64,000 bases of DNA, taken from positions 1 through 64,000 of the forward strand of contig ONIG01000005.1 in NCBI GenBank assembly GCA_900317855.1, read 5' to 3'. Source of the stretch: an uncultured Eubacteriales bacterium. GTDB lineage: Bacteria; Bacillota; Clostridia; Oscillospirales; Oscillospiraceae. The position numbers were made by a program, and so were the translations under genes. Below are positions 1 to 64,000 of this stretch, in pieces. Every line of letters starts with the position of its first letter. Within the stretch, counting starts at the first letter, position 1. A model generated the notes under the pieces. The model did no database searches, had not been told where the DNA came from, and saw only the letters and a program-made list of their open reading frames with translations.

Positions 1-19
1 ATTTTCTTGGCATAGCAAT

Positions 20-63
20 ACCCCCTATGTAGTTCTTTTATTTTCCTACATAGGGGGTGTTTT
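20..63 (+). terminator. Intrinsic terminator at left edge
   Basis: A 13-bp perfect stem (20-32 with 46-58) is followed on the plus strand by G-TTTT-G. It would terminate a plus-strand gene lying left of the window, converging on ricT. The minus orientation has no T-run. Confidence 0.6.
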
Positions 64-119
64 GTCTATTGTCCGTTTTTACTGGTTCGGTTCAGATCGG
101 TATGCACCTGTTTTCGTTT

Positions 120-1454
120 TTATTCCGCCGCCGGCGTGCTGGGTGCAGCATTGCCGGGCGTCGTGGACTTGTTGCGGCCGCGTCCGCCGCGATGGCGTCG
201 GCGATGGCCGTCCGCGCGTTTTTCCCCGTTCGGCGTAGTTCCCTCGGCCGGCTTGGGCGCCGGGGCCTTGTTGCGGCTGCGCTCAGCGTTCTCGCCCGCG
301 GGCTTGTCCCCTGGCTTGCGCGCGCCGGATTTACGGTTGGACTGAGACTTTTGCCGCGGCTGGCCCTTGGGCTTTGCGCCCTCCTGCGCCGGCTGCTCCG
401 CCTTCGGGGCGGTCTGGCCATTGGCCGGCTTCTTCCCGCCGTGGCCGCGCGAGCGGCGGCGCGGATGCTTCTTCTTCTCACCGGATTCTGGCGTGCGCGC
501 GGCCTCCGGCTTCTTGTCGCCGTAGACCTCGTCCGCAAAGAGCTGCGGCAGCGCCCACGGATCCTCTTTCGGCTCCTCGTCGCGCACCGGCTTCGGCCGG
601 TCCTTGAGCAGGGACGGCAGCGGTTCGCCCGGCTTCGGGCGGCCGCCGGGGATCACGGCGATCTCGTCGGCCTGATAGTTTTTGAAAACGTCCTCGCCCT
701 GCCCATCGAGCTTGACTTTCAGGCTGCTGCGCAGGATGTTGACCGACGACACGGTGCCGTAGCCGGCGGGCGTTTCGACAAAGGCGCCGACCTTCGGCAC
801 GGCCTTGACCAGCTCCTCATACGCCGCCTGCTCATAGCGCAGGCAGCACATCAGGCGGCCGCACGCGCCGGAGATCTTCGACGGGTTGAGCGACATGGAC
901 TGCACCTTCGCCATCTTCGTGGACACGGGCTGAAAGTCATCCAGAAACTGATTGCAGCAGTACGGGCGGCCGCAGATGCCGATGCCGCCGAGCATCTTCG
1001 CCTCATCGCGCACGCCGATCTGGCGCAGCTCGATGCGGTTGCGGAACACGGAGGCCAGATCCTTGACCAGCTCGCGAAAATCCACGCGCCCGTCGGACGT
1101 GAAGAAAAACATGGTCTTGTTGCCCTCAAAGCTGCACTCCACATCCACGAGCTTCATATCCAGACCGTGCTCGGCGATCTTCTGCTTGCAGATGGCAAAC
1201 GCCTCTTTTTCGCGGCGGCGGTTGATCTCCTCAATGCGCAGATCGTCTTTCGTGGCGATGCGCGCCAGAGAACGCAGCGGCTGCACGACCGTCTCGTCCG
1301 GCACCGCATGACTGCCCTGCACGCACTCGGCCAGCTCCAGCCCGCGCGACGTCTCGACGACCACTTTCTCGCCCGTGCGCACGGCAATGCCGTGCGGGTC
1401 AAAGAAATAGACCTTGCCGCGGTTTTTGAATTTTATACTGATTACTTCTGTCAA
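120..1454 (-). CDS. ricT: RicT/YaaT-type PSP1-domain protein with long basic C-terminal tail
   Basis: 444-aa member of the PSP1 family. In Bacillus RicT (YaaT) works with RicA/RicF in a Fe-S complex that affects RNase Y processing and the Spo0A phosphorelay. Conserved cysteine clusters are visible (CGRPYCCNQF and CGRLMCC), fitting [4Fe-4S] ligation. The family core ends near residue 275; the remaining ~165 residues are low-complexity, rich in Lys/Arg/Pro/Gly, and end in an Arg/Gly-rich stretch. A TTG start at 1454 is chosen because GTGAGG lies 8 bp upstream and the protein then begins at the family N-terminus (TEVISIKF). It follows holB by 10 bp, as is common in Firmicutes. Confidence 0.9.
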   Translation of the reverse strand: MTEVISIKFKNRGKVYFFDPHGIAVRTGEKVVVETSRGLELAECVQGSHAVPDETVVQPLRSLARIATKDDLRIEEINRRREKEAFAICKQKIAEHGLDMKLVDVECSFEGNKTMFFFTSDGRVDFRELVKDLASVFRNRIELRQIGVRDEAKMLGGIGICGRPYCCNQFLDDFQPVSTKMAKVQSMSLNPSKISGACGRLMCCLRYEQAAYEELVKAVPKVGAFVETPAGYGTVSSVNILRSSLKVKLDGQGEDVFKNYQADEIAVIPGGRPKPGEPLPSLLKDRPKPVRDEEPKEDPWALPQLFADEVYGDKKPEAARTPESGEKKKHPRRRSRGHGGKKPANGQTAPKAEQPAQEGAKPKGQPRQKSQSNRKSGARKPGDKPAGENAERSRNKAPAPKPAEGTTPNGEKRADGHRRRHRGGRGRNKSTTPGNAAPSTPAAE

Positions 1455-1464
1455 TTTGATATCC

Positions 1465-2256
1465 TCACTTCTGAACTTTCGCCTGCACGCCCGAAACGGA
1501 CAGCAGACCAAAGATATGCTTCGTGCCGACGTTGGCGCGGCGGTAATTCTCGCAGGTCTCCATCAGGCGAAGCTGCTGCGCGCACAGCGCCTGCGGCAGC
1601 ACCGTCTCGTCCGGCTCCGCCAGCAGCTGCACCAGCCGGTGCTGCACGGCGGGGAGAAATGCCGCAAGCGTCTGCGCGTCCATGCCCTCCTGCGCAAGGC
1701 ACCAGCGCAGGAGCGTCAGCCGGTTTTGCGACGCGACCGCGCGCAAATAGTCCTCCGCCAGGGTGCGGATCTCCTCCGATTCCTGCAGCTGCTCCGCAGG
1801 GTCGCGCAGCAACGCACAGCGTGAGCGCACCGTCGGCAGCAGCAGCTCCGGACTTGCGGCCGCGAGGATGAACGCCGCGCTCTGCGGCGGCTCCTCCAGC
1901 AGCTTCAAAAACGCGTTCTGTGCATTGAGATTCATGGTATCCGCCTGCCGCAGAACGTAGACCTTCTTTTCCGCCTCGCTCGGCAGGATGTACGCCGTGG
2001 CCGCGACACCGCGGATCTGGTCGACCTTAATCGTCGGCACCTTGGCGTCCGGATCCGGCGCGACATAGATCACGTCCGGGTGCACACCGTCATAGACCTT
2101 GCGGCAGTCCCGGCACGTCCGGCACGGACGCACACCGTCACTGCGGCAGAGCATGGCCGCCGCCAGATCGAGCGAGAGCCGGTCGCGCGCCTGCTCCGAC
2201 TGGGACGCGACAATATATGAATGCAGCAGATGCTCCTGCGGTTGAAATTGCAGCAT
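1465..2256 (-). CDS. holB: DNA polymerase III delta' subunit
   Basis: 263-aa clamp-loader subunit of the replisome. The sequence shows the Cys4 zinc module (spaced cysteines around CRTCRDC), IKVDQIR, the AQNAFLKLLEEPP block and the PTVRSRC sensor motif typical of HolB. The ATG at 2256 is preceded by GGAAAGGAG with 7-bp spacing; an in-frame ATG 21 bp further upstream lacks a ribosome site. It forms a two-gene operon with ricT, with its own promoter at 2287-2315. Confidence 0.95.
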   Translation of the reverse strand: MLQFQPQEHLLHSYIVASQSEQARDRLSLDLAAAMLCRSDGVRPCRTCRDCRKVYDGVHPDVIYVAPDPDAKVPTIKVDQIRGVAATAYILPSEAEKKVYVLRQADTMNLNAQNAFLKLLEEPPQSAAFILAAASPELLLPTVRSRCALLRDPAEQLQESEEIRTLAEDYLRAVASQNRLTLLRWCLAQEGMDAQTLAAFLPAVQHRLVQLLAEPDETVLPQALCAQQLRLMETCENYRRANVGTKHIFGLLSVSGVQAKVQK

Positions 2257-2286
2257 ACACGCGCTCCTTTCCGGCATACATTGTTT

Positions 2287-2315
2287 ATTTTACCCGCTGC
2301 GGCCGGATTCGTCAA
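2287..2315 (-). promoter_or_regulatory. Sigma-A promoter for holB-ricT
   Basis: TTGACG (2310-2315), 17-bp spacer, TAAAAT (2287-2292), about 30 bp upstream of the holB start and just past the acpP terminator. Confidence 0.75.
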
Positions 2316-2336
2316 TCACTATTGCATTTCCAGAAA

Positions 2337-2367
2337 TAAAAAAAGCAGGCAGCACCGGCTGCCTGCT
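2337..2367 (-). terminator. Terminator of the rpmH-to-acpP gene run
   Basis: 9-bp stem AGCAGGCAG/CTGCCTGCT (2344-2352, 2359-2367) followed on the minus strand by T7. It separates acpP from the holB promoter. Confidence 0.85.
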
Positions 2368-2382
2368 TTTTCACACAGGATT

Positions 2383-2607
2383 TCAAGCGTTCTTCTCGAG
2401 GTAATCCACGACCTGACGGACGGTGGTCAGCTCCGCTGCCTTCTCATCCTCGATCGTGATGCCGAACGCATCCTCGATCGACATGACCAGCTCCACGACG
2501 TCGAGCGAATCCGCGCCGAGATCATCCGCGATGTTGGTGTCCATGGTGATGGTGTTTTCGTCCACCTCAAACTGGTGGGCAAGCAGTTGTCTCACTTGTT
2601 CGAACAT
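2383..2607 (-). CDS. acpP: Acyl carrier protein
   Basis: 74-aa acidic carrier of fatty-acid intermediates. The GADSLDVVEL motif contains the serine that receives 4'-phosphopantetheine. The start at 2607 has GGAGG 10 bp upstream and matches the usual length; a longer in-frame reading adds 12 residues without a ribosome site. It lies 26 bp after jag, so it is probably transcribed with the yidC-jag run. This is an unusual neighbour, since mnmE or rsmG is common there. Confidence 0.95.
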   Translation of the reverse strand: MFEQVRQLLAHQFEVDENTITMDTNIADDLGADSLDVVELVMSIEDAFGITIEDEKAAELTTVRQVVDYLEKNA

Positions 2608-2633
2608 AATACCGTTTCCTCCTAAATCTCTCG

Positions 2634-3398
2634 TCAGCTCCACTCGCGGCTGACCGGTTTGTTGCTGGTACGCTGCGGCTTCTCGTAGGAGACCACAACG
2701 CGGCGGTTCGGCTCGGTACCGGTCGAACTCGTCGTCACGCCTTCGTAATCCTGCAGTGCCGTGTGAATGACGTGGCGCTCGTAGGAATTCATCGGCTCAA
2801 GCGCCATGCTGCGCTTGTACTTGATGGCCTTGGCGGCCATCTTCTCAGCCAGACGCACGAGCGACTCCTCGCGCTTGGCGCGGTAGCTCTCGGCATCGAC
2901 GCTGATGTGCATGTGCTTATCACTGCCGCGGTTGACGGCGTAATTGGTCAGGTGCTGGATCGCGTCGAGCGTCTCGCCGCGGCGGCCGATGACTGCGCCC
3001 ATGTTGCTGCCGGACAGATTCACGTTCACGCCGCCGTTTTCACGCGCGGTGATCTCGATCTCTGCCTGGATGCCCATGTGCTCGAGCAGGCCGCTGACGA
3101 ATGCACGGATGCGCGCGTAGCTCTCCGGCTCATCCGCCGCCGCGGGAGCAGCGGGGGCAGCTGCGGGCTGCTCCTGCGTCGCAGCCGGAGCTTCCGCAGC
3201 GGTCTCGGACTCCTCATCCGGCGCCTCATACTGCACGCGGACGACCGCAGGGCTGGCACCGATGCCGAGGAAGCCGGACTTGGCGCGCTCGACGATCTCA
3301 ACGGAAACATCATCCCGGTCAAGGCCAAGCTCCTCGAGCGCGGCGGCGATCGCCGCCTCTTCCGTCTTGCCGGACTTTTCCAGTGTTTTTAACATCAT
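2634..3398 (-). CDS. khpB: Jag/KhpB-type RNA-binding protein (Jag-N, KH, R3H)
   Basis: 254 aa. A Jag-N domain (~1-50, with KSGFLGIG) is followed by an acidic Ala/Glu/Pro linker (~60-95), a KH domain (~100-175; GAVIGRRGETLDAIQHL) and an R3H domain (~180-245; MNSYERHVIH). KhpB/Jag acts with KhpA as an RNA chaperone tied to cell-envelope synthesis and division. Tandem ATG codons overlap the yidC stop (ATGATGA), implying translational coupling. AGGAG sits 8 bp before the first ATG. Confidence 0.93.
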   Translation of the reverse strand: MMLKTLEKSGKTEEAAIAAALEELGLDRDDVSVEIVERAKSGFLGIGASPAVVRVQYEAPDEESETAAEAPAATQEQPAAAPAAPAAADEPESYARIRAFVSGLLEHMGIQAEIEITARENGGVNVNLSGSNMGAVIGRRGETLDAIQHLTNYAVNRGSDKHMHISVDAESYRAKREESLVRLAEKMAAKAIKYKRSMALEPMNSYERHVIHTALQDYEGVTTSSTGTEPNRRVVVSYEKPQRTSNKPVSREWS

Positions 3399-4654
3399 TC
3401 AGTACTCTCCTGTTTTCCTTCGGGGACTTCGGCGGCCGGCGCCTGCTCCGTCTCGGGAGCGGCGGCCTGATCCGCTGCATAATGGTCCCGCGCATAGGCA
3501 CGGCCACGCGCATAACGGCGGTTGCCGACCTGGGACTCCGGCGCAGCCGCCTGCTCGATGCCGAGGCGCTCGCGGCGGGCGGCGCGCTCTTCACGCACGA
3601 CCGCAGCCTTGCGCTCGTCATTCTTCTGCTTCTGGCTGGCCTGGATCTTCTTCTTGCTGGTATTGGGGTTGACGACGGTCTCACCGGCAGCCTTCAGACG
3701 CTCGGTCTCGAGACGCTTGCGCTCAAGTTCGGCATCACGCTCTTTTTCGCGCGCGATGCGCTCAGCATCGAGCTTGTCGAGCTGCTTGTTGAAAACCTTC
3801 GTCAGGCTGACATCACGCAGGATGCCAAGGATGCTGTTGACGATCCAGTAAATGCCCAGAGCGGCCGGCATCGTGTAGCAGATCCACAGCGACACGAGCG
3901 GCATCATGATCATCATGGTCTTGTTGGTCGTAGCGGCCTGCTGCTGGTTGGCAGCGGGCTGCGGCGTCATCGACGTGCTGATCTTCATGGACAGCCACGA
4001 GAGCACCGCCGAGACGATCGGGATCAGGAACAGGCCCAGAGCCGGAAGCCAGACAGCTTTGTTGCTCCAGTCAAACGTCCAGATCTTGAACGAGGGCTGC
4101 TGGCCCATGTTCAGACCGATGAACGAATAGTCGATATCCAGCAGCTTGCCCGAGAAATCACCGAACGCGCCGGTCACGGCGTCCCAGTTCTGATGGATCA
4201 GGTCGGCGATCTGGATCTCCTGATAGGCGGACTTCGTCTGTGCGACATAGCCCGCGTTGGTCGTGACCCAGTCGGTCAGCTGCGTGACAGCGTCCGCGCT
4301 CAGGCCCATCATCTTCGTCAGCGGCTGACGGATGACGCTGTAGAGCGCGATCAGGATCGGGAACGGGATCAGGCTCCAGAGGCAGCCGGACATCGGGTTG
4401 ATCTTCTCTTCCCGATAGAGCTTGGCCATCTCTTCATTGAGCTTTTGCTGGTTTCCCTCGTGCCGGCGCTGAAGCTCCGCGATCCGCGGCTGAAGGCGGC
4501 TGGTACGCATCATGCTCTTCTTGCTCTTGGCCATGAACGGAAGCAAAATCAGGTTCACGACGACGCCGAAGAGGATGACCGCCCAACCGTAGCTGCCGGT
4601 CAGCTCATAGAGTGCTTTGAGCAGCCAGGCAAAGGGTGCAGTAATCCAGGACAT
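3395..4654 (-). CDS. yidC: YidC/Oxa1-type membrane protein insertase
   Basis: 419-aa inner-membrane insertase and foldase. Hydrophobic segments are visible near residues 20-42, ~95-110, ~215-235 and ~250-275, with the charged cytoplasmic hairpin between the first two (KSKKSMMRTSRLQPRI). The last ~130 residues form a highly charged Lys/Arg/Glu tail, a plausible ribosome contact. An ~80-residue extracytoplasmic stretch separates segments 2 and 3, longer than in short Bacillus YidC. The neighbours yidD, rnpA, rpmH and jag are canonical. Confidence 0.95.
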   Translation of the reverse strand: MSWITAPFAWLLKALYELTGSYGWAVILFGVVVNLILLPFMAKSKKSMMRTSRLQPRIAELQRRHEGNQQKLNEEMAKLYREEKINPMSGCLWSLIPFPILIALYSVIRQPLTKMMGLSADAVTQLTDWVTTNAGYVAQTKSAYQEIQIADLIHQNWDAVTGAFGDFSGKLLDIDYSFIGLNMGQQPSFKIWTFDWSNKAVWLPALGLFLIPIVSAVLSWLSMKISTSMTPQPAANQQQAATTNKTMMIMMPLVSLWICYTMPAALGIYWIVNSILGILRDVSLTKVFNKQLDKLDAERIAREKERDAELERKRLETERLKAAGETVVNPNTSKKKIQASQKQKNDERKAAVVREERAARRERLGIEQAAAPESQVGNRRYARGRAYARDHYAADQAAAPETEQAPAAEVPEGKQESTE

Positions 4655-4692
4655 AAGACGACTCCAATTCTTAAATTCTTAGGATTTCCCGG

Positions 4693-4911
4693 TCATGGCA
4701 CCGGGTCATAAAATTCGTGCTCACCCGTGTGGAACGGATGGCACCGGCATATGCGCTTGATGGCCAGCCACGAGCCCTTGAGCGCTCCGTATTTCTGCAG
4801 AGCCTCGAGCGCATATTCCGAGCAGGTCGGAATGAACCGGCAGCAGGACGGTTTGAGCGGTGAGATATACCTGCGGTAAAACTTCACCAGCGCGATGAGC
4901 AGCCGCTTCAT
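4693..4911 (-). CDS. yidD: Membrane protein insertion efficiency factor YidD
   Basis: 72 aa, the normal family length, with [20 protein letters not shown] and the His-Pro-Phe motif near the C-terminus. It assists YidC-dependent insertion at the membrane. Its ATG overlaps the rnpA stop by 4 bp (ATGA). Confidence 0.96.
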
Positions 4912-5261
4912 ACGCCGTCATCCCCTTCCGTCAGCAGGCCGAGCTGGGCGCAGGCAGATAAAAACGCTGCCTCCAGCTGATGATAATCCGCCGTGCACGC
5001 GCGCACGCGCGACACGACGACCAGATCATACCCGCGCGCGATCTGCCGCTCATGCAGGCGATAAATCTCCCGCAGACGGCGGCGGATGCGGTTGCGCACG
5101 ACGGCATGGCCGACTTTGTTGGACACGGTGTAGCCGATGCGGCTGCGGCCGGCGCGGTTTTTCCGGCAGTAGACCACCAGATACGCATTGGCGCAGCTTT
5201 TGCCCTTCGAGTACAGACGCCGGAATTCATAGTTTTGTTTGATCGTGCTGGTAAATTCCAA
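4908..5261 (-). CDS. rnpA: Ribonuclease P protein component
   Basis: 117-aa basic protein that binds the RNase P RNA during tRNA 5' maturation. The diagnostic RNR motif is present in [19 protein letters not shown] start at 5261 is inferred from the upstream GGGGGAG and the family N-terminus. It is coupled to yidD and follows rpmH. Confidence 0.96.
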
Positions 5262-5373
5262 AGGTCTCCCCCGATCCTCTCTGCTGTGCAGACCCTCCGG
5301 ATATGCCTTTAGGGCGGAAAGATCCCGCCCTGAAAAACATGATTAAGGAGTCTGCCTGCTCACGCGCAGCAAC

Positions 5374-5508
5374 TCAGTAGCTGAGATGCTTTCTGCCCTT
5401 CGCTCTGCGGCGGGACAGCACCTTGCGGCCGTTGGCGGTCGCCATTCTCTTGCGGAAGCCGTGCTCTTTTTTGCGCTGAAGCTTCTTGGGCTGGTAGGTA
5501 CGGAACAT
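5374..5508 (-). CDS. rpmH: 50S ribosomal protein L34
   Basis: 44-aa highly basic ribosomal protein that reads clearly as L34 ([18 protein letters not shown], then [20 protein letters not shown]). AGGAG lies 8 bp before the ATG. It heads the rpmH-rnpA-yidD-yidC-jag-acpP run. The gene usually found upstream, dnaA, is absent; thiT lies there instead. Confidence 0.97.
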
Positions 5509-5562
5509 GGTGTTTTCTCCTTTCGATCATACTCAACAGCGGCTCGCGCCGCCGTAGTTGGC

Positions 5563-5598
5563 AAAAAGTATCCGGCGCCAGACGACTGACGCCGGATA
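5563..5598 (-). terminator. Hairpin terminator between thiT and rpmH
   Basis: 11-bp stem (5588-5598 with 5569-5579) followed by C-TTTTT on the minus strand. It should end thiT transcripts. It also overlaps the predicted start site of the rpmH promoter. Confidence 0.8.
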
Positions 5599-5601
5599 TA
5601 T

Positions 5602-5631
5602 ATTATACACTATGGAATTTCTCCCTGTCAA
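5602..5631 (-). promoter_or_regulatory. rpmH promoter overlapping the thiT stop codon
   Basis: TTGACA (5626-5631), 18-bp spacer, TATAAT (5602-5607): both hexamers are perfect consensus. The TGA inside TTGACA is the thiT stop codon. The predicted start site is about 5595, inside the left arm of the hairpin at 5569-5598. Confidence 0.85.
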
Positions 5632-6218
5632 CCTTCATTTTTCGCAGCCGCGGCACCGCGCAGATCCTCGCCGGTGATGTACTTTTTCAGCGGCTTCCAC
5701 AGCAGCGCACCGATCACGAGCACAAGCACCATGTCAATGAGCATGAAGCTGCCGTTATACAGTGCCGAGTAAAACCACGGCGTCGTCATCGTCAGGCCGA
5801 AGAAGGTCTCGGGCATATATTCGGCCCAGACCGTCGCGCCGACGACATAGTGCACGAGAAAGCGTGCCACACTGCCGACGACCGTGCCGATGAAGAAGCC
5901 GCCCTTGAGCTTCGAGCACGCTCCGGCGAAGCCGAGCACCGTGAATGCGAGCAGATAGTCGCCGATGAGCGACTGCCACGTCCAAGCATACGTGCTGCTG
6001 AGCACTGCCTGCAGGATGCTGTAGGCAAAGCTCGTGAGCATGCCGGGACCGAAGCCCCAGCGGGCGCAGTACAGGAAGATCGGCAGCATCTCGATCGTGA
6101 TGGAGCCGCCCTGCGGGAGTTCAAAGAGCTTGAGATAGCTCAGGACCTGGGCAAGGGCGATGAAGATCGCGCCCTCGCACAGCGCGCGCAGGCGCAGATG
6201 GGATTTGCTTTGGGTCAT
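5628..6218 (-). CDS. thiT: Energy-coupled thiamine transporter ThiT (ECF S component)
   Basis: 196-aa hydrophobic protein with about six membrane segments. It matches the ThiT family, including the conserved region around GGSITIEMLPIFLY and YAWTWQSLIGDYLLAF. It is a substrate-binding S subunit that works with shared EcfAA'T, which is not in this window. The start at 6218 has GAGGAG 9 bp upstream; an upstream in-frame ATG lies inside the riboswitch terminator. TPP-riboswitch control supports thiamine as substrate. Confidence 0.93.
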   Translation of the reverse strand: MTQSKSHLRLRALCEGAIFIALAQVLSYLKLFELPQGGSITIEMLPIFLYCARWGFGPGMLTSFAYSILQAVLSSTYAWTWQSLIGDYLLAFTVLGFAGACSKLKGGFFIGTVVGSVARFLVHYVVGATVWAEYMPETFFGLTMTTPWFYSALYNGSFMLIDMVLVLVIGALLWKPLKKYITGEDLRGAAAAKNEG

Positions 6219-6235
6219 ATTGTGTTTCTCCTCAA

Positions 6236-6266
6236 AGAAAAAACTGCATTGCCGAAACAATGCAGT
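6236..6266 (-). terminator. Expression-platform terminator of the TPP riboswitch
   Basis: 9-bp stem ACTGCATTG/CAATGCAGT (6243-6251, 6258-6266) followed by TTTTTT-C-TTT on the minus strand, between the aptamer and the thiT ribosome site. Confidence 0.9.
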
Positions 6267-6289
6267 CCATAGAAAACGATAGAATATGA

Positions 6290-6385
6290 ATTTCGTTTCC
6301 TACGCCGGCATTATCCGGATCAGGTCTGTGGGTATCGAGCTTCGATTCACTCGTCTCAGCCGGGAATGACCCAGCCCCCCAAATG
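6290..6385 (-). promoter_or_regulatory. TPP riboswitch (THI element) controlling thiT
   Basis: On the minus strand the conserved parts appear in order: GGGG, CTGAGA (6354-6359), ACCTGATCCGGATAATGCC and GGCGTAGGAA. With the terminator at 6236-6266 this is a transcriptional OFF switch: thiamine pyrophosphate should reduce thiT expression. Confidence 0.95.
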
Positions 6386-6396
6386 GTACGTTGTTA

Positions 6397-6425
6397 TTAA
6401 TACACGATTGTCCGCAATTTGTCAA
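6397..6425 (-). promoter_or_regulatory. Promoter for the TPP riboswitch/thiT
   Basis: TTGACA (6420-6425), 17-bp spacer, TATTAA (6397-6402), directly after the stop of the WYL gene. Confidence 0.8.
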
Positions 6426-6426
6426 G

Positions 6427-7428
6427 TCATTGTCTGCGCGGCGGCGCATAAAGATCCGCAGCGGCGGCAAGCATGTTCTGCATCTCCAGCCGGGCCGACG
6501 GCGGCGAGAGGATCTCCACCTCGGTGCCGAAGCCGAACAGCCAGGCATAGAACTTTGGACTCGTGACCACGTTGAGCGCGACCGTAAAATGCGCCGGCCC
6601 GTCGGCGACCACGATCACGTCCTTGCCGAAGCGGTCGAGCACCGCGCCGACCAGATGATTGGCAAAGCGCAGCCGCACCGTCTGCTCTTCCCCGCTGAAC
6701 ATGCTGAACACTTTTTTGGAATACGCCGACAGGTCCAGCTTTGAAAGGTCTTCCGTGCCCACGCGCGGCGCCTCCAGCGCGGAGATGTCCGTCATCTTGT
6801 CCACACGGTAATGCTTGCGCAGCTCCGCCTCGGCATCCCACGCCAGCAGGTAGTAATTCTCATTGTCCCACATCAGCGCCAGCGGACTGACGACATAGTA
6901 CGCACCCGCCTTGCGGTAGCGCCGCTGCTTAGAGATGGTGTATTCAAAGTAGTGGAAGCGGATCTGCCGGTCCCGGGAAATCGCGTCAGAGATCTCGTCC
7001 ACGTTATAATAGACGCTCTCATTCATGCTCTTGACGCGGCCATGAACATAGACCTGCCGCTGCAGGAGCTGTGCATCATAGATGCTGGCAAGACTTTCGA
7101 TCTTTTTAATGAGCGCCAGCGTCTTTTTGTGCGTGATAAACTTGGATGACTGGACGCTGTCGACCAGCAGTTTGAGCTCCGGTGTTTCAAACGCGCGCGA
7201 GCCGACGTAATACCCGGTCGTCTTGGTCTTGGTCTGAACGATGTCTATCCCGAACGTGCGCAGTGCCTCGAGATCGCCGTAAATACTCTTACGCTCGGCC
7301 GACACGCCGCGCTGTGCCAGCTGTGCGATCATCTCCGGCACGGTCATCGGATGGCGCTCATCCGTCTGCTGCAGCAGGATCTCCATCAGGTACAACAGCT
7401 TCAATTTCTGATTCGGTGATTTTGGCAT
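6427..7428 (-). CDS. HTH/WYL-domain transcriptional regulator
   Basis: 333 aa. An N-terminal winged helix-turn-helix (~1-75; ERKSIYGDLEALRTFGIDI) is followed by a WYL domain (~140-220; RYRKAGAYYVVSPLALMWDNENYYLLAW) and a C-terminal WCX-like extension. WYL proteins bind DNA and sense small ligands or nucleic acids. The target is not evident, because the neighbours thiT and an unknown gene give no clear clue. Confidence 0.9.
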   Translation of the reverse strand: MPKSPNQKLKLLYLMEILLQQTDERHPMTVPEMIAQLAQRGVSAERKSIYGDLEALRTFGIDIVQTKTKTTGYYVGSRAFETPELKLLVDSVQSSKFITHKKTLALIKKIESLASIYDAQLLQRQVYVHGRVKSMNESVYYNVDEISDAISRDRQIRFHYFEYTISKQRRYRKAGAYYVVSPLALMWDNENYYLLAWDAEAELRKHYRVDKMTDISALEAPRVGTEDLSKLDLSAYSKKVFSMFSGEEQTVRLRFANHLVGAVLDRFGKDVIVVADGPAHFTVALNVVTSPKFYAWLFGFGTEVEILSPPSARLEMQNMLAAAADLYAPPRRQ

Positions 7429-7537
7429 AGTGATTCTCCGTTTCCCGTAAGGATCGGCATAATATTACCACAAATTAACGGCGCAGGCCAGTCAAAAGCC
7501 AGAAATATACTGATTTTCGGCAAAATTTGTTTGGGCG

Positions 7538-8122
7538 TCAGCCCAGCGGCTGCGACTCGGAGCTCAGCATTGCGTCGAGATTGTCCAGAATGAAGCGCTG
7601 CGCCTCCAGCCCGTACAGCGTAACGGTGTAGGTGCCGCGCTTTCCGCTGCGCTCCTCAGCCGACAGGCCAATGGTGCACCCCAGCGCCGTCGGGCGGCGC
7701 GTTGGCGTCCCCCCTTCACGTGCGGACACCTCCAGAAATCCGGCATGCAGGAGCCAGTTTGTGATCGTCGTCGTGCGCAGCTGCCGGTAGACGAACGTGT
7801 CGGCCATCTCATTGAGGATGCGGCAGATCTCGCTGATAAGCATCGGCCGCTCCGAAAACGGGAACTGCGCGCGCTGCTCGGCCGGCAGGGCAAACGGCAG
7901 GCCGAGCCCCTGTCCGCCGCGCTCGTGCAGCTCCTGCAGCAGACCGGACACAAAGAAAAAACAGCGCGACAGCTCCACCCGGTTGAGCACGCTGTCGTCC
8001 GGCAGCTCCGCGCCCGTCGCCGGGTCCAGCCCAAGGGCAAGTGCATCGAGGCAGTGCTTGGCGTTCAGAATACGTTCCTTTTGCGTCATATCATCGCCCG
8101 CTTCCGTGTTTTTCTTCATCAT
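7538..8122 (-). CDS. Conserved protein of unknown function
   Basis: 194 aa as read; a start at 8089 (MTQKERIL) giving 183 aa is also possible, and neither start has a strong ribosome site. The N-terminal half (ILNAKHCLDALALGLDP..., VELSRCFFFVSGLLQEL) is predicted helical. The C-terminal half has short strands and helices that could form a winged helix (TTTITNWLLHAGFLEV). No catalytic motif is visible. A 10-bp inverted repeat lies right before the gene. Function not recognised. Confidence 0.65.
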   Translation of the reverse strand: MMKKNTEAGDDMTQKERILNAKHCLDALALGLDPATGAELPDDSVLNRVELSRCFFFVSGLLQELHERGGQGLGLPFALPAEQRAQFPFSERPMLISEICRILNEMADTFVYRQLRTTTITNWLLHAGFLEVSAREGGTPTRRPTALGCTIGLSAEERSGKRGTYTVTLYGLEAQRFILDNLDAMLSSESQPLG

Positions 8123-8126
8123 AGCA

Positions 8127-8154
8127 GAATGAGAGTCCCATAAGCAGGACTCTC
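8127..8154. repeat. Perfect 10-bp inverted repeat upstream of the unknown gene
   Basis: ATGAGAGTCC, 8-nt loop, GGACTCTCAT. Neither strand has a T-run after it, so it is not a simple terminator. Its position just before the 7538-8122 gene fits an operator or a 5' UTR stem. Confidence 0.5.
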
Positions 8155-8275
8155 ATCAAAAATATCCAATTTTCTCGTACATATTTTTCGTTTCCGGCGC
8201 GGCGGCGCAGCCAACATTATGATGCCGACGGCGGAACGTGCCGTCAATGCGCAGGCCACTTCCCCACTGCGAAGT

Positions 8276-8312
8276 GAAAGCCCCCCGCCGGTGCGACCTG
8301 CGGAGGGCTTGC
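8276..8312 (-). terminator. Probable terminator of phnDCE
   Basis: On the minus strand AAGCCCTCCGC pairs imperfectly with the GGCGGGGGGCTT region, just past the phnE stop. The T-run is weak (TTTCACTT). Confidence 0.45.
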
Positions 8313-8314
8313 TT

Positions 8315-9874
8315 TCAAGTCTTATTTCCGGGTGCCGCCGCCGCGCGCCGCGTGCGCAGACGGGCCGAGCCCGCATCGATGAGCCAGACGAGCAGGACAA
8401 AGCCGAGGAAAATGGCGCTGACATCATTCCACGCGTACTGGTTCATGGCGAAAATGAGCGGCGCGCCGATGCCGCCGGCGCCGACAAGGCCGAGCACGGA
8501 CGCCTCGCGGATGTTGACATCGAACCGGTAGAGCACAGCCGAGGAAAACGCCGGGCCGAGCTGCGGCAGCACCGCATAGCGGATGCGCGGCAGCAGGGAG
8601 ACACCCATTGCGCGCAGCGCGTCGTAGGCGCGAAAATCCAGCGACTCGATCGCCTCGGTGAAGCGCTTGCTGAGCAGACCGATGCTGCACACCGCGAGCG
8701 TCAGCACGCCGGTGAACGCGCCGGGTCCGGAGACACGGATGAAGATGAGCCCATAGATCAAAAACGGCACGGAGCGGATCGCCACGATGAGCGCCCGGAA
8801 CAGCAGCGCGACCGGGCGCGGCAGCAGCTTCGGCGTGCTCAAAAACGCCAGCGGCAAAGCGAGCAGCGCGCCAAGGCCGGTGCCGGCCAGCGCGATGCCG
8901 ACCGTCTCGAGCAGCAGCCAGCCGAGCCCGTCCTTGCCGGTGCCGAAAAAGAAGCGCCAGTCCGGATGCAGCAGGCCCGTACCCATCGCCGCGAGTACGC
9001 TCCGGCTCGTGTGCGCCAGATCCGGCGCCTCGATGCCCGCCGTGCAGACGACCACGCACACCAGCACCGCCGCCCAGAGCGTGCGCTTTGCCCCGCGCGG
9101 GATGCTGCGCTCGCCGCGGATGATGCGCCCAAGCGCATGGCTGAGCCACTCGATGCAGCAGACGGTCACGAACAGGCACACGAGGATCGCACCGACGCGG
9201 CCGTACTCCCGCCACGAGATCTTCTCGTTGAGCAGCAGGCCGATGCCGCCGGCGCCGACATAGCCGAGGATGGCACTGTGGCGCACATTCGTCTCGAGCA
9301 GATAGAGCGCATTGGTCAGGTAGCCCGAGGCGATCTCCGGCACGACGGCGCACGCATAGGCCCGCGCCGGGGACGCGCCCATGGCGCACAGCGCGCGGTA
9401 GGGCGCGAGCGTCAGCACCTCGATGTCCTCATAGGTCAGGCGCGTCATGACGGCCAGTGTGAAGAGCGTGATGGCGACCGTGCCGGAGAACGTGCCAAGG
9501 CCGAACAGGAACGTCGCCAGCAGCGCAAGGATCAGCGCCGGGAACGAGCGCAGCACCTGCACCAGAAAGCGCAGCACCGCGCGCACCGGCGCGGGACACG
9601 GCAGATTGTGCGCGCACAGCGGCGCGAAGCCGAGCGCCAGCGCGACGCCCAGCGCCGTACCGGTGACAGACATACGCAGCGTCGCCAGCAGCGGCGCCAC
9701 GATCGCGGACAGATAGCTCCAGTCCGGCGGGAAGAGCTGCGCGGCAATGTCGCGCAGGTGCGCCCGCCGCGCCCAGAACACCGCGGGGTCGCACCCCGTA
9801 AGCCGGAACGCCAGCACAAACAGCGCGAGCACGCCCAGTGCCCGCGCCCAGCGTTTGCCGCGGGAGCGCGTCAT
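8315..9874 (-). CDS. phnE: PhnE-type ABC permease, two permease domains fused
   Basis: 519 aa, about twice the usual PhnE length (~270), because two complete permease domains are joined. Each carries the ABC-permease loop followed by the same glycine-rich motif: NVRHSAILGYVGAGGIG near residue 225 and NIREASVLGLVGAGGIG near 470. It should form the membrane channel with PhnC and PhnD. The start overlaps the phnC stop by 4 bp. The substrate may be phosphonate, phosphite or another small anion or cation. Confidence 0.9.
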   Translation of the reverse strand: MTRSRGKRWARALGVLALFVLAFRLTGCDPAVFWARRAHLRDIAAQLFPPDWSYLSAIVAPLLATLRMSVTGTALGVALALGFAPLCAHNLPCPAPVRAVLRFLVQVLRSFPALILALLATFLFGLGTFSGTVAITLFTLAVMTRLTYEDIEVLTLAPYRALCAMGASPARAYACAVVPEIASGYLTNALYLLETNVRHSAILGYVGAGGIGLLLNEKISWREYGRVGAILVCLFVTVCCIEWLSHALGRIIRGERSIPRGAKRTLWAAVLVCVVVCTAGIEAPDLAHTSRSVLAAMGTGLLHPDWRFFFGTGKDGLGWLLLETVGIALAGTGLGALLALPLAFLSTPKLLPRPVALLFRALIVAIRSVPFLIYGLIFIRVSGPGAFTGVLTLAVCSIGLLSKRFTEAIESLDFRAYDALRAMGVSLLPRIRYAVLPQLGPAFSSAVLYRFDVNIREASVLGLVGAGGIGAPLIFAMNQYAWNDVSAIFLGFVLLVWLIDAGSARLRTRRAAAAPGNKT

Positions 9875-10629
9875 GGCGCAGCCCCGCTTTCCGCGCCGCC
9901 GTAGATCCGCGCGAGGTCTGCGTCCGTCACGGCGGCGGGCGCGCCGTCGAGCACGATCCGCCCGGCATGCAGGCCAAGGAGCCGGGTGGAAACCGCCCGG
10001 CTCTGGTCGAGATTATGACTGTTCATGAGAATGGCGACACCCTCCGTGCGCTGAATGTCCTGCAGCAGCGCGAGGATCTGCCGACCGGTGACCGGGTCGA
10101 GCGAGGCGACCGGCTCGTCCGCCAGCAGCAGCGAGGGCTTTCGCATGAGCGCACGCGCGATGGCGACGCGCTGCTTCTGCCCGCCGGACAGGCTGCAGAC
10201 CGGCTCGTCGCATTTGTCCGCCAGGCCGACGCGCGCGAGCAGCCGCTCGGCCTCCGTAATCTGCGCGCGCGAAAACAGGCCCAGCAGCGCCGCCGGCAAC
10301 GTCATGTCCGGCAGGCAGGCATTGAGCACGTTCTGCCGGCAGGAGACCGGCTCCACCAGCGCGAAGTCCTGATAGATGGTGCCGATGCGCTTTTGCACGG
10401 CGCGCTTGGCGCGGCCGCGCGCGCGGGAAAATGGCTGCCCGTCGATGCACACTTCCCCGCCGTCGCACGGCAGTGTGCCGTTGAGAATGCGAAACAGTGT
10501 CGTCTTCCCGGCGCCGGACGGGCCGATGACGGACACGAATTCCCCCGGCTCCACGCAGAAAGAGACGTCCGCCAGCACTTGCGGCCGGCTGCCGAAGCGC
10601 TTGCTGATGTGTGCAGCTTCCAGCAGCAT
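9871..10629 (-). CDS. phnC: PhnC-type ABC transporter ATP-binding protein
   Basis: 252 aa with Walker A (GPSGAGKTTL), Q-loop (YQDFALVEPVSCRQN), signature (LSGGQKQRVAIARAL) and Walker B (LLLADEPVASLD), all intact. The start at 10629 (MLLEAAHISKRF) follows GGAAAG and lies 4 bp after phnD. It energises the importer with PhnE. Confidence 0.93.
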   Translation of the reverse strand: MLLEAAHISKRFGSRPQVLADVSFCVEPGEFVSVIGPSGAGKTTLFRILNGTLPCDGGEVCIDGQPFSRARGRAKRAVQKRIGTIYQDFALVEPVSCRQNVLNACLPDMTLPAALLGLFSRAQITEAERLLARVGLADKCDEPVCSLSGGQKQRVAIARALMRKPSLLLADEPVASLDPVTGRQILALLQDIQRTEGVAILMNSHNLDQSRAVSTRLLGLHAGRIVLDGAPAAVTDADLARIYGGAESGAAP

Positions 10630-10633
10630 GGGC

Positions 10634-11677
10634 TTACTTTCCGGCGGACTTGAGCATGGCCTGCGCGTCACGCTCGCCGTCATAGTCCGAATCCTTGCCC
10701 CACGTATAGCCGACCTGACTGAAAACGCTGATGATTTCCTTGCCCTCGTCGGTCTGGGCGATCTCGATGAACGCCTCGCCGAGCGCCTTGCGGAAATCCT
10801 CGTCCGCCATAAGGTCGGAGGTCTTGCTGTAGGCGATCATGTCGTTGTAGATACCCTCGGTCACGCCGATGATGCCGGTCTGCTCGACCATGGGGGCCGT
10901 GCCGCCAAGCTTCTCCTGCCAGATGGGCGCGTTTTTGATGCGGATGTGGCCGTAAGAGACCATCACGTCCGCCTGACCGGTGGCCAGACGTGCGAGCGAC
11001 GTGCTGTGCGAATCGGACTGCACCACGTGGTCCAGATCGGCAATGGTCTTGCCGTAGTGCTCCTGCAGCCAAAGGCTCGGATAGATGTAGCCGGATGCAG
11101 ACGTCGGGGCGAGCACGGACCAGGTCGCGCTGTTGAGATCGTCCCACGTCAGTTCCTCACCGGCGTTGACCTTCTTGAGCAGCTCCTGCCCCTTCGCGCT
11201 CGGGCCGGCCAGAATGATCGAGCGGTAGTAAGTCGTCATGTCCTGCGTGTTTTCCTCGATGGTGCCGTCGTTCCAGTCGGCGGGGTTGTCGGAGTCCTTG
11301 TTGATGCCATAGCGCAGTGCCGTCAGCAGCACGTCGCAGTCATCGGAAAACAGGACATAGTTGCCGCCGGAGATGAAGCCGATGTCCGCGCTGCCGGCGC
11401 TGAGCGCCTCGCCCACGGCGGTGTAGCTCGTGCCGACGGTCATGTCGATGTTCTGCACGTCATAGCCCTTTTCCAGCAGCTTCGCCTTGAGCAGCGCCTC
11501 GAGCGGTTCGGTCGCCGTCGTGATCTGATCGGCGTCCGCATACGGGGAGAACGCGATCTTCAGACTCTCGATCGTCTTGGTGCCGCCGCTGGCTTTTCCG
11601 GCGTCCTTCTGGCCGCAGCCGGCCATCAGGCCGAGCGCCAGAACCAGAGACAGCATCATTGCCACTACTTTTTTCAT
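10634..11677 (-). CDS. phnD: PhnD-type substrate-binding lipoprotein
   Basis: 347 aa. A lipoprotein signal (MKKVVAMMLSLVLALGLMAGC, cleaved before Cys21) is followed by the PhnD fold (FSPYADADQITTATEPLEAL, TSYTAVGEALSAGSADIGFI). It captures substrate outside the membrane. The start is the second of two close ATGs because GGAGG then sits 8 bp upstream. Family members bind phosphonates, phosphite, phosphate analogues or other small compounds; specificity cannot be read here. The long structured leader upstream suggests ligand-responsive control. Confidence 0.9.
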   Translation of the reverse strand: MKKVVAMMLSLVLALGLMAGCGQKDAGKASGGTKTIESLKIAFSPYADADQITTATEPLEALLKAKLLEKGYDVQNIDMTVGTSYTAVGEALSAGSADIGFISGGNYVLFSDDCDVLLTALRYGINKDSDNPADWNDGTIEENTQDMTTYYRSIILAGPSAKGQELLKKVNAGEELTWDDLNSATWSVLAPTSASGYIYPSLWLQEHYGKTIADLDHVVQSDSHSTSLARLATGQADVMVSYGHIRIKNAPIWQEKLGGTAPMVEQTGIIGVTEGIYNDMIAYSKTSDLMADEDFRKALGEAFIEIAQTDEGKEIISVFSQVGYTWGKDSDYDGERDAQAMLKSAGK

Positions 11678-11720
11678 GTACATACCCTCCAGATTTTTTC
11701 TTTCCGTCGGCCGCAGGCAT

Positions 11721-11752
11721 AAAAAATTGGCATATGCAGCGCTGCATATACC
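11721..11752 (-). terminator. Terminator in the phnD leader
   Basis: 12-bp near-palindrome (11729-11740 with 11741-11752) followed by AATTTTTT on the minus strand. It lies between a structured leader and the phnD ribosome site, as in a transcription attenuator. Confidence 0.85.
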
Positions 11753-11929
11753 ATACCTGACGACCGGCAGACGCTGAGAATCCGCCCCTTGCGGACGGAT
11801 TTGGCCGGTCGATCCTCCCTGGGATCCTCTCAACCCGGAACACGGGCTCCCTCGCGATCTGGTTTCGTCATCATTTTCTGTTGAGCGCGGCGCCAGGGCG
11901 CTCCCCCTTTCGCCGCATTCCGGAAACCA
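11753..11929 (-). ncRNA. Structured 5' leader of phnDCE, candidate riboswitch of unassigned class
   Basis: About 175 nt between the predicted start (~11929) and the attenuator. Pairings visible on the minus strand: GGTTTC (11923-11928) with GAAACC (11861-11866), enclosing a GCGGCG/CGCCGC stem; a GGGA...TCCC stem enclosing GCCCG/CGGGT with a GAGAGGA element; and GACCGGC/GCCGGTC enclosing AATCCG/CGGATT. It partly resembles the P2/P3 region of a TPP aptamer but lacks its second half. I could not match it to SAM, cobalamin, glycine, ykkC, ZTP or M-box consensus from memory. Confidence 0.55.
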
Positions 11930-11935
11930 ATCGAC

Positions 11936-11964
11936 AGCTTACCACATAGCTCCGGAGAATGCAA
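11936..11964 (-). promoter_or_regulatory. Promoter for phnDCE
   Basis: TTGCAT (11959-11964), 17-bp spacer, TAAGCT (11936-11941), giving a leader of about 250 nt. Confidence 0.55.
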
Positions 11965-12027
11965 GCAGTTTGTAAAATGGAAGTAAAATTTCTGCCGCCG
12001 CAGCATTTTCACCGGCGAATGCGCAGC

Positions 12028-12058
12028 AAAATGCGGGCGGTGCTAATGCACCGCCCGC
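12028..12058 (-). terminator. Terminator of the small-protein cluster
   Basis: 11-bp stem GCGGGCGGTGC/GCACCGCCCGC (12033-12043, 12048-12058), loop of 4, then ATTTT on the minus strand. Confidence 0.75.
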
Positions 12059-12076
12059 AAGGGAAACCGAAAACTT

Positions 12077-12620
12077 CTACCGCGCGTCTCTGCAGCGCAT
12101 ATGATACGCTGATTGCAGGCAGACTCTCTGATGCTTTGGGAGTACTTGAAGCAGCGCCTCATACACTTCCTCATAATACATAATGCGCACAAACTCCTGA
12201 TTTGTCCGGAGAGAATTGATACGATTCGCCGGACTGTTGCCCTTATACTTTGGCAGTGGCCCGTAGCTCAAATAAATCCACCAGTTGGTTGATCCCGTCG
12301 TCGTTGCATAATCCATTCCGACCATACAGCGGTCATAGTACAAAACAACACTTTTGCGGAATGGGCGCGTACAGACCAGATGGTCCGGGTATAGATAAAC
12401 ATGCTCGTCCATGCTGATAAGCCAGAATACGCCAAACACACCCCCCCACCTCTATCGGGCCGATCGTTACAAGAATCAAAGCGTCTGTAAGAAATCCGTT
12501 ATACCACAGCCCGACAAACACTGCCACCACCATCACGCCCATCGCTGCTGCCCCAGCCAGCACAGATGGCGCACAGGCATACCCTTTTACTTTCTCTTTC
12601 TTCGACTTGGTTATCTGCAC
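12077..12620 (-). pseudogene. Two-TM protein with PH-like tail, frameshifted in a G7 tract
   Basis: A GTG start at 12620 (GAGGGGG 7 bp upstream) opens a frame with two hydrophobic segments that continues to IGPIEVGG, then runs into a G7 tract (C7 at 12441-12447 on plus). Past the tract the natural continuation is in another frame (VFGVFWLISMDEHVYLYPDH... to 12077). Removing one G joins the two into a ~180-aa protein: a membrane hairpin followed by a soluble domain rich in Tyr/Trp that resembles a bacterial PH-like domain. It may be a phase-variable gene, a decayed gene or a base-call error. Family not recognised. Confidence 0.6.
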
Positions 12621-12666
12621 AGCTATTCCCCCTCAAAAGATGACGTTCCGGTCATCCATCCATATC

Positions 12667-12972
12667 TCAAATATGTTCTCTCCACCAGCGGTCAGTCTTG
12701 TATGCCTCGGGGATCGTCTCGTCAAACAGCGGATCGGCATACCCCATGGCTATCAGTTCGTCCACCCAGCGCTCACGAAGAGATGCCGGAAGCAGAGGCT
12801 TTGCACACCACGGGCAGTAATGGATCACGATATGCGAATGCCCATCCCCGCACGGGATGCCGTATTCATGAAACTTCGGCAGATATGAGATCGCTTCGCC
12901 ATCGCAGAGCCGTGCCGTGTGTTCCGTCACGATGCGGACATGTGCCTGCATATCTTCGCAGCAAAAATTCAT
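12667..12972 (-). CDS. Small Cys-rich protein, DUF6980-like
   Basis: 101 aa. The MNFCCEDM start, the PKFHEYGIPCGDG middle, the HYCPWC pair and the WVDELIAMGYADP tail match a small zinc-type family that I recall as DUF6980, often seen as a stray or immunity-like gene. The start at 12972 has ATAGGAG 8 bp upstream. Four or more cysteines could bind zinc. It lies in an AT-richer patch with two other small genes. No function is established. Confidence 0.7.
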   Translation of the reverse strand: MNFCCEDMQAHVRIVTEHTARLCDGEAISYLPKFHEYGIPCGDGHSHIVIHYCPWCAKPLLPASLRERWVDELIAMGYADPLFDETIPEAYKTDRWWREHI

Positions 12973-13027
12973 ACATTCCACTCCTATATCTCTCATCGGT
13001 TGAAAGATTGCGCGCACCCATCCTCGC

Positions 13028-13402
13028 TCATTTTTTGCGCTTCATGCTATAAAAGGCACCAAAGAACACAATTGCGAACATGCCCAGTAATCCAAAACCA
13101 TAGTCAATATATAACACAATATCGACCGCTTCGCGAGTACGGATTACGGCTGCCAAAAGAAAGTTCGCGATTCCCAGAAGATATGCGTAAATCTGCAGGC
13201 AAACGGCGACCGTCGAAAAATAACTGCGTTGGTTTTTATCGCGCAAGAACAAAAACACTTTGAGCACGCGAGTGTTTTTCAACTTCACACGATGATGGCC
13301 GGACAGCCGCTCCGAGATCAGCACCTGATCGTCAAAGTGGTACCCGCCAAACAGGAATCCGACCAGCAAAAGCAGCCCCATTTTCAGCAGCTCCACGTTC
13401 AT
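13028..13402 (-). CDS. Small membrane protein of unknown function
   Basis: 124 aa with about three hydrophobic segments: near the N-terminus (LLKMGLLLLVGFLFGG), the middle (VAVCLQIYAYLLGIANFLLA) and the C-terminus (YGFGLLGMFAIVFFGAFY), ending in a basic MKRKK tail. The start at 13402 is preceded by GGGAGA. Base composition is visibly more AT-rich than the flanking genes. Not recognised. Confidence 0.6.
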   Translation of the reverse strand: MNVELLKMGLLLLVGFLFGGYHFDDQVLISERLSGHHRVKLKNTRVLKVFLFLRDKNQRSYFSTVAVCLQIYAYLLGIANFLLAAVIRTREAVDIVLYIDYGFGLLGMFAIVFFGAFYSMKRKK

Positions 13403-13491
13403 TTCTCCCACTTCAGGCCATTCTATTTGCATTCTAACACACCCCTGCGCGGTTGTCCACGCAAAGCAATGGCACGCGCGGCGTACCCGCC

Positions 13492-13519
13492 TCATATTCC
13501 CCGCGGAAATTCATATACT
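13492..13519 (+). promoter_or_regulatory. Candidate sigma-E promoter for spoIIID
   Basis: TCATATT (13492-13498), 13-bp spacer, CATATACT (13512-13519), close to the sigma-E consensus (-35 ATATT, -10 CATACAnT). spoIIID is sigma-E-dependent in Bacillus. Confidence 0.6.
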
Positions 13520-13548
13520 GAATTACGCAAATATGGGGAGTGGTGTAA

Positions 13549-13797
13549 GTGCACACGGACATGGAAGCGCGCGCATGCGATCTTGCGGAATATCTTCTCG
13601 CCAACAATACCACCGTCCGCGCCGCCGCCAAACAATTCGGCGTTTCAAAATCGACCGTCCACAAGGATCTGACGGAGCGGCTGGAAAAGATCAACCCCGC
13701 GCTCTATCAGCAGGTCCGGCAGCTGCTGGACCGCAACAAGGCGGAGCGGCACATCCGCGGCGGCATGGCGACGCGGCGAAAATACAAAGGTACATAA
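13549..13797 (+). CDS. spoIIID: Sporulation transcriptional regulator SpoIIID
   Basis: 82-aa mother-cell DNA-binding protein. The helix-turn-helix (TTVRAAAKQFGVSKSTVHKD) and the basic tail (NKAERHIRGG, RRKYKG) are family hallmarks. The GTG start at 13549 has GGGGAG about 8 bp upstream. It represses and activates sigma-E/sigma-K regulon genes. Confidence 0.96.
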   Translation: MHTDMEARACDLAEYLLANNTTVRAAAKQFGVSKSTVHKDLTERLEKINPALYQQVRQLLDRNKAERHIRGGMATRRKYKGT

Positions 13798-13801
13798 ACC
13801 G

Positions 13802-13846
13802 GCGCGCGGCCTCCCGGACGGGCGGCCGCGCTGCGCATATTTTTTG
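13802..13846 (+). terminator. spoIIID terminator
   Basis: 8-bp GC stem GCGCGGCC/GGCCGCGC (13804-13811, 13824-13831) with a T6 run at 13840-13845. Confidence 0.65.
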
Positions 13847-13862
13847 CAAAAACGGAAACGCT
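13835..13862 (+). promoter_or_regulatory. Candidate forespore promoter for spoVAD-spoVAE
   Basis: GCATA (13835-13839), 14-bp spacer, GGAAACGCT (13854-13862), similar to sigma-F/sigma-G type elements. spoVA genes are forespore-expressed in Bacillus. The match is loose. Confidence 0.3.
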
Positions 13863-13880
13863 ACCGTCGAAGGTGATTGC

Positions 13881-14903
13881 TTGAAATCCAAACGAATCGG
13901 ACCTCAGACCGTGCAGTTTACCGCCCCGCCCGTGATCCTCGCCTCCGCCAGCGTCGTGGGCAAAAAGGAGGGCGAGGGCCCGCTGCGCGACCGCTTTGAC
14001 AGCGTCAGTCAGGACACATATTTCGGCACGAAGAGCTGGGAACAGGCCGAGAGCGCCATGCTGCGGCAGTGCTTCGACCTCGTATGCCAGAAAGCCGGGC
14101 TGCAGCCGGAACAGCTCGACTATGTGCTCTCCGGTGACCTGCTCAACCAGTGCGTGGGTTCGGCCTATGCCATGCGCGACATCGGCGTGCCCTATCTGGG
14201 GCTGTACGGTGCGTGCTCGACGATGGCGGAATCGCTCAGTCTGGCCGCCATGCTCATCGACGGCGGCTATGCCGAGCACGCCGCCGCGCTCACGAGCTCG
14301 CACTTCTGCTCTGCCGAGCGGCAGTACCGGTTCCCGCTGGAGTACGGCGGTGTGCGCACGCCGACCGCGCAGTGGACCGTCACCGGCTCCGGCGCGCTCA
14401 TTCTCGGCGCGGCCGGCAACGGGCCGCGCGTGACGATGGTGACGACCGGCAAGATCGCCGACGCGGGCATCACGGACGCAAACAACATGGGCGCTGCGAT
14501 GGCGCCCGCAGCCTACGAGACGCTCAAGGCGCACTTTGCCGACACCGGCCGCACACCGGACTACTATGATCTGATCGTAACCGGCGACCTCGGCAAGATC
14601 GGGCACGTCGTCGTGACGCGGCTGTTTCAGGACGACGGCATCGACCTCGAGGGGCTCTATACCGACTGCGGTCTGCTGATCTATGACCTCGAGGGGCAGG
14701 ACGTGCACGCGGGCGGCTCCGGCTGCGGATGCAGCGCATCCGTGCTCGCGGGGCATCTGCTGAAGCTGCTGGAGGGCGGCCAGATCCGGCGGCTGCTGTT
14801 TGCGGCGACCGGCGCGCTCATGTCGCCCACCGCGTCCATGCAGGGCGAGAGCATCCCCGGAATCTGCCACGCCGTGGCGATCGAAACGCAGGTGAACACA
14901 TGA
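13881..14903 (+). CDS. spoVAD: Stage V sporulation protein AD
   Basis: 340 aa, full length for SpoVAD, a thiolase-fold protein that binds dipicolinic acid as part of the SpoVA import channel of the spore inner membrane. Recognisable blocks are PPVILASASVVGKKEGEGPL, GACSTMAESL, FCSAERQYRFPLEYGG and GGSGCGCSA. A TTG start at 13881 behind AAGGTGA is inferred. It overlaps spoVAE by 4 bp. The partner spoVAC, usually directly upstream, is absent here. Confidence 0.95.
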   Translation: MKSKRIGPQTVQFTAPPVILASASVVGKKEGEGPLRDRFDSVSQDTYFGTKSWEQAESAMLRQCFDLVCQKAGLQPEQLDYVLSGDLLNQCVGSAYAMRDIGVPYLGLYGACSTMAESLSLAAMLIDGGYAEHAAALTSSHFCSAERQYRFPLEYGGVRTPTAQWTVTGSGALILGAAGNGPRVTMVTTGKIADAGITDANNMGAAMAPAAYETLKAHFADTGRTPDYYDLIVTGDLGKIGHVVVTRLFQDDGIDLEGLYTDCGLLIYDLEGQDVHAGGSGCGCSASVLAGHLLKLLEGGQIRRLLFAATGALMSPTASMQGESIPGICHAVAIETQVNT

Positions 14904-15262
14904 TCCTTGGCTATGTAAAAGCATTTTTGATCGGCGCCGTGCTGTGTATGATCGGTCAGGTGCTGATCGACAAGACGAAGCTGACCCCGGCGCGCATCCT
15001 GACGCTGTACGTGGTGGCGGGCGTAGTGCTCGGCGCGGTTGGCATCTATGAGCCGTTCGCCAAATGGGCGGGCGCGGGTGCGACCGTGCCGCTGACCGGT
15101 TTCGGCAATCTGCTGGCGAAAGGCGTGCATGATGCCGTGGCCGAAAAGGGCGTGCTCGGCGCGTTTACAGGCGGCTTCACGGCCGGCGCTGCCGGAATCT
15201 GCGCAGCTATTTTCTTTGGTCTGCTCGTGGCGATGTGTTTTAAGTCCAAAGATAAGCAATAA
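14900..15262 (+). CDS. spoVAE: Stage V sporulation protein AE
   Basis: 120-aa membrane protein with about four hydrophobic segments (YVKAFLIGAVLCMIGQVLID, LTLYVVAGVVLGAVGIY, the GFGNLLAKGV region and GAAGICAAIFFGLLVAMCF). It is part of the SpoVA dipicolinate channel. Its ATG overlaps the spoVAD stop (ATGA), so the two are translationally coupled. Confidence 0.95.
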   Translation: MILGYVKAFLIGAVLCMIGQVLIDKTKLTPARILTLYVVAGVVLGAVGIYEPFAKWAGAGATVPLTGFGNLLAKGVHDAVAEKGVLGAFTGGFTAGAAGICAAIFFGLLVAMCFKSKDKQ

Positions 15263-15296
15263 AAAAAGAACCGATCCGAAGATCGGTTCTTTTTTC
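15261..15296. terminator. Bidirectional terminator between spoVAE and korC
   Basis: AGAACCGATC/GATCGGTTCT stem flanked by A7 and T6, so it works for both converging transcripts. Confidence 0.9.
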
Positions 15297-15308
15297 TTCT
15301 ATAGCGGT

Positions 15309-15848
15309 TTAGCCTCTTGCAGCGGCTTCGCCGGCCTCGAGCGCCTTCATGTTGCCCTCGAGGAACTTGGCCTTCCTCTCGCCAAGCTCGATGCGGATCG
15401 CTTCGCCAAGGATCTCGTTGGAGACGACCGGAGCCTTCTCCATCAGAGCGCCGAGGATCGCAACGTTCGCGCCCTTCGGGTTGCCGACAGACTCGGCAAT
15501 GGCGTTGGCGTCGCAGTAGACGACCTGGATGTCATCACGCTCGGCCTTGCGGTCAATGATGGAGCTGTTGATGACGAGGACGCCGCCCGGCTTGACGTGG
15601 CTCTCGAACTTGTCCAGGGACGGACGGTTCATCGCCACAACGCAGTCAGCCATGTCGACCAGCGGGGATGCGACCGGATCGTCGGAGACGATGACGGAGC
15701 AGTTCGCCGTGCCGCCGCGCATCTCGGGGCCGTAAGAGGGCAGCCAGGAGACATGCTTGCCGTCGAGCATGCAGGCCATAGCCAGGAACTTACCGATCAG
15801 GAGCATGCCCTGACCGCCAAAGCCAGCAAAAATATATTCTTTCTTCAT
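15309..15848 (-). CDS. korC: 2-oxoacid:ferredoxin oxidoreductase, gamma subunit
   Basis: 179 aa with the gamma-subunit signature FAGFGGQGMLLIGK at the N-terminus and PSYGPEMRGGTANC. It contributes to CoA binding in the KorABCD enzyme, which oxidises a 2-oxoacid (2-oxoglutarate or similar) to acyl-CoA, CO2 and reduced ferredoxin. Last gene of the kor operon, 1 bp after korB. Confidence 0.93.
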   Translation of the reverse strand: MKKEYIFAGFGGQGMLLIGKFLAMACMLDGKHVSWLPSYGPEMRGGTANCSVIVSDDPVASPLVDMADCVVAMNRPSLDKFESHVKPGGVLVINSSIIDRKAERDDIQVVYCDANAIAESVGNPKGANVAILGALMEKAPVVSNEILGEAIRIELGERKAKFLEGNMKALEAGEAAARG

Positions 15849-15849
15849 A

Positions 15850-16596
<747 letters not shown>

Positions 16597-17676
16597 TTAC
16601 TTGCCCTCCTTCATGCTGATAATCTTCGCGACGATCTCTTCGGTGGTCGGCATCTGGCTGCCGAGGTGGCCGAAGAAGTCGATCGGCTTTGCGCCGTTGA
16701 TCGCGATCTTGACATCCTCAAGCATCTGGCCCTCGTTGAGCTCGACGTCGAGAACAGCCTTCACACCCGGAAGCTCGGCAGCCTTCTTGACTGCGTCGTA
16801 CGGGAACGGCCAGACGGTGATCGGGCGAACCAGACCAACGTTGATGCCCTGCTCCTTGAGCTCGGCAATGGCGGACTTGGCGATACGCGCAACCGTGCCG
16901 AAAGCGGTGATGACATACTCAGCACCCTCGAGGTTGTACTCTTCCCACTGCTGCTCGTTGGCAATGATCTCACGATAGCAGGCCTGCAGATCGTCGTTGT
17001 GGACGGACAGGGTCTCGGTATCGATGTAGATGGAGTTGATGACGCCGCGCTTGGCCGGATCGTCGCCCGGTTTCCAGCCGGTGCAGGCCCAGGGCTTCTT
17101 CTCGGGATCGATCTTGTAGTCGACCATCTCGGGCATCTCCACGGGCTCCATCATCTGCGCGATGATGCCGTCGGCGAGGAAGAGGACCGGTATGCGGTAC
17201 TTCTCAGCCTTGTCGAAGGCGTACATCATGATGTCGATCGCTTCCTGCACGGATGCCGGAGCGTAGGTCAGCAGGTGATAGTCACCGTTGCCGCCGCCCT
17301 TGACAGCCTGGAAGTAGTCGCCCTGAGAAGCCTGAATGTTGCCGAGGCCGGGGCCGCCGCGCATGACGTTCAGGATGACAGCCGGCAGCTGCGCGCCTGC
17401 GCAGTAGGAAATGCCTTCCTGCTTCAGGCTGACACCGGGGCTGGAGGAAGAGGTCAGCGCACGTGCACCGGCACCGGCTGCACCATAGATCATGTTGATT
17501 GCCGCAACTTCGCTCTCGGCCTGCAGGAAGCAGCCGCCGACTTCGGGCATACGTGCGGACATATATTCAGGAATCTCCGTCTGCGGAGTGATCGGATAGC
17601 CGAAGAAGTAACGCGCGCCTGCACGAATCGCAGCCTCAGCGATAGCTTCGCTACCCTTCATAAGCGTCAATGCCAT
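16597..17676 (-). CDS. korA: 2-oxoacid:ferredoxin oxidoreductase, alpha subunit
   Basis: 359 aa. The N-terminal GSEAIAEAAIRAGARYFFGYPITPQTE motif and SSSPGVSLKQEGISY are typical of KorA/VorB alpha subunits. The subunit set D-A-B-C with separate ferredoxin is the four-subunit arrangement. Substrate choice (2-oxoglutarate versus branched 2-oxoacid) cannot be settled from motifs. Confidence 0.94.
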   Translation of the reverse strand: MALTLMKGSEAIAEAAIRAGARYFFGYPITPQTEIPEYMSARMPEVGGCFLQAESEVAAINMIYGAAGAGARALTSSSSPGVSLKQEGISYCAGAQLPAVILNVMRGGPGLGNIQASQGDYFQAVKGGGNGDYHLLTYAPASVQEAIDIMMYAFDKAEKYRIPVLFLADGIIAQMMEPVEMPEMVDYKIDPEKKPWACTGWKPGDDPAKRGVINSIYIDTETLSVHNDDLQACYREIIANEQQWEEYNLEGAEYVITAFGTVARIAKSAIAELKEQGINVGLVRPITVWPFPYDAVKKAAELPGVKAVLDVELNEGQMLEDVKIAINGAKPIDFFGHLGSQMPTTEEIVAKIISMKEGK

Positions 17677-17691
17677 TTTCGATGTACCTCC

Positions 17692-17901
17692 TTAATCTCT
17701 CACAATGCTGATTACCACGTCCGGGCAAGTACGCGCGCAGGAAGCGCAGCCGATGCAGGCCTCCGGATTCGCGACGACGGACGGATGATAACCCTTTGCG
17801 TTGAGTTTGTCCTTCGCCAGCGCCAGGACGCCCTTCGGGCAAGCTCTGACACAGAGACCGCAACCCTTGCAAAGATTCTCGTTGATGGTCACCTTTACCA
17901 T
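17692..17901 (-). CDS. korD: 2x[4Fe-4S] ferredoxin-like delta subunit
   Basis: 69 aa with two CxxCxxCxxxCP motifs (CKGCGLCVRACP and CIGCASCARTCP), enough for two [4Fe-4S] clusters. It passes electrons from KorB to free ferredoxin. 15 bp before korA. Confidence 0.95.
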   Translation of the reverse strand: MVKVTINENLCKGCGLCVRACPKGVLALAKDKLNAKGYHPSVVANPEACIGCASCARTCPDVVISIVRD

Positions 17902-17961
17902 TTTTGCTACCTCTTTTCTGTTCTGTTTTGCGAAATTGCCTATGTAAACCGCATGCGCGGG

Positions 17962-18690
17962 TTACGCCTGTTTCTTCTCCGACAAGCTGTGGATATAGCT
18001 GTCCCAGTCGCGCTTCATGATGATGTCTATGGCGACGGGTTTGCCGATATACTTCGGGTCGTGCCCCTCGGCAAGGAAAAAATCGAGCATGTCCTTCTTG
18101 CCGGTCGTATACATGACCGGAACGCCCGTCCGGTCGCTGACCTCGCGCAGCATCTCATAACCGTCGCGCAGCTCTGCCGGCGTGGTCATGGTGGCGAGGT
18201 TGGTGTTGTTGATCATGCCGGTGATCTTCAGGTGGGAATGGATCTCCATCTGCTGCTGCAGGTCGATGATCTTCTCCACCGTGCCGGCGAGCGGACGGCG
18301 GATATTGACCACGTTCAGGACCTCCAGCTGCTCCGGCCCCATGGCCATGAAGTCCTGAAAGTCCTCATAATAACGGCCGAGCGCCGTGGAACCGACGGCA
18401 TCGCCGCCGACGTCGAACACGACGGTGTCCCAGTTCATGGCAAATGCAGAAGCGACCTCTGCCGGCAGGGACAGCGTCTCCACGCCAGAGCAGGCATAGT
18501 TCGGAGAGATGAGACGGATCTCTTTCTGCTCCACGAGCTTGCCGCGCTCTGTCAGGCGGAAGTAGGTATTGACCAGGTCGAGGTCAATGAGTTCTGTCTT
18601 TCCGGTTTCAGCCGCTTTAAAAGCAAAATTCAGCGCAAGCTCACTCTTGCCGCTGCCGTAGTTGCCGATCATGACATATATCTTTTTCAA
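17962..18690 (-). CDS. P-loop ATPase of the kor operon (MinD/CobB-like)
   Basis: 242 aa with Walker A GNYGSGKSELAL near the N-terminus, a switch-like IDLDLVNTYFRLTERG and VVFDVGGDAVGS as the Walker B region. It resembles SIMIBI-class ATPases that act on metallocluster or cofactor assembly, but the precise family is not known to me. It is the first gene after the kor promoter, 60 bp upstream of korD, so a role in maturation or control of the oxidoreductase is inferred from position only. Confidence 0.75.
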   Translation of the reverse strand: MKKIYVMIGNYGSGKSELALNFAFKAAETGKTELIDLDLVNTYFRLTERGKLVEQKEIRLISPNYACSGVETLSLPAEVASAFAMNWDTVVFDVGGDAVGSTALGRYYEDFQDFMAMGPEQLEVLNVVNIRRPLAGTVEKIIDLQQQMEIHSHLKITGMINNTNLATMTTPAELRDGYEMLREVSDRTGVPVMYTTGKKDMLDFFLAEGHDPKYIGKPVAIDIIMKRDWDSYIHSLSEKKQA

Positions 18691-18786
18691 AACAATGCTC
18701 CTCCCCTCAAGGGGTATTCAAAATGTGCAGATGGGTATTAAAAATCGAAATACATCCATTCAAATATTCAAATCTCAACGGTTATC

Positions 18787-18815
18787 ATAGTAGCACAATC
18801 GGGTGAATTCGTCAA
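18787..18815 (-). promoter_or_regulatory. Promoter of the P-loop ATPase-korDABC operon
   Basis: TTGACG (18810-18815), 17-bp spacer, TACTAT (18787-18792), preceded by TGC in extended -10 position. About 95 nt of AT-rich leader follow before the first gene; no folded element is obvious in it. Confidence 0.65.
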
Positions 18816-18903
18816 CAAGTGTTGTTCTGTTTTGTGGAACGTCACCAAATTCGCTCATCATTTCTGGACAAGATACCAGTTATCTGCAAATTAACAATGC
18901 CGT

Positions 18904-19707
18904 CTAAGAATTAACAGCGGTTTTTCCCTGTTTCAGGTAGAGATACCACGCGCTCACGCCCACCAGAAGTACGCCGCCGACAAGATTTCCGAGCGTGACC
19001 GGCAGCAGATTGCTAACCAGCGCCCTGCCCCATGTCAGCCCCTCGGCCGCCGCGCCGGTCTGCGCCGCCGTCAGCAGTCCCGCCGTGAGATAACACATAT
19101 TGGCCACGCTGTGTTCAAAGCCCGCAACAACGAACGTCATGATCGGAAAAAACACGGCCAGGATCTTCCCTGGGACAGACTTTGCCGCACTGGCCATCCA
19201 CACGGCGATGCAGACGAGGAAATTGCAAAGGATGCCGCGCACAAACGCATCGCTGAACGACAGGGACGCCTTCGCCTGCGCGATGGCGATCACAGACGCC
19301 GCCAGCCGGCCGTCAAACGCAGAAAACACGTGCCCGAGCACACAGAGCGCCGCAACGAGCGCCGCGCCCACAAAGTTGCCCAGATAGACCACGCCCCAAC
19401 TGCGCAGCATCTGCCGCGCGGAGATCACGCGCGACAAAACGCCCATGATCATGAGGTTGTTGCCGGTGAACAGCTCGCTGCCGGCCACGATGACCATGGC
19501 GAGACCGGCCGGAAAGACGCAGCCGGAGACGAGCTTCGCCAGCGACGGGTCGCCCACCGTGGCCGCCGCAGCCGTGGACGCGACGCCCGCCAGCGCGACG
19601 AAGGCACCCGCCATACAGGCAAGCAGAAACATCCGGCCCAGCGGCAGCGCCGCCTTGATCCGGCAGGCGGAAAGATAATTCTCCGCAACTTCTTTGGGGG
19701 TATACAT
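18904..19707 (-). CDS. Formate/nitrite transporter (FNT) family channel
   Basis: 267 aa with six hydrophobic segments. FNT hallmarks are the N-terminal TPKEVAENY, the AGAFVALAG first helix and the GNNLMIMGVLS and GNLVGG motifs. FNT pentamers conduct formate, nitrite, lactate or hydrosulfide; a fermentative anaerobe makes formate likely but this is not proven. The start at 19707 has GGAGGG 8 bp upstream. It stands alone between the kor and spoIIA operons. Confidence 0.92.
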   Translation of the reverse strand: MYTPKEVAENYLSACRIKAALPLGRMFLLACMAGAFVALAGVASTAAAATVGDPSLAKLVSGCVFPAGLAMVIVAGSELFTGNNLMIMGVLSRVISARQMLRSWGVVYLGNFVGAALVAALCVLGHVFSAFDGRLAASVIAIAQAKASLSFSDAFVRGILCNFLVCIAVWMASAAKSVPGKILAVFFPIMTFVVAGFEHSVANMCYLTAGLLTAAQTGAAAEGLTWGRALVSNLLPVTLGNLVGGVLLVGVSAWYLYLKQGKTAVNS

Positions 19708-19790
19708 GGGCAAGCCCTCCGGTTCGATACAAGATATGCAACAGGTCATATTTTATCACCATATATTTTGTGCCGTCAAGTCCAACCATG

Positions 19791-19820
19791 AAAAAGCAGC
19801 CGGAGAAGTTCTCCGGCTGC
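19791..19820 (-). terminator. Terminator of the spoIIA operon
   Basis: 12-bp near-palindromic stem GCAGCCGGAGAA/TTCTCCGGCTGC followed by T5 on the minus strand, immediately after the sigF stop. Confidence 0.9.
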
Positions 19821-20534
19821 CTAGGTGGCCAGCCATTCGCGCAGGCGCTCCACGGCGCGCCGCTCCAGACGCGACACCTGCACCTGCGAGATATGCAGGA
19901 TGCCGGCGGCGCGCTGCTGCGTCAGGCCGTGATAAAACCGCAGGGCAATGACCTGCCGCTCCCGCTCCGGGAGCTGGCGCAGCGCCTCACGCAGAGCGGC
20001 ATATTCGACCATGCGCTCTTCCTGATCGTAGTCCCCGAGCGTGTGCTCGAGCGTGAAACCGGTCTCTCCGTTCTCCTTCTGCAGGGACTCCGTTGGACCG
20101 GTGGCCGTTTCGGCGGCGGCGATCTCTTCGGGCTCAAGCCCGGTCTCGGCCGAGAGCTCGGAGAGCGTCGGCTCGCGGCCGAGCGTCTGCTCCAGGCGCG
20201 TGCGCGCCGTGCGGATGCCCTGCGCGCGCTCCTTGATGCTGCGGCTGACCTTGACCGCGCCGTCATCGCGCAGAAAGCGCCGGATCTCCCCCGAGATCTT
20301 CGGCACGGCGTATGTAGAAAAGCAGGTGCCATACTGCTCATCAAAGCCCTGCATAGCCTTCAGAAAGCCGACGCAGCCGAGCTGGTACAGGTCGTCCGGC
20401 TCGACGCCGCGGCCGAAAAAACGCCGCGCCACGCTCCAGATCAGGCCGGCGTTTTCCGTGACCATCTGCTCTGCCGCCGCGGCGTCCCCCGCCTGGGCGC
20501 GCCGGAGCAGGTCGCGCGTCTCCTCCGCGATCAT
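19821..20534 (-). CDS. sigF: RNA polymerase sigma-F factor
   Basis: 237 aa, forespore-specific sigma factor (SpoIIAC). Region 2 (YQLGCVGFLKAMQGFDEQYG, FSTYAVPKISGEIRRFLRD), region 3 and region 4 (LPERERQVIALRFYHGLTQ, QVQVSRLERRAVERL) are all present. The start overlaps the spoIIAB stop (ATGA); no separate ribosome site is visible, so translation is coupled. It is held inactive by SpoIIAB and released by SpoIIAA. Confidence 0.95.
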   Translation of the reverse strand: MIAEETRDLLRRAQAGDAAAAEQMVTENAGLIWSVARRFFGRGVEPDDLYQLGCVGFLKAMQGFDEQYGTCFSTYAVPKISGEIRRFLRDDGAVKVSRSIKERAQGIRTARTRLEQTLGREPTLSELSAETGLEPEEIAAAETATGPTESLQKENGETGFTLEHTLGDYDQEERMVEYAALREALRQLPERERQVIALRFYHGLTQQRAAGILHISQVQVSRLERRAVERLREWLAT

Positions 20535-20965
20535 GCGCGGCGGCGGATGCGGCGGCACATCGTCACGGTCGTGCCGCGGCCGGGCACAGACTTGACCCGC
20601 AGCGTGTCCATGAAGCTCTCCATGATCGTAAAGCCCATGCCGCTGCGCTCTTCCCCGCCGGTGGTATACAGCGGCGTGCGCGCCCGCGCCACGTCGGCGA
20701 TGCCGATGCCGTGATCCTTGACGACGATTTCCAGCCGCTCATCCGGCAGGATGCGCACACGCACCTGCACCGTGCCGAGCTTGTCCGGATAAGCGTGCAC
20801 GACCGCGTTCGTCACGGCCTCGGACACGGCGGTCTTGATGTCCCCGATCTCGGCGAGTGTCGGGTCGAGCTGCGCGGCGAAGGCCGCCACCGCCGCGCGC
20901 GCAAAGCCCTCGTTCACGCTGCGCGCCGGAAACTCCAGCTTCATGTAGTTTTTCTGCGTCAACAC
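20531..20965 (-). CDS. spoIIAB: Anti-sigma-F factor SpoIIAB
   Basis: 144 aa GHKL-fold serine kinase and anti-sigma factor. The ATP-binding boxes are visible: EAVTNAVVHAY (N box), VKDHGIGI (G1) and ERSGMGFTIM (G2). It phosphorylates SpoIIAA and sequesters sigma-F. The GTG start at 20965 follows AGGAG by 8 bp and overlaps the end of spoIIAA. Confidence 0.95.
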   Translation of the reverse strand: MLTQKNYMKLEFPARSVNEGFARAAVAAFAAQLDPTLAEIGDIKTAVSEAVTNAVVHAYPDKLGTVQVRVRILPDERLEIVVKDHGIGIADVARARTPLYTTGGEERSGMGFTIMESFMDTLRVKSVPGRGTTVTMCRRIRRRA

Positions 20966-21294
20966 TGTTCACACTCCTTTGCCCGGTCCTCGAGCACCGG
21001 GACGATGTTGGTCAGGCCGGCCACGTCCAGCACCCGGCGCACCTGCCGCGGCACGCCGCACAGCGCCAGTGCGCCGCCTGTCTGCCGCAGGAGGCGGTCG
21101 GTCTTGAGAATGACCGCGATCCCGGAGCTGTCCATAAAGCTCAGGCCGGACAGGTCGAGCACGCAGCGGCGCGGCAGGTACTCCTCCACGGCATCCTCGA
21201 TACCGGGCATGACCTCCTGCGCCGCCGCGTGATCCAGCTCGCCGAGCAGGCGCAGCGTCAGGCACCGGCCGTCATCATGCGTTATGATCCGCAT
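20959..21294 (-). CDS. spoIIAA: Anti-sigma-F factor antagonist SpoIIAA
   Basis: 111-aa STAS-domain protein. The MDSSGIAVIL segment contains the phosphorylatable serine. In its unphosphorylated form it displaces sigma-F from SpoIIAB. AGGAGG precedes the ATG. It is the first gene of the operon and starts only ~25 bp after the valS terminator. Confidence 0.95.
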   Translation of the reverse strand: MRIITHDDGRCLTLRLLGELDHAAAQEVMPGIEDAVEEYLPRRCVLDLSGLSFMDSSGIAVILKTDRLLRQTGGALALCGVPRQVRRVLDVAGLTNIVPVLEDRAKECEQC

Positions 21295-21315
21295 CTGCTC
21301 ATACCTCCTAAATCC

Positions 21316-21355
21316 AAAGAAAAAGCACCGTGTACGAACCTTCGTACACGGTGCT
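21316..21355 (-). terminator. valS terminator
   Basis: 15-bp perfect stem (21324-21338 with 21341-21355), 2-nt apex, then TTTTCTTT on the minus strand. Confidence 0.9.
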
Positions 21356-21399
21356 ATTGTAGCCCAGAGGTGTGGGCTGAATTTGTCGGACGGCGGCGC

Positions 21400-24024
21400 T
21401 CAGCCGAGATTTTTCAGGCTGGCCTCGAGATTTTCCACCAGCGCCTTTGCCTTCTCGGCGCGCTCGCGCTCCGTCTGCACGACGGCCTCCGGCGCGCGGG
21501 AGATAAAGTTCTCATTCGAGAGCTTGCGCATCTGGCCCTCGTAGTTCTTGCGGGCCTTTTCGAGCTCTTTTTCCAGACGGGCGCGCTCTTTGTCGAGGTC
21601 AATCAGCTCGGCCATCGGCATGAAGAGCTTGGCCTCTTCCGTGACGGCGGAGACCATCTTCTCCGCGTCAGCCGGCAGCTCGCCGCTGATGGTGATCTGC
21701 TCGGCGTAGGCAAGCTTCGTGATATAGATCTCACCGGAGCGGAAAGCGTCCTGCCGGTCGGTCGTGATGAACAGGTGCGCCTTTCTGCTCGGCGGCACGT
21801 TCATCTCGGCGCGGCGGCTGCGCACGGCGCGGATGGCGTTCATGACCATCTCAAAGTCGCGCTCCTCGGCCGGGAAAGCGAGGGACTCGGTATACTCCGG
21901 ATAGCGGGCGATCATGAGCGCCTCGCCGTCGTGCGGCAGGGCCTGCCAGATCTCCTCGGTGATGAACGGCATGAACGGGTGCAGGAGCTTGAGAATGTCC
22001 GTCAGGACATACAGCAGCACCTGCTGCGCGCTGCGGGCACGGGCCTCGTCGCCGCTGTTGAGTCGGGGCTTCGTGAGCTCGATATACCAGTCGCAGTACG
22101 TGTCCCAGATGAAGTCGTAGATCTTCGCCGCGGCGATGCCGATCTCGTACTTGTCGAGGTTCTCGCACACTTCCTTCGAGAGCGTGTTGAGCTTCGAGAG
22201 CACCCACTTGTCCTCAAGCTCCAGCGTCTCGGGCAGCTCGTTTTTGTCGATGGTGAGGTTCATCATCACAAAGCGCGATGCGTTCCAGAGCTTGTTGGCA
22301 AAGTTGCGCATGGCGCCGCACTTCTCGACGTAGAAGCGCATGTCGTTGCCTGGGCTGTTGCCCGTGATGAGGTTGAAGCGCAGAGCGTCGGCGCCGTAGG
22401 TATCGGCCATCTCGAGCGGGTCGATGCCGTTTCCGAGCGACTTGGACATCTTGCGGCCCTTATCGTCGCGGACCAGGCCGTGGATGAACACCGTCGGAAA
22501 CGGGATGTCCTTCATCTGCTCGAGGCCGGAGAAGATCATGCGCGCGACCCAGAAGAAAATGATGTCGTAGCCCGTGACCATGACGCTCGTGGGATACCAG
22601 AACTTCAGGTCCTCCGAGTCTTTATCCGGCCAGCCAAGCGTGGAAAACGGCCAGAGCGCGGAGCTGAACCAGGTGTCGAGCACGTCGGGGTCACGGTGGA
22701 TGTTCTTGCTGTGGCAGGCCTCGCACTCGCAGGCGTCGGTGCGCGAGACGGTGACATGGCCGCAGTCGTCGCAGTACCATGCCGGGATCTGGTGGCCCCA
22801 CCAGAGCTGGCGGGAAATGCACCAGTCGTGCACATTCTCCATCCAGTTATAATAGGTCTTGCTGAAGCGCTCGGGCACGAACTTGATGCGTCCGTCGCGC
22901 ACGGCCTCGATGGCGGGCTCGGCCAGCGGCTTCATCTTGACGAACCACTGCGGGCTCGTCATCGGCTCGACGACCGTGCCGCAGCGGTAGCACGTGCCGA
23001 CGTTGTGGTTATAGGGCTCGGTCTTGATGAGGTAGCCCTGCTCCTCGAGATCGGCCACGATGGCCTTGCGCGCCTCATATCGGTCGAGACCGTTGTACTT
23101 GCCGCCGTTGATGACGCGGGCGTCCTCGTCGAAAATGAGGATCTGCTCGAGGTTGTGGCGCAGGCCGACCTCGTAGTCGTTCGGGTCGTGGCAGGGCGTC
23201 ATCTTGACGCAGCCGGTGCCGAAATCGAGCTCAACGTAATCATCGGCCACGATGGGCAGCTCGCGGCCCACAAGCGGCAGGATGGCCGTCTTGCCGACGA
23301 GGTGCTGGTAGCGCTCGTCCGCCGGGTTGACCGCGATGCCGGTGTCGCCGAGCATGGTCTCCGGGCGGGTGGTGGCGATGGTCAGATACTCGTCGCTGTC
23401 CTTGAGCGGGTAGCGGATATACCAGAACGCGCCGGGCATGTCCTTATATTCGACCTCTGCGTCGGACAGGGCGGTGCGGCAGTGCGGGCACCAGTTGATG
23501 ATGCGGTTGCCCTTATAGATCAGGCCTTTTTCATAAAGCTCGCAGAACGTCTCGCGCACGGCCTTCGAGCAGCCCTCGTCCATGGTGAAGCGGCTGCGGT
23601 CCCAGTCGCAGGACACGCCGAGCGACTTCTGCTGCTCGACGATGCGGTTGCCGTACTGCTTTTTCCACGCCCAGACGCGCTTAAGGAATTCCTCGCGGCC
23701 GAGATCGTAGCGGGTCAGTCCCTCCTCCTTGCGCAGCATCTCCTCGACCTTGATCTGCGTGGCGATGCCGGCATGGTCCGTGCCGGGCACCCACAGGGCG
23801 GCGTAGCCCTGCATGCGCTTGTAGCGCGTGAGGATGTCCTGCAGCGTCGCGTCAAGCGCGTGGCCCATGTGCAGCTGGCCGGTGACGTTCGGGGGCGGCA
23901 TGACGATGGAAAACGGCTTTTTGTCCGGATCGGCTTTACCGGCAAAGTAGCCGCCGCGCATCCACATGTCATAAATCTTCTTCTCGACCTGTTTGGGATC
24001 GTAGACCTTCGGAAGCTCTTTCAT
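21400..24024 (-). CDS. valS: Valyl-tRNA synthetase
   Basis: 874 aa class I synthetase. [12 protein letters not shown] (HIGH motif) and [15 protein letters not shown] (KMSKS) are intact. [12 protein letters not shown] and the zinc-type [10 protein letters not shown]...CEAC region are present, as is a C-terminal coiled coil ending in [13 protein letters not shown]. The start at 24024 ([16 protein letters not shown]) has GGAGGAG next to it. Expression is governed by the T-box upstream. Confidence 0.97.
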
Positions 24025-24039
24025 GGCTCCTCCTCCTTT

Positions 24040-24290
24040 AAGATTGCCGGGGCGCAAAAAAATCGCCCCGAAACGAACTGTTTCAGGGCGATCGAAACCG
24101 CGGTACCACCTGAATTCCACGCAGACGCGTGACACTCTTGTCTCTGTAACGGGAGAACCCGGCCGCCCTACTCCGTTCAGGCCGGCTGCTCCGGGGCGAC
24201 CTTCATCTCCGGCATCCGAAAGGCTTGCACCAACCGCCTTCTCTCTGACGTCCGCCGGGAGACTACTCCTCCCCTTCTTCGCAAATGGAT
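24040..24290 (-). promoter_or_regulatory. T-box leader of valS
   Basis: The antiterminator core GGTGGTACCGCGG lies at 24097-24109 on the minus strand. A terminator stem at 24062-24092 is followed by T7. Upstream is a Stem I with AGAGAG and GGTTGGTGCAAGCC. A GUC (Val) triplet lies on the 3' side of Stem I near the expected specifier position; I could not fold it exactly. Uncharged tRNA-Val should favour readthrough. Confidence 0.93.
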
Positions 24291-24296
24291 GGGAAA

Positions 24297-24325
24297 ATTA
24301 TAGGCCCTGCCGCGCCATTTGTCAA
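24297..24325 (-). promoter_or_regulatory. valS promoter, -35 contains the stop of the upstream gene
   Basis: TTGACA (24320-24325), 17-bp spacer, TATAAT (24297-24302): perfect consensus. The TGA in the -35 box (24322-24324) is the stop codon of the thioredoxin-reductase-like gene. Confidence 0.9.
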
Positions 24326-25128
24326 GCGTTTCTGAGCCAGCGCACGACCGAAAGCGCCGCGCAGTTGCCCTCACCGACCGCCGCCGGGATCTGATAGGGC
24401 GCGCCGGTACAGTCCCCGGCCGCGAAAACGCCGGGAATGCTCGCGGCAAATGCTTCATCCACAACGATGTGGCCCTTTTCGGTGGCAAGGCCGGGCAGAA
24501 GCGTGTCGGCCGCGAAGCCCGCGCGCAGGACGAAGATGACGTCCGCCGGTTCCGCCGCACCGTCGACCACGAGCGTGTCCGCCCGCTCGGCGCCGCGGAT
24601 CTCAAAGCGGTGCTTTTTGCCGTCGTAATAGTGCACGTCGCAGCCGATCTCCCGCAGGAAATCCGCCTCCGCCGGGGCGTCCGCCGCCAGGCCGATGACC
24701 GCCGCACGCTTGCCGCGGTAGAGCATGCCGTCGCAGGTGGCGCAGTAGCTCACGCCGCGGCCGAGAAACGCCGTTTCCCCGGGAAACGTGCCGCGCTGGG
24801 CGATGCCGGTCGCAAGCAGGAGCGCCCTGCCCTCCACGAATTCCTTACCTGCCGAGACGCCGAACGTTTTTCCCATCGGCATGGCCGAGAGTGCCCGCTC
24901 GCGCAGGATGTCCGCACCGAGATCACGCGCCTGCTGCGTCATGGTCTCGAGCAGCGCGGGGCCGGAGACGTCCGGCACACCGGGGTAATTTGTGACGTGG
25001 CCGGCCTTATGCAGCGCGCTGTCGGCCGCGCCGCCACAGATCACGCACACGGAAAGATTCCGGTTGCGCGCCGTCATGGCCGCCGACAACCCCGCCGGGC
25101 CGCCGCCGATGATAAGCAGGTCATACAT
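24322..25128 (-). CDS. Thioredoxin-reductase-like flavoprotein without a clear NADPH motif
   Basis: 268 aa, shorter than the ~310 aa of NADPH thioredoxin reductases. The FAD-binding GGGPAGLSAA is intact, the redox pair is in SYCATCDG, and the C-terminal GVFAAGDCTG FAD motif is present. The middle domain, where GxGxxA/G should bind NADPH, reads AAVIGLAADAPAEADFL and is shortened. This resembles ferredoxin- or flavin-dependent TrxB variants described in Clostridia. The start at 25128 has GGAGG upstream; an in-frame GTG overlaps that ribosome site and is rejected. No thioredoxin gene is adjacent. Confidence 0.85.
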   Translation of the reverse strand: MYDLLIIGGGPAGLSAAMTARNRNLSVCVICGGAADSALHKAGHVTNYPGVPDVSGPALLETMTQQARDLGADILRERALSAMPMGKTFGVSAGKEFVEGRALLLATGIAQRGTFPGETAFLGRGVSYCATCDGMLYRGKRAAVIGLAADAPAEADFLREIGCDVHYYDGKKHRFEIRGAERADTLVVDGAAEPADVIFVLRAGFAADTLLPGLATEKGHIVVDEAFAASIPGVFAAGDCTGAPYQIPAAVGEGNCAALSVVRWLRNA

Positions 25129-25183
25129 TGCCCGCACCTCCGTCTTGTCGATTCTACCTGAATTATATATTTCTTTTTCGATA

Positions 25184-25212
25184 TTGTAAACAGAAAATGA
25201 ATCGTGTATAAT
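25184..25212 (+). promoter_or_regulatory. glnS promoter
   Basis: TTGTAA (25184-25189), 17-bp spacer, TATAAT (25207-25212), 35 bp before the start codon. Confidence 0.75.
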
Positions 25213-25247
25213 ACCCTTGCAAATTTATGTGGAGTTGACATGACACT

Positions 25248-26909
<1,662 letters not shown>

Positions 26910-26927
26910 CCGCAAAATCATGTATCC

Positions 26928-26963
26928 TGTCCCTCCCGCCGAAAACGGGAGGGACAAGTTTTT
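26928..26963 (+). terminator. glnS terminator
   Basis: 11-bp stem TGTCCCTCCCG/CGGGAGGGACA then AGTTTTTG. Confidence 0.9.
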
Positions 26964-26967
26964 GTGA

Positions 26968-27702
<735 letters not shown>

Positions 27703-27737
27703 AGAATAGATTAAATTTTCACGGGAGGAAAAAATCT

Positions 27738-29099
27738 ATGAGCAAGAAACCCATCGGTAACGAGCCGGTGTACGACGCACGTACACTCGGCGCGCCCAGA
27801 ATGTTCGTTCTGGGTCTCCAGCACATGTTCGCCATGTTCGGCGCGACCGTCCTCGTCCCGGCTCTGACCGGCCTCGACGTCGCGACCACGCTGCTGTTCG
27901 CGGGCATCGGCACGCTGCTGTTCCACCTGCTGGCCAAGGGCAAGGTCCCGGCCTTCCTCGGCAGCTCATTCGCCTTCATCGGCGGCTACAACGCCGTGCG
28001 CACCATCGGCACGAACGCCGACGGCTCCGCAATCTATAACAACGACCTGCTGGCCTACGCCTGCTTCGGCGTCGCCATCGCGGGCCTGATGTATGTCATC
28101 CTGTCGGCCCTGTTCAAGACCTTCGGCGTCAAGAAAGTCATGCGCTACTTCCCGCCGATCGTCACCGGCCCGATCATCATTGCCATCGGCCTGACGCTGT
28201 CCTCTTCCGCCATCACCAACTGCCGCGCCAACTGGCTTATCGCCATCGTTGCGATCCTGATCGTCATCGGCTTCAACATGTGGGGCAAGGGCATGGCCAA
28301 GATCATCCCGATCCTGCTCGGCGTGCTCGGCTCTTACATCTTCGCACTCATCGTTGATCCCGCGGAGCGCGCCTCCGTCGCCGCTGCCGTCAGCAGCGCC
28401 AAGTGGTTCGGCCTGCCGATCTTCTGGAAAAACAGCGTGTTCCACCTCTTCGCCGGCCCGGTCGACAGCGGCATCCTCTGGTCCGCCGTGCTGACGATCG
28501 TGCCGCTGTCTCTGGCCACCATGGTCGAGCACATCGGCGATATCTGCGCCATCTCCTCCACCTGCGGCAAGAACTTCATGGTCGACCCCGGCTTCCACCG
28601 CACCCTGCTGGGCGACGGTCTGGCCACCACGCTCGCTTCCCTCTTCGGCGCCCCGGCCAACACCACCTACGGCGAGAACACCGGCGTGCTTGCCCTGTCC
28701 CGCGTCTATGACCCGCGCGTGATCCGCATCGCGGCCTGCATCGCGATCGTCGTGTCCTTCTGCCCGAAGTTCGCAGCCCTCGTGTCCGCCATGCCGACGG
28801 CCACCATCGGCGGCGTGTCCCTCGTGCTCTACGGCATGATCTCCGCCGTCGGCGTGCGCAACGTCGTCGAAAACAAGGTCGACTTTACCAACACCCGCAA
28901 CGTCATCATCGCCGCACTCATCCTCGTGCTCGCCATCGGCATCACCTACTCTGGCAGCATCCAGATCGGCGTCGTGTCCCTGTCGGGTCTGGCCGTCGCC
29001 TCCATCGTGGGCATCCTGCTCAACGCCATCCTGCCCGGTAAGGACTACACCTTCGAGCAGGACGATCAGGGCGCGACCTCCGTGGACTTCAAGGTCTGA
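27738..29099 (+). CDS. uraA: Uracil permease (NCS2 family)
   Basis: 453 aa with ~14 hydrophobic segments. The N-terminal LGAPRMFVLGLQHMFAMFGA and the GLATTLASLFGAPANTTYGENTG motif identify the UraA/PyrP branch of NCS2. It imports uracil by H+ symport at the membrane. Co-transcription with pyrR links uptake to UMP level. GGGAGG precedes the start. Confidence 0.95.
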   Translation: MSKKPIGNEPVYDARTLGAPRMFVLGLQHMFAMFGATVLVPALTGLDVATTLLFAGIGTLLFHLLAKGKVPAFLGSSFAFIGGYNAVRTIGTNADGSAIYNNDLLAYACFGVAIAGLMYVILSALFKTFGVKKVMRYFPPIVTGPIIIAIGLTLSSSAITNCRANWLIAIVAILIVIGFNMWGKGMAKIIPILLGVLGSYIFALIVDPAERASVAAAVSSAKWFGLPIFWKNSVFHLFAGPVDSGILWSAVLTIVPLSLATMVEHIGDICAISSTCGKNFMVDPGFHRTLLGDGLATTLASLFGAPANTTYGENTGVLALSRVYDPRVIRIAACIAIVVSFCPKFAALVSAMPTATIGGVSLVLYGMISAVGVRNVVENKVDFTNTRNVIIAALILVLAIGITYSGSIQIGVVSLSGLAVASIVGILLNAILPGKDYTFEQDDQGATSVDFKV

Positions 29100-29123
29100 G
29101 CCTGAATCAAAACCAGCAATCAC

Positions 29124-29160
29124 CGGCCGCCGCAGCGCAAAGCTGCGGCGGCCTTTTTGC
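29124..29160 (+). terminator. uraA terminator
   Basis: GGCCGCCGCAGC/GCTGCGGCGGCC stem with a GCAAA loop, then T5. Confidence 0.9.
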
Positions 29161-29233
29161 ATTATCTATTAAACATTTTAATTCATACCATTCCATTCGT
29201 GAATACAACATCAAAATTATTCCGGAATTTAAG

Positions 29234-29262
29234 TTGTGATTTCTGGAAGTTTGCGATATCAT
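29234..29262 (+). promoter_or_regulatory. Promoter of the aminotransferase gene
   Basis: TTGTGA (29234-29239), 17-bp spacer, TATCAT (29257-29262), in an AT-rich intergenic stretch (29161-29318) that otherwise shows nothing clear. Confidence 0.65.
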
Positions 29263-29318
29263 GGTTTTGCCTGAGAAGCAAGAAAAGAAATTCAACGAAA
29301 TAAAAACGGAGGAGCAAC

Positions 29319-30509
29319 ATGAAATTTTCCAGTAAGATCGAAAAGTGCGGCCTCTCGCCCATGCGCAAGTTCGCGCCCTATGCCAATGAGGCTGCCAAAA
29401 AAGGCAAGAAGCTCTACCACCTGAACATCGGCCAGCCCGATATTGCCACCCCTGAGGCTTACTTTGAGGCTGTGAAAAACTTCAGCCAGCCGGTCCTGGC
29501 CTATGCCCCGTCCGACGGCGTGCCCGAGATGATCGACGCGGTCGTCAACTATTACGGCAAGATCGACGCCCCCATCACCAACAAGCAGGTGCTCATTACC
29601 ACTGGCGGCAGCGAGGCGCTGCAGATCGCGCTCAGCTGCATCCTCGACGAGGGCGACGAGATCATCATCCCCGAGCCGTTCTACCCGAACTACAGCACGT
29701 TCGTCACGCTGACCGGCGCGACCATCCGCCCGATCACCACAACGCCGGAGGAGAACTACAAGTTCGCCATCCGTGAGCGCGTCGAGGCCTGCATCAACGA
29801 GCACACCCGCGCCATCCTCTTCACGAACCCCGGCAACCCGACCGGCACCATCCTCACCGAGGAAGAGCTCCGGCTCATGGCCGACATCGCCAAGGAGCAT
29901 AACCTGTTCATCATCGGCGACGAGGTGTACCGCGAGTTCGTCTACGGCGGCGAGAGGCTCATGAGCCTGCTGCAGCTCGAGGGCTATGAGGACAACGTTG
30001 TCGTCATTGACTCCGTGTCCAAGCGCTTCAGCGCCTGCGGCGCGCGCATCGGCTGCGTGATCACGCGCAACAGCGATCTCTACAACAACGCCATGAAGTG
30101 GTGCCAGGGCCGTCTGTGCGCCTCGACGATCGACCAGGTTGCCTCCGCCGCGCTCTACACCGTCGGCCCCGAGTACTTCGACGCCGTGCGCAAGGAATAC
30201 AAGGCCCGCCGTGACACGCTCGTCGAGGGGCTCAAGAAGATCCCCGGCGTCATCTACTCCGAGCCGAAGGGCGCGTTCTACGTCATGGCCAAGCTCCCCG
30301 TGGACGACGCGGAAAAGTTCCAGCTGTTCATGCTCGAGGAGTTTGACGACAACGGCGACACGCTCATGTTCACCCCGGCCGAGAGCTTCTACAAGACCCC
30401 GCACACCGGCGTCAACGAGATCCGCATGGCCTACGTCATCAATCAGGACGACCTCAAGCGCTCCATGGAGCTGCTGGCCAAGGGCATCGAGGCTTACAAC
30501 AACAAATAA
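29319..30509 (+). CDS. PLP-dependent class I/II aminotransferase (aspartate aminotransferase-like)
   Basis: 396 aa. FTNPGNPTGTILTEEEL, FIIGDEVYREFVYGG and the lysine that binds PLP in DSVSKRFSACGARIGC are visible. The N-terminus (MKFSSKIEKCGLSPMRKFAPYANEAAKKGKK) matches a clostridial subgroup of aspartate/aromatic-type enzymes. The amino donor cannot be read from motifs. Monocistronic, with its own promoter and terminator. Confidence 0.9.
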   Translation: MKFSSKIEKCGLSPMRKFAPYANEAAKKGKKLYHLNIGQPDIATPEAYFEAVKNFSQPVLAYAPSDGVPEMIDAVVNYYGKIDAPITNKQVLITTGGSEALQIALSCILDEGDEIIIPEPFYPNYSTFVTLTGATIRPITTTPEENYKFAIRERVEACINEHTRAILFTNPGNPTGTILTEEELRLMADIAKEHNLFIIGDEVYREFVYGGERLMSLLQLEGYEDNVVVIDSVSKRFSACGARIGCVITRNSDLYNNAMKWCQGRLCASTIDQVASAALYTVGPEYFDAVRKEYKARRDTLVEGLKKIPGVIYSEPKGAFYVMAKLPVDDAEKFQLFMLEEFDDNGDTLMFTPAESFYKTPHTGVNEIRMAYVINQDDLKRSMELLAKGIEAYNNK

Positions 30510-30521
30510 GTCCCATACGTG

Positions 30522-30560
30522 AAAACCGTCCGCTCCCGATCGGGAACGGACGGTTTTTTG
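30522..30560. terminator. Bidirectional terminator
   Basis: AACCGTCCG/CGGACGGTT arms with T6 on plus and T4 on minus. It serves the aminotransferase and the converging EamA gene. Confidence 0.9.
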
Positions 30561-30566
30561 TTGGAT

Positions 30567-31448
30567 TCAGTTGGCTTTCTGCCGGCGCTTGAGATTGAGC
30601 AGCACGACAGCCGAGAGCACGCACACACAGCCGAGCGCGCTCAGCGGCGTGAGCTTTTCGTGGAACACGAAAATGCCGACCAGCGTCGCCACGACCGGCT
30701 CAAACGACGCGAGGATGGACGCCTTGCCGGTCTCAAGCCCGGTAAGGCCGAAGGTATAGAGCAAATACGGCAGGTAGCACGTGACGATGCCGAGCGCCGT
30801 GCACAGGCCGAAGCCCTTCCACGAGCCGAACATGACGCCGAGCGGCTGCGCCGCGCCCCAGATGATGACCGCACCGATGGTGGTCAGCAGGCAGGAGTAA
30901 AAGTTGATGGTGTTGCTCGAGTAGCCGCGGTCGAGCGCGTAGCGGGCAAAGATGCTGTAAAGCGCATAGCCGAAGCCCGCGCCGAGGCCGTAGAGAATGC
31001 CGACCGTGGAGAGTTTGTGCTCCCCGCCGACGAGCGACACCAGACAGCAGCCGGCAAACGCCAGCACAAGCGCGATGAGCTTCTGCACCGTGATGCGCTC
31101 ATGAAACAAAACCAGCGAGAGAATCATAACGATCGACGGCGCGGTGTACAGCAGCACGGCCGCCGTGGACAGGTCCATGATCGTGATGGCCTGAAAATAA
31201 CAATACGTGAAAAACAGCAGGCTGCAGATGCCGGTGCCGATAAAGCACCAGATGTCTTTGAACCGGATGCGAAACTGCTTCGGGTCGCGCACGAGCAGCG
31301 TGACGGCGAACAGCAGCGCCGCAATGCCACAGCGCAGCACGATCGCGCCCATGGAATCCACACCGTAAGTCGCCAGTGTGCGCGTGAACAGGCCCATCAG
31401 TCCCCAGAGGCACCCGGCCGTGATGACGGACGCCGTATATTTCTGCAT
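30567..31448 (-). CDS. EamA/DMT-superfamily transporter
   Basis: 293 aa with ten hydrophobic segments in two EamA repeats; each repeat shows the conserved pattern (CLWGLMGLFTRTL in the first; FEPVVATLVGIFVFHEKLTP in the second). It is probably an exporter of amino acids or other metabolites, substrate unknown. The start at 31448 has GGAGGGG upstream; an earlier in-frame start has none. Confidence 0.88.
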   Translation of the reverse strand: MQKYTASVITAGCLWGLMGLFTRTLATYGVDSMGAIVLRCGIAALLFAVTLLVRDPKQFRIRFKDIWCFIGTGICSLLFFTYCYFQAITIMDLSTAAVLLYTAPSIVMILSLVLFHERITVQKLIALVLAFAGCCLVSLVGGEHKLSTVGILYGLGAGFGYALYSIFARYALDRGYSSNTINFYSCLLTTIGAVIIWGAAQPLGVMFGSWKGFGLCTALGIVTCYLPYLLYTFGLTGLETGKASILASFEPVVATLVGIFVFHEKLTPLSALGCVCVLSAVVLLNLKRRQKAN

Positions 31449-31482
31449 TCTGCACCCCTCCAGATCAAGCTTTCGACAGAGC

Positions 31483-31511
31483 ATGATAGCAGGTTTGCGG
31501 ACGGTTGTCAA
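31483..31511 (-). promoter_or_regulatory. Promoter of the EamA transporter
   Basis: TTGACA (31506-31511), 17-bp spacer, TATCAT (31483-31488) with an extended -10 TGC. Confidence 0.85.
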
Positions 31512-31556
31512 TTTGTGCTGGAAAGAAAGTTTTGCGCGGCATTTGCGTTTGCCTAC

Positions 31557-31585
31557 TTGCCAAGCCGCCGCGGCTGTGATAAGAT
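31557..31585 (+). promoter_or_regulatory. Promoter upstream of the structured RNA and tRNA-Leu
   Basis: TTGCCA (31557-31562), 17-bp spacer, TAAGAT (31580-31585). Confidence 0.6.
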
Positions 31586-31591
31586 AAATGC

Positions 31592-31697
31592 ACCGTCTGT
31601 GACGGTATGCGGATACAGCGTTTTGCTCCGCCTCGGGAACCTCCCCGTGTCAAAATAGAGGCTTTTGAGCGGCGGCCAACACCGCCGCTTTCTGTTT
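31592..31697 (+). ncRNA. Candidate structured RNA directly upstream of tRNA-Leu
   Basis: Four hairpins in ~105 nt: ACCGTC/GACGGT; GCGG/CCGC enclosing AGC-GTTTT-GCT; CCTC/GAGG enclosing GGG/CCC; and AGCGGCGG/CCGCCGCT followed by TTTCTGTTT. The last could be a terminator whose tail abuts the tRNA. It is either a small RNA or a long structured pre-tRNA leader. It does not match SRP RNA. No open frame of note lies in it. Confidence 0.45.
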
Positions 31698-31781
31698 GCG
31701 CCTGTGATGGAATTGGTAGACATGCGAGATTTAGGTTCTCGTGCTTTCAGCGTGTGGGTTCGAGTCCCTTCAGGCGCACCA
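31698..31781 (+). tRNA. tRNA-Leu (anticodon UAG)
   Basis: Acceptor GCGCCTG/CAGGCGC plus discriminator A and encoded CCA; D-loop GGAATTGGTAGAC; anticodon stem CGAGA/TCTCG with loop TTTAGGT (UAG, reads CUN); long variable arm of a class II tRNA; TTCGAGT T-loop. One T-T mismatch occurs in the T stem (GTGGG with CCCTT). Confidence 0.95.
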
Positions 31782-31782
31782 A

Positions 31783-31826
31783 AACCTCACGGTGGCTGTT
31801 GACCGGCCGCCGTGGGGTTTTCTTAT
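31783..31826 (+). terminator. tRNA-Leu terminator
   Basis: Long stem from AACCTCACGGTGGC to GCCGCCGTGGGGTT with TTTTCTT after it. Confidence 0.75.
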
Positions 31827-31849
31827 TTCTTATTTATATTGTACGCCGG

Positions 31850-32439
31850 TCAATCCGGCGCGATCGCCGCCTTCAGCCGCGCCGCACCGAGCGCAAGCTC
31901 GTCGCGCGTCAGGCCGGAATAGCGCAGGATGAGCTCATTTTTGTGCCGTCCCTTCACTGCCGCCTGCTGCTCGACCGACACGGCATAGACGCCCCGCTGC
32001 AGCATCCGCCGGACGAGCGCATCCGTGCAGTCCACCCCATCAAAGGCTGCGACCAGATTCATGCCCGCGGCGCCGCCGCTGATATGCACCACGGGCCCAA
32101 TCTGCGCACGCAGGCAGTCCGTCAACTGGTCGCGGCGGGCCCTGTATTCCTTTTTCATGCGGCGAGTGTGCCGCTCGAGCTCCCCGTCGCGCAAAAACGC
32201 CGCCAGCGCAAGCTGGTCGAGCGAGTTGGTGTGGTGTCGGACAGGCGCTTTTGCGCGCACAGCGAGGCGACCAGCTGCCGCGGCGCCACCAGATAGCCCA
32301 GCCGCACGGGCGGAAAGAGCACCTTGCTGAACGTCCCGCCGGAGAGCACGCCCTCCGGCGCGAGCGGCAGGCGCGTGCACAGATAGCGCGCCACCGCACC
32401 GAGAAAGCCGCCGACCCCGACAAACAGGCAATTCAACAT
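31850..32439 (-). pseudogene. Chimeric pseudogene: CrcB start fused to a MocR-type aminotransferase C-terminus
   Basis: From the ATG at 32439 the first ~28 residues (MLNCLFVGVGGFLGAVARYL...) are the N-terminus of the fluoride channel CrcB/FluC. The frame then passes straight into GTFSKVLFPPVRLGYLVAP, the PLP-lysine region of a MocR/GabR aminotransferase domain. Near 32240 a one-base shift moves the match to another frame (RHHTNSLDQLALAAFLRDG, and on to LILRYSGLTRDELALGAARL). Both parents are incomplete: CrcB lacks its channel helices, and MocR lacks its HTH and most of its PLP domain. Read as a deletion fusion plus frameshift, so no functional product is expected. Confidence 0.85.
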
Positions 32440-32453
32440 ATTCTCTATCCTCC

Positions 32454-32490
32454 AAAAAAGAAAATGACCCCTGCGAAAGCAGAAGTCATC
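32454..32490 (-). terminator. Fluoride-riboswitch terminator
   Basis: ATGACTTCTGC pairs with GCAGGGGTCAT across TTTC, followed by TTTCTTTTTT on the minus strand. Its left arm is shared with the 3' part of the aptamer. Confidence 0.88.
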
Positions 32491-32537
32491 AGCCATTGCG
32501 GCGTTTTCAGGTCACCCTGCGGGAGCACTTCATTCCC
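32480..32537 (-). promoter_or_regulatory. Fluoride (crcB) riboswitch
   Basis: Minus strand: GGGAATGAAGT opening, TCCC closure, then GGCTGATGACTTCTGC, which carries the conserved GCTGATG and the pseudoknot partner of ATGAAGT. The layout matches the known fluoride aptamer, and the gene start after it is a crcB start. Fluoride should allow readthrough. Confidence 0.9.
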
Positions 32538-32543
32538 AAGGCT

Positions 32544-32572
32544 ATGATAGCAGGATGCGCCGCATTTTGCAA
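32544..32572 (-). promoter_or_regulatory. Promoter of the fluoride riboswitch transcript
   Basis: TTGCAA (32567-32572), 17-bp spacer, TATCAT (32544-32549) with an extended -10 TGC. The start site is predicted at the first base of the aptamer. Confidence 0.75.
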
Positions 32573-32642
32573 CCGGGACTTTTCCTGCGCGGAACCCTTT
32601 GCCATGAACACCGTCTTTTCAGGTAAAGGAAGGTGGTTATTC

Positions 32643-33152
32643 ATGAAAAAAGCAAGACTGCTCCCCGCACTGGTCCTGGCCCTGCTGTTCCTCCTCCCCG
32701 CCGGCTGCGGGACCCGGACCGCGTCCGCAGCTCAGCCAACACCCGCGCCCGCCGAAACCGTGACTGCGTCCGGGACTGCCGGAACGCTGCGCGTGCAGGT
32801 GCCGGATGGCTGGAGGTACGAAGTCTGCCCCAAGGGGACGCTCGATGGCTCGGAAACCGACTTCGGCGTGAAGATCTGGCCGGGCAGCGGCTCGGACAGC
32901 TGCGTGCAGCTGTACTGGTCGGACAGCTTCGGCGTGTGCGGCACGGGTCTGAAGGAAGAGACCCTGACGCTCGCCGGAGACAGCGTCTCCGCCGGGTATT
33001 ATGACGGCGACAAAAACTGGACGTTTCTCAGCTTCCAGGGCAAAAACCACGGCATCGTCGCCTGGGCCGATCCGAACGCCGACTGGTTCGCGGACAAGGG
33101 CGACCAGCTGCTGTCCATGCTCAACACGATTGAGTGGGAACCGGCAGCATAA
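32643..33152 (+). CDS. Predicted lipoprotein of unknown function
   Basis: 169 aa. The lipoprotein signal (MKKARLLPALVLALLFLLPAGC) is followed by a Thr/Ala/Pro linker and a compact domain (TLRVQVPDGWRYEVCPKG..., YYDGDKNWTFLSFQGKNHGIV). Two further cysteines could pair. The fold resembles small extracytoplasmic beta domains, family not recognised. The start at 32643 sits behind GGAAGGTGG. Confidence 0.75.
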   Translation: MKKARLLPALVLALLFLLPAGCGTRTASAAQPTPAPAETVTASGTAGTLRVQVPDGWRYEVCPKGTLDGSETDFGVKIWPGSGSDSCVQLYWSDSFGVCGTGLKEETLTLAGDSVSAGYYDGDKNWTFLSFQGKNHGIVAWADPNADWFADKGDQLLSMLNTIEWEPAA

Positions 33153-33160
33153 ATAAGGTC

Positions 33161-33202
33161 ATAAAAAAGTACGCCCCGCAGCAGAAGCTCTGCTGCGGGG
33201 CG
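33161..33202 (-). terminator. Terminator of the DUF7336-like gene
   Basis: 14-bp stem CGCCCCGCAGCAGA/TCTGCTGCGGGGCG with a TACTTTTTT tail on minus. The plus side (ACTCTTG) may weakly serve the lipoprotein gene. Confidence 0.8.
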
Positions 33203-33287
33203 ACTCTTGTAATATGTTATTTCGCCTTATTTCACCGCGGCCGCGCCTACCTCGAGCCGTACGGGAATGCCGGAGTCACTCACTGTC

Positions 33288-33716
33288 TCAATATTCGAAA
33301 CCGTCTGTGCAGTTCATTTCATCCAGCGTGTATTGGTCAACACTCCACTCCACAATCAAACCATCTACTTCCCACCGCGTGGAATTATCCTGCCGGAAAA
33401 CCTCGACGGCAAGTCGAGCGTCACCTTCATTTTTAAATACACCGAGGTTCCGGCTATATTCAAATTCATATTCCGCATCGTGAATGTAGACATTGGCCAG
33501 ATAAACGAGCACCGCATGCTCTTCCACTTCGTGCGCAAAAACGACAAATCCGTTGGGATAATCACAAAAGCCGGGAATGCTGCGATACTTTTCGATTGCT
33601 GCTGCCACCCGCTCCGCCGACGAAAAGCAGCCGAGCATCGCGCAATCCCCGTAGTGGAAGCGGCCATCCGCCAGCGTTTCCGCCCCGTGCATGTGCACCA
33701 ATTCATAAATTTTCAT
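33288..33716 (-). CDS. Small protein, DUF7336-like
   Basis: 142 aa. The N-terminal ~75 residues (MKIYELVHMHGAE..., MLGCFSSAERVAAAIEKYRS, GFCDYPNGFVV) fit the short domain I recall as DUF7336, common in stray, immunity-like genes. The remainder is acidic (VYIHDAEYEFEYSRNLGVF, VDGLIVEWSVDQYTLDEM). GGAG lies 10 bp before the start. It is visibly AT-richer than its neighbours, suggesting recent acquisition. Function unknown. Confidence 0.65.
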   Translation of the reverse strand: MKIYELVHMHGAETLADGRFHYGDCAMLGCFSSAERVAAAIEKYRSIPGFCDYPNGFVVFAHEVEEHAVLVYLANVYIHDAEYEFEYSRNLGVFKNEGDARLAVEVFRQDNSTRWEVDGLIVEWSVDQYTLDEMNCTDGFEY

Positions 33717-33776
33717 CTGTCGTTTTCTCCATGACTTCTGTGATCTCCGCAAGTAGAATTTCTGCGCGGCACTGCC

Positions 33777-33805
33777 ATGATAGCAGGCGTGCGAAAACCT
33801 GTCAA
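33777..33805 (-). promoter_or_regulatory. Promoter of the DUF7336-like gene
   Basis: TTGACA (33800-33805), 17-bp spacer, TATCAT (33777-33782) with an extended -10 TGC. Confidence 0.8.
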
Positions 33806-33861
33806 CACGCCAGTGCAGCGGTCGATAAAGGCTCCATAAGGCATGTATCTCACGTATTTGC

Positions 33862-33900
33862 AAAAACACCTCGCAGCGGCAAGTGCTACTGTGAGGTGTC
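33862..33900 (-). terminator. Terminator of the YkvI-like transporter gene
   Basis: ACACCTC...GAGGTGT outer stem with inner pairing, then TTTTTGC on minus, directly after the stop. Confidence 0.75.
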
Positions 33901-33906
33901 TCTTTG

Positions 33907-35148
33907 TTATTTCGCCGCGGCGGGAACGGCGGCGGGTGCCGCGGCTTCGGCCGCTTCGGTCTCCGGCTGCGCGGCGGCAAAGCCCTGCGCAAGGCCGTGC
34001 TCGCGGATGTACTTGCGGTTTTTGTACACGCCGACGGTCAGGAACGGAACGACCACGACCGCGATGCCGAGATAGCCGCAGTAGCCATAGCCGTACTTGA
34101 TGATGTTCGTGAGGCCGGCCATGGAGATGGACATGGACAAAATGATGATGAACGCGGACACGATGGCACTGCGCACCGGCGCGGACTGGATGCCGCGGAA
34201 CATCGGCAGCTTCTCAAAGCGGGCGACGAAGCCGAAGATCGTCGTCACGCCCGTGGAGATGAGGCAGAGCATGAGGCAGACACCATAGACCGCGGTGAGC
34301 GCGCGGATGCCCATGGCGTTGCAGACGGTGAGCGTGGGGATGGTCGTGCCGCCGTCCACGGCGGTGTAGACGCCGCGCCAGCAGATGAGCATGAACACGG
34401 AGAGCACGAGCGCGACGGCGTTCATGGCAAAGGAGATCCACATGGCCTTGGCACAGCCCTGCTTGCTGCGCATGGTCGTGCCGCAGGCGATCATGGTCGG
34501 GAGCGTGACGCACTGGAAGCCGGCATAGGTGAAGGCGTTAAAGATCGCTTTGGGAACATTGGCAAAGCCGGTCGTCCGGAAGTCCGCGGAGAGCACCGTG
34601 AACAGCGGCGACTCGCTCTTGAAAATGCCGATGGCGTAAATGGTGATGGCGGTGACGAGGATGGCGATGCCCATATAGGTGGATGCCGCGCGGACGATGC
34701 CCGCGCCGAAAATGGTCAGGAGCAGGACGAGGCAGCCGACGGCCACGACGCCGAGATAATAGTTCACGCCGAAATAGCTCCGCAGCGCGGAGGCCGCGCC
34801 CGAAATGGCAGCCGCGACGGCCATGAGCACCATGATGTAGAAAAAGATCTCGAACAGCCACTCGATCTTATCAAAGGGATGGTAGAGCGTCTCGAACAGC
34901 TGCTTATAGCTCGTCAGGCCGCGGGAATTGTACATGATCATAGCCTCGCGCATCGTGAGTGTGAGCAGCAGCATGGCCACGATGGCCGACACGATGCCGG
35001 CCCAGCCGAGGCCGACGTAATAGGTATTGGCCTGGTTGCCGGTCGCGAAGCCGCCGCCTGCGTGCGCGGAAAACAGCACCGCGCCGACCGAGAAGGCGGC
35101 AAAAAACGGGGTCTTGGGTATGGTTCTGGTTTGGGTCCGGGTTTTCAT
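33907..35148 (-). CDS. YkvI-like membrane transporter (APC-type fold)
   Basis: 413 aa with ~10-11 hydrophobic segments. The N-terminal FFAAFSVGAVLFSAHAGGGFATGNQ motif (unwound first helix) is typical of the YkvI family. The C-terminus is an Ala/Glu/Pro tail. Substrate is not established for the family, but the T-box leader points to an amino acid. The start at 35148 has CAGGAGG 8 bp upstream. Confidence 0.82.
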   Translation of the reverse strand: MKTRTQTRTIPKTPFFAAFSVGAVLFSAHAGGGFATGNQANTYYVGLGWAGIVSAIVAMLLLTLTMREAMIMYNSRGLTSYKQLFETLYHPFDKIEWLFEIFFYIMVLMAVAAAISGAASALRSYFGVNYYLGVVAVGCLVLLLTIFGAGIVRAASTYMGIAILVTAITIYAIGIFKSESPLFTVLSADFRTTGFANVPKAIFNAFTYAGFQCVTLPTMIACGTTMRSKQGCAKAMWISFAMNAVALVLSVFMLICWRGVYTAVDGGTTIPTLTVCNAMGIRALTAVYGVCLMLCLISTGVTTIFGFVARFEKLPMFRGIQSAPVRSAIVSAFIIILSMSISMAGLTNIIKYGYGYCGYLGIAVVVVPFLTVGVYKNRKYIREHGLAQGFAAAQPETEAAEAAAPAAVPAAAK

Positions 35149-35159
35149 GATTCGTTCCT

Positions 35160-35470
35160 CCTGCAAAATGATCTGATGGTTTGGCAGGAAAAAAGAAAAC
35201 CCTCCGTCTTTCCTGCCCTCTGGCAGAAGAGACGAAAGGCCGAAAACCCTCCGCGGTACCACTCTTCTTCGCCCCCGAATCAGGGGACGCGCTCTCCCGG
35301 GATACCATCATATCCCTGCACAATAACGGGCGCACCCGTCTGCACCTACTCGTCGTTCAGCGCAGCCGCTGTTCAGCCAGTTCGGCAGGTCTGTACGCTT
35401 CGTGCCTCACACCACCCGGCACTTCTCTGAAAGGACGTTCCTGCTTACTACTCTGTGTCTTCGCGTTTGA
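35160..35470 (-). promoter_or_regulatory. T-box leader controlling the YkvI-like transporter
   Basis: AGTGGTACCGCGG (antiterminator bulge) lies at 35251-35263 on minus. A terminator (35205-35217 with 35222-35234) is followed by a TTTTCTTTTTT-type run. Stem I has GTGCC/GGCAC capped by GGGTGGTGTGA, and a specifier-side loop reads GAAGCGTACAGA. UAC (Tyr) followed by A is the most likely specifier; other frames in the loop are possible. Confidence 0.88.
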
Positions 35471-35477
35471 TGGCTTG

Positions 35478-35507
35478 ATGATAACACCCGTATCCGGCGC
35501 ACGTCAA
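35478..35507 (-). promoter_or_regulatory. Promoter of the T-box/YkvI transcript
   Basis: TTGACG (35502-35507), 18-bp spacer, TATCAT (35478-35483). Confidence 0.7.
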
Positions 35508-35584
35508 GGCACGCATTCGCTGAAAAAAGTTGAAAAATTCGAAGAATCTTTGTCGAATGCATCAATCCGCTTCCCTGCTTCCGC

Positions 35585-35618
35585 AAAAAACACGCCGCAC
35601 CCGGTACCGGGTGCGGCG
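35585..35618 (-). terminator. Terminator of the zinc-ribbon gene
   Basis: Near-perfect palindrome CGCCGCACCCGG/CCGGGTGCGGCG followed by TGTTTTTTG on minus. Confidence 0.85.
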
Positions 35619-35638
35619 CGCAAAAAGCGGTGTGCGGG

Positions 35639-35878
35639 TCACTTGACCTCGTCGTCCAGCCAGTCGGCCAGCTTGGCCTCGTCCAGCTTCAGACCCTTGG
35701 TCAGGAACGCGACCATTTCGTTGAAGTTGAGCTTTTTCATGCGCTCAAAATTCGTCTCGCCCTTCTTCTCAGGGTCGATCAGACGGCCTTCGATATAGCC
35801 GCACTCGTAGCACATATTCAGCGCATACTTCCGATGGGTATCCAGCGTCATTTCATGACCGCAGCGGGGACATTTCAT
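35639..35878 (-). CDS. Small zinc-ribbon protein
   Basis: 79 aa. CPRCGHEM and CYECGY supply a Cys4 zinc ribbon in the first 30 residues; the rest is helical (FERMKKLNFNEMVAFLTKGLKLDEAKLADWL). GGAG precedes the ATG at 35878. Function unknown; it could be a DNA/RNA-binding or adaptor protein. Confidence 0.75.
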   Translation of the reverse strand: MKCPRCGHEMTLDTHRKYALNMCYECGYIEGRLIDPEKKGETNFERMKKLNFNEMVAFLTKGLKLDEAKLADWLDDEVK

Positions 35879-35981
35879 CACACATTCTCCTCTCCATATG
35901 TACAATTCCCTGCGCAATATCTTACAATATGCTACATGATTGTGCGCAAATATGCAAGCATAGTTTACGAATTAACACGGC

Positions 35982-36806
35982 TTAACCCGGCGCGGCCGCC
36001 GCATCCGTCAGCGTGATGGTCAGCGTCTGCGCCAGACGTACCGGGCCGCCGATGGACAGGCCCGTCACTGCGCCGTGGGTGCGCTGCACGCCGACCTCCA
36101 GCGTGCCGCCCGGCTGGCCGATGCCGATCTCCGTGATGCCGTCGGCAAAGTCCGCCGTGAGCACCACGGCAGTCGCAACACTGCCGGAGGCGCAGCTCGC
36201 CTCCGCGACGCAGGAGCCGGTCTCGCGCACGAACACGACCGGCCGGATGCTGCCGGCTGCCCGGTCGAGAAACACGGCGCCGACGGCGCTTGCCTCCGGC
36301 GCGGCGGCAATGGCGCGCTGCACGAGCGCATCGTCCGGCTGCGCACGGTCAATGACAAAGTGCGTGATGCCGGCAAACGTCACGCGCACGGCCGGCACAT
36401 CCGGCCACTCGACCGGCTGCACCGCGCGCGGCAGCGGCATCACCGTAGACGCCTCCCCCGCCGCCGTGTCCGCCATGACCGGCTGAACGCCCTCGGCCCC
36501 GCTGATCTCGGCAAAGACGCAGGTTTTCCCCTGCGCACCGGTGCGCAGCGCATGATAAAAGCCTGCGCAGCGCAGAGCGTTGCCGCAAAATTCGCCGCCC
36601 ATCATCTCCAGCCGGATCTCCCCGCCGCAGCGCGGCGCGGTCAGAAAAGCGGCCTGCTCAATGTGCAGCTCCGGCAGGCGCAGCAGCCGCGCCGCGACCC
36701 GCGCGCGCTCCGCCGCAGGCACATCCGAGAGCACAATGGCCGTGACGTTGCCCGCCGGGTCGAGCACCGCAACTTCATAGTCTTTTTTCATGTCTTTGGT
36801 CCGCAT
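35982..36806 (-). CDS. DapF-like PLP-independent epimerase/racemase
   Basis: 274 aa of the diaminopimelate-epimerase fold. The two catalytic cysteines are visible in EFCGNALRCAG and ASCASGSVATA. Sequence outside these sites differs from classical DapF, so an amino-acid racemase of the family (histidine-racemase type or other) is as likely as diaminopimelate epimerase. No other lysine-pathway gene is near. The start at 36806 has GGAG 8 bp upstream. It follows the rhomboid-like gene by 5 bp. Confidence 0.75.
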   Translation of the reverse strand: MRTKDMKKDYEVAVLDPAGNVTAIVLSDVPAAERARVAARLLRLPELHIEQAAFLTAPRCGGEIRLEMMGGEFCGNALRCAGFYHALRTGAQGKTCVFAEISGAEGVQPVMADTAAGEASTVMPLPRAVQPVEWPDVPAVRVTFAGITHFVIDRAQPDDALVQRAIAAAPEASAVGAVFLDRAAGSIRPVVFVRETGSCVAEASCASGSVATAVVLTADFADGITEIGIGQPGGTLEVGVQRTHGAVTGLSIGGPVRLAQTLTITLTDAAAAPG

Positions 36807-36811
36807 GGCCG

Positions 36812-37660
36812 TCACTCCGTGAAATGCACATGGTTGTTAATGTGGTCCTGGCAGAAGCAGTGATAGCCCACACAGCGCGAACAGTAGCGAAACTCCAGCT
36901 CCGGATGATCGACATCCGTGCGGCCGCAGACGGCGCATTTATAGTGATAGGGCTTGTTGGCCTGCTCGCGCTGGATGCGCCGGGCCTCGCGCTTGAAGTT
37001 CACCGTTTTCTGCCGCTGGCGCACTTGCGACGGGCGGAAAAAGTCAAACAGCCAGTCGCCGCAGTAGACCAGATAGTTGAGCACCGCCACCACCGGCAGC
37101 AGGTTCAGCGGGAACGACGTCGTGACGATGCCGAGCACGAACAGCGCCGCGTCCACATACGCCAGATACTTCACCTTGATCGGGATGATGAAAAACAGCA
37201 GTACCTGCATATCGGGATAGAGCGTGGCAAAGGCGAAAAACATCGACAGGTTCAGATACGTGGTCGAGACGATCACGTCGCGCCCGAGGATGGCCGAGAG
37301 TACCACGCCGTAGATTGCCGTGAGCAGCATGCCGCTCACGTAATAGATCGTGAACTTGCCGTTGCCCCACTCGCGCTCGAGACACGAGCCGATCCAATAA
37401 TAAAAATACAGCATCACCAGCAGCCAGATGGGACTGGCCTCCGTGGGTACGAACACATACGTCACCAGACGCCAGACCTGCCCGTGCAGGATGCCCTGCG
37501 CCGAGCCGCTCAGGAGCGAGACGATCTGCCCGGTCGTGTCCATTTTTGTCAGCAGCCAGACGGCCGCATTGCCGATGACGATGATCAGCATCAGGTTCGG
37601 AATACCAAAACGCGGGTGCGCATAGCAAAACCGGTCGATTTTGTTCATCAGTTTTCTCAT
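36812..37660 (-). CDS. Rhomboid-like membrane protein with C-terminal zinc ribbon, catalytic motif absent
   Basis: 282 aa. Six hydrophobic segments in rhomboid order (GQVWRLVTYVFVP, WLLVMLYFYYWIGSCLEREWG) are followed by a basic linker and a Cys-rich ribbon (CAVCGRTDVDHPELEFRYC, then CVGYHCFCQDH). The serine-protease GxSG motif is not seen; the corresponding helix reads VSTTYLNLSMFFAFATLYPD. Likely a non-proteolytic rhomboid relative, perhaps a membrane adaptor. It probably forms an operon with the epimerase gene. Confidence 0.8.
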   Translation of the reverse strand: MRKLMNKIDRFCYAHPRFGIPNLMLIIVIGNAAVWLLTKMDTTGQIVSLLSGSAQGILHGQVWRLVTYVFVPTEASPIWLLVMLYFYYWIGSCLEREWGNGKFTIYYVSGMLLTAIYGVVLSAILGRDVIVSTTYLNLSMFFAFATLYPDMQVLLFFIIPIKVKYLAYVDAALFVLGIVTTSFPLNLLPVVAVLNYLVYCGDWLFDFFRPSQVRQRQKTVNFKREARRIQREQANKPYHYKCAVCGRTDVDHPELEFRYCSRCVGYHCFCQDHINNHVHFTE

Positions 37661-37816
37661 GGGGTTCCTCCGTAAATACAACGTATGTCCATGATACCTT
37701 CTTAAAACCGCAAAGTCCATAAAAAATTATCCCGAATCGCAATTTGTACTTTCTTAATTGGCGATCGTGTGGTATGATGATATCCGTATTATTATGTCGC
37801 AAGGTATGGGTATATC

Positions 37817-38581
37817 ATGGAACAAATACAGGAATTTGAAAACGAAGCGCGCAACGATCTGATCGAAGGCCGCAACGCGGTCATGGAGGCCCTGCGCGCA
37901 GGCCGCACGATCGATAAAATTTTCATCGCCAAGGGCGACGTGGACAAGACGCTCGGGCACATCGCCTCGAAGGCGCGCAGCGCCGGCATCGTCGTCACGG
38001 AGGCCGACCGCCGCAAGCTCGACGCCATGAGCCAGACACACGCGCATCAGGGCGCGATCGCACTGTGCGCCGTCAAGGAATACAGCACGATCGAGGACAT
38101 GCTCGCCATCGCGGCTGAGCGCGGCGAGGCACCGTTTCTCGTGCTGTGCGACGAGATCTCCGACCCGCACAACCTCGGCGCCATCATCCGCACGGCCGAG
38201 TGCGTCGGTGCGCACGGCGTCATCATCCCGAAGCGCCGCAGCGCGGGGCTGACCGCCGTCGTGGACAAGACGTCCGCCGGCGCGCTCGAGCATATGGCCG
38301 TCGCACGCGTGCCGAATCTCGTCTCCGCGATCGAGACGCTCAAGAAAAACGGCCTCTGGATCTACGGCACCGCCGCCGAGGGCTCGAACGAGCTGTGGAA
38401 AACGGATCTAACCGGCCCGGCCTGCATCGTCATCGGGTCGGAAGGCGCCGGCATCAGCCGACTGGTGCGGGAAAAGTGCGATTTTCTCGTCAGCATCCCG
38501 CTGCGCGGTCAGATCTCCTCGCTCAACGCATCTGCGGCCGCAGCCGTGCTGCTCTATGAGGCGCTGCGCCAGCGGAGCTGA
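37817..38581 (+). CDS. rlmB: 23S rRNA (guanosine-2'-O)-methyltransferase RlmB-like (SPOUT)
   Basis: 254 aa. An N-terminal L7Ae-like substrate domain (DLIEGRNAVMEALRAG) is followed by a SPOUT domain with motif 1 (DPHNLGAIIRTAECVGAHG), motif 2 (IVIGSEGAGISRLV) and motif 3 (IPLRGQISSLNASAAAAV). It methylates rRNA with SAM. TrmH/RlmB relatives share these motifs, so the exact base is inferred. The ribosome site is weak. Confidence 0.9.
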   Translation: MEQIQEFENEARNDLIEGRNAVMEALRAGRTIDKIFIAKGDVDKTLGHIASKARSAGIVVTEADRRKLDAMSQTHAHQGAIALCAVKEYSTIEDMLAIAAERGEAPFLVLCDEISDPHNLGAIIRTAECVGAHGVIIPKRRSAGLTAVVDKTSAGALEHMAVARVPNLVSAIETLKKNGLWIYGTAAEGSNELWKTDLTGPACIVIGSEGAGISRLVREKCDFLVSIPLRGQISSLNASAAAAVLLYEALRQRS

Positions 38582-38619
38582 ACGCCCGCACCCCTACGCT
38601 ATAAAAAGGAGTTGACCAT

Positions 38620-41049
38620 ATGGACCAATTTGATCGCTCGCCAGAGGACGTTTCTTTTGACCTGGACGCCGAAGAATTCTCCCTGGAATCCATTCTGGAC
38701 GAATATAAAGATTTTCAGACGGACGCACCCGCGCCCCGTCCGCAGCCGGCCTATCCCCGCCGCCCCGTCAAAGCGGAAATGGTCGAGGAAGAAGCGGCCG
38801 AGGACGCCGAGGCCGAAGATATTCTCGTATCCGCCGAGCTCGACAGCGCACTGGAGGACATGACTCCGGAGACCGGCACGGCCGCGCCTGACGAACCACC
38901 GCATGAGGATCACGACGTCAAGCGCTATCAGCCGAAGCGCCAGCGCGACCACGCGACCGAAGAAGAGGTCGAAAAGTGGAACGAGACGAAGGCCAACGCC
39001 AAGCGCCTGGCCAAAAAAGGCATCTCGGAGCTGAAGCGTTTTGCCTCGAAGATCTCGGATGTCGTGCCGGATGAGCCGGTCCAGCCGGAGGAGGAACCCC
39101 CGGAGGAAGACACCGCCATCCCCGTCTCCGCCCCGCCGGAGGTGCCGGAGGGCCTGTATGATCCGGAACCGGAAGAGCCGACGCGCGTGTTTCAGGCCGT
39201 GACGGAAGAAGGCATGGATGACAGCGCGGCCGGGTACACAGCTTACGCCCGCGCCGGTGACTACGCCGCGGACGACGGTGCGGACGGCCCCGCGCGCCGC
39301 AGCTTTCAGGACACGGTGCTCAATCCGCTCATGGCCCGGCTCGCCGCCGTGGCCTACCGCATCCGCGAACACAACAGCGCCGTGCACGCCTCGGCCAACA
39401 CCGAGGAGGAGCTCGGCCCGGAGCCGGACGCCGAAACCGCTGCAAAATACTACGGCGGGCAGGTCAAGTCCCTGCGCTTCCGCTGCCGGGCGGCCATGAT
39501 CGTGTGCATACCGCTGATCTACATCTCGCTTGGGCTGCCGGTGTTCGGCGTGCTCAAGAGCAGCCCGTCCGTCGCGGCGCTCGTGTGCCTGATGATGCAG
39601 CTGAGCGTCATGCTCATCGGCCTGGATGTGATCACCAACGGCTTTTTCAACCTCGTGCGCCGCACGCCGGGGCTGGAATCGCTCGTGTTTCTCAACTGTA
39701 TTTTTTCCGCGCTCGATGCGGTCGTGCTGGCCATTACAGGGTCCGACGCGGTCGGTCTGCCGTTTTGCGCCGTGTCGGCGTTTTCCGTGGCCTGCTGCCT
39801 GTGGAGCGCGCTGAATACCTGCCGCGGCTTCAAATCCACGTTCCGCACGCTCGCGGTCGACAAAGATCCCTACACCGTCAGCGCGGACAGTGAAGTCGTC
39901 AAGGACAGCATCACCGTGCTCAAGTCCAAGCGCGACACCGCGGGCTTCATCCACCGCAGCGAGGAGGCCGGCCCGGCCGACACGACCTACGCCGTGCTCG
40001 CGCCGTATCTGATCGCCGCGTCCGTGATCCTCGGCCTGCTGGCCACGATCCTCAGCGGCAATTATGCCAACATCCTGCACGTGTTTGCCGCCGTCACCGC
40101 GCCGTGCGCGCCGTTTGCGGCGCTTGTGGCGTTCGCCGTCCCGTTCCGGACCGCTGCGCGCAAGCTCGCCCGCACCGGCAGCGCCATCGCGGGCTGGAGC
40201 GGCGCGAGCGATATCGGCCGCAGCAAGCACCTGATCGTCACGGATAAGGATTTGTTCACCGCACGCAACATCTCGATCGAGGACATCCGCATCCTCGACG
40301 GCGCGTTCCCGGACAAGGTCATCTCCTATACCGGCAGCGTGATCGTTGCCTCCGGCAGCTGCCTTGCCACCGCGTTTACCGATCTCATGCAGCGCAACAA
40401 CTGCACGCTCATGCCGGTCGAATCCTTCACCTGCAATGAAAGCGGCGGCCTGACCGCCCTCGTCAACGGCGAGGAAGTGCTCGTCGGCAGCAGTGCCTTC
40501 ATGAACCTCAAGGGCGTGCATCTGCCGCAGCAGCTGAGTGCCGAAAACGTCGTGTTCACATCCATCAACGGTCTGTTTGTCGCAAGCTTCAAGATCAAGT
40601 ACGTACCGGTGCAGTCGGTGCAGAATGCGCTGTTTGCCCTGCTGCGTACAAAGATCGCGCCGATCTTTGCCGTGCGCGACTTCAACATCACACCGCTCAT
40701 GCTCGGGCAGAAGTTCAAGATGTCGACCGACGGCTTTGACTTCCCGGCCTACCGCAAGCGCTATGCCATGTCGGCAGCGGAACCGTCCGACTATACGCAG
40801 ACCGCCGGCATCGTGGCGCGCGACGGGCTCGGCCCGCTCGTGAGCGTCGCCAATCTCGGCCGCCAGCTCTACTCCACCGTGCGCATCTGCGTCATCCTTG
40901 CCCTGCTGTGCACGGTCATCGGCGTTGTGCTGATGTTCGCCCTGTGCGCCATCGGCGCGTTCGATTCCGCCACCGTCGGCAACCTCTTTGTGTACATGGG
41001 CTTATGGCTCGTTCCGGTCATTTTGCTGAATTTCAGCCTGAAACGCTGA
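38620..41049 (+). CDS. Degenerate P-type-ATPase-like membrane protein
   Basis: 809 aa. The first ~270 residues are an acidic, Pro/Glu-rich cytoplasmic region. Hydrophobic pairs follow near 295-345, 360-405 and 460-510, then a soluble segment and a final pair near 735-805. The soluble part aligns in order with P-type ATPases: a helix before the phosphorylation site (AARKLARTGSAIAGW), VTDKDLFTARNISIE where DKTGTLT should be, and EEVLVGSSAFMNLKGVHLP as the nucleotide-domain strand. The acyl-phosphate motif is destroyed although Asp and Lys remain, so ATP-driven transport is unlikely. AAGGAG precedes the ATG. Confidence 0.75.
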   Translation: MDQFDRSPEDVSFDLDAEEFSLESILDEYKDFQTDAPAPRPQPAYPRRPVKAEMVEEEAAEDAEAEDILVSAELDSALEDMTPETGTAAPDEPPHEDHDVKRYQPKRQRDHATEEEVEKWNETKANAKRLAKKGISELKRFASKISDVVPDEPVQPEEEPPEEDTAIPVSAPPEVPEGLYDPEPEEPTRVFQAVTEEGMDDSAAGYTAYARAGDYAADDGADGPARRSFQDTVLNPLMARLAAVAYRIREHNSAVHASANTEEELGPEPDAETAAKYYGGQVKSLRFRCRAAMIVCIPLIYISLGLPVFGVLKSSPSVAALVCLMMQLSVMLIGLDVITNGFFNLVRRTPGLESLVFLNCIFSALDAVVLAITGSDAVGLPFCAVSAFSVACCLWSALNTCRGFKSTFRTLAVDKDPYTVSADSEVVKDSITVLKSKRDTAGFIHRSEEAGPADTTYAVLAPYLIAASVILGLLATILSGNYANILHVFAAVTAPCAPFAALVAFAVPFRTAARKLARTGSAIAGWSGASDIGRSKHLIVTDKDLFTARNISIEDIRILDGAFPDKVISYTGSVIVASGSCLATAFTDLMQRNNCTLMPVESFTCNESGGLTALVNGEEVLVGSSAFMNLKGVHLPQQLSAENVVFTSINGLFVASFKIKYVPVQSVQNALFALLRTKIAPIFAVRDFNITPLMLGQKFKMSTDGFDFPAYRKRYAMSAAEPSDYTQTAGIVARDGLGPLVSVANLGRQLYSTVRICVILALLCTVIGVVLMFALCAIGAFDSATVGNLFVYMGLWLVPVILLNFSLKR

Positions 41050-41065
41050 GTTTTCATATTTATGA

Positions 41066-41094
41066 TTGCCAAGAGTTTTGAAATCGTGTATACT
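41066..41094 (+). promoter_or_regulatory. Promoter of the EF-G-like gene
   Basis: TTGCCA (41066-41071), 17-bp spacer, TATACT (41089-41094). Confidence 0.8.
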
Positions 41095-41176
41095 TTTATA
41101 GTCGTGTGTGTCACGCACGGCACGATTTCCGGAGTTAGGAATTTTGGATAGTCTATATATAAGGAGAGTACACTAC

Positions 41177-43222
41177 ATGAGCTACGAAACCAAGAATATC
41201 CGCAACGTGTGCCTGCTCGGCCATGGCGGCAGCGGCAAGACCACGCTCGCCGAGAGCATGCTGTACATGACAGGCGCGATCGACCGTCAGGGCAAGACCG
41301 CTGACGGCAACACCGTCTGTGACTATGATCCCGAAGAGATCAAGCGCCAGATCACGATCTCGACCAGCATCGCGCCGGTCAACTTCGGCGGCTGCAAGAT
41401 CAACGTGCTCGACTGCCCGGGCTTTTTCGACTTCGCGGGCGACGTGATGTGCGCCCTGCGCGCCGTCGAGGCCGGCATGATCTTCTGCACCGCGAAAGAC
41501 GGCATCGCCGTCGGCGCCGAGCGCAGCTGGAAATACCTCAAGAACGCAAACATGCCCTGCATGTTCTACGTCTCCAAGACCGATGAGGATCACGGCGACT
41601 TCGCTGGTGTTCTCTCCGCTCTGCAGGAGAAATACGGCAGCGCCGTCTGCGCCGTGACCGCGCCGATGAGCGACGGCACCGGCGTCATCGACCTGGTGCA
41701 CAATGTGGCTTACCAGACCAAGGGCAACAAGACCACGAAGGTCGCCGTTCCCGCCGCCGACGCCGACATGGTCGAGTCGCTGCGCGAGACGCTCTTTGAG
41801 ACGGCCGCCGGTGCGGACGAGGAGCTCATGGAGAAGTACTTCGAGGACATGATGCTCTCCGAGGAGGACACCGTCAAGGGCCTGCGCCAGGGCCTGAAGG
41901 ACCGCACCGTGTTCCCCGTGCTCTGCGGTGCCGCCGGCAGCGGCATCGGCACCGAGGCCGTGCTGCAGGCGATCGTGGATTACGTGCCCAACCCGGCCGA
42001 GGTCGGCGAGGTCGCCACGGCTGACGGCGGCAAGCTCGCCATTGACCAGAACGGCCCGGTGTGCGCGTTCGTGTTCAAGACCATTTCCGACCAGTTCGGC
42101 AAGTACTCCTTCATCAAAGTACTCTCCGGCAAGGTCACGTCCGATCTGTCTCTGCGCGACGTGCGCATGAGCAGCACTGATAAGCTCGGCCGCATGTACA
42201 CCATGTGCGGCAAGAAGAACACCGAGGTCAAGGAAGCCTGCTGCGGCGACATCGTGGCCATCGGCAAGATGGAGTGGAAGACCGGCGACACCGTCTGCGA
42301 CCCGAAGCATGAGGTCGAGCTGCCCGCCATCGAGCTGGCAGAGCCCTGCTACTCCATGGCCATCAGCCCCAAGACCAAGGGACAGGACGACAAAGTCGCT
42401 TCCGGCCTTGCCCGCCTGAACGAGGAGGATATCTCCTTCACGCTCGTCAACAACGCCGAGACCCACCAGATGGTCATCTCCGGTGCCGGCGATATTCAGG
42501 TCGACGTCCTGTGCGCCAAGCTCAAGAGCCGCTTCGGCGTCGAGACCGAGCTCAAGCCTGCCCGCGTCGCTTACCGCGAGAAGATCAAGGGCAAGGTTGA
42601 GGCTCACGGCCGCCACAAAAAGCAGTCCGGCGGCAGCGGCCAGTTCGGCGACGTCTGGATCCGCTTCGAGCCCCAGGACGAGTCCGACGACATGATTTTC
42701 GCCGAGGAAGTCTTCGGCGGCAGCGTGCCGAAAAACTTCTTCCCGTCCGTCGAAAAGGGCCTGCGCAACGCCGTGCAGAAGGGCGTGCTCGCCGGCTACC
42801 CGCTCGTCGGCCTGAAGGCCGTGCTGTATGATGGCTCCTACCACCCGGTCGACTCCAACGATATGGCGTTCCAGACGGCCGCCCGTCTCGCCTATCAGGA
42901 CGGTATTCCGAAGGCGAAGCCGACCATTCTCGAGCCGATCGGCCTGCTGAAGGTCACCATCCCGGACGCCAACCTTGGCGACATCATGTCCGACATCTCC
43001 TCCAAGCGCCGCGGCACCGTGCTCGGCATGACGGCGGAGGATGGCATGCAGACCGTCGAGGCGGAAGTCCCGATGGCCGAGATGGGCTCCTACACGATCG
43101 ACCTGCGCTCCATGACGCAGGGCCGCGGCTCCTTCTCGTGCAAGTTTGTGCGCTATGAGGAAGCTCCCGGCAACGTCCAGCAGAAGGTCATCGAGGAAGC
43201 CAAGAAAGAGCAGGAAGCGTAA
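41177..43222 (+). CDS. Elongation factor G-like GTPase (EF-G paralogue)
   Basis: 681 aa with EF-G domain order. G1 is GHGGSGKTT, G3 is DCPG, and G4 reads VSKTDED where NKxD is expected. The C-terminal domains are complete (GKVEAHGRHKKQSGGSGQFGD; EPIGLLKVTIPD). This matches the FusA2-type 'EF-G-like' family, not the housekeeping fusA beside rpsG. Such paralogues may act in ribosome rescue, recycling or tetracycline-type protection; the role here is open. AGGAG lies 10 bp before the ATG. Confidence 0.88.
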   Translation: MSYETKNIRNVCLLGHGGSGKTTLAESMLYMTGAIDRQGKTADGNTVCDYDPEEIKRQITISTSIAPVNFGGCKINVLDCPGFFDFAGDVMCALRAVEAGMIFCTAKDGIAVGAERSWKYLKNANMPCMFYVSKTDEDHGDFAGVLSALQEKYGSAVCAVTAPMSDGTGVIDLVHNVAYQTKGNKTTKVAVPAADADMVESLRETLFETAAGADEELMEKYFEDMMLSEEDTVKGLRQGLKDRTVFPVLCGAAGSGIGTEAVLQAIVDYVPNPAEVGEVATADGGKLAIDQNGPVCAFVFKTISDQFGKYSFIKVLSGKVTSDLSLRDVRMSSTDKLGRMYTMCGKKNTEVKEACCGDIVAIGKMEWKTGDTVCDPKHEVELPAIELAEPCYSMAISPKTKGQDDKVASGLARLNEEDISFTLVNNAETHQMVISGAGDIQVDVLCAKLKSRFGVETELKPARVAYREKIKGKVEAHGRHKKQSGGSGQFGDVWIRFEPQDESDDMIFAEEVFGGSVPKNFFPSVEKGLRNAVQKGVLAGYPLVGLKAVLYDGSYHPVDSNDMAFQTAARLAYQDGIPKAKPTILEPIGLLKVTIPDANLGDIMSDISSKRRGTVLGMTAEDGMQTVEAEVPMAEMGSYTIDLRSMTQGRGSFSCKFVRYEEAPGNVQQKVIEEAKKEQEA

Positions 43223-43232
43223 CTGTAACTGC

Positions 43233-43262
43233 AAAAGAAGCCCTTTATCGGGCTTCTTTTGT
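43233..43262 (+). terminator. Terminator of the EF-G-like gene
   Basis: AAAAGAAGCCC/GGGCTTCTTTT stem with a TTTATC loop. The next gene starts only 23 bp later, so partial readthrough may serve it. Confidence 0.8.
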
Positions 43263-43285
43263 CTATCCGGAAGCGAGGGATCCTG

Positions 43286-44104
43286 ATGAAAAACACGAAC
43301 AGAAACATGATGTATACCTTCTGGTCGGGCGCCATTTTGCTGTGTCTGGCGCTGGTGGCCGTTGTGCTGGTGTTTACCAACGCCGTCGGAAACACCGGCT
43401 CGCCGAAGGCGGAAGCCACGCCGGCCGTGACCGAAACGCCGACGCCGATGCCGCAGGCAAATCCGATCGCGCCCATCCAGTCGTCCGCCGCACTCGCACA
43501 GACGGAGGATAAGGGCAGCACCTATGTCGATCAGATCTATTTCCTGGGCGACAAGTCGCTGAAGGTCCTGCAGTCGGAGACGATGCTCACCGGCAAGGAC
43601 GCCGCCAAGCAGGTCTGGGTGCCGGACACCGGTTCCCTGCCCGCCTCCTTGCTCGACACGGCGAAGTACAAATCCCCCGTGACCGGCAACAATGTGCCCG
43701 CGGATGAGATCTGCGAGGTCAACAAGCCCGCCTATCTCGTCATCTGCCCGAGCGCGGACAACATCTCCATGACGAACGAGGAACAGATGAAGTCCGTCTA
43801 CACCACGCTCATCAACGCCGTCAAGGCCAAGAGTCCGAACACGAAGATCATCTGCTGCTCGCTGACGCCCATCGCGTCGAACTATCAGTACGAGGACATC
43901 ACGAACGAGCTCATCCAGAAGGTCAACGGCTGGATCGCCGCAGCGGCGGAGAGCAACAGCGTGAAGTATCTCGACATGGCCAGCGGCCTCGTCGGGGACG
44001 ACGGATTCCTGCCGCAGACCTATCAGGACGGCGACGGCATGCACCTGAACGCCGAGGGCATGAAGGCATGGATGACCTATCTGCGCACGCACGCCTACCC
44101 GTGA
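43286..44104 (+). CDS. Membrane-anchored SGNH-hydrolase-like protein with altered block I
   Basis: 272 aa. An N-terminal membrane anchor (~12-33) precedes a Pro/Thr/Ala-rich spacer and a domain with SGNH features: IYFLGDKSLKVLQ in place of the GDSL block, and DGMHLNAEGMKAW, which supplies the DxxH end. In canonical enzymes the serine follows GD; here Lys follows and Ser comes one residue later. It may be an inactive or shifted-nucleophile member acting on extracellular glycans or lipids. GAGGG sits 7 bp before the ATG. Confidence 0.75.
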   Translation: MKNTNRNMMYTFWSGAILLCLALVAVVLVFTNAVGNTGSPKAEATPAVTETPTPMPQANPIAPIQSSAALAQTEDKGSTYVDQIYFLGDKSLKVLQSETMLTGKDAAKQVWVPDTGSLPASLLDTAKYKSPVTGNNVPADEICEVNKPAYLVICPSADNISMTNEEQMKSVYTTLINAVKAKSPNTKIICCSLTPIASNYQYEDITNELIQKVNGWIAAAAESNSVKYLDMASGLVGDDGFLPQTYQDGDGMHLNAEGMKAWMTYLRTHAYP

Positions 44105-44117
44105 TCCAAGCATAGAA

Positions 44118-44151
44118 AAATCCCGGAGCCGCGGCTCCGGGATTTTTTTGC
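44118..44151. terminator. Bidirectional terminator
   Basis: AAATCCCGGAGC/GGCTCCGGGATTT stem flanked by A and T runs, between converging genes. Confidence 0.9.
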
Positions 44152-44157
44152 TTTCTA

Positions 44158-45462
44158 TCAGCGAATGATCGCCTTGATGAATGGCTCCGCCTGGGGCGCG
44201 TCCGGGGTGATGGTGTAACAGGCGGTGAGCTCCGCGACTGCCCTGCGGGCGGCCGCCTCGTCAGCCGCATGGATCGTCGCGAGCGACTCCCCTGCCGTGA
44301 CCGGCTCGTCCACCTTCTTGCGCAGGACGATGCCGACGCTGTGGTCGATCACACTGTCCTTCGTCGCGCGGCCGCCGCCGAGGCGCATGGACACGAGGCC
44401 CACGTCCGTGGCCGCGATGTGGCGCACGTAGCCGCTCGCCGGGGACGGCACCTCCATCTGCACCGGCGCCATGGGCAGAAGCGACGGATCATAGATCGCT
44501 GCCGGGTCGCCATCCTGCGCCGCGACAAATTCAGCCAGCTTTTTCAGCGCCGAACCGTCCGTGATCGTCTGCTCCAGCATGGCACGGGCCGCCGCATCGT
44601 CGGCCGCCATGCCCGCTTGCGTGAGGATGCAGCTGCCGAGCATCAGGCACAGCTCGAGCAGCTCACTCTTATATTCCCCGCGCAGCGCCGCGATGGCCTC
44701 CTTGACCTCAAGCGCGTTGCCGACGGCGTGGCCGAGCGGCTCGTCCATGTCCGTGATGACGGCGACCGTCTTACGGCCGGCCATCTTGCCGATTTCGACC
44801 ATCTCGGTCGCGAGCTCGCGCGCATCGTCCAGCGTCTTCATAAACGAACCGCTGCCGCACTTGACGTCCAGCACGATGATGTCCGCACCGGCGGCCAGCT
44901 TCTTGGACATGATGCTGCTGACGATGAGCGGGATGCTCGCCACGGTGCCGGTCACGTCGCGCAGGGCGTAGAGCTTCTTGTCTGCGGGGTCGAGGTTCGC
45001 CGTCTGGCCGGCAATGACCATGCCGACGCGATCCACATTCTCCAGAAAGCGCTCCATGGGCAGGTTAATGTTGAAGCCAGGAATGCTCTCGAGCTTGTCG
45101 AGCGTGCCGCCCGTATGGCCGAGGCCGCGGCCGGACATCTTTGCCATCTTCACGCCGAGGCTCGCCACCATCGGCACGAGCACGAGCGAGGTCTTGTCGC
45201 CCACGCCGCCGGTCGAGTGTTTGTCCGCCTTGACGCCGGACACACCCGACAGATCCAGCGTCTCGCCGCTGTGCATCATGGCCATGGTCAGGTCCAGCGT
45301 CTCGCGCCGGTCCATGCCGCGGAAATAGATGGCCATTGTCATGGCGGACATCTGATAATCCGGGATCTCACCGCGGCTGTAGCCGTCGATCATATAGCGG
45401 ATCTCCTCCGTCGTGAGGGCCTGCCCGTCGCGCTTTTTCACGATCAAATCGCTCATTCTCAT
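44158..45462 (-). CDS. pdp: Pyrimidine-nucleoside (thymidine) phosphorylase
   Basis: 434 aa, full length. KHSTGGVGDKTSLVL (phosphate site), GRGLGHTGGTLDKLE and DVKCGSGSFMKT are signature motifs. It splits uridine/thymidine/deoxyuridine into base and (deoxy)ribose-1-phosphate for salvage. AAAGGAG is 9 bp before the ATG at 45462; a second in-frame ATG lies 6 bp later. Monocistronic with its own promoter. Confidence 0.95.
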   Translation of the reverse strand: MRMSDLIVKKRDGQALTTEEIRYMIDGYSRGEIPDYQMSAMTMAIYFRGMDRRETLDLTMAMMHSGETLDLSGVSGVKADKHSTGGVGDKTSLVLVPMVASLGVKMAKMSGRGLGHTGGTLDKLESIPGFNINLPMERFLENVDRVGMVIAGQTANLDPADKKLYALRDVTGTVASIPLIVSSIMSKKLAAGADIIVLDVKCGSGSFMKTLDDARELATEMVEIGKMAGRKTVAVITDMDEPLGHAVGNALEVKEAIAALRGEYKSELLELCLMLGSCILTQAGMAADDAAARAMLEQTITDGSALKKLAEFVAAQDGDPAAIYDPSLLPMAPVQMEVPSPASGYVRHIAATDVGLVSMRLGGGRATKDSVIDHSVGIVLRKKVDEPVTAGESLATIHAADEAAARRAVAELTACYTITPDAPQAEPFIKAIIR

Positions 45463-45495
45463 CGCGATATGCTCCTTTGTCTTTTTCTTGCCATG

Positions 45496-45524
45496 AGTAT
45501 ACCACGCCGGCGCCGGAATTGCAA
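45496..45524 (-). promoter_or_regulatory. pdp promoter
   Basis: TTGCAA (45519-45524), 17-bp spacer, TATACT (45496-45501), starting 1 bp past the stop of the upstream gene. Confidence 0.8.
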
Positions 45525-45525
45525 T

Positions 45526-46020
45526 TCAGCGCGGAAAAATGAGGTACGGCCGGCCGTCGATCTCGCGCAGCACGGTCTCGGCGCCGCGCGGCAGATTCGG
45601 TGTGTCAGCCGGGATGGCAATGAGCATCCGCTTGCCGTCAAACGTGGTGAGTACCCCGTCCGGCGCGGAATACCAGAGCACGTCAAGGCCGTCGTCCGGT
45701 GCGGACTTTTGCGCCTGTGGCGGGTCTTTGGCCGGGGCCGGCGCGTCCGGAATGTCCCATGTCTCGTCGGCCGCGAACAGGATCGGATCCGGCAGATGCG
45801 CGCGCTCGAGCCGCGTGAGCCGCTTGCGCAGCGTGAGCCAGCCGCTCCCGTCCGGCAGCATGAGGCCGAGATACGCGCGCGACCGCTCTCCGCACACGGC
45901 GAGCCGCAGACGGTCGGCGTCCGTCTTTGCCCGCGCGGAAAACACCGTGAACAGTCCCTCCTGCGTCACGGTCAGCGTGCCGATGGGCTTGTTTTGCTGC
46001 AGGATCGGATAATCAGGCAT
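45526..46020 (-). CDS. Conserved hypothetical protein
   Basis: 164 aa. The N-terminal ~75 residues look like a beta-rich domain (GTLTVTQEGLFTVFSARAKT, RLRLAVCGERSRAYLGLMLP); a Pro/Ala linker (~95-110) leads to a C-terminal beta region (LWYSAPDGVLTTFDGKRMLIAI). No signal peptide and no known motif. The start codon directly abuts the T-run of the terminator at 46021-46059, whose 3' arm contains the only good Shine-Dalgarno (GGGAG). Confidence 0.65.
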   Translation of the reverse strand: MPDYPILQQNKPIGTLTVTQEGLFTVFSARAKTDADRLRLAVCGERSRAYLGLMLPDGSGWLTLRKRLTRLERAHLPDPILFAADETWDIPDAPAPAKDPPQAQKSAPDDGLDVLWYSAPDGVLTTFDGKRMLIAIPADTPNLPRGAETVLREIDGRPYLIFPR

Positions 46021-46059
46021 AAAAAATCACTCCCGCACCAGACTATGCGCGGGAGTGAT
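46021..46059 (-). terminator. Terminator that also encloses the next gene's ribosome site
   Basis: 11-bp perfect stem (46026-46036 with 46049-46059), loop 12, then TTTTTT and immediately the ATG at 46020. It ends the 46075-46557 transcript unless opened. Confidence 0.85.
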
Positions 46060-46074
46060 GGATTTAGAACCGGG

Positions 46075-46557
46075 TCAGCCGACGCTGTAGCCGCCGCGCA
46101 CCATGACGGTGGTGTCGGCGGATGCCTGAATACCGGCGTCGTCCGCCTGTACGAGGTACAGGTGGTTTTCCGCGAGCTTTGCCCCTACGGCGGCGGTCTC
46201 GCCGGTCGTGAGGTCAATGGCGGCGCTCTGCGTCACGGCGGCAGTGCCCGTGCGCATGAGGATCTCCGTGCCGGCGCGGCCGGTGAACGTCTGGCCGCTT
46301 TCGAGCGTCACGAGCACATACGACCCGCCCGCGGCAGCGACCTGGTCGGCAAACTGATCCTCCATCTCGCTGATCTGCCCGTCGAGCGTGGAACGGTAAG
46401 CGTCCTCCATGCGCGGCTGCACCACATCCTGCAGATAGCTGGATGTGACGAGTGGGTCGTCTTTCGTGCCGTAGTTCGCGACGGCGTACACGGTCACGGC
46501 GGCGACCATGGCGAGCGCGACAATGAGGATAATGGTGGTCAGTGTCTTTTTCTTCAT
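46075..46557 (-). CDS. Membrane-anchored protein of unknown function
   Basis: 160 aa. An N-terminal signal-anchor (TIILIVALAMVAAVTVYAVA) is followed by a helical acidic region (LQDVVQPRMEDAYRSTLDGQ) and a beta region (YVLVTLESGQTFTGRAGTEIL, AAIDLTTGETAAVGAKLAEN). It is predicted to be outside the membrane. GGAGGG precedes the ATG. Family not recognised. Confidence 0.7.
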   Translation of the reverse strand: MKKKTLTTIILIVALAMVAAVTVYAVANYGTKDDPLVTSSYLQDVVQPRMEDAYRSTLDGQISEMEDQFADQVAAAGGSYVLVTLESGQTFTGRAGTEILMRTGTAAVTQSAAIDLTTGETAAVGAKLAENHLYLVQADDAGIQASADTTVMVRGGYSVG

Positions 46558-46587
46558 AACCGTCCCTCCGTTTGGTAGCGTGGGTGT

Positions 46588-46938
46588 TTACTGCGGCAGG
46601 CCAAAGCTCACGGCGATCGCGTTGTCCACCTGATGCATCGCGGGCTCGTCCAGGCGGCCCATGCGCTCGCGCAGGCGCGACTTATCGAGCGTGCGCACCT
46701 GCTCGAGCAGGATCACGCTGTCGCGCGTCAGGCCGCAGCTGCGCGCTGCGAGCGAGATGTGCGTGGGCAAATTGGCCTTGCCGGTCTGCGATGTGATTGC
46801 GGCGGCAATCACCGTCGGGCTGTGGCGGTTGCCGGTGTCGTTCTGAATGATGAGCACAGGGCGCATGCCGCCCTGCTCGCTGCCGACCACCGGACTGAGG
46901 TCGGCATAATAGATATCTCCGCGTCGAACTGGATTCAT
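46588..46938 (-). CDS. mazF: MazF/PemK-family endoribonuclease toxin
   Basis: 116 aa. [40 protein letters not shown] and LPTHI are classic MazF motifs, including the catalytic Arg and Thr region. It cleaves mRNA at short motifs when free. The start at 46938 has GGAG 9 bp upstream. The gene follows alr by 82 bp, the usual Firmicutes neighbourhood, but no antitoxin frame (MazE/EndoAI) fits between alr and mazF. Confidence 0.92.
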
Positions 46939-47020
46939 AGATTTCATCTCCGATGGAATATTTGCCCCGGTCGATATGTAGGGGCACAGTTATTTTCGCC
47001 ATCGGAGCGAAATTTATACT

Positions 47021-48136
47021 TCAGTCGATATACACGCGCTGCACGCGCTGACTCATGGCGCACAGCAGCTCATACGGGATGGTACCGGCCTTGTCCGCCT
47101 GCTCGGCCACCGAGAGATCGCGGCCGAAGATCGTGGCCACGTCGCCGGGCTGCACCTCGGGAATGTCCGTGACATCGACCATGCACATATCCATGCAGAT
47201 GCGGCCGACCTGCGGCGCGCGCTTACCGTGCAGCAGCACGTCGCCCTTGCCGGAGAGGCTGCGCAGCAGCCCGTCGGCGTAACCGACCGGCAGCACGGCC
47301 AGGCGCATATCGCGTGGGCAGGTGAACGTGCGGCCGTAGCTGATCGTGTCGCCCGCATGGTGATGCGTCACCTCGGACACGCGGCTGTAGAGCGACATGG
47401 CCGGGCGCAGGTCGAGCCCGCCGGTCTCTTTAGCCGGGAACACGCCGTAGAGCAGCAGGCCGGGGCGCACCATGTCGAGGTGCATCTCGGGATAGTTGAT
47501 CACAGCGCCGCTGTTGGCGCAATGGCGGATGGCGAAGTGGTGGCCGGTCGCCTGCTCCATGCGCTCGATCGCGTGCGTAAAGCGCGAAAACTGCAGCTGC
47601 GTGTACGGATCTCCGTACTCGTCCGAGACGGCAAAGTGCGTGAACACGCCTGTGAAGTTCAGGTGCGGCAGCGAAAGCGCCTCGATCATCTCGTCGAGGT
47701 GGCTGTCGTCGTGCACATCAAAGCCGGTGCGGCCCATGCCGGTCTCGAGCTTCATGTGCGCGTCCAGCCGCAGACCGGTGCCTGCGAGAAAGCGGTTGAG
47801 CTCGCGTGCATATTCGATGCTGCCGACCGACTGCGTCACGCCGAGCGTGGCCAGATCGACCGCGATATTCGCCGACTGCGGGCCGAGCAGCAGGATGTTC
47901 ATCGTCACGCCGGCGGCGCGCAGCTCCTCGGCCTCGTCATAGCAGTTGACGGCCACCCACTGGCAGCCCGCCCGCTGCAGCCGCTGCGCCACGCGCACCG
48001 CGCCGTGGCCGTAGGCATTGGCCTTGCAGACGCCGAGCATCTGGCAGCCGTCCGGCAGGCGGCTGCTGATCTCGCGATAATTGTGTTCCAAGTCATTGAG
48101 ACTGATCTCTACCCAGGTTCTGATCTTGCGATTCAT
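47021..48136 (-). CDS. alr: Alanine racemase
   Basis: 371 aa PLP enzyme making D-Ala for peptidoglycan. The PLP lysine is in VCKANAYGHGAVRVA, the second catalytic tyrosine region includes ISYGRTF, and RICMDMCMVDVTD is typical. The start at 48136 (MNRKIRTWVEISLNDLEHN) has AAGGAAG upstream and lies inside the 3' end of the preceding lipoprotein gene (44-bp overlap). Confidence 0.95.
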   Translation of the reverse strand: MNRKIRTWVEISLNDLEHNYREISSRLPDGCQMLGVCKANAYGHGAVRVAQRLQRAGCQWVAVNCYDEAEELRAAGVTMNILLLGPQSANIAVDLATLGVTQSVGSIEYARELNRFLAGTGLRLDAHMKLETGMGRTGFDVHDDSHLDEMIEALSLPHLNFTGVFTHFAVSDEYGDPYTQLQFSRFTHAIERMEQATGHHFAIRHCANSGAVINYPEMHLDMVRPGLLLYGVFPAKETGGLDLRPAMSLYSRVSEVTHHHAGDTISYGRTFTCPRDMRLAVLPVGYADGLLRSLSGKGDVLLHGKRAPQVGRICMDMCMVDVTDIPEVQPGDVATIFGRDLSVAEQADKAGTIPYELLCAMSQRVQRVYID

Positions 48137-48695
48137 CGTTTGTACTTCCTTGTTCCAGATTCCAGTTTTCCATGGTGCAGCGCAGACAGAGCGTGTCATC
48201 GACCGACAGCTCCGCGCACTGCGGCACCGTGCCGTCCAGATACAGACGCACGGCGGTGTGATCGTCCGTGATGAGCTGCACGACCTGCAGCCCGTCCTCC
48301 GTCCACGTCAGGTCGACATAGCCGCTGCGGATGGCCTCCACCACATAGGGCAGCGCCGTCAGCGGCGTCAGGCCCGCGCCGTTGAGGTCGCCCGCCGGGA
48401 GGATGATGTCGTCAAAGGCGAGCGTGCTCGCCCCGTCGCGCAGGTGGGCCGTAACGCCGGCTGCCTGCTCCGGTGCCGTGACTGTGAGGTCATAGCCGTC
48501 CGGCAGCTCCTGACAGGTGAGCGTATAGTCCGTGACCGTATCGCCGCGCTGGACGCGCACCTGCGCCGTCGTGGTGACGAGCTGACCGGTCAGCGTGTCA
48601 CGAAAGGCTTCAAACTTCTGCTCCCCCGCGCCGCGTCCGCATGCGGACAACAGCAGCAGGCTTATCATCAGTGCAGCGATTGCTTTGCGCTGCAT
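48093..48695 (-). CDS. Predicted lipoprotein
   Basis: 200 aa. The lipoprotein signal (MQRKAIAALMISLLLLSAC) is followed by a beta-rich domain (AQVRVQRGDTVTDYTLTCQE, LAFDDIILPAGDLNGAG, VVQLITDDHTAVRLYLDG) that resembles LolA/outer-membrane-lipoprotein carrier-like folds found as sporulation or envelope lipoproteins in Clostridia; that fold guess is weak. It ends in an acidic tail overlapping alr. GGAGG precedes the start. It sits between nnrD and alr in one run. Confidence 0.75.
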   Translation of the reverse strand: MQRKAIAALMISLLLLSACGRGAGEQKFEAFRDTLTGQLVTTTAQVRVQRGDTVTDYTLTCQELPDGYDLTVTAPEQAAGVTAHLRDGASTLAFDDIILPAGDLNGAGLTPLTALPYVVEAIRSGYVDLTWTEDGLQVVQLITDDHTAVRLYLDGTVPQCAELSVDDTLCLRCTMENWNLEQGSTNDESQDQNLGRDQSQ

Positions 48696-48703
48696 ACTGC
48701 CTC

Positions 48704-49552
48704 CTATCGGATGATGGGTTTTGTGACCTCCGGCAGGGCCGCGATCACATCGGTCGGGTTCATTGCATATTCGCCCATACGCCCGGCACAGAGGTCGCCC
48801 GCCCGGCCGTGCAGCCAGACGGCGGTCTGCACCGCGTCGCGCGCGGGCATTTGGCACAGCAGTGCACCGAGCATCCCCGCCAGCACATCGCCGCTGCCGC
48901 CCTTGGCCATGCCGGGATTGCCGGCGCGCAGCACCGCCGCATCCCCGTCCGGAAACGCGCAGACCGTCTCCGGTCCCTTGCGCACGACCGTGCAGCCGTG
49001 CCGGACGGCAAAATCGGACGCCGCCTCTGCCCTGCCGGTTCCACCCGGCCCGGCCAGACGGGCAAACTCCCCGTCGTGCGGCGTGAGCACGATGGGCGCG
49101 CGGGCGCGGTCGAGCACCGCCACGTCCTGCGCGACGGCAAAGAGCGCGTCGGCATCGAGCACGAGCGGCGTGCCGGACTGCGTAACGACCGCATGCACCA
49201 GCGTCGTGAGCGCATCGCTGCGCCCCAGACCGGGGCCGAGCACGCACACGTCGCTTTTTTGCAGCCGCTCGAGCAGTATCGGCAACGCATCGTGCGCCAG
49301 CTTCCCCTCCGCCGACGGCAGCGGGAACGGCATCGCCTCGTCGTTTTTCACGGCGGTGACGGCATAGATCGCCTCCGGCACGCCGACGGACACCAATCCG
49401 GCGCCGCAGCGCAGAGCCGCGCGGGCGCACAGCGTCGGCGCGCCGGTATAACCGACGCAGCCGCCGACGATGAGCACGCGCCCATAGTCATATTTGTTGG
49501 TATCGGACGCGCGCCGCGGCAAATACGGCGCGCAGGGTGCAATGCGGTGCAT
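48704..49552 (-). CDS. nnrD: ADP-dependent (S)-NAD(P)H-hydrate dehydratase
   Basis: 282 aa ribokinase-fold repair enzyme, the C-terminal half of bifunctional Nnr. GRVLIVGGCVGYTGAP, VLGPGLGRSD, PLVLDADAL, LTPHDGEFARL and GNPGMAKGGSGDVLAGMLGA are diagnostic. The NnrE epimerase half is not attached and not in the window. GGGAGG precedes the ATG. First gene of the nnrD-lipoprotein-alr-mazF run. Confidence 0.95.
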   Translation of the reverse strand: MHRIAPCAPYLPRRASDTNKYDYGRVLIVGGCVGYTGAPTLCARAALRCGAGLVSVGVPEAIYAVTAVKNDEAMPFPLPSAEGKLAHDALPILLERLQKSDVCVLGPGLGRSDALTTLVHAVVTQSGTPLVLDADALFAVAQDVAVLDRARAPIVLTPHDGEFARLAGPGGTGRAEAASDFAVRHGCTVVRKGPETVCAFPDGDAAVLRAGNPGMAKGGSGDVLAGMLGALLCQMPARDAVQTAVWLHGRAGDLCAGRMGEYAMNPTDVIAALPEVTKPIIR

Positions 49553-49593
49553 GATCTGCCTCCCGGACGGAAAAGGGGTGATTTTCTCCGATT

Positions 49594-49622
49594 ATTATAA
49601 CGTTTTCGGCGCGCCGCGTCAA
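49594..49622 (-). promoter_or_regulatory. Promoter of the nnrD-alr-mazF run
   Basis: TTGACG (49617-49622), 17-bp spacer, TATAAT (49594-49599). Confidence 0.85.
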
Positions 49623-49641
49623 ATTTTCTTTCCCTTTTACA

Positions 49642-49670
49642 TTGATTTGTGCCGCAAAGTGTGGTATAAA
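49642..49670 (+). promoter_or_regulatory. Promoter of T-box-pheST
   Basis: TTGATT (49642-49647), 17-bp spacer, TATAAA (49665-49670), divergent from the nnrD promoter. Confidence 0.75.
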
Positions 49671-49689
49671 TAGCTTTGTTATTGAGTTT

Positions 49690-49920
49690 ATTGCTTGGAT
49701 CGGGAAAATAGTACCAAGGTTCCGCACCAGAGAGGGACGCCGCCGGCTGAGAGCGTCCTGCGAGAAACGTGCTTTGTTCGCCCGTGAGCTCCGGCCAATC
49801 CCCGGCGGGTCCGCCCGTTACCGCGCACAGAGTGCGGTGCGCACGCGCCGAATTCGGGTGGTACCGCGGAAGTTTCCTTTCGTCCCTGTATGCGGGATGG
49901 GAGGATCTTTTTTTGTCCGC
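49690..49920 (+). promoter_or_regulatory. T-box leader of pheST
   Basis: GGTGGTACCGCGG (49857-49869), a terminator stem (TCCTTTCGTCCC with GGGATGGGAGGA, 49875-49906) and T7. Stem I has AGAGAG and GGACGC/GCGTCC, and a UUC (Phe) triplet in CTTTGTTCGCC on its 3' side. Confidence 0.93.
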
Positions 49921-49976
49921 GATCCGGCAAGGAACGCAACGAACCACGAAAATCTTGCAACGGAGGAGTTGTTTGC

Positions 49977-51002
49977 ATGAAAGAAATGCTGCAGAAGCTG
50001 CGCGAGGCTTCCGTCGCCGCCATTTTGCAGGCGGACGACATCACCGCGCTGGAAAACCTGCGCGTGAAGTACCTCGGCAAAAAGGGTGAACTGACCGCCA
50101 TCCTCAAGCAGATGGGCCGCCTGTCGGCGGAGGAGCGCCCGGCCATGGGCCAGCTGGCAAACCAGGTGCGCGCCGAGCTTGAGGAAGCGCTCGACCAGCG
50201 CCGCGAGGCGCTCAACGCCCGCATGCTCGAGATGCGTCTCAAGGCCGAGACGCTCGATGTGACCATGCCCGGCAAGGCGCCGGAGCTCGGCCACCAGCAC
50301 CCGATGTATATCGTGCTCGATGAGATCAAGGACATCTTCGTCGGCATGGGCTTCGAGATCCTCGAAGGCCCCGAGATCGAAGAGGCCGAATATAACTTCA
50401 CCAAGCTCAACACCAGCGAGGGCCACCCCGCCCGCGAGTGGTCGGACACGTTCTATCTGACCGAGGACAGCAGCATCCTCCTGCGCACGCAGACCTCCCC
50501 GATGCAGGTGCGCGCCATGGAGAGCAAGCCGCTGCCGATCCGCATGGTCGCCCCCGGCCGTGTCTACCGCAAGGACGAGGTGGACGCCACGCACTCGCCC
50601 ATGTTCCACCAGATCGAGGGCATGGTCATCGATAAGGGCGTCACGATGGCGGACCTGAAGGGTACGCTCAACACGCTCGTCAAGAAGCTCTACGGTGAGA
50701 ACACCGTCACCCGCTTCCGCCCGCACCACTTCCCGTTCACCGAGCCAAGCTGCGAGATGGACGTGCAGTGCCACAAGTGCGGCGGCAAGGGCTGCCCCAC
50801 CTGCAAAGGCGAGGGCTGGATCGAGATTCTCGGCGCCGGCATGATCCACCCGAAGGTGCTCGAGGGCTGCGGCATCGACACGGACGTCTACTCCGGCTGG
50901 GCCTTCGGCATGGGTCTGGAGCGTCTGGCGATGCGCCGGTTCAAGATCAGCGACCTGCGCCTGATCTTCGAAAACGACGTGCGCTTCCTGCAGCAGTTCT
51001 GA
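49977..51002 (+). CDS. pheS: Phenylalanyl-tRNA synthetase alpha subunit
   Basis: 341 aa. An N-terminal coiled coil (~1-85) precedes the class II catalytic core with motif 2 (RPHHFPFTEPSCEMDV, FHQIEG) and motif 3 (GWAFGMGLERLAMRRF). HPAREWSDTFYL is typical. A CHKCGGKGCPTCKGEGW zinc-like insert is present. GGAGGAG precedes the ATG at 49977. Forms the alpha2-beta2 enzyme with PheT. Confidence 0.97.
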   Translation: MKEMLQKLREASVAAILQADDITALENLRVKYLGKKGELTAILKQMGRLSAEERPAMGQLANQVRAELEEALDQRREALNARMLEMRLKAETLDVTMPGKAPELGHQHPMYIVLDEIKDIFVGMGFEILEGPEIEEAEYNFTKLNTSEGHPAREWSDTFYLTEDSSILLRTQTSPMQVRAMESKPLPIRMVAPGRVYRKDEVDATHSPMFHQIEGMVIDKGVTMADLKGTLNTLVKKLYGENTVTRFRPHHFPFTEPSCEMDVQCHKCGGKGCPTCKGEGWIEILGAGMIHPKVLEGCGIDTDVYSGWAFGMGLERLAMRRFKISDLRLIFENDVRFLQQF

Positions 51003-51018
51003 GAAAGGAGAGGCTACC

Positions 51019-53400
51019 ATGATTTTAAGCAGAAAATGGCTCAATGAATTCGTAGACTGCTCGGCTTGGGCCGATCACGACTTTTCCGAGGCAATGACCC
51101 TCTCCGGCTCCAAGGTGGAGACGTTCACGGACCTGCACAAGAACATTCAGAATGTCGTCGCGGGCCGCATCGTGGAGATGGTGCGCCACACAAACTCCGA
51201 CCACATGTGGGTCTGCCAGGTCGACGTGGGCGGCGATGCGCCGCTGCAGATCGTCACCGGTGCACAGAACCAGAAGGTCGGCGACATGGTGCCCGTCGCG
51301 CTCGACGGCTCCCTCCTGCCCGACGGCAAGGAGATCCACGCCGGTATGCTGCGCGGGGAACTCTCCAACGGCATGATGTGCTCGCTCAAGGAGCTCGGCC
51401 TGACGCTGCATGACTACCCCTACGCCATCGAGGACGGTCTGTGGGTCATGCAGGAGGACGGCGTGAAGCCCGGCGACGACATTGCCGCCGTCATCGGTAT
51501 GGACGACCACGTGGTCGAGTTTGAGATCACGCCGAACCGTCCGGACTGCCTGTCCGTGATTGGTCTGGCGCGCGAGGCCGCCGTGACGTTTGACAAGCCC
51601 CTCCGCCTGCACACGCCCGACGTCCCCGGCAGCGGCGAGGACATTCACGATCACGTCAGCATCCGCATCAACGATCCGGCGCTCTGCCCGCGTTACACCG
51701 CGCGCATGGTGCGCAACGTCAAGATCGCGCCGTCCCCGGCGTGGATGCGCGAGCGCCTGCGCAACAGCGGCGTGCGCCCGATCAACAACATCGTTGATAT
51801 TACCAACTACGTCATGCTCGAGTACGGCCAGCCCATGCACGCGTTCGACTTCTCGTGCATCGGCGGCAAGCAGATCATCGTGCGCACCGCACGCGAGGGT
51901 GAGACCATCCAGACGCTCGACGGCAACGCGCGTAAGCTCACGCCGAACATGCTGTGCATCTGCGACGAGGAAAAGCCCGTCGCGGTGGCCGGTGTCATGG
52001 GCGGTGCCAACTCCGAGATCGTCGGCGACACGGCCATGGTCGTCTTTGAAGGTGCAAACTTCAACGGCACGAGCATCCGCCGCACGGCTGCCGCGCTCGG
52101 CATGCGCACGGAGGCCTCCGGCCGCTTCGAGAAGGGTCTGGATCCGATGAACACCGTTGCGGCCGTGAATCGCGCGTGCGAGCTCGTGGAGCTGCTCGGC
52201 TGCGGCGAGGTGATGCGCGGCACCATCGACGCGCTGCCCGAGCCCATCGTGCCCAAGACCGTGAAGCTCGAGCCGGACAAAGTCAACGGCCTGCTCGGCA
52301 CGGACGTGTCCGAGGCGGAGATGCGCCGTATCCTGCTCGCGCTCGGCTTCGAACTCGACGGCGACACGATCATCGTCCCATCCTGGCGCGGCGACGTGGA
52401 GCACTACTCCGACATCGCCGAAGAGATCGCCCGCTTCTACGGCTACAACAACATCCCCTGCACGCTCATGCGCGGCCAGACCACCAGCGGCGGCTATACC
52501 GACGCTCAGAAGGCGGAGCGCAGCATCGGCACCATGGCCCGCGCGCTCGGCTACAGCGAGATCATCACCTACTCGTTCATCAGCCCGTCGTACTATGACA
52601 AGATCCGTCTGCCGGCGGACTCCCCGCTGCGCGACTCCATGAAGATCCTCAACCCGCTCGGTGAGGACACCTCCATCATGCGCACGACCATCCTGCCGTC
52701 CATGCTTGAGATTCTCACGCGCAACTATAACTACCGCAACAAGGCCGTGCGCCTCTATGAGATCGGCAAGGTCTACTTTGCCCGCCCGGACGGCATGGCC
52801 GACGAGCCGAAGCTGCTGTGCCTTGGCGGTTACGGCGGCGGGATGGACTTCTTCCAGCTCAAGGGCGCGGTCGAGCGCATCCTCGCCGGTCTGCGCATCA
52901 CGGACGTGACGTTCGAGGCCGAGAACGAGAACCCGTCCTATCACCCCGGCCGCTGCGCGAAGGTCTACGCCGGCGGCAAGCTGCTGGGCGTGCTCGGCCA
53001 GATCCACCCGCTCGCCGCGGCGAACTACGGCGTGGACGCGGAGCTCTACACCGCTGAACTCCGGCTCGACGGCATGCTCGCCGCCCGCGGCGCGACCCCG
53101 GTCTACACGCCGCTGCCGCGCTTCCCGGCTGTGACGCGCGACGTCGCCATCGTCTGCAGCGCGGACATCCCGGTCGCCAAGCTCTCGGCGTGCATCCTCG
53201 CCGCCGGCGGGCAGTATCTCAAGGGCTGCGAACTGTTCGACGTGTACACCGGCGCGCCGATCCCGGCCGGGTACAAGAGCGTCGCCTTCTCGCTGACGCT
53301 GCGCGCCGACGACCAGACGCTCACCGATGAGCACGCCGAGGAGACGATGCAAAGCGTTCTCAAGGCACTCAAGGAGACCTTTAACGCGGCCATCCGCTGA
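51019..53400 (+). CDS. pheT: Phenylalanyl-tRNA synthetase beta subunit
   Basis: 793 aa, normal length. In order: tRNA-binding OB domain (~40-150; VGDMVPVALDGSLLPDGKEI), B3/B4 editing domain (RPINNIVDITNYVMLEYGQP), B5, catalytic-like core (EIITYSFISP, NPLGEDTSIMRTTILPSML) and a C-terminal anticodon-binding FDX-ACB domain (LPRFPAVTRDVAIVC). 16 bp after pheS. Confidence 0.97.
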   Translation: MILSRKWLNEFVDCSAWADHDFSEAMTLSGSKVETFTDLHKNIQNVVAGRIVEMVRHTNSDHMWVCQVDVGGDAPLQIVTGAQNQKVGDMVPVALDGSLLPDGKEIHAGMLRGELSNGMMCSLKELGLTLHDYPYAIEDGLWVMQEDGVKPGDDIAAVIGMDDHVVEFEITPNRPDCLSVIGLAREAAVTFDKPLRLHTPDVPGSGEDIHDHVSIRINDPALCPRYTARMVRNVKIAPSPAWMRERLRNSGVRPINNIVDITNYVMLEYGQPMHAFDFSCIGGKQIIVRTAREGETIQTLDGNARKLTPNMLCICDEEKPVAVAGVMGGANSEIVGDTAMVVFEGANFNGTSIRRTAAALGMRTEASGRFEKGLDPMNTVAAVNRACELVELLGCGEVMRGTIDALPEPIVPKTVKLEPDKVNGLLGTDVSEAEMRRILLALGFELDGDTIIVPSWRGDVEHYSDIAEEIARFYGYNNIPCTLMRGQTTSGGYTDAQKAERSIGTMARALGYSEIITYSFISPSYYDKIRLPADSPLRDSMKILNPLGEDTSIMRTTILPSMLEILTRNYNYRNKAVRLYEIGKVYFARPDGMADEPKLLCLGGYGGGMDFFQLKGAVERILAGLRITDVTFEAENENPSYHPGRCAKVYAGGKLLGVLGQIHPLAAANYGVDAELYTAELRLDGMLAARGATPVYTPLPRFPAVTRDVAIVCSADIPVAKLSACILAAGGQYLKGCELFDVYTGAPIPAGYKSVAFSLTLRADDQTLTDEHAEETMQSVLKALKETFNAAIR

Positions 53401-53470
53401 ACGGCGTCAAAATTTGGAATATTTTAAGAAATATTTCAGAACTTTTTTTGAAAACAGTTGGGAAATTGAC

Positions 53471-53498
53471 TTTACAGTCTTGTGTTTTTTGGTATAAT
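53471..53498 (+). promoter_or_regulatory. ireB promoter
   Basis: TTTACA (53471-53476), 16-bp spacer, TATAAT (53493-53498). An alternative TTGACT lies 5 bp further upstream. Confidence 0.65.
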
Positions 53499-53531
53499 GA
53501 GCACAAGAACTCGTATAAGGGAGGGCTTCGC

Positions 53532-53774
53532 ATGGAAGACGCAACCAGACGGTTTAATGCGATCGACAACAAAACAGAAATGAAGGAGATCCTCACTTCC
53601 GTGTATCATTCCCTTGTTGTCAAAGGATACAACCCGATCAACCAGCTCGTCGGCTACATCCTCTCAGAGGATCCGACGTATATCACCAACTACAACAACG
53701 CCCGCAGTCTCATCTGCCGCCTTGACCGCGATGAGCTGCTGCAGGAGCTGCTGACCAGCTATCTGGACAAATAA
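53532..53774 (+). CDS. ireB: IreB family regulatory phosphoprotein
   Basis: 80 aa (DUF965). FNAIDNKTEMKEILTSVYHSL, GYNPINQLVGYILSEDPTYIT and NARSLICRLDRDELL match throughout. In Enterococcus IreB is phosphorylated by the kinase IreK and affects cephalosporin resistance. AAGGGAGG precedes the ATG. The usual following genes (ruvX/yqgF and DUF1292) are missing here. Confidence 0.93.
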   Translation: MEDATRRFNAIDNKTEMKEILTSVYHSLVVKGYNPINQLVGYILSEDPTYITNYNNARSLICRLDRDELLQELLTSYLDK

Positions 53775-53790
53775 GCAGCGCACGAAACGA

Positions 53791-53822
53791 AAAAAGCCTC
53801 TGCCGGCCGGCAGAGGCTTTTT
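53791..53822. terminator. ireB terminator
   Basis: Perfect 32-bp palindrome with AAAAAGCCTCTGCC and its mirror ending in T5; bidirectional in form. Confidence 0.92.
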
Positions 53823-53825
53823 CTA

Positions 53826-54015
53826 TACACAGATAACGCATCCGCACGCACCAGACGCGCAACCGCAGCTCTTTCGATTGCGATGAGGCTGGTGCCGGTC
53901 TCATAGCGCGCGTCATGATGAGATCGAGCGCCTACTGCACGTCGGTGAGCACCAGCTCTGTTCCGGTGATGACCGCGACGGTTTTCCCGTCCTGCGCGCA
54001 GGATTCCATCTGCAT
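53826..54015 (-). pseudogene. Decayed DUF4180-family gene
   Basis: Starting from ATG 54015 (AAGGAG upstream), the frame reads as the first ~28 residues of a DUF4180 protein (AVITGTELVLTDVQ), then hits TAG at 53932-53934. The match continues in frame (ALDLIMT), then shifts one base (YETGTSLIAIERAA) before fading near 53826. At least one nonsense mutation and one frameshift, and the C-terminal half is absent. Confidence 0.75.
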
Positions 54016-54042
54016 AGTGAATGTTCTCCTTGCATTGTGGGA

Positions 54043-54077
54043 TAAAAAAACGCCCTTGTCAATGACAAGAGCGTTTT
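54043..54077 (-). terminator. Terminator upstream of the DUF4180 remnant
   Basis: AACGCTCTTGTC/GACAAGGGCGTT arms, ATT apex, followed by TTTTTTT on minus. Confidence 0.75.
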
Positions 54078-54084
54078 GGTTGCT

Positions 54085-54129
54085 GTATTTGCCCCAAACG
54101 GTGCGTGGGGGCAGGGTATTTGCCCCAAA
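54085..54129. repeat. 14-bp direct repeat
   Basis: GTATTTGCCCCAAA occurs at 54085-54098 and 54116-54129. The rest of 54078-54424 holds no convincing gene; one short plus-strand frame from 54316 with a GAGGAG upstream was not recognised. Confidence 0.5.
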
Positions 54130-54424
54130 AGTACACCAGCCAATATCATAGCAAACTGAGTATATCTCGTACTCCTATGTCTTTTTCTAAAGATAAAAGG
54201 ATGTAAGGATACAGATAAGACATTCCTCTGCTCATTACAGAATTCACATGACGAAAATGATACCGCCGGCAACAACTGTCCAAAACCCCATGGAGCGAGC
54301 GCTAGAGGAGAGGGTATGCCGCGATACAATGATAAATCATCCTTTCCGCGTGGAGCGGATATCATTGAAGGCGCTGCCTCTCAACAGCCTTTCTGCTGTT
54401 TTGAGACAACGCCTTTGACTCATA

Positions 54425-54580
54425 TCAGATTTTTTCTTCCACGGTTTTGCTGTCGTGGTATTTGATGAGAGTGTCGTAGAGCTTCTCAATGAGTTTCATG
54501 TCCGCATTGGTCATATAGGCAAGAAACAGCAGACCGAAAAGGGCTGCAGCCACAATCAGAACAATCCAGTACCAGGCCAT
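54425..54580 (-). CDS. 51-aa single-pass membrane protein
   Basis: MAWYWIVLIVAAALFGLLFL starts a hydrophobic segment (~4-24), followed by a charged helix (NADMKLIEKLYDTLIKYHDS). AAAGGAGG lies 6 bp before the ATG, an excellent ribosome site. It follows the dehydratase fragment by 13 bp, so the two were probably an operon. It could be a small membrane partner of that enzyme; function unknown. Confidence 0.7.
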   Translation of the reverse strand: MAWYWIVLIVAAALFGLLFLAYMTNADMKLIEKLYDTLIKYHDSKTVEEKI

Positions 54581-54593
54581 TTTTTATCCTCCT

Positions 54594-54992
54594 TTACCAG
54601 CTTAGTGCGTCTTCGTAATCCAACAGCGTTGGATCCAGCGGCTCTTCCCGCAAGACGGTGATCATGTATTGGTTGAAGGCTTCCCGCATCTCGCGGCGGG
54701 AAACGGTGCGGGGGTCCATAACATCGTGGGGAACCCAGATGAGGTGAATGCCCCGCTCCCGCGCCTGATCCTCAAACAGGCCGTGCAGACCGCCCACGTT
54801 CTTGCAGGATACATGGTCGTACATGATGACGATGTTCACATTGAACTTTTCGCACATCTTCCAGCACTCATCCAGCAGATTCACATAGCCGCCATTGGTG
54901 TGGGAACGCATCATCATTTTTTCGTAGCAGCGAACCAGATCCGCAAGGGCCTGTTCCTTGTCACCAATGGTGATGGGCAGATAACTGAGCAT
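54594..54992 (-). pseudogene. C-terminal fragment of a 2-hydroxyacyl-CoA dehydratase (HgdB/FldC-like) subunit
   Basis: The 132 residues (VNIVIMYDHVSCKNVGGLHG, FEDQARERGIHLIWVPHDVM, TVSRREMREAFNQYMITVL) correspond to the last third of HgdB/BcrC-type subunits, which are ~370-430 aa and hold a [4Fe-4S] cluster. The upstream DNA contains a terminator and no continuing homology beyond ~20 residues, so the N-terminal two thirds are missing. Translation may start at ATG 54992, but a functional dehydratase is not expected. Confidence 0.75.
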
Positions 54993-55049
54993 AGAAGAGC
55001 TATCCCTGCCTCTACAATCACTGCACAGGTATTGATCATTGGCACCTCC

Positions 55050-55083
55050 GAAAAAAGAAAGAGAGCTTCCACAGAAGCCCTCT
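55050..55083 (-). terminator. Terminator-like hairpin before the dehydratase fragment
   Basis: AAGAGGGCTTC/GAAGCTCTCTT with one mismatch, then TCTTTTTTC on minus. Between it and the AMP-ligase gene (55084-55237) I see no gene. Confidence 0.65.
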
Positions 55084-55237
55084 TCGAGAACAATGTTTCA
55101 AGGGAAGGCTGTCAAGCGCTGAGCTTGATCCTTCGCATCATTGCTCATATTATTTTGTCTTAATCCCTCTATCGCAAGCGCTCCACGCCAATTCCGCACG
55201 AAACCGCATGAAATTGAACCAAGCCGCACATAGCCCC

Positions 55238-56434
55238 TCATCCCTCAACAAAGCGCTTGCCCAGATACATGGGTCTGGCAGAATAATCAAAGTTCCCGCA
55301 TACAAGCTCAATTTTCACACAAGGATAAAGCTTTTCTATTCTCTCCCTAAGCTCTGCCTCATTTATTTTTGCCACACAGCACAGCTCTATCCTAAGCTTG
55401 TCCTTAAATTCGGCCCGGAAGTCAACAACTCCGTCAAATGAAAAAACTATGCTGTCAAGCTGCTCCATGGAGATTTTACCCTCTTTTCTTATCACCCGGT
55501 CAATACGCCTTGTAAGGCCGCCGCAGGGGCAGGCTGGCATTATGCGCGTATAATCCCCGGTGCGGTAGCGGATAAGGGGCATGGCTTCAAGACCAATGGT
55601 AGTAATTACCAGTTCGCCAAACTCTCCTTCGGGCAAAACATTGCCTTTCCCGTCGATTATCTCGGGAATGATATGGTTTTCCCGAAGATGCATCCCATCA
55701 AAGGCCGGGCAGGTAACAGCGCCGCCCAGACCACATTCCCGGCTGCCATAATGGGGGTAGAGCCTTGAGCCCAAGGCCTTTTCCAGTGCCTGCATGACCC
55801 CCTCCGGGCAGGCATCGCCTGATACCAATGCCCGCCTTATGGGAAAACTGTTGCCGTACACACGGCACAGGCCCAGCAGCGTTACCGGAAAGCCTATATA
55901 GGTTTCGGGCTGAGTTTCTTTTACCGTTTGGCAAAGCTCCGCCCAGCTTTGACCAAATCCGGCTTTTACGGGAATTGCCCCAAGCCGCTCCACCGCTTTT
56001 GCAATCAAATCTCCAAGCCCGAAGGGGCCGGAGAAGGGGAAAGCAATAAGACATTTTTCCCCGGCGGAGAGCATTTCGGAAATGCCGGCGGCGAAAAAGC
56101 CCACGGTATGTTCGGTATCTCTATCGGTGTAAAATACTCTTTTGGCAGGCCCGGTAGTACCGGAGGTGGCACCGGAGATGACCCGGCTCACCTCAGACTG
56201 AGAGGTGAGCAAAAAGCTCCCCGGGTTTTCCGCCAGCATTTTTGCTGTGGTAAAGGGCAGATTTTCAAGTTCCTTAAGGCTCTTTACAGATTCGGGATAA
56301 GCTTTCCCCATATCGTGAAGCCGCTTTAAAGTTTCATTGAGCTTTTTAAGCTGCAAAGCATCCAAGGCCTCCCTGTCAAGCACGGGGAGGCCTTCGACTT
56401 CCTGTATCCAGTTTTCAAGCTTTGTTTTTCTCAT
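55238..56434 (-). CDS. AMP-forming CoA-ligase-like protein (DVU_1553-type)
   Basis: 398 aa of the phenylacetate-CoA ligase/coenzyme F390 synthetase-like superfamily. The P-loop ISGATSGTTGPAKRVFYTD, YGSRECGLGG and RYRTGDYTRI (adenylate-binding Asp) are visible. The C-terminal domain is present (RRIDRVIRKEGKISMEQ). It should activate a carboxylate as an adenylate and maybe load CoA or another acceptor; substrate unknown. ATGA overlap with the radical SAM gene. It is the last gene of the cluster. Confidence 0.82.
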   Translation of the reverse strand: MRKTKLENWIQEVEGLPVLDREALDALQLKKLNETLKRLHDMGKAYPESVKSLKELENLPFTTAKMLAENPGSFLLTSQSEVSRVISGATSGTTGPAKRVFYTDRDTEHTVGFFAAGISEMLSAGEKCLIAFPFSGPFGLGDLIAKAVERLGAIPVKAGFGQSWAELCQTVKETQPETYIGFPVTLLGLCRVYGNSFPIRRALVSGDACPEGVMQALEKALGSRLYPHYGSRECGLGGAVTCPAFDGMHLRENHIIPEIIDGKGNVLPEGEFGELVITTIGLEAMPLIRYRTGDYTRIMPACPCGGLTRRIDRVIRKEGKISMEQLDSIVFSFDGVVDFRAEFKDKLRIELCCVAKINEAELRERIEKLYPCVKIELVCGNFDYSARPMYLGKRFVEG

Positions 56435-57753
56435 TTTCTGTAAAGAGAGTTTCCGTCAACATCGGTCAGATTATATGCGCAGAAGGGCACCATGCCCTTC
56501 TCCGAATCCGCCTCGCAGATGTAGCAGCGGCGAAGTCGGTCAAGGTCAAGATTATAGGCGTCCTGAAAGACCATGCCGGAGACAGTGAAGGTGCTTTCAA
56601 CAATCTGTTGGAGAAATTCATCAAGAGACGAAGTGGCCTCATCACCGTCACAGCAGGAGACTTTCCCGCTCCACTGCTGAGAGACAAAATCCCTGGCCTC
56701 GCTGCTTTTTACACAGCAGCAGCCGGTATTCTTCCTCTTGGGCAGGGGCTTTAGGCTGCCATCGGGGAGCTTTCGGTAACTGGCGTGGAAGGAGCAATAA
56801 GGGCTTTCCGCACCGCCGCCGCCGAAATGGGAATACTGCATAAGCCCATCGGTCTGCTCCTCGATGCGGCGAAGCACTGCGGGAATGGTCAGACGGATTT
56901 CCGGCGCTTCAAGAGAGCAGCGGCCGAAATAGGATATGGGCTGAATATGCACGCCCCGCACATGGGGGGCATTATCCAGGGCGAAGCGGATTATATCTCC
57001 AAGCTCACCGTCGTTTACGCCGGGGGCCACCGTAGGCACCAGCACAACGGGCAGGCCGGCTGCGCGGCAGTTTTCTATGGCGCAGAGCTTAGTTTCCGCG
57101 AGAGACGCGCCTCTCATAGTTATGTAAACCTCATCTTTGAGACTGTCAAACTGCAGAAACACTGTACTTACCCCGGCCTTGGCCAAATGCCGGGCATAGC
57201 CTGCCTCATTTGCAAGGCGCAGGCCGTTGGTATTGAGCTGGAAGAAGCTGAAGCCCTTTTCCTTGCCGAGGGCAATTATTTTGTCCAAATCGTCCCGGAC
57301 CGTAGGCTCGCCGCCGGAGAGCTGAATGTTGAAGGGGCCGCCGTGGGCCATCAGCATATCGTACTGCTTTGCGATTTCTTCAAGGCTCAGGTCTTCCTCC
57401 GGACTTTCCTCCCCAGCTGAGGCAAAGCACACCGGGCAGCGGAGATTGCAGCGCTTTGTCAGCTCCAGAAGGACGCAGCAGCCGTCCCGCTCATGGTTCT
57501 GGCAGAGGCCGCAGTCATAGGGGCAGCCCTCTTCCACCGGCTTTGCCCGCACCGGCACCACCTTGCCGTCGGCATCGTTTTCTGCCCAGGCCTTATAGCT
57601 CTCCAAATCGCCCTCCCAGATAAGAGTGCGGAAGCTGCCGTGTTCCCAGCAGCGCTTTTCCATATAGATATTGCCGTCTTCACCAAGCACCTTGCTTGCG
57701 GGAATCCTTGCAAGGCAGACGGGGCATACGCTCAATGCTTTACCGATAATCAT
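56431..57753 (-). CDS. Radical SAM protein (TrsS-type)
   Basis: 440 aa. An N-terminal Cys-rich zone (CPVCLARIP, CPYDCGLCQNH) precedes the radical SAM cluster motif in TKRCNLRCPVCFASAG and the SAM site LSGGEPTVRDD. The C-terminal half has many cysteines (NTGCCCVKSS, KVSCCDGDE, CYICEADS, FCAYN), suggesting auxiliary Fe-S clusters. I recall a family called radical SAM (seleno)protein TrsS, found beside the same partners; some members carry Sec where this one has Cys. TAATG overlap with the upstream gene. Confidence 0.82.
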   Translation of the reverse strand: MIIGKALSVCPVCLARIPASKVLGEDGNIYMEKRCWEHGSFRTLIWEGDLESYKAWAENDADGKVVPVRAKPVEEGCPYDCGLCQNHERDGCCVLLELTKRCNLRCPVCFASAGEESPEEDLSLEEIAKQYDMLMAHGGPFNIQLSGGEPTVRDDLDKIIALGKEKGFSFFQLNTNGLRLANEAGYARHLAKAGVSTVFLQFDSLKDEVYITMRGASLAETKLCAIENCRAAGLPVVLVPTVAPGVNDGELGDIIRFALDNAPHVRGVHIQPISYFGRCSLEAPEIRLTIPAVLRRIEEQTDGLMQYSHFGGGGAESPYCSFHASYRKLPDGSLKPLPKRKNTGCCCVKSSEARDFVSQQWSGKVSCCDGDEATSSLDEFLQQIVESTFTVSGMVFQDAYNLDLDRLRRCYICEADSEKGMVPFCAYNLTDVDGNSLYRK

Positions 57754-58178
57754 TATAAAAGACCTTTTCTTTCCAGTATCTCAAGGCATTTTTCGTAAAC
57801 TGCCGCAATAATCTGCGGGCAGTACTGCACCTTCTTGGCCGGGCTTGTGCCCACAATATCCCGGCAGTCAATGCTGCCGTATTCAAGCGTCATCTCTTCC
57901 TCAAACCAGCGGGCAAACTCACCGATGGCGCTTTTATGATGCGGGCTGTCATAGTCCGTGTCACCGGACTTGCCGGTGAAATTGGAGATCATGCAGCAGC
58001 CTGCCGCCATGCAGCCGCAGACATCTCCGCTGCTGCCTATACCGCCGTTTAAGCCCTGCATCATCCGCACAAGCTGGGGGTTTTCCTCCCCGGTGGTATC
58101 CAGCAGCAATATGGCCAGTATCTGGCCGCAGGCATAGCCGTAGCGGCTCAGCTCCATTATTCTCTCTTCAAGGTCCAT
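57753..58178 (-). CDS. C_GCAxxG_C_C family redox protein (DVU_1555-type)
   Basis: 141 aa. Spaced cysteines YACGQ, GDVCGCMAAGCCMIS, IDCRD and QYCPQ fit the C_GCAxxG_C_C family of putative Fe-S or thiol redox proteins. The expected GCA is GCM here. Helical throughout. It lies between the methyltransferase (4-bp gap) and radical SAM genes. Confidence 0.82.
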   Translation of the reverse strand: MDLEERIMELSRYGYACGQILAILLLDTTGEENPQLVRMMQGLNGGIGSSGDVCGCMAAGCCMISNFTGKSGDTDYDSPHHKSAIGEFARWFEEEMTLEYGSIDCRDIVGTSPAKKVQYCPQIIAAVYEKCLEILERKGLL

Positions 58179-58182
58179 TCAA

Positions 58183-58701
58183 TCACAGCCTTTCGCATAT
58201 AAAAAGTACGTAGCTTACTTTTTTCCCCGTGGGAAGACAATTGCTCTCGTCCCGCCAGAGTGCTTCCAGATAATACTCCTTCCACTCATCCGACATATCC
58301 TCCATATGCCGCACCGCAAAGCCCGCCGCGCGTACCTCGCTCAGCAGCTTTACAACATCTCTCGTCACATCGGAGAACACCAGCTTGCCGCCCTTTTTCA
58401 GCATACGGCCCGCCTCCTTCAAAGCCCCCGGCACATCGCCGCTGACAAAGAAGCTGCACTGGCTGATAATAGCGTCAAAGCTTTCCCCGGCATAGGGGGC
58501 TTCAAGATAATCTCCCTTTATAACTTTCTCACCGGAGGGCTCAAGGTCGATGCCCTCTGCCTCATAGCCCAGAGAGCGCAGCAACCTGACCGTTTCGCCG
58601 GAGCCGGCACCCATGTCAAGCCATCTGGCAGGGGGCATCACAAAGGATAGCTCTATAAGATAGCGGCTGTGTTCCTCGCCGCCGGGATGTCTTGTCATCA
58701 C
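58183..58701 (-). CDS. SAM-dependent methyltransferase (TrsM/DVU_1556-type)
   Basis: 172 aa Rossmann-fold class I methyltransferase. ARWLDMGAGSGETVRLL is motif I, GIDLEPSG motif II, FDAIISQCSFFVS motif IV and GGKLVFSDVTRD motif VI. It is short, lacking any extra substrate domain. Substrate unknown; in this neighbourhood it may modify a cofactor or an intermediate. ATGA overlap with the small redox-protein gene. Confidence 0.85.
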   Translation of the reverse strand: MMTRHPGGEEHSRYLIELSFVMPPARWLDMGAGSGETVRLLRSLGYEAEGIDLEPSGEKVIKGDYLEAPYAGESFDAIISQCSFFVSGDVPGALKEAGRMLKKGGKLVFSDVTRDVVKLLSEVRAAGFAVRHMEDMSDEWKEYYLEALWRDESNCLPTGKKVSYVLFICERL

Positions 58702-58916
58702 TTGTCCTCCAATGCCTTTTCAACGGAGAGAACCTTACCCAAGGCCAGCTCCTCCGGCACATACACAAAGCCGCAGCCGGGGCACACCGGCAGCTCAACG
58801 GGAAAACCGTTATCCAGATACATGAACTTTGCCTTGCCCTTTTGCAGCTTCATTTTACATTTGAGGCACATGAGCTTGCCTTCCGGGTCAATAGTGTAAT
58901 AATTCTTGTCTGCCAT
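58698..58916 (-). CDS. Small Cys4 protein (DVU_1557-type redox protein)
   Basis: 72 aa. CLKCKMKL and CPGCGFVYVP give a zinc- or rubredoxin-like Cys4 site. The N-terminus (MADKNYYTIDPEGKL) is conserved in what I recall as the DVU_1557 family. Probably an electron or metal carrier of the cluster. Confidence 0.8.
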   Translation of the reverse strand: MADKNYYTIDPEGKLMCLKCKMKLQKGKAKFMYLDNGFPVELPVCPGCGFVYVPEELALGKVLSVEKALEDK

Positions 58917-58930
58917 TTTACTGCCTCCTG

Positions 58931-61198
58931 TCAGCGGTTGAGAATGTTCATGCGGTGGCTGTAGGCGCTGTATACGCGGTAGCCGGTTTCGGTCTCCCTG
59001 TATTTGACCCAGAAGGTCACATTGCCAAGCCTTGCCCTTGTGACATAAAGGCCGCTTTCTTCATCCAAAATGGCTTCTCCCGTCTCCCGGAGGCTCTGTA
59101 TAACGCGGGTAACATCGCTTTTGAGTATCATTCTGTCGTCCATCATCGCTTCGGCGGCAGGGGTATATCCTATTTCAAAACCAAGGTCCATTTCTTCAAT
59201 ATCCTCTTTCCAGACTTCTTTCAGCAGCTCATTTTTAAGGCTGAGTCGGTTGTAGCGCTTGGCACTTATATCCGGGCAGTTATCTGCCGAGCTGCCATAG
59301 ACCAGCTCCAGCAGGTGCATGGACTCTCTGCCCTCTCTGGCAAAGCGGTCACGGCAGGCCATGCAGTAGCTAAGATAGGGAAGCTCTGAGCGCTCAAGGC
59401 ACTTTTGGGTCATTTCCTTTGCCACTTGGCGGTTAGTGTACTGGGTAAGACCGCCGTAGCCGCAGCAGGGGGATTTATCCCCACTGTATTCGGTCTCCTG
59501 AATTCGGCAGCCGAGAGTCTCTGCGATGCGGCGGATGCTCTGCTGAGTATCGGCATCGCCTCTTGCGCCGCAGGAGTCATGCAGGGCCATGGGCTTATTT
59601 GCCCTTTTTGCCTTTTCCGGCAGACCGATATTTTCCAGAACAGTCCAGATACCGGTCACATTCCCGCAGTCATGGGACTTAAGCTCCTTCATGCAGCTGG
59701 GACAGCCAGCAATTATGGTGGGAGATCCAAGCTCAATGAGCTTATCATTGAGAAATTTCACCGTCTCATCATACATCTCATAGCGCCCTGCCCAGTTGCA
59801 AATTGCACCGCAGCAGCCCAACATCAGGGCAACGCCGCCTTCAAGTCTCTCACACAGGTCAAGGTAGGCCGCCCTCACCGTGGCAGGGGCAATGGCCGTG
59901 GCCTGACAGCCGGGGAAAAACACATATTTGCACTTATCGTGGCCCGGCTGCTTTCGGCAAAGGAAGGCCTCACCATTGGAAAAGACCATGTCCATCAGCG
60001 CAAACTCATGGGGTGCAAGGGGCATTTTGCCGGTAAAGACCATGTTCTGCCTTGCCATGTGGCAGACCTCTGCCATGTCGTAGCCGTTGGGACAGAGCAC
60101 GGAGCACTGACCGCAGAGGGAGCAGGCATTGATGGGCTTATTCATCATGTGGTCGCCCATAATGATAGATACATTGTTGTATATCTCCCTCGTCAGCATC
60201 CGGGGGAACTTTTTATAGTGCTGCAAATAGGCGCAGCCCTTGACGCACTCATCGCAGCGGCACTGGATGCAGCGCTTTGCCTCGGATATGGCGCTTTCTC
60301 TGTCGTTAATCTCGATGCGGCTTGAACTTTCAACTCCCTCAAGGGAGGTATAAAGCCTTGTCTCAACGGACCCTTCCTCGCCTCTGGTGTTGGCGGGATC
60401 AAGGTTTTGCACCATTCGGTCAACGGAGATGGCGGCTTTTTTTGCGCCGAAGGCAGCATCGAGCACGCCCTCAGTTTTGCCGGTCACCAGTCTGTGCTCC
60501 CGACACACCATCACAGCCTCATCGACCGTGAGACCGGGATGGATTTCCTCCGCCGCAGCATAGGCGGCACATACTATGTCATATCTATCAGCGTTTGCGG
60601 CAAAACACGCTGCCGCATCCGCGTTAAATTCAAATTTAATGTCTGCCCTTGCAATATCACCCAGAGCGGCATTCAGCGAGGCCTCAGAAAGCCAGGGCGC
60701 GCAGGCAGAAAGAAGCTCTGCTTCATCAGTCTGAGAGCAGTAAAGGATGACGGGGTACATTTTTCTCGCAAGCTCACCAGCGAGAAAAACAGAGAAAAGA
60801 TCCGCCCCGAACACGGCACAGCGCTTTGTCTTTTTTCTGAGAAGTCCCCGCTTTTTCGGCGGCTCACCGTAAGCGGCGGCAGCGGCCTCCAGCTCACGGA
60901 CGGAAATGCCCTCTCCCAGCTCACACAGCTTGCACTTTCCTTCGCAGGGTGCTTCACAGCCGGCAGACAGGATATGAGGGAAGGGTGTTATTTTTTCATA
61001 TAGTGCCAGAGCCTTGTTGAAGTCACCTGCGGCTATGGCATCCACCATGGCCTTGGTATCCAGCTTCAGGGGGCAAGCGGCATTACAGTAGGCAGGCTGC
61101 TCATGGACGCAAAGGCTTTCCCTTGCTTCAAGCTCTTCCTTTGTGAATAGCCGCTTCTGGCGGTATACATGAGTTGAGGCTCTTTCTTCGATTATCAT
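58931..61198 (-). CDS. Large Fe-S/CCG-domain redox protein with degenerate flavin domain
   Basis: 755 aa. The N-terminal GltD-like region has Fe-S cysteines (CNAACPLKLDTK, CEAPCEGKCKLCELG). A Rossmann-like stretch follows (KRCAVFGADLFSVFLAGELA) without a proper GxGxxG. Next come ferredoxin motifs (CIQCRCDECVKGC, CSLCGQCSVLCPNGYD), two CCG domains (LGCCGAICNWAG; SPCCGYGGLTQ) and a C-terminal domain. It resembles 'pyridine nucleotide-disulfide oxidoreductase/dicluster-binding' proteins and heterodisulfide-reductase subunits. Likely electron conduit for the aldehyde oxidoreductase. Confidence 0.8.
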   Translation of the reverse strand: MIIEERASTHVYRQKRLFTKEELEARESLCVHEQPAYCNAACPLKLDTKAMVDAIAAGDFNKALALYEKITPFPHILSAGCEAPCEGKCKLCELGEGISVRELEAAAAAYGEPPKKRGLLRKKTKRCAVFGADLFSVFLAGELARKMYPVILYCSQTDEAELLSACAPWLSEASLNAALGDIARADIKFEFNADAAACFAANADRYDIVCAAYAAAEEIHPGLTVDEAVMVCREHRLVTGKTEGVLDAAFGAKKAAISVDRMVQNLDPANTRGEEGSVETRLYTSLEGVESSSRIEINDRESAISEAKRCIQCRCDECVKGCAYLQHYKKFPRMLTREIYNNVSIIMGDHMMNKPINACSLCGQCSVLCPNGYDMAEVCHMARQNMVFTGKMPLAPHEFALMDMVFSNGEAFLCRKQPGHDKCKYVFFPGCQATAIAPATVRAAYLDLCERLEGGVALMLGCCGAICNWAGRYEMYDETVKFLNDKLIELGSPTIIAGCPSCMKELKSHDCGNVTGIWTVLENIGLPEKAKRANKPMALHDSCGARGDADTQQSIRRIAETLGCRIQETEYSGDKSPCCGYGGLTQYTNRQVAKEMTQKCLERSELPYLSYCMACRDRFAREGRESMHLLELVYGSSADNCPDISAKRYNRLSLKNELLKEVWKEDIEEMDLGFEIGYTPAAEAMMDDRMILKSDVTRVIQSLRETGEAILDEESGLYVTRARLGNVTFWVKYRETETGYRVYSAYSHRMNILNR

Positions 61199-61224
61199 GT
61201 GTTTTCCCCCTGTAGATTTTAAGG

Positions 61225-61253
61225 GTAGAGGCGGGTATTTTACCCGCCTCTAC
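61225..61253. repeat. 13-bp perfect hairpin at the start site of the cluster promoter
   Basis: GTAGAGGCGGGTA/TACCCGCCTCTAC with a 3-nt loop. There is no strong T-run on either side. It lies between the aldehyde oxidoreductase and the redox gene. Confidence 0.75.
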
Positions 61254-61282
61254 ATTATAACATACTATTTAACGCTTGTGAA
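61254..61282 (-). promoter_or_regulatory. Internal promoter of the redox/radical SAM cluster
   Basis: TTCACA (61277-61282), 17-bp spacer, TATAAT (61254-61259). The -35 begins right after the stop of the aldehyde oxidoreductase gene. Confidence 0.75.
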
Positions 61283-64000
61283 TTACTCCAGCTCTTTGAG
61301 AGCAGCCAGAACTACCTCGGGCAGAGCGGGAACGCGGGTGATACGAGCGCCGGTGGCGTTGTAGATAGCGTTCAGGATTGCGGGGTGAGGAGCATCCAGA
61401 GGAGCCTCGCCGCAGCCGGCTGCGCCGTAGGGGCCATTGGGACGGTAGGTTTCAACATAGTGCAGCTCGATGTCATCGGGAACATCGTTGGGATAAGGAA
61501 TACCGCACTTGAGAAGGCTGGTGTGCTTGCTGAGATCCTCGAAGTCCTCAGTGAGAGCAAGACCGATGCCCTGTGCAAGACCACCGTAGAAGTTGCCGTC
61601 AACAAGGAGCTTGTTGAGGATGGTACCAACATCTGCAACGCAGGTGAACTTCTCAACCTTTACCTTACCGGTCTGAGTGTCAACACGGACCTCAGGCAGG
61701 AACAGGGTGTACATGTAGGTTGCGAAGGGCTCGCCCTGAGAGGTGGCCTGATCCACGGGATGGGTTGCACAGTAGTCGGTGACCCAGTTGCCCAGAACCT
61801 TGGTCTCGATGCCTTCGGCTACCATTTCGTCATAGGTGCGGAGAGTGCCATCCTCGCGCTTCATGGCGGCGATCAGGTTCTCTGCTGCCAGACGGCAGGC
61901 GTTACCGGACATGACCTGAGAGCGGGAGCCGCCGGCAGGACCGGAGTTGGGAGCGAGCTTGGTGTCGTTCATGACAAGTTTTATCTGCTCGGGCTTGATG
62001 CCGATCTGACGGAGAGTCTCATGTGCGGACTGGAGAACGCCCATGTCAGCGCCCTGACCATGGTCTTCCCAGCAGGCATACATGGTTACGGTGCCGTCGG
62101 GATTGAGCTCAGCATATGCCTGAGAGGAGTCAACACCGTCAAGGCCGCAGCCGTAAACACCGGAGGATACACCGATACCGTACTTGTAGCGGCCGTCGGA
62201 AGCTGCGTTCTTCTCTGCAACTCTCTTCTTGGCTGCCTCGTACAGAGGACGAGCCTTCTTGTACATTTCTTCAAGGCAGTAAACATCAGGTGCGTAACCG
62301 GTGGGAATGGTGGAGCCGGCAGATTCCTTGTAGCAGTTGAGCTCGCGGATATCGAAGGGATCCATGCCCATCTTGGCAGCCAGAACGTCAATGGCAATCT
62401 CAGAGCCCATAAAGGACTGGGGAGAGCCGTATGCACGGAAGGCGGAGCCCCATGCGTGGTTGGTGAAGACGGTCTGGGACTTGTTGCGGATGGAGGGGAT
62501 GTCGTAGCCTGCGCCGACAAACTGGCTCAGACGGTGAGTCAGCAGGTCGCCGAACTCAGAGTAAGGACCGTGGTCAACATAGTTATCGCCCCAGAGACCA
62601 AGGAGCTTGCCGTTTTCGTCGGCAGCGAGCTTGATGTGCATGAAGGCGGGAGAACGCTTACCGGTGTAAGTAATGTTCTGGAACTGGTTGAAGACCAGGG
62701 ATACGGGCTTGCCGGTGATCTTTGCGGCAGCGCCGAGGATGGCTTCGTTGGTGGGAGAGAACTTGTAGCCGAAGGTGCCGCCGGCATGGTTCTGGACGAT
62801 GCGGAGCTTGTCCATGGGAACGCCGATACCGTCAGCGATCATGGGCATATGCAGGTGGATACCGATGGACTTGGAGTGTACAGTGACCATTCCGTCTTCA
62901 TCGATGTAAGCATAGCCGCAGTCGGGCTCGAGGTGGAGGTGGGGCTGACGGGAGCAGTAGGACTCGATTTCTACTACATTGGGAGCAGCGTCAAAGTCAA
63001 TTTCGGGTCCCTTGATGCAGTTGGTCTCGTAGTAAGCATTGGGAACACCGGGATGGATTTCGATTGCGTCTTCTGCGATTGCATCCATTGCGTTCATGTA
63101 TGCGGGCAGCTCTTCGATTTCGACAACGACCTTGTCGGCAGCGGCGCGGGCGTGAGCCTCGGTGTCGGCAGCGACGATGGCAATAGCGTCACCAAACTGG
63201 AAAATCTTCTCGTCACAGAGGACGGGACGGTCCCAACCGTCGCACTTGTTGTTCAGAGGCAGCATGACAAGGCCGTTGATGCGGTTCTTGCCGCCGGCTG
63301 CAACGATGTCCTTGGCGGTGATGATCTGGTAAACACCGGGCATCTTTTCTGCTTCGCATGTGCAGACCTTCTTGATGTTTGCATGGCTGACCTTTGCCTG
63401 AACCAGAGCAAGTCTCAGGGTGCCTTCGGGCATCTTCAGAGCATCGTCTGCGCCGAAGTCCCAGGTGCCGGTGACCTTCTGTGCTGCGGAAGGACGGACA
63501 TACTTGGTGCCGATGATGGAGTCACCGGTGGGCTTGAACATCAGGTCTTCCTTGCTGATTTCGCCGCGGACTACGCGGGCTGCGTCCATAACAGCGTCAA
63601 CCAGGGGCTTGTAGCCGGTGCAACGACAGAGGTTGCGGTTCTTGTTGAACCAATCGCGTACTTCTTCGCGGGTGGGAGAGGGGTTGTTGTCAAGCAAAAC
63701 CTTTGCGCTCATGATAAAGCCGGGGGAGCAGAAGCCGCACTGTGCACAGCCGTGGGCCATCCATGCAACCTGCAGGGGATGCATATCGGAGATGGTGCCG
63801 ATACCCTCGATGGTGGTGATTTCTGCGCCGTCTTTAATCTTGCTCAGCTTCATGATGCAGGAGCGGGCGACCTTGCCGTCCACTATTACGTTACATGCGC
63901 CGCAATGACCTTCGCCGCAGCCGATTTTACAACCGGTCAGCAGCAGACGTTCACGCAGGAAGCTGGCGAGAGTTTCGTTCTCATCCACCAGAACTGTGCG
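61283..64000 (-). CDS. Molybdenum aldehyde oxidoreductase, MOP-like (5' end outside window)
   Basis: About 905 residues in view, homologous along its length to Desulfovibrio gigas aldehyde oxidoreductase (907 aa), so only ~15-20 N-terminal residues are missing. Two [2Fe-2S] sites are visible (CGEGHCGAC; CAQCGFCSPGF with CRCTGY), then the molybdopterin domains (GGTFGYKFSPTNEAIL, WGSAFRAYGSPQ, AWEDHGQGADMG-like, SGPAGGSRSQV) and the catalytic Glu in GCGEAPLDAPHPAIL. No FAD domain, so electrons leave through the Fe-S centres to another carrier. It oxidises aldehydes to carboxylates; the natural substrate is unknown. Confidence 0.93.
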   Translation of the reverse strand, partial: RTVLVDENETLASFLRERLLLTGCKIGCGEGHCGACNVIVDGKVARSCIMKLSKIKDGAEITTIEGIGTISDMHPLQVAWMAHGCAQCGFCSPGFIMSAKVLLDNNPSPTREEVRDWFNKNRNLCRCTGYKPLVDAVMDAARVVRGEISKEDLMFKPTGDSIIGTKYVRPSAAQKVTGTWDFGADDALKMPEGTLRLALVQAKVSHANIKKVCTCEAEKMPGVYQIITAKDIVAAGGKNRINGLVMLPLNNKCDGWDRPVLCDEKIFQFGDAIAIVAADTEAHARAAADKVVVEIEELPAYMNAMDAIAEDAIEIHPGVPNAYYETNCIKGPEIDFDAAPNVVEIESYCSRQPHLHLEPDCGYAYIDEDGMVTVHSKSIGIHLHMPMIADGIGVPMDKLRIVQNHAGGTFGYKFSPTNEAILGAAAKITGKPVSLVFNQFQNITYTGKRSPAFMHIKLAADENGKLLGLWGDNYVDHGPYSEFGDLLTHRLSQFVGAGYDIPSIRNKSQTVFTNHAWGSAFRAYGSPQSFMGSEIAIDVLAAKMGMDPFDIRELNCYKESAGSTIPTGYAPDVYCLEEMYKKARPLYEAAKKRVAEKNAASDGRYKYGIGVSSGVYGCGLDGVDSSQAYAELNPDGTVTMYACWEDHGQGADMGVLQSAHETLRQIGIKPEQIKLVMNDTKLAPNSGPAGGSRSQVMSGNACRLAAENLIAAMKREDGTLRTYDEMVAEGIETKVLGNWVTDYCATHPVDQATSQGEPFATYMYTLFLPEVRVDTQTGKVKVEKFTCVADVGTILNKLLVDGNFYGGLAQGIGLALTEDFEDLSKHTSLLKCGIPYPNDVPDDIELHYVETYRPNGPYGAAGCGEAPLDAPHPAILNAIYNATGARITRVPALPEVVLAALKELE

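Follow-up and report, generated by a model that had tools for sequence, protein, structure and literature searches.

A crcB–mocR chimeric pseudogene behind an intact-looking fluoride riboswitch in an uncultured Oscillospiraceae bacterium

What does a fluoride riboswitch control when the channel gene behind it has been reduced to its first codons, and how does such an arrangement arise? These questions are raised by a locus in a window of 64,000 nt (the whole stretch of DNA analysed here) from contig ONIG01000005.1 of an uncultured gut bacterium of the Eubacteriales, family Oscillospiraceae (GCA_900317855.1), whose genome is a 1.96 Mb draft in 49 contigs and is 97% complete. We examined it together with a genus sample (the host genome and nine congeners) and a family sample of 400 genomes.

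Anatomy of the locus

At this locus, an intact-looking fluoride riboswitch is followed by a crcB::mocR chimeric pseudogene. On the minus strand, from position 32572 down to 31850, the locus contains a promoter, an aptamer, a terminator, a ribosome-binding site, the start of crcB and a fragment of mocR, in this order:

32544–32572, minus strand: sigma-70 extended -10 promoter, TTGCAA-N17-TATCAT with TG before the -10 element (TTGCAA-17-TGCTATCAT)
32473–32546, minus strand: fluoride riboswitch aptamer RF01734, 40.7 bits over the full model 1-64, without non-standard pairs
32463–32490, minus strand: intrinsic terminator, 12-pair stem and T tract
32155–32439, minus strand: fusion reading frame of 94 aa, composed of the CrcB start, a MocR piece and an out-of-frame tail
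32353–32439, minus strand: crcB', codons 1-25 (to 28 if the shared LAP codons are counted), as aligned with CrcB of the family
32353–32364, minus strand: junction CTCGCGCCGGAG, a probable crcB/mocR microhomology
32237–32364, minus strand: mocR fragment in frame with crcB, ending at the frameshift
31850–32236, minus strand: remainder of the mocR C-terminus, uninterrupted as far as the stop at 31852-31850 but in another frame than the fusion

The promoter has 9 of 12 matches, and one was found where 0.3 would be expected. The aptamer exceeds the RF01734 gathering threshold of 34 bits over its full length (Rfam covariance model, E 8e-8 in 64 kb) and is therefore a member of this family; it is the single fluoride riboswitch in the whole genome. 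The terminator overlaps its 3' end and serves as the expression platform, so that platform and aptamer are coupled, and a ribosome-binding site (GGAGGA) lies upstream of the ATG at 32439. The riboswitch is probably still able to fold and could permit read-through in fluoride. An earlier note on this DNA had described promoter, aptamer and terminator as complete, followed by about 28 residues of CrcB, an in-frame switch to the PLP-lysine region of a MocR-type regulator and a later frameshift; this anatomy proved accurate, coordinates included, with the junction at 32364-32353.

An extended -10 element of the CCTGCTATCAT style with a TTGACA-like -35 element is common to three promoters on the minus strand (31511-31483, 32572-32544 and 33805-33777), and the style is also found upstream of two neighbouring genes. 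This suggests that it is a favoured promoter form in the host genome.

The fusion starts as CrcB: MLNCLFVGVGGFLGAVARYLCTRLPL, read from the ATG at 32439, can be aligned position by position with CrcB sequences from the family (MLNC..GGFIGSV.RYL...), and the NCBIfam CrcB profile matches with an E value of 4e-5. The four-helix CrcB/Fluc domain (PF02537) is not present, as only profile positions 1-29 of 103 are covered (15.9 bits against a cut-off of 32.9). Among 20 scanned crcB loci of the family, three have the riboswitch directly upstream of crcB. Three family relatives (L069, L070 and L076) share the aptamer, the overlapping terminator and a crcB start just downstream, whereas in the host only about 25-28 codons of crcB are left.

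Compared with the sister species, the frame then switches into MocR (PEGVLSGGTFSKVLFPPVRLGYLVAPRQ..). The fragment belongs to the PLP-lysine region of the aminotransferase domain and carries the motif GTFSKVLFPPVRLGY, which it shares with the C-terminal aminotransferase domain of MocR/PdxR-type GntR-aminotransferase regulators. These regulators have a GntR HTH and a complete aminotransferase domain in one frame. In the remnant, by contrast, about two thirds of the regulator are missing, including the DNA-binding domain, and the last third is frameshifted: a base present in the sister species is absent at 32237/32236, and the fusion frame stops at 32155. The nearest intact mocR (genome G213, 42% identity) is divergent from a riboflavin operon.

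Origin of the fusion

On both flanks, the sister species, Firmicutes bacterium CAG:103 (HF985779.1), is colinear with the window at 91-94% identity. Its MocR tail is about 90% identical to that of the window, and the block upstream of the locus is also common to both genomes. After this block, the sister has neither riboswitch nor crcB; its MocR fragment is longer, reaching about 70 codons further upstream, and has a frameshift of its own near the C-terminus.

Over 136 codons of the remnant (32364-31943), 29.5 of 107 synonymous and 14.5 of 301 nonsynonymous sites differ between the two species (dN 0.050, dS 0.345, dN/dS 0.14; p 6e-10 for synonymous versus nonsynonymous). Since the remnants differ mainly at synonymous sites, mocR was constrained at the protein level for much of the divergence of the species, and since truncations and frameshifts differ between them, it broke later and separately in each. 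The flanking genes have a dS of 0.14-0.21, about half that of the remnant (p 0.006); this difference may reflect recombination, a more divergent or foreign allele, or a later arrival of crcB.

The junction CTCGCGCCGGAG resembles both MocR of the sister (CTTGCACCGGAG, encoded by CTT GCA CCG GAG) and crcB of the relative L072 (CTCGCGCCG, encoded by CTC GCG CCG), so a deletion via short homology is plausible. We consider it likely that a riboswitch-crcB-mocR array once existed and then suffered differing deletions in the two species. In the ancestral locus, the riboswitch and crcB would have stood directly upstream of a MocR-type regulator gene, in the same direction. A deletion in the host species, probably via the CTYGCRCCG(GAG) homology, would have taken out crcB from about codon 26 onwards and approximately the first two thirds of mocR, and a separate 1-base deletion would have broken the mocR frame. 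In the sister, a different deletion would have taken the promoter, the riboswitch, crcB and the mocR N-terminus, with a different frameshift arising in the C-terminus. The present output of the riboswitch in the host would then be only a 94-aa nonsense fusion.

The earlier note had proposed that a deletion joined two neighbouring genes, and that close relatives might have crcB and mocR side by side. The chimeric pseudogene and the differently deleted locus of the sister bear out a part of this; the adjacency itself is a reconstruction, as no intact crcB-mocR pair was found in the 400 family genomes among the crcB loci that were read, mostly to only 1.5 kb on each side. Searches of genome, viral and plasmid collections returned only CAG:103 and distant MocR proteins, and a DNA search with riboswitch-crcB' gave only riboswitch-level or crcB-start-level similarity.

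The absence of both crcB and the fluoride riboswitch from all nine congeners, as well as the raised dS of the remnant, would also fit an ancestral locus that contained only mocR, in front of which a riboswitch-crcB piece arrived horizontally, before or with the fusing deletion. We regard this history as unlikely: it requires an insertion on top of a deletion, and mocR of the sister is cut from the shared upstream block, as a single larger deletion that took riboswitch, crcB and the start of mocR would explain. It is less probable still that crcB and mocR are complete in the real genome and that the assembly dropped the middle part or joined separate regions, even though the draft consists of 49 contigs. 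In the sister, the sequences on either side of the junction lie at this one locus, which makes a chimeric join very unlikely, and a chimeric contig was rejected on this colinearity. For an internal collapse a repeat would be needed, and there is no evident one; the genome search gave no further piece of CrcB, and the locus of the sister was broken independently. A functional fusion, that is, a fluoride-induced 94-aa membrane peptide or read-through RNA with a new role, is barely credible in spite of the intact riboswitch, ribosome-binding site and start codon and the in-frame join, because of the four CrcB helices roughly one is left, the frameshift follows 39 residues past the join, and the fusion is unconserved, being absent from the sister.

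Fluoride export in the genus

No intact CrcB was found in the host genome at an E value of 0.001 or better, and the same search gave matches in 10 of 14 control genomes, which served as the positive control. CrcB was detected in about 45 of the 400 family genomes; its lack in all nine congeners implies that absence of CrcB is normal for the genus. The claim of the earlier note that the fluoride channel had been removed is thus in agreement with the genome-wide search. Its further suggestion, that the cell would need another CrcB copy or lose fluoride tolerance, was too narrow: there is no other CrcB, but a gene for a CLC fluoride/proton antiporter-like protein is present in the host and in eight of the nine congeners (L137-L144).

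In the host this protein (L033, L136) is encoded on contig C31:34584-35846 and is the sole CLC of the genome. It is closer to the solved CLC-F antiporter (6D0J/K/N, E 1.6e-52) than to chloride CLCs (E 3.3e-9), and its counterpart in CAG:103 is 97% identical. In S. mutans and other oral streptococci without Fluc, fluoride is exported by CLC-F proteins (PMC11077948). As in these single-CLC-F streptococci, the only CLC of the host is nearest to this type; it differs from 6D0J and the streptococcal proteins in its filter motifs, and no riboswitch was found before its gene. The motifs NTNAI, GREGA and GGEVVP are non-canonical: the Asn of GMN/GNN is kept, while GREGA and GGEVVP differ. At the probable position of Thr320, which binds fluoride in the solved protein, the host has Val, and Val or Ile is found across the genus. 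Replacement of Thr320 by Ala inhibited transport, and Met occupies this position in the inactive S. mutans 1290. Another CLC-F-like protein (L009) also has Val there; it lies behind a weak fluoride-riboswitch match of 23.9 bits, below the gathering score. We hypothesize that the host CLC exports fluoride, and fluoride tolerance, if any, would most likely rest on this chromosomal protein.

In four relatives without CrcB (L001, L002, L003 and L005), a cation/proton antiporter-like gene stands behind the fluoride riboswitch. This antiporter had no match in the host genome in a search run without a positive control.

A riboswitch without its gene

A comparable case is known in Bordetella pertussis, where a manganese riboswitch controls the non-functional exporter gene BP3410 (PMC8546581). 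In both, a toxic-ion riboswitch is kept before a dead exporter gene; in B. pertussis, however, the ion is manganese and the riboswitch was shown to work, whereas here the ion is fluoride and the gene was lost in a large deletion fusion. Our literature search found no directly relevant report of a crcB pseudogene preceded by a fluoride riboswitch. The locus is a new instance of a known process, the formation of a pseudogene with a surviving cis-regulator, and an ordinary case of gene decay. That the orphan riboswitch has been retained in a new role, such as a short read-through RNA made in fluoride or the 94-aa one-helix CrcB-MocR peptide modulating the CLC exporter or the convergent tRNA-Leu region, would be very improbable.

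The riboswitch has outlasted its own gene and stands between the inferred intact state and the sister, in which everything is lost. Such orphan riboswitches mislead automatic annotation, by which a fluoride channel would be predicted here. The findings further suggest that the whole genus relies on a CLC-F-like protein whose motifs are unusual; this reliance is the more testable question, and the anion selectivity of the protein is of interest.

Two T-box leaders were also observed on the minus strand of the window, at 35470-35225 and 24288-24081; the former precedes a membrane permease-like gene (35262-33907).

Follow-up and report, generated by a model that had tools for sequence, protein, structure and literature searches.

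A conserved operon pairing a Tes-like radical SAM protein with a molybdenum-dependent aldehyde oxidoreductase in an uncultured gut Eubacteriales bacterium, and its possible function

The window analysed here, a stretch of 64,000 nucleotides from contig ONIG01000005.1 of an uncultured Eubacteriales bacterium, ends in seven nearly gapless genes on the minus strand. The gene at the window edge encodes MOP, a Mo-dependent aldehyde oxidoreductase of the DVU_1559 family (61283..64000; NF045668, 1527.4 bits, cut-off 1100), which is cut by the edge and continues on the contig (75,222 bases) to an ATG at 64102, giving 939 aa. It is followed by a DVU_1558-family Fe-S protein (58931..61198; NF045663, 804.5 bits, cut-off 530) with a C-terminal domain of ~90 aa placed by alignment at 58934..59200; a small DVU_1557-family Cys4 protein of 72 aa (DUF7479; 58698..58916; NF045645, 91.9 bits, cut-off 60; PF24292; also placed by alignment); a DVU_1556-like class I methyltransferase of 172 aa (58183..58701; Methyltransf_11); a DVU_1555-family C_GCAxxG_C_C protein of 141 aa (57753..58178; NF045669, 145.9 bits, cut-off 103; PF09719); TrsS, a Tes-like radical SAM protein of 440 aa (56431..57753; NF045646, 578.4 bits, cut-off 490); and a DVU_1553-family AMP-forming ligase of the PaaK clade, 398 aa long (55238..56434; NF045666, 316.7 bits, cut-off 300). 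The ligase and TrsS genes overlap by 4 nt, TrsS and C_GCAxxG by 1 nt, and methyltransferase and Cys4 by 4 nt, and the remaining gaps are of 4 nt (C_GCAxxG to methyltransferase), 14 nt (Cys4 to DVU_1558) and 84 nt (DVU_1558 to MOP). The same-strand array and its likeness to the DVU_1553-1559 ('Trs') neighbourhood had been proposed in an earlier, sequence-only reading, and profile searches of all seven proteins bear this out: six exceed their NCBIfam cut-offs, and the methyltransferase, shorter than the 213-position model, falls below its own (NF045667, 107.5 bits, cut-off 155). On these family scores, the operon is a further member of a set of families already named.

The same reading had reported the DVU_1551-type NTP transferase as absent at this end and had pointed to the DNA beyond position 64,000 as the place to look for it and for Mo uptake genes. 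In fact the NTP transferase lies on the same contig, 1.6 kb outside the window, in divergent orientation (65601-66542, plus strand), fused to a ModE-like helix-turn-helix; both parts were found, with a score of 192.9 bits that is below the model cut-off of 315. It is followed by an NTPase-like gene and then by permease, ATPase and binding-protein genes (the first two of these three named by reading the sequence), which probably constitute a Mo/W uptake operon. Genes of XdhC type (AOR maturation factor) and MoeA-like genes recur adjoining related operons. Searches did not find MoaA, MoaC or MoeA in the window's gut genome, and Rfam gave no match in the operon stretch or in the related locus L003.

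The conservation of the arrangement was evaluated in 48 named loci where the flanks of TrsS are long enough (>= 9 kb on the left and >= 3 kb to the right edge). In this sample, which leans to close kin because it was drawn from the best 80 of at least 575 confirmed TrsS relatives, MOP is present in 39 loci, DVU_1558-, 1557-, 1556- and 1553-like matches in 42 each and DVU_1555 in 40; the exact order MOP-1558-1557-1556-1555-TrsS-ligase (P-C-R-M-G-S-L) occurs in 22, with the NTP transferase next in 13 of them. Such recurrence indicates that the operon arrangement is not due to chance. In 60 of 74 loci, the ligase gene follows that of TrsS within 700 bp.

The tie of the Trs operon to MOP-type enzymes, also anticipated from the window alone, is real. 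Among 398 genomes of the window's phylum, TrsS is found in 24, MOP in 26 and both in 22, and among 247 genomes of the Desulfovibrionales-containing class (that of genome G425) the corresponding numbers are 175, 172 and 167, counts made within one phylum or one class over genomes that are not phylogenetically independent. The opposite pattern, with the small genes mostly occurring apart from MOP, was considered for TrsS and rejected, since 22/24 and 167/175 of the TrsS genomes carry MOP. In nine loci TrsS is the sole Trs gene of the available stretch, and eight of these nine genomes have MOP elsewhere; in three of them (L079, L084, L138) the distant MOP operon reads P-C-R-M-G-L, with only TrsS missing.

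Exceptions exist in both directions. TrsS operons occur without MOP (loci L126, L133 and L134), as does a tandem TrsS-TrsS2-ligase-DUF5714 arrangement (G356, G570), and of the MOP-free genomes with TrsS-ligase operons two also lack matches to MoaC, to MoeA and, above its cut-off, to MoaA. The MOP-free genomes are drafts, and the absences are weak evidence, because G356 is 87% complete and G413 and G414, which do have MOP, likewise gave no MoeA match. In a quick tree of TrsS relatives with long-branched outgroup rows, the MOP-free operons make up a group of seven rows (SH-aLRT 93); its sister clade has 75 rows (SH-aLRT 99), among them all 51 in which MOP belongs to the locus. It is doubted that Trs requires MOP or Mo as a general rule, and the gene content of the MOP-free operons hints at what the Trs core consists of. 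Conversely, G446 encodes MOP, has no Trs gene within 20 kb and gave no TrsS match at E <= 1e-60, meaning that MOP need not depend on Trs; in G207, MOP occurs with no TrsS match and DVU_1558 still adjoins it.

TrsS is homologous to tetraether lipid synthase (Tes) and has kept the metal ligands. It scores 344.1 bits against the Tes model NF045702 (cut-off 450), its profile matches the structure 7tol with 417.6 bits along the whole protein (next match 66), and its closest folds are 7tol and 7tom (TM 0.81-0.82), MoaA being the next closest fold family (0.45). The ligands described for Tes (C9/C12/C33/H36, C73/C77/C80/His, CX3CX2C and the labile Met439; PMC9433317) have counterparts, matched by hand count, in C10/C13/C35/H38, C77/C81/C84/H87, C102/C106/C109 and M394. 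Kept, in other words, are those of the rubredoxin site, the N cluster and the radical SAM cluster together with the labile Met of the C cluster, M394 itself being kept in at least 90% of 21 aligned proteins. The position aligned with Tes Tyr459 varies in TrsS, and Tes variants at Tyr459 are active (PMC9433317). A selenocysteine form occurs in some TrsS members and is optional according to a review (PMC13188914), which cites Haft and Tolstoy 2025 (mSystems) for TrsS. A selenoprotein reading of the window's TrsS was dropped, its open frame containing no in-frame TGA, and the one TGA in the open frame of L022 is apparently just the stop codon of that gene, read through.

The DVU_1558 protein is a composite of an Nfn/GltD-like N-terminal part, a dicluster, two CCG motifs and the C-terminal domain, with Pfam matches to Fer4_20, Fer4_17 and CCG and none to Pyr_redox at E <= 0.001. 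Two complete CX(28-42)CCX(30-40)CXXC motifs are present in 53 of 53 proteins tested, the window's included (10 of 60 locus matches, of no more than 650 aa, were left out); HdrB is another protein that carries the CCG motif twice. The predicted model (pLDDT 90.9) matches the folds of StnABC/NfnABC and EtfD, and a profile comparison pairs the CCG part with EtfD (9ojn). The dinucleotide glycine motif is kept in 28 of 51 relatives; it is missing in the window's protein and ten gut relatives, and 12 further relatives lack it, mostly by one glycine. Coupling of the window's protein to NAD(P)H or flavin is doubtful because of this loss. The electron coupling proposed earlier for the redox proteins is plausible, given the Nfn/GltD-like and twin-CCG composition. 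In the MOP-free loci L126, L133 and L134, the C-terminal domain is encoded on its own, by a small gene situated upstream of that for the Cys4 protein; the stand-alone form (L126:8735-9001) has no Pfam match, and profile searches of the domain gave no significant PDB match. Searches against PDB profiles led nowhere for the C_GCAxxG protein and gave nothing significant for the Cys4 protein, whose one long match is an alkylsuccinate synthase subunit (E 0.26). The closest solved structures to the ligase are phenylacetate-CoA ligases (E 1.4e-29).

The window's MOP is 56% identical to the D. gigas aldehyde oxidoreductase (AOR) over 917 aligned columns, and it keeps the equivalents of the eight [2Fe-2S] Cys and of the catalytic Glu869 (numbering of the D. 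gigas enzyme). Genome G461 was identified as that of D. gigas by a match of 206 aa to the AOR sequence at 100% identity, and it has the full operon downstream of the AOR gene. The crystal structure of this natively purified enzyme, a later one being at 1.28 A, shows molybdopterin cytosine dinucleotide (MCD) and no flavin domain, and flavodoxin has been named as the putative partner of MOP in D. gigas (PMC10223205). An ordinary MCD would be expected in the window's MOP as well.

To our knowledge, no chemistry has been described for the genome neighbours of the Desulfovibrio AOR. In the accessible portions of the literature no mutant data on Trs genes were found, and searches for the locus tags (PMC10920352, PMC11784015), the C_GCAxxG protein and the gene set led nowhere. 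The reading that we tentatively prefer, at slightly less than an even chance, divides the operon into two units. The first would consist of MOP, with its ordinary MCD cofactor, and DVU_1558, which would most likely take the electrons of MOP (the direction of flow being presumed), standing in for an FAD domain that is missing from MOP; cofactor supply would be provided by adjoining genes, here the NTP transferase and the probable Mo/W uptake operon, in related loci the XdhC-type and MoeA-like genes. The second would be the Trs core, formed by TrsS, the PaaK-like ligase, the methyltransferase and the small Cys protein, and would make a small acyl-derived partner molecule rather than change the Mo cofactor. 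TrsS would most likely activate an unreactive C-H bond of an aliphatic or acyl substrate, the carboxylate of which the neighbouring ligase would activate, and the presumed product would most likely be a small molecule, a carrier or partner, on which the electron path of the first unit would depend, as would other oxidoreductases in the related MOP-free operons. What the computations establish are the families, the conserved metal ligands, the conservation of the operon, the co-occurrence, the MOP-free Trs operons and the operon in the genome of the D. gigas AOR; the substrate and product of TrsS and the part played by that product are inferred. Points against this reading are the lost glycine motif of the window's DVU_1558 protein, the MOP of G446 and the flavodoxin named as partner in D. 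gigas.

The dependence could also run the other way, with MOP serving the Trs pathway by oxidising an aldehyde or C-H intermediate to an acid that the ligase then activates. Aldehyde oxidase followed by acid ligase is a natural sequence, an acid-activating ligase does adjoin TrsS, and other oxidoreductases lie near Trs genes in MOP-free loci (a TfrA-like gene, below its cut-off, in L134 and a Pyr_redox protein in L144). This is nonetheless unlikely: MOP stands alone in G446, and proteomics of D. vulgaris detects it readily (a value of 66 in the available table, read here as spectral counts; PMC10920352), which, together with the native purification from D. gigas (PMC10223205), suggests a catabolic role.

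The sequence-only reading had favoured a maturation module; in its strong form, this means that TrsS, the methyltransferase and the ligase act on the Mo cofactor, or on MOP as a protein, to mature or modify it. What survives of it is the supply side, namely the NTP transferase here and the XdhC-type and MoeA-like genes by related operons. TrsS does co-occur with MOP and resembles MoaA after Tes, and a TrsS-like clade adjoins DMSO-reductase-family Mo enzymes in four loci (L147 by family scan; its Moco genes and the remaining three loci by sequence reading). That TrsS and its partners build or alter the cofactor is, however, unlikely, and chemical modification of the MOP pterin is weakened as an idea, by the homology to Tes, in which its authors judged pterin binding unlikely (PMC9433317), by the MOP-free TrsS-ligase operons, two of them in the genomes short of Mo-cofactor genes, by the MCD of an AOR whose genome has the operon, and by the MOP of G207 and G446.

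A lipid product like that of Tes, with cross-linked or modified membrane chains, would suit the homology and ligands of TrsS; outgroup rows include Tes-like proteins near Lgt-like and fatty-acid-synthesis-like genes (sequence reading), and Zeng et al. suggested membrane-spanning lipids from bacterial Tes homologues (PMC8941075). It is quite improbable in view of the sub-cut-off Tes score, the 431 matched TrsS positions that span 473 residues in Tes, the variable counterpart of Tyr459 (tempered by the active Tes variants) and the company of a PaaK-like ligase, a methyltransferase and MOP. Very improbable as a whole is a bacterial thiol coenzyme, a counterpart to the coenzyme B/heterodisulfide system, in which TrsS would use the carbon-sulfur step of Tes to add sulfur to an acyl chain that is not activated, the ligase would join the acid to a head group, the methyltransferase would tune the product, DVU_1558 would reduce the disulfide of the coenzyme with its two HdrB-type CCG motifs, and MOP, or elsewhere a TfrA-like or DMSO-reductase-family enzyme, would feed or draw electrons through it; the disulfide-reductase role was kept out of the two-unit reading because the solved match of the CCG half is EtfD, an electron-transfer protein.

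The Desulfovibrio AOR has been a model Mo enzyme for decades (PMC10223205), and the operon joins the problem of its neighbours to that of the bacterial Tes homologues, which the Tes authors note in organisms from which the Tes product is not known (PMC9433317). A radical enzyme of Tes type, whose substrates are probably not tetraethers, accompanies MOP in 189 of the 645 genomes counted (22/398 and 167/247). Should its product prove to be a redox carrier, a new cofactor would be added to those of anaerobes, gut bacteria included.

Among known systems, the closest are the Trs (DVU_1551-1559) families themselves (NF045645, NF045646, NF045663-NF045669), with which the window shares gene content, order and family scores, differing in the sub-cut-off methyltransferase and NTP transferase, the TrsS frame devoid of TGA and the DVU_1558 protein devoid of the dinucleotide glycine motif. 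MOP shares cluster ligands, active-site residues and over half of its sequence with the D. gigas AOR (PDB 1sij, 1vlb), but belongs to a gut genome where MoaA, MoaC and MoeA were not found. TrsS shares with Tes (GDGT-MAS; MJ0619, PDB 7tol, 7tom) the fold, the labile Met and, to the extent that they are listed, the ligands at all four metal sites, but has ~42 residues fewer over the matched stretch, a lower score, no conserved Tyr459 and other gene partners. The N-terminal half of DVU_1558 resembles NfnABC/StnABC and the glutamate synthase small subunit, and its CCG part resembles EtfD by profile, EtfD being also one of the best fold matches; unlike them it is a fusion with a C-terminal domain of its own, its flavin part is degenerate in the window's clade, and its whole-chain TM-scores are low (<= 0.35). 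Finally, the ligase has the AMP-binding core of PaaK, but belongs to its own NCBI family (NF045666), and its matches to PaaK end at residue 316 of 398.

The genome carrying the window (1.96 Mb in 49 contigs, completeness 97.4%) holds the operon on the minus strand at 55238-64000. The genes are transcribed in the order MOP (a Mo aldehyde oxidoreductase of the DVU_1559 family), DVU_1558-type Fe-S protein, DVU_1557 Cys4 protein, DVU_1556-like methyltransferase, DVU_1555 C_GCAxxG protein, TrsS (the radical SAM protein) and DVU_1553 ligase, with the MOP start lying past the window edge, at contig position 64102. A DVU_1551-type NTP transferase, which the sequence-only reading had reported as absent, was found beyond 64000, together with a ModE-like helix-turn-helix (contig 65601-66542, outside the window and divergent from the operon); a TylF-like gene, so named by reading of the sequence, sits between it and MOP. 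The same divergent side continues with an NTPase-like gene and then with permease, ATPase and binding-protein genes, which probably serve Mo or W uptake, the function for which inspection of this stretch had been advised. A prophage may lie near the operon: the end of the contig (contig 71600-75218, or L003:11600-15218 in locus coordinates) has portal, ClpP-like protease and terminase-like genes, all so named by reading. Elsewhere, the window holds two T-box leaders (24081-24288 and 35225-35470), a TPP riboswitch (6281-6391) and a fluoride riboswitch (32473-32546).

The loci of the best 80 of 575 confirmed TrsS relatives among named genomes are spread over eight named phyla, with four loci carrying no phylum. 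In the 48 of these 80 with at least 9 kb to the left edge and 3 kb to the right edge, DVU_1558 (a count that takes in a stand-alone C-terminal domain), DVU_1557, methyltransferase and ligase genes were each present in 42/48, C_GCAxxG in 40/48, MOP in 39/48 and the NTP transferase in 33/48. Clustering across the best 80, with a family scan on one example of each recurring neighbour, added XdhC-like (26 loci), MoeA-like (19) and histidine phosphatase (17) genes, and an aminotransferase class V protein (10) that on our own reading of the sequence would be a cysteine desulfurase. In nine of the 80 loci, four of them short on one side, TrsS was the sole Trs gene of the stretch examined. A genome-wide MOP search, directed at 30 of the 80 loci and covering 29 genomes, found MOP elsewhere in all nine of these genomes except that of L072; in one of the eight it scored 1099.7 bits, just under the cut-off of 1100. 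The MOP operon of three of them (L079, L084, L138) has MOP, DVU_1558, Cys4, methyltransferase, C_GCAxxG and ligase genes, TrsS alone being missing, and the genome of L124 also holds a complete operon that includes a TrsS of its own. In that of L090, which has three MOPs over the cut-off, the one copy inspected passes directly from methyltransferase to ligase, without TrsS, and its contig ends inside the ligase; in that of L123 the contig stops after DVU_1558, and in those of L073 and L074 the inspected stretch has MOP without operon partners. Such co-retention of TrsS and MOP even when unlinked argues for a functional tie between them.

With each protein counted over its family cut-off, the 398 genomes of the window's phylum include 24 with TrsS, 26 with MOP and 22 with both; in the class to which G425, a Desulfovibrionales MAG, belongs, the figures among 247 genomes are 175, 172 and 167 (E <= 1e-60 for TrsS, E <= 1e-250 for MOP). 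The proposed co-occurrence survey hence placed MOP in 22/24 and 167/175 of the TrsS genomes; the Fisher p values (5e-30 and 7e-45, respectively) are descriptive only, because the genomes are related. Of the two TrsS-only genomes of the phylum, G076 has a partial MOP (952.7 bits) on the contig that carries TrsS, and G356 has a MOP-free variant. Its four MOP-only genomes are G315 and G072, with TrsS slightly under the cut-off (455.6 and 469.5 bits), G083, with only a DMSO-reductase-linked paralogue (L152) and a MOP reaching the contig end, and G207, where no TrsS match was found. The eight TrsS-only genomes of the class comprise G636 (MOP tail at the contig start), G570 (tandem TrsS variant), G554, G562, G575 and G619 (weak matches, 1e-100 to 1e-103), G519 and G663, while G451, G504 and G517 were counted as having both on weak TrsS-like matches (1e-64 to 1e-86). 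Among its five MOP-only genomes, three loci were inspected: MOP is alone in 20 kb in G446, alone near the beginning of a 10.5 kb contig in G584, and accompanied in G616 by a DVU_1558 piece cut by the contig end. Co-occurrence and co-retention together uphold the dedicated tie to MOP-type enzymes that had been claimed from the sequence.

The window MOP is 56% identical over 917 columns to the structurally solved AOR of D. gigas, and the alignment retains eight of eight [2Fe-2S] cysteines; what we take to be the AOR active-site residues are also conserved. Pfam gave no flavin domain in MOP, a feature likewise lacking in D. gigas AOR as described in the literature. In DVU_1558, an N-terminal half resembling NfnA, dihydropyrimidine dehydrogenase and glutamate synthase small subunit in profile searches is followed by a dicluster and then by two complete CCG motifs. 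Both motifs occur in 53/53 proteins examined, namely that of the window, 50 of 60 locus hits (those >650 aa, L126 and L134 included) and those of G207 and L147. The fold of its model (pLDDT 90.9) matches StnABC/NfnABC and M. smegmatis EtfD, with whole-chain TM-scores <=0.35. The GxGxxG-type dinucleotide motif is kept in 28/51 aligned proteins and missing in 23: that of the window (58931-61198), ten gut relatives (L066, L068-L071, L076, L080, L081, L085, L087) and 12 others, most of which retain GxG and lack the third glycine alone. For the radical SAM protein, methyltransferase and ligase, a pathway to a molecule other than the Mo cofactor is the better reading, and its product may, as the tentatively favoured option, be a small partner or carrier for MOP electron flow.

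Three loci (L126, L133, L134) have Trs operons from which MOP is absent, made up of Cys4, methyltransferase, TrsS and ligase genes with the DVU_1558 C-terminal domain as a separate gene directly before Cys4. Neither a significant PDB match for this domain (~90 residues) nor a Pfam match for its stand-alone form was found. A full DVU_1558-like protein lies downstream in L126 and L134, and L133 has a weak C_GCAxxG match. The MOP profile found no match at E <= 1e-60 in the genome of L126, only matches <430 bits in that of L133 and a best of 798.8 bits in that of L134; MoaC was found in all three. L134 is flanked by a TfrA/fumarate-reductase-like flavoprotein and by a B12-binding protein with a RACo-type activator (L134:6282-8585, L134:15333-17838). 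The order TrsS-TrsS2-ligase-DUF5714 (L144:1717-6253, L193:6640-11256) is common to G356 and G570, distant genomes without MOP from the two groups searched; L193 also has, upstream, a gene for a 2-hydroxyglutaryl-CoA dehydratase D-component. In a quick tree search, without bootstrap and rooted on long-branched rows, seven rows without MOP form a group (SH-aLRT 93) whose sister, a clade of 75 rows (99), includes every one of the 51 MOP-in-locus rows. Outside both falls a clade of four TrsS-like proteins (L147:10144-11463, L150:5746-7098, L151:9788-11110, L152:838-2124) beside DMSO-reductase-family Mo enzymes, assigned by family scan for L147 and by reading for the others. A role of MOP as one step of the Trs pathway seems unlikely.

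Maturation of the Mo cofactor or of MOP by the Trs genes, the original hypothesis, appears somewhat less probable still: its dedicated MOP tie stands and maturation genes do flank the operon, but the radical SAM protein, methyltransferase and ligase, which had made it attractive, fit Mo-cofactor work less well than the making of another molecule. The AOR fragment of D. gigas had G461 as its sole match among 348 genomes at E <= 1e-118, and G461 is taken as D. gigas because the identity is 100%. Its 3.69 Mb contig carries all seven operon genes in the window's order, then XdhC-like and histidine phosphatase genes (both named by reading), and the pterin of this AOR is ordinary despite the Trs operon in the cell, judging from the available part of the enzyme's published description. 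MoaC and MoeA had no match in the window's genome, and MoaA none over the cut-off, yet MOP and the NTP transferase are present; an assembly gap is possible, since in a relative, G411, MoaA and two MoeA share a single 9.3 kb contig. The drafts G356 and G570 showed no MOP, MoaC or MoeA, and no MoaA over the cut-off, which carries less weight because the MOP-bearing G413 and G414 had no MoeA match either and all four genomes are drafts.

NCBI has already given the gene families names, and a published list includes TrsS; the literature searched, which leaves out the main Trs paper (this may treat some of these points), held no discussion of the Tes ligands in TrsS, of the sister operons without MOP or of the D. 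gigas operon. Among the matches listed, the TrsS of an Oscillospiraceae MAG sampled from roe deer colon shares 86% identity with that of the window, whose host is therefore probably a related species of gut Clostridia (Bacillota). Its best solved structure is the tetraether lipid synthase Tes/GDGT-MAS, both by sequence (417.6 bits, runner-up 66) and by fold (TM 0.81-0.82, runner-up 0.45; TrsS model pLDDT 82). Two divergent Tes-like radical SAM genes also lie in tandem inside an apparent fatty-acid synthesis cluster, so called by reading (L149:8007-10813). For all the likeness of TrsS to a lipid synthase, a lipid as the Trs product is improbable, and something else altogether is given the small remaining chance. 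The metal ligands of Tes, as named in the part of the literature available, are kept in TrsS; Tyr459 of Tes is not conserved, and Tyr459 variants of Tes are described there as active. Tes has 473 residues in the matched region against 431 profile positions, and TrsS scores under the Tes family cut-off. To go by these residues and scores, TrsS would work like Tes in its cofactors, but falls outside the Tes family as filed.
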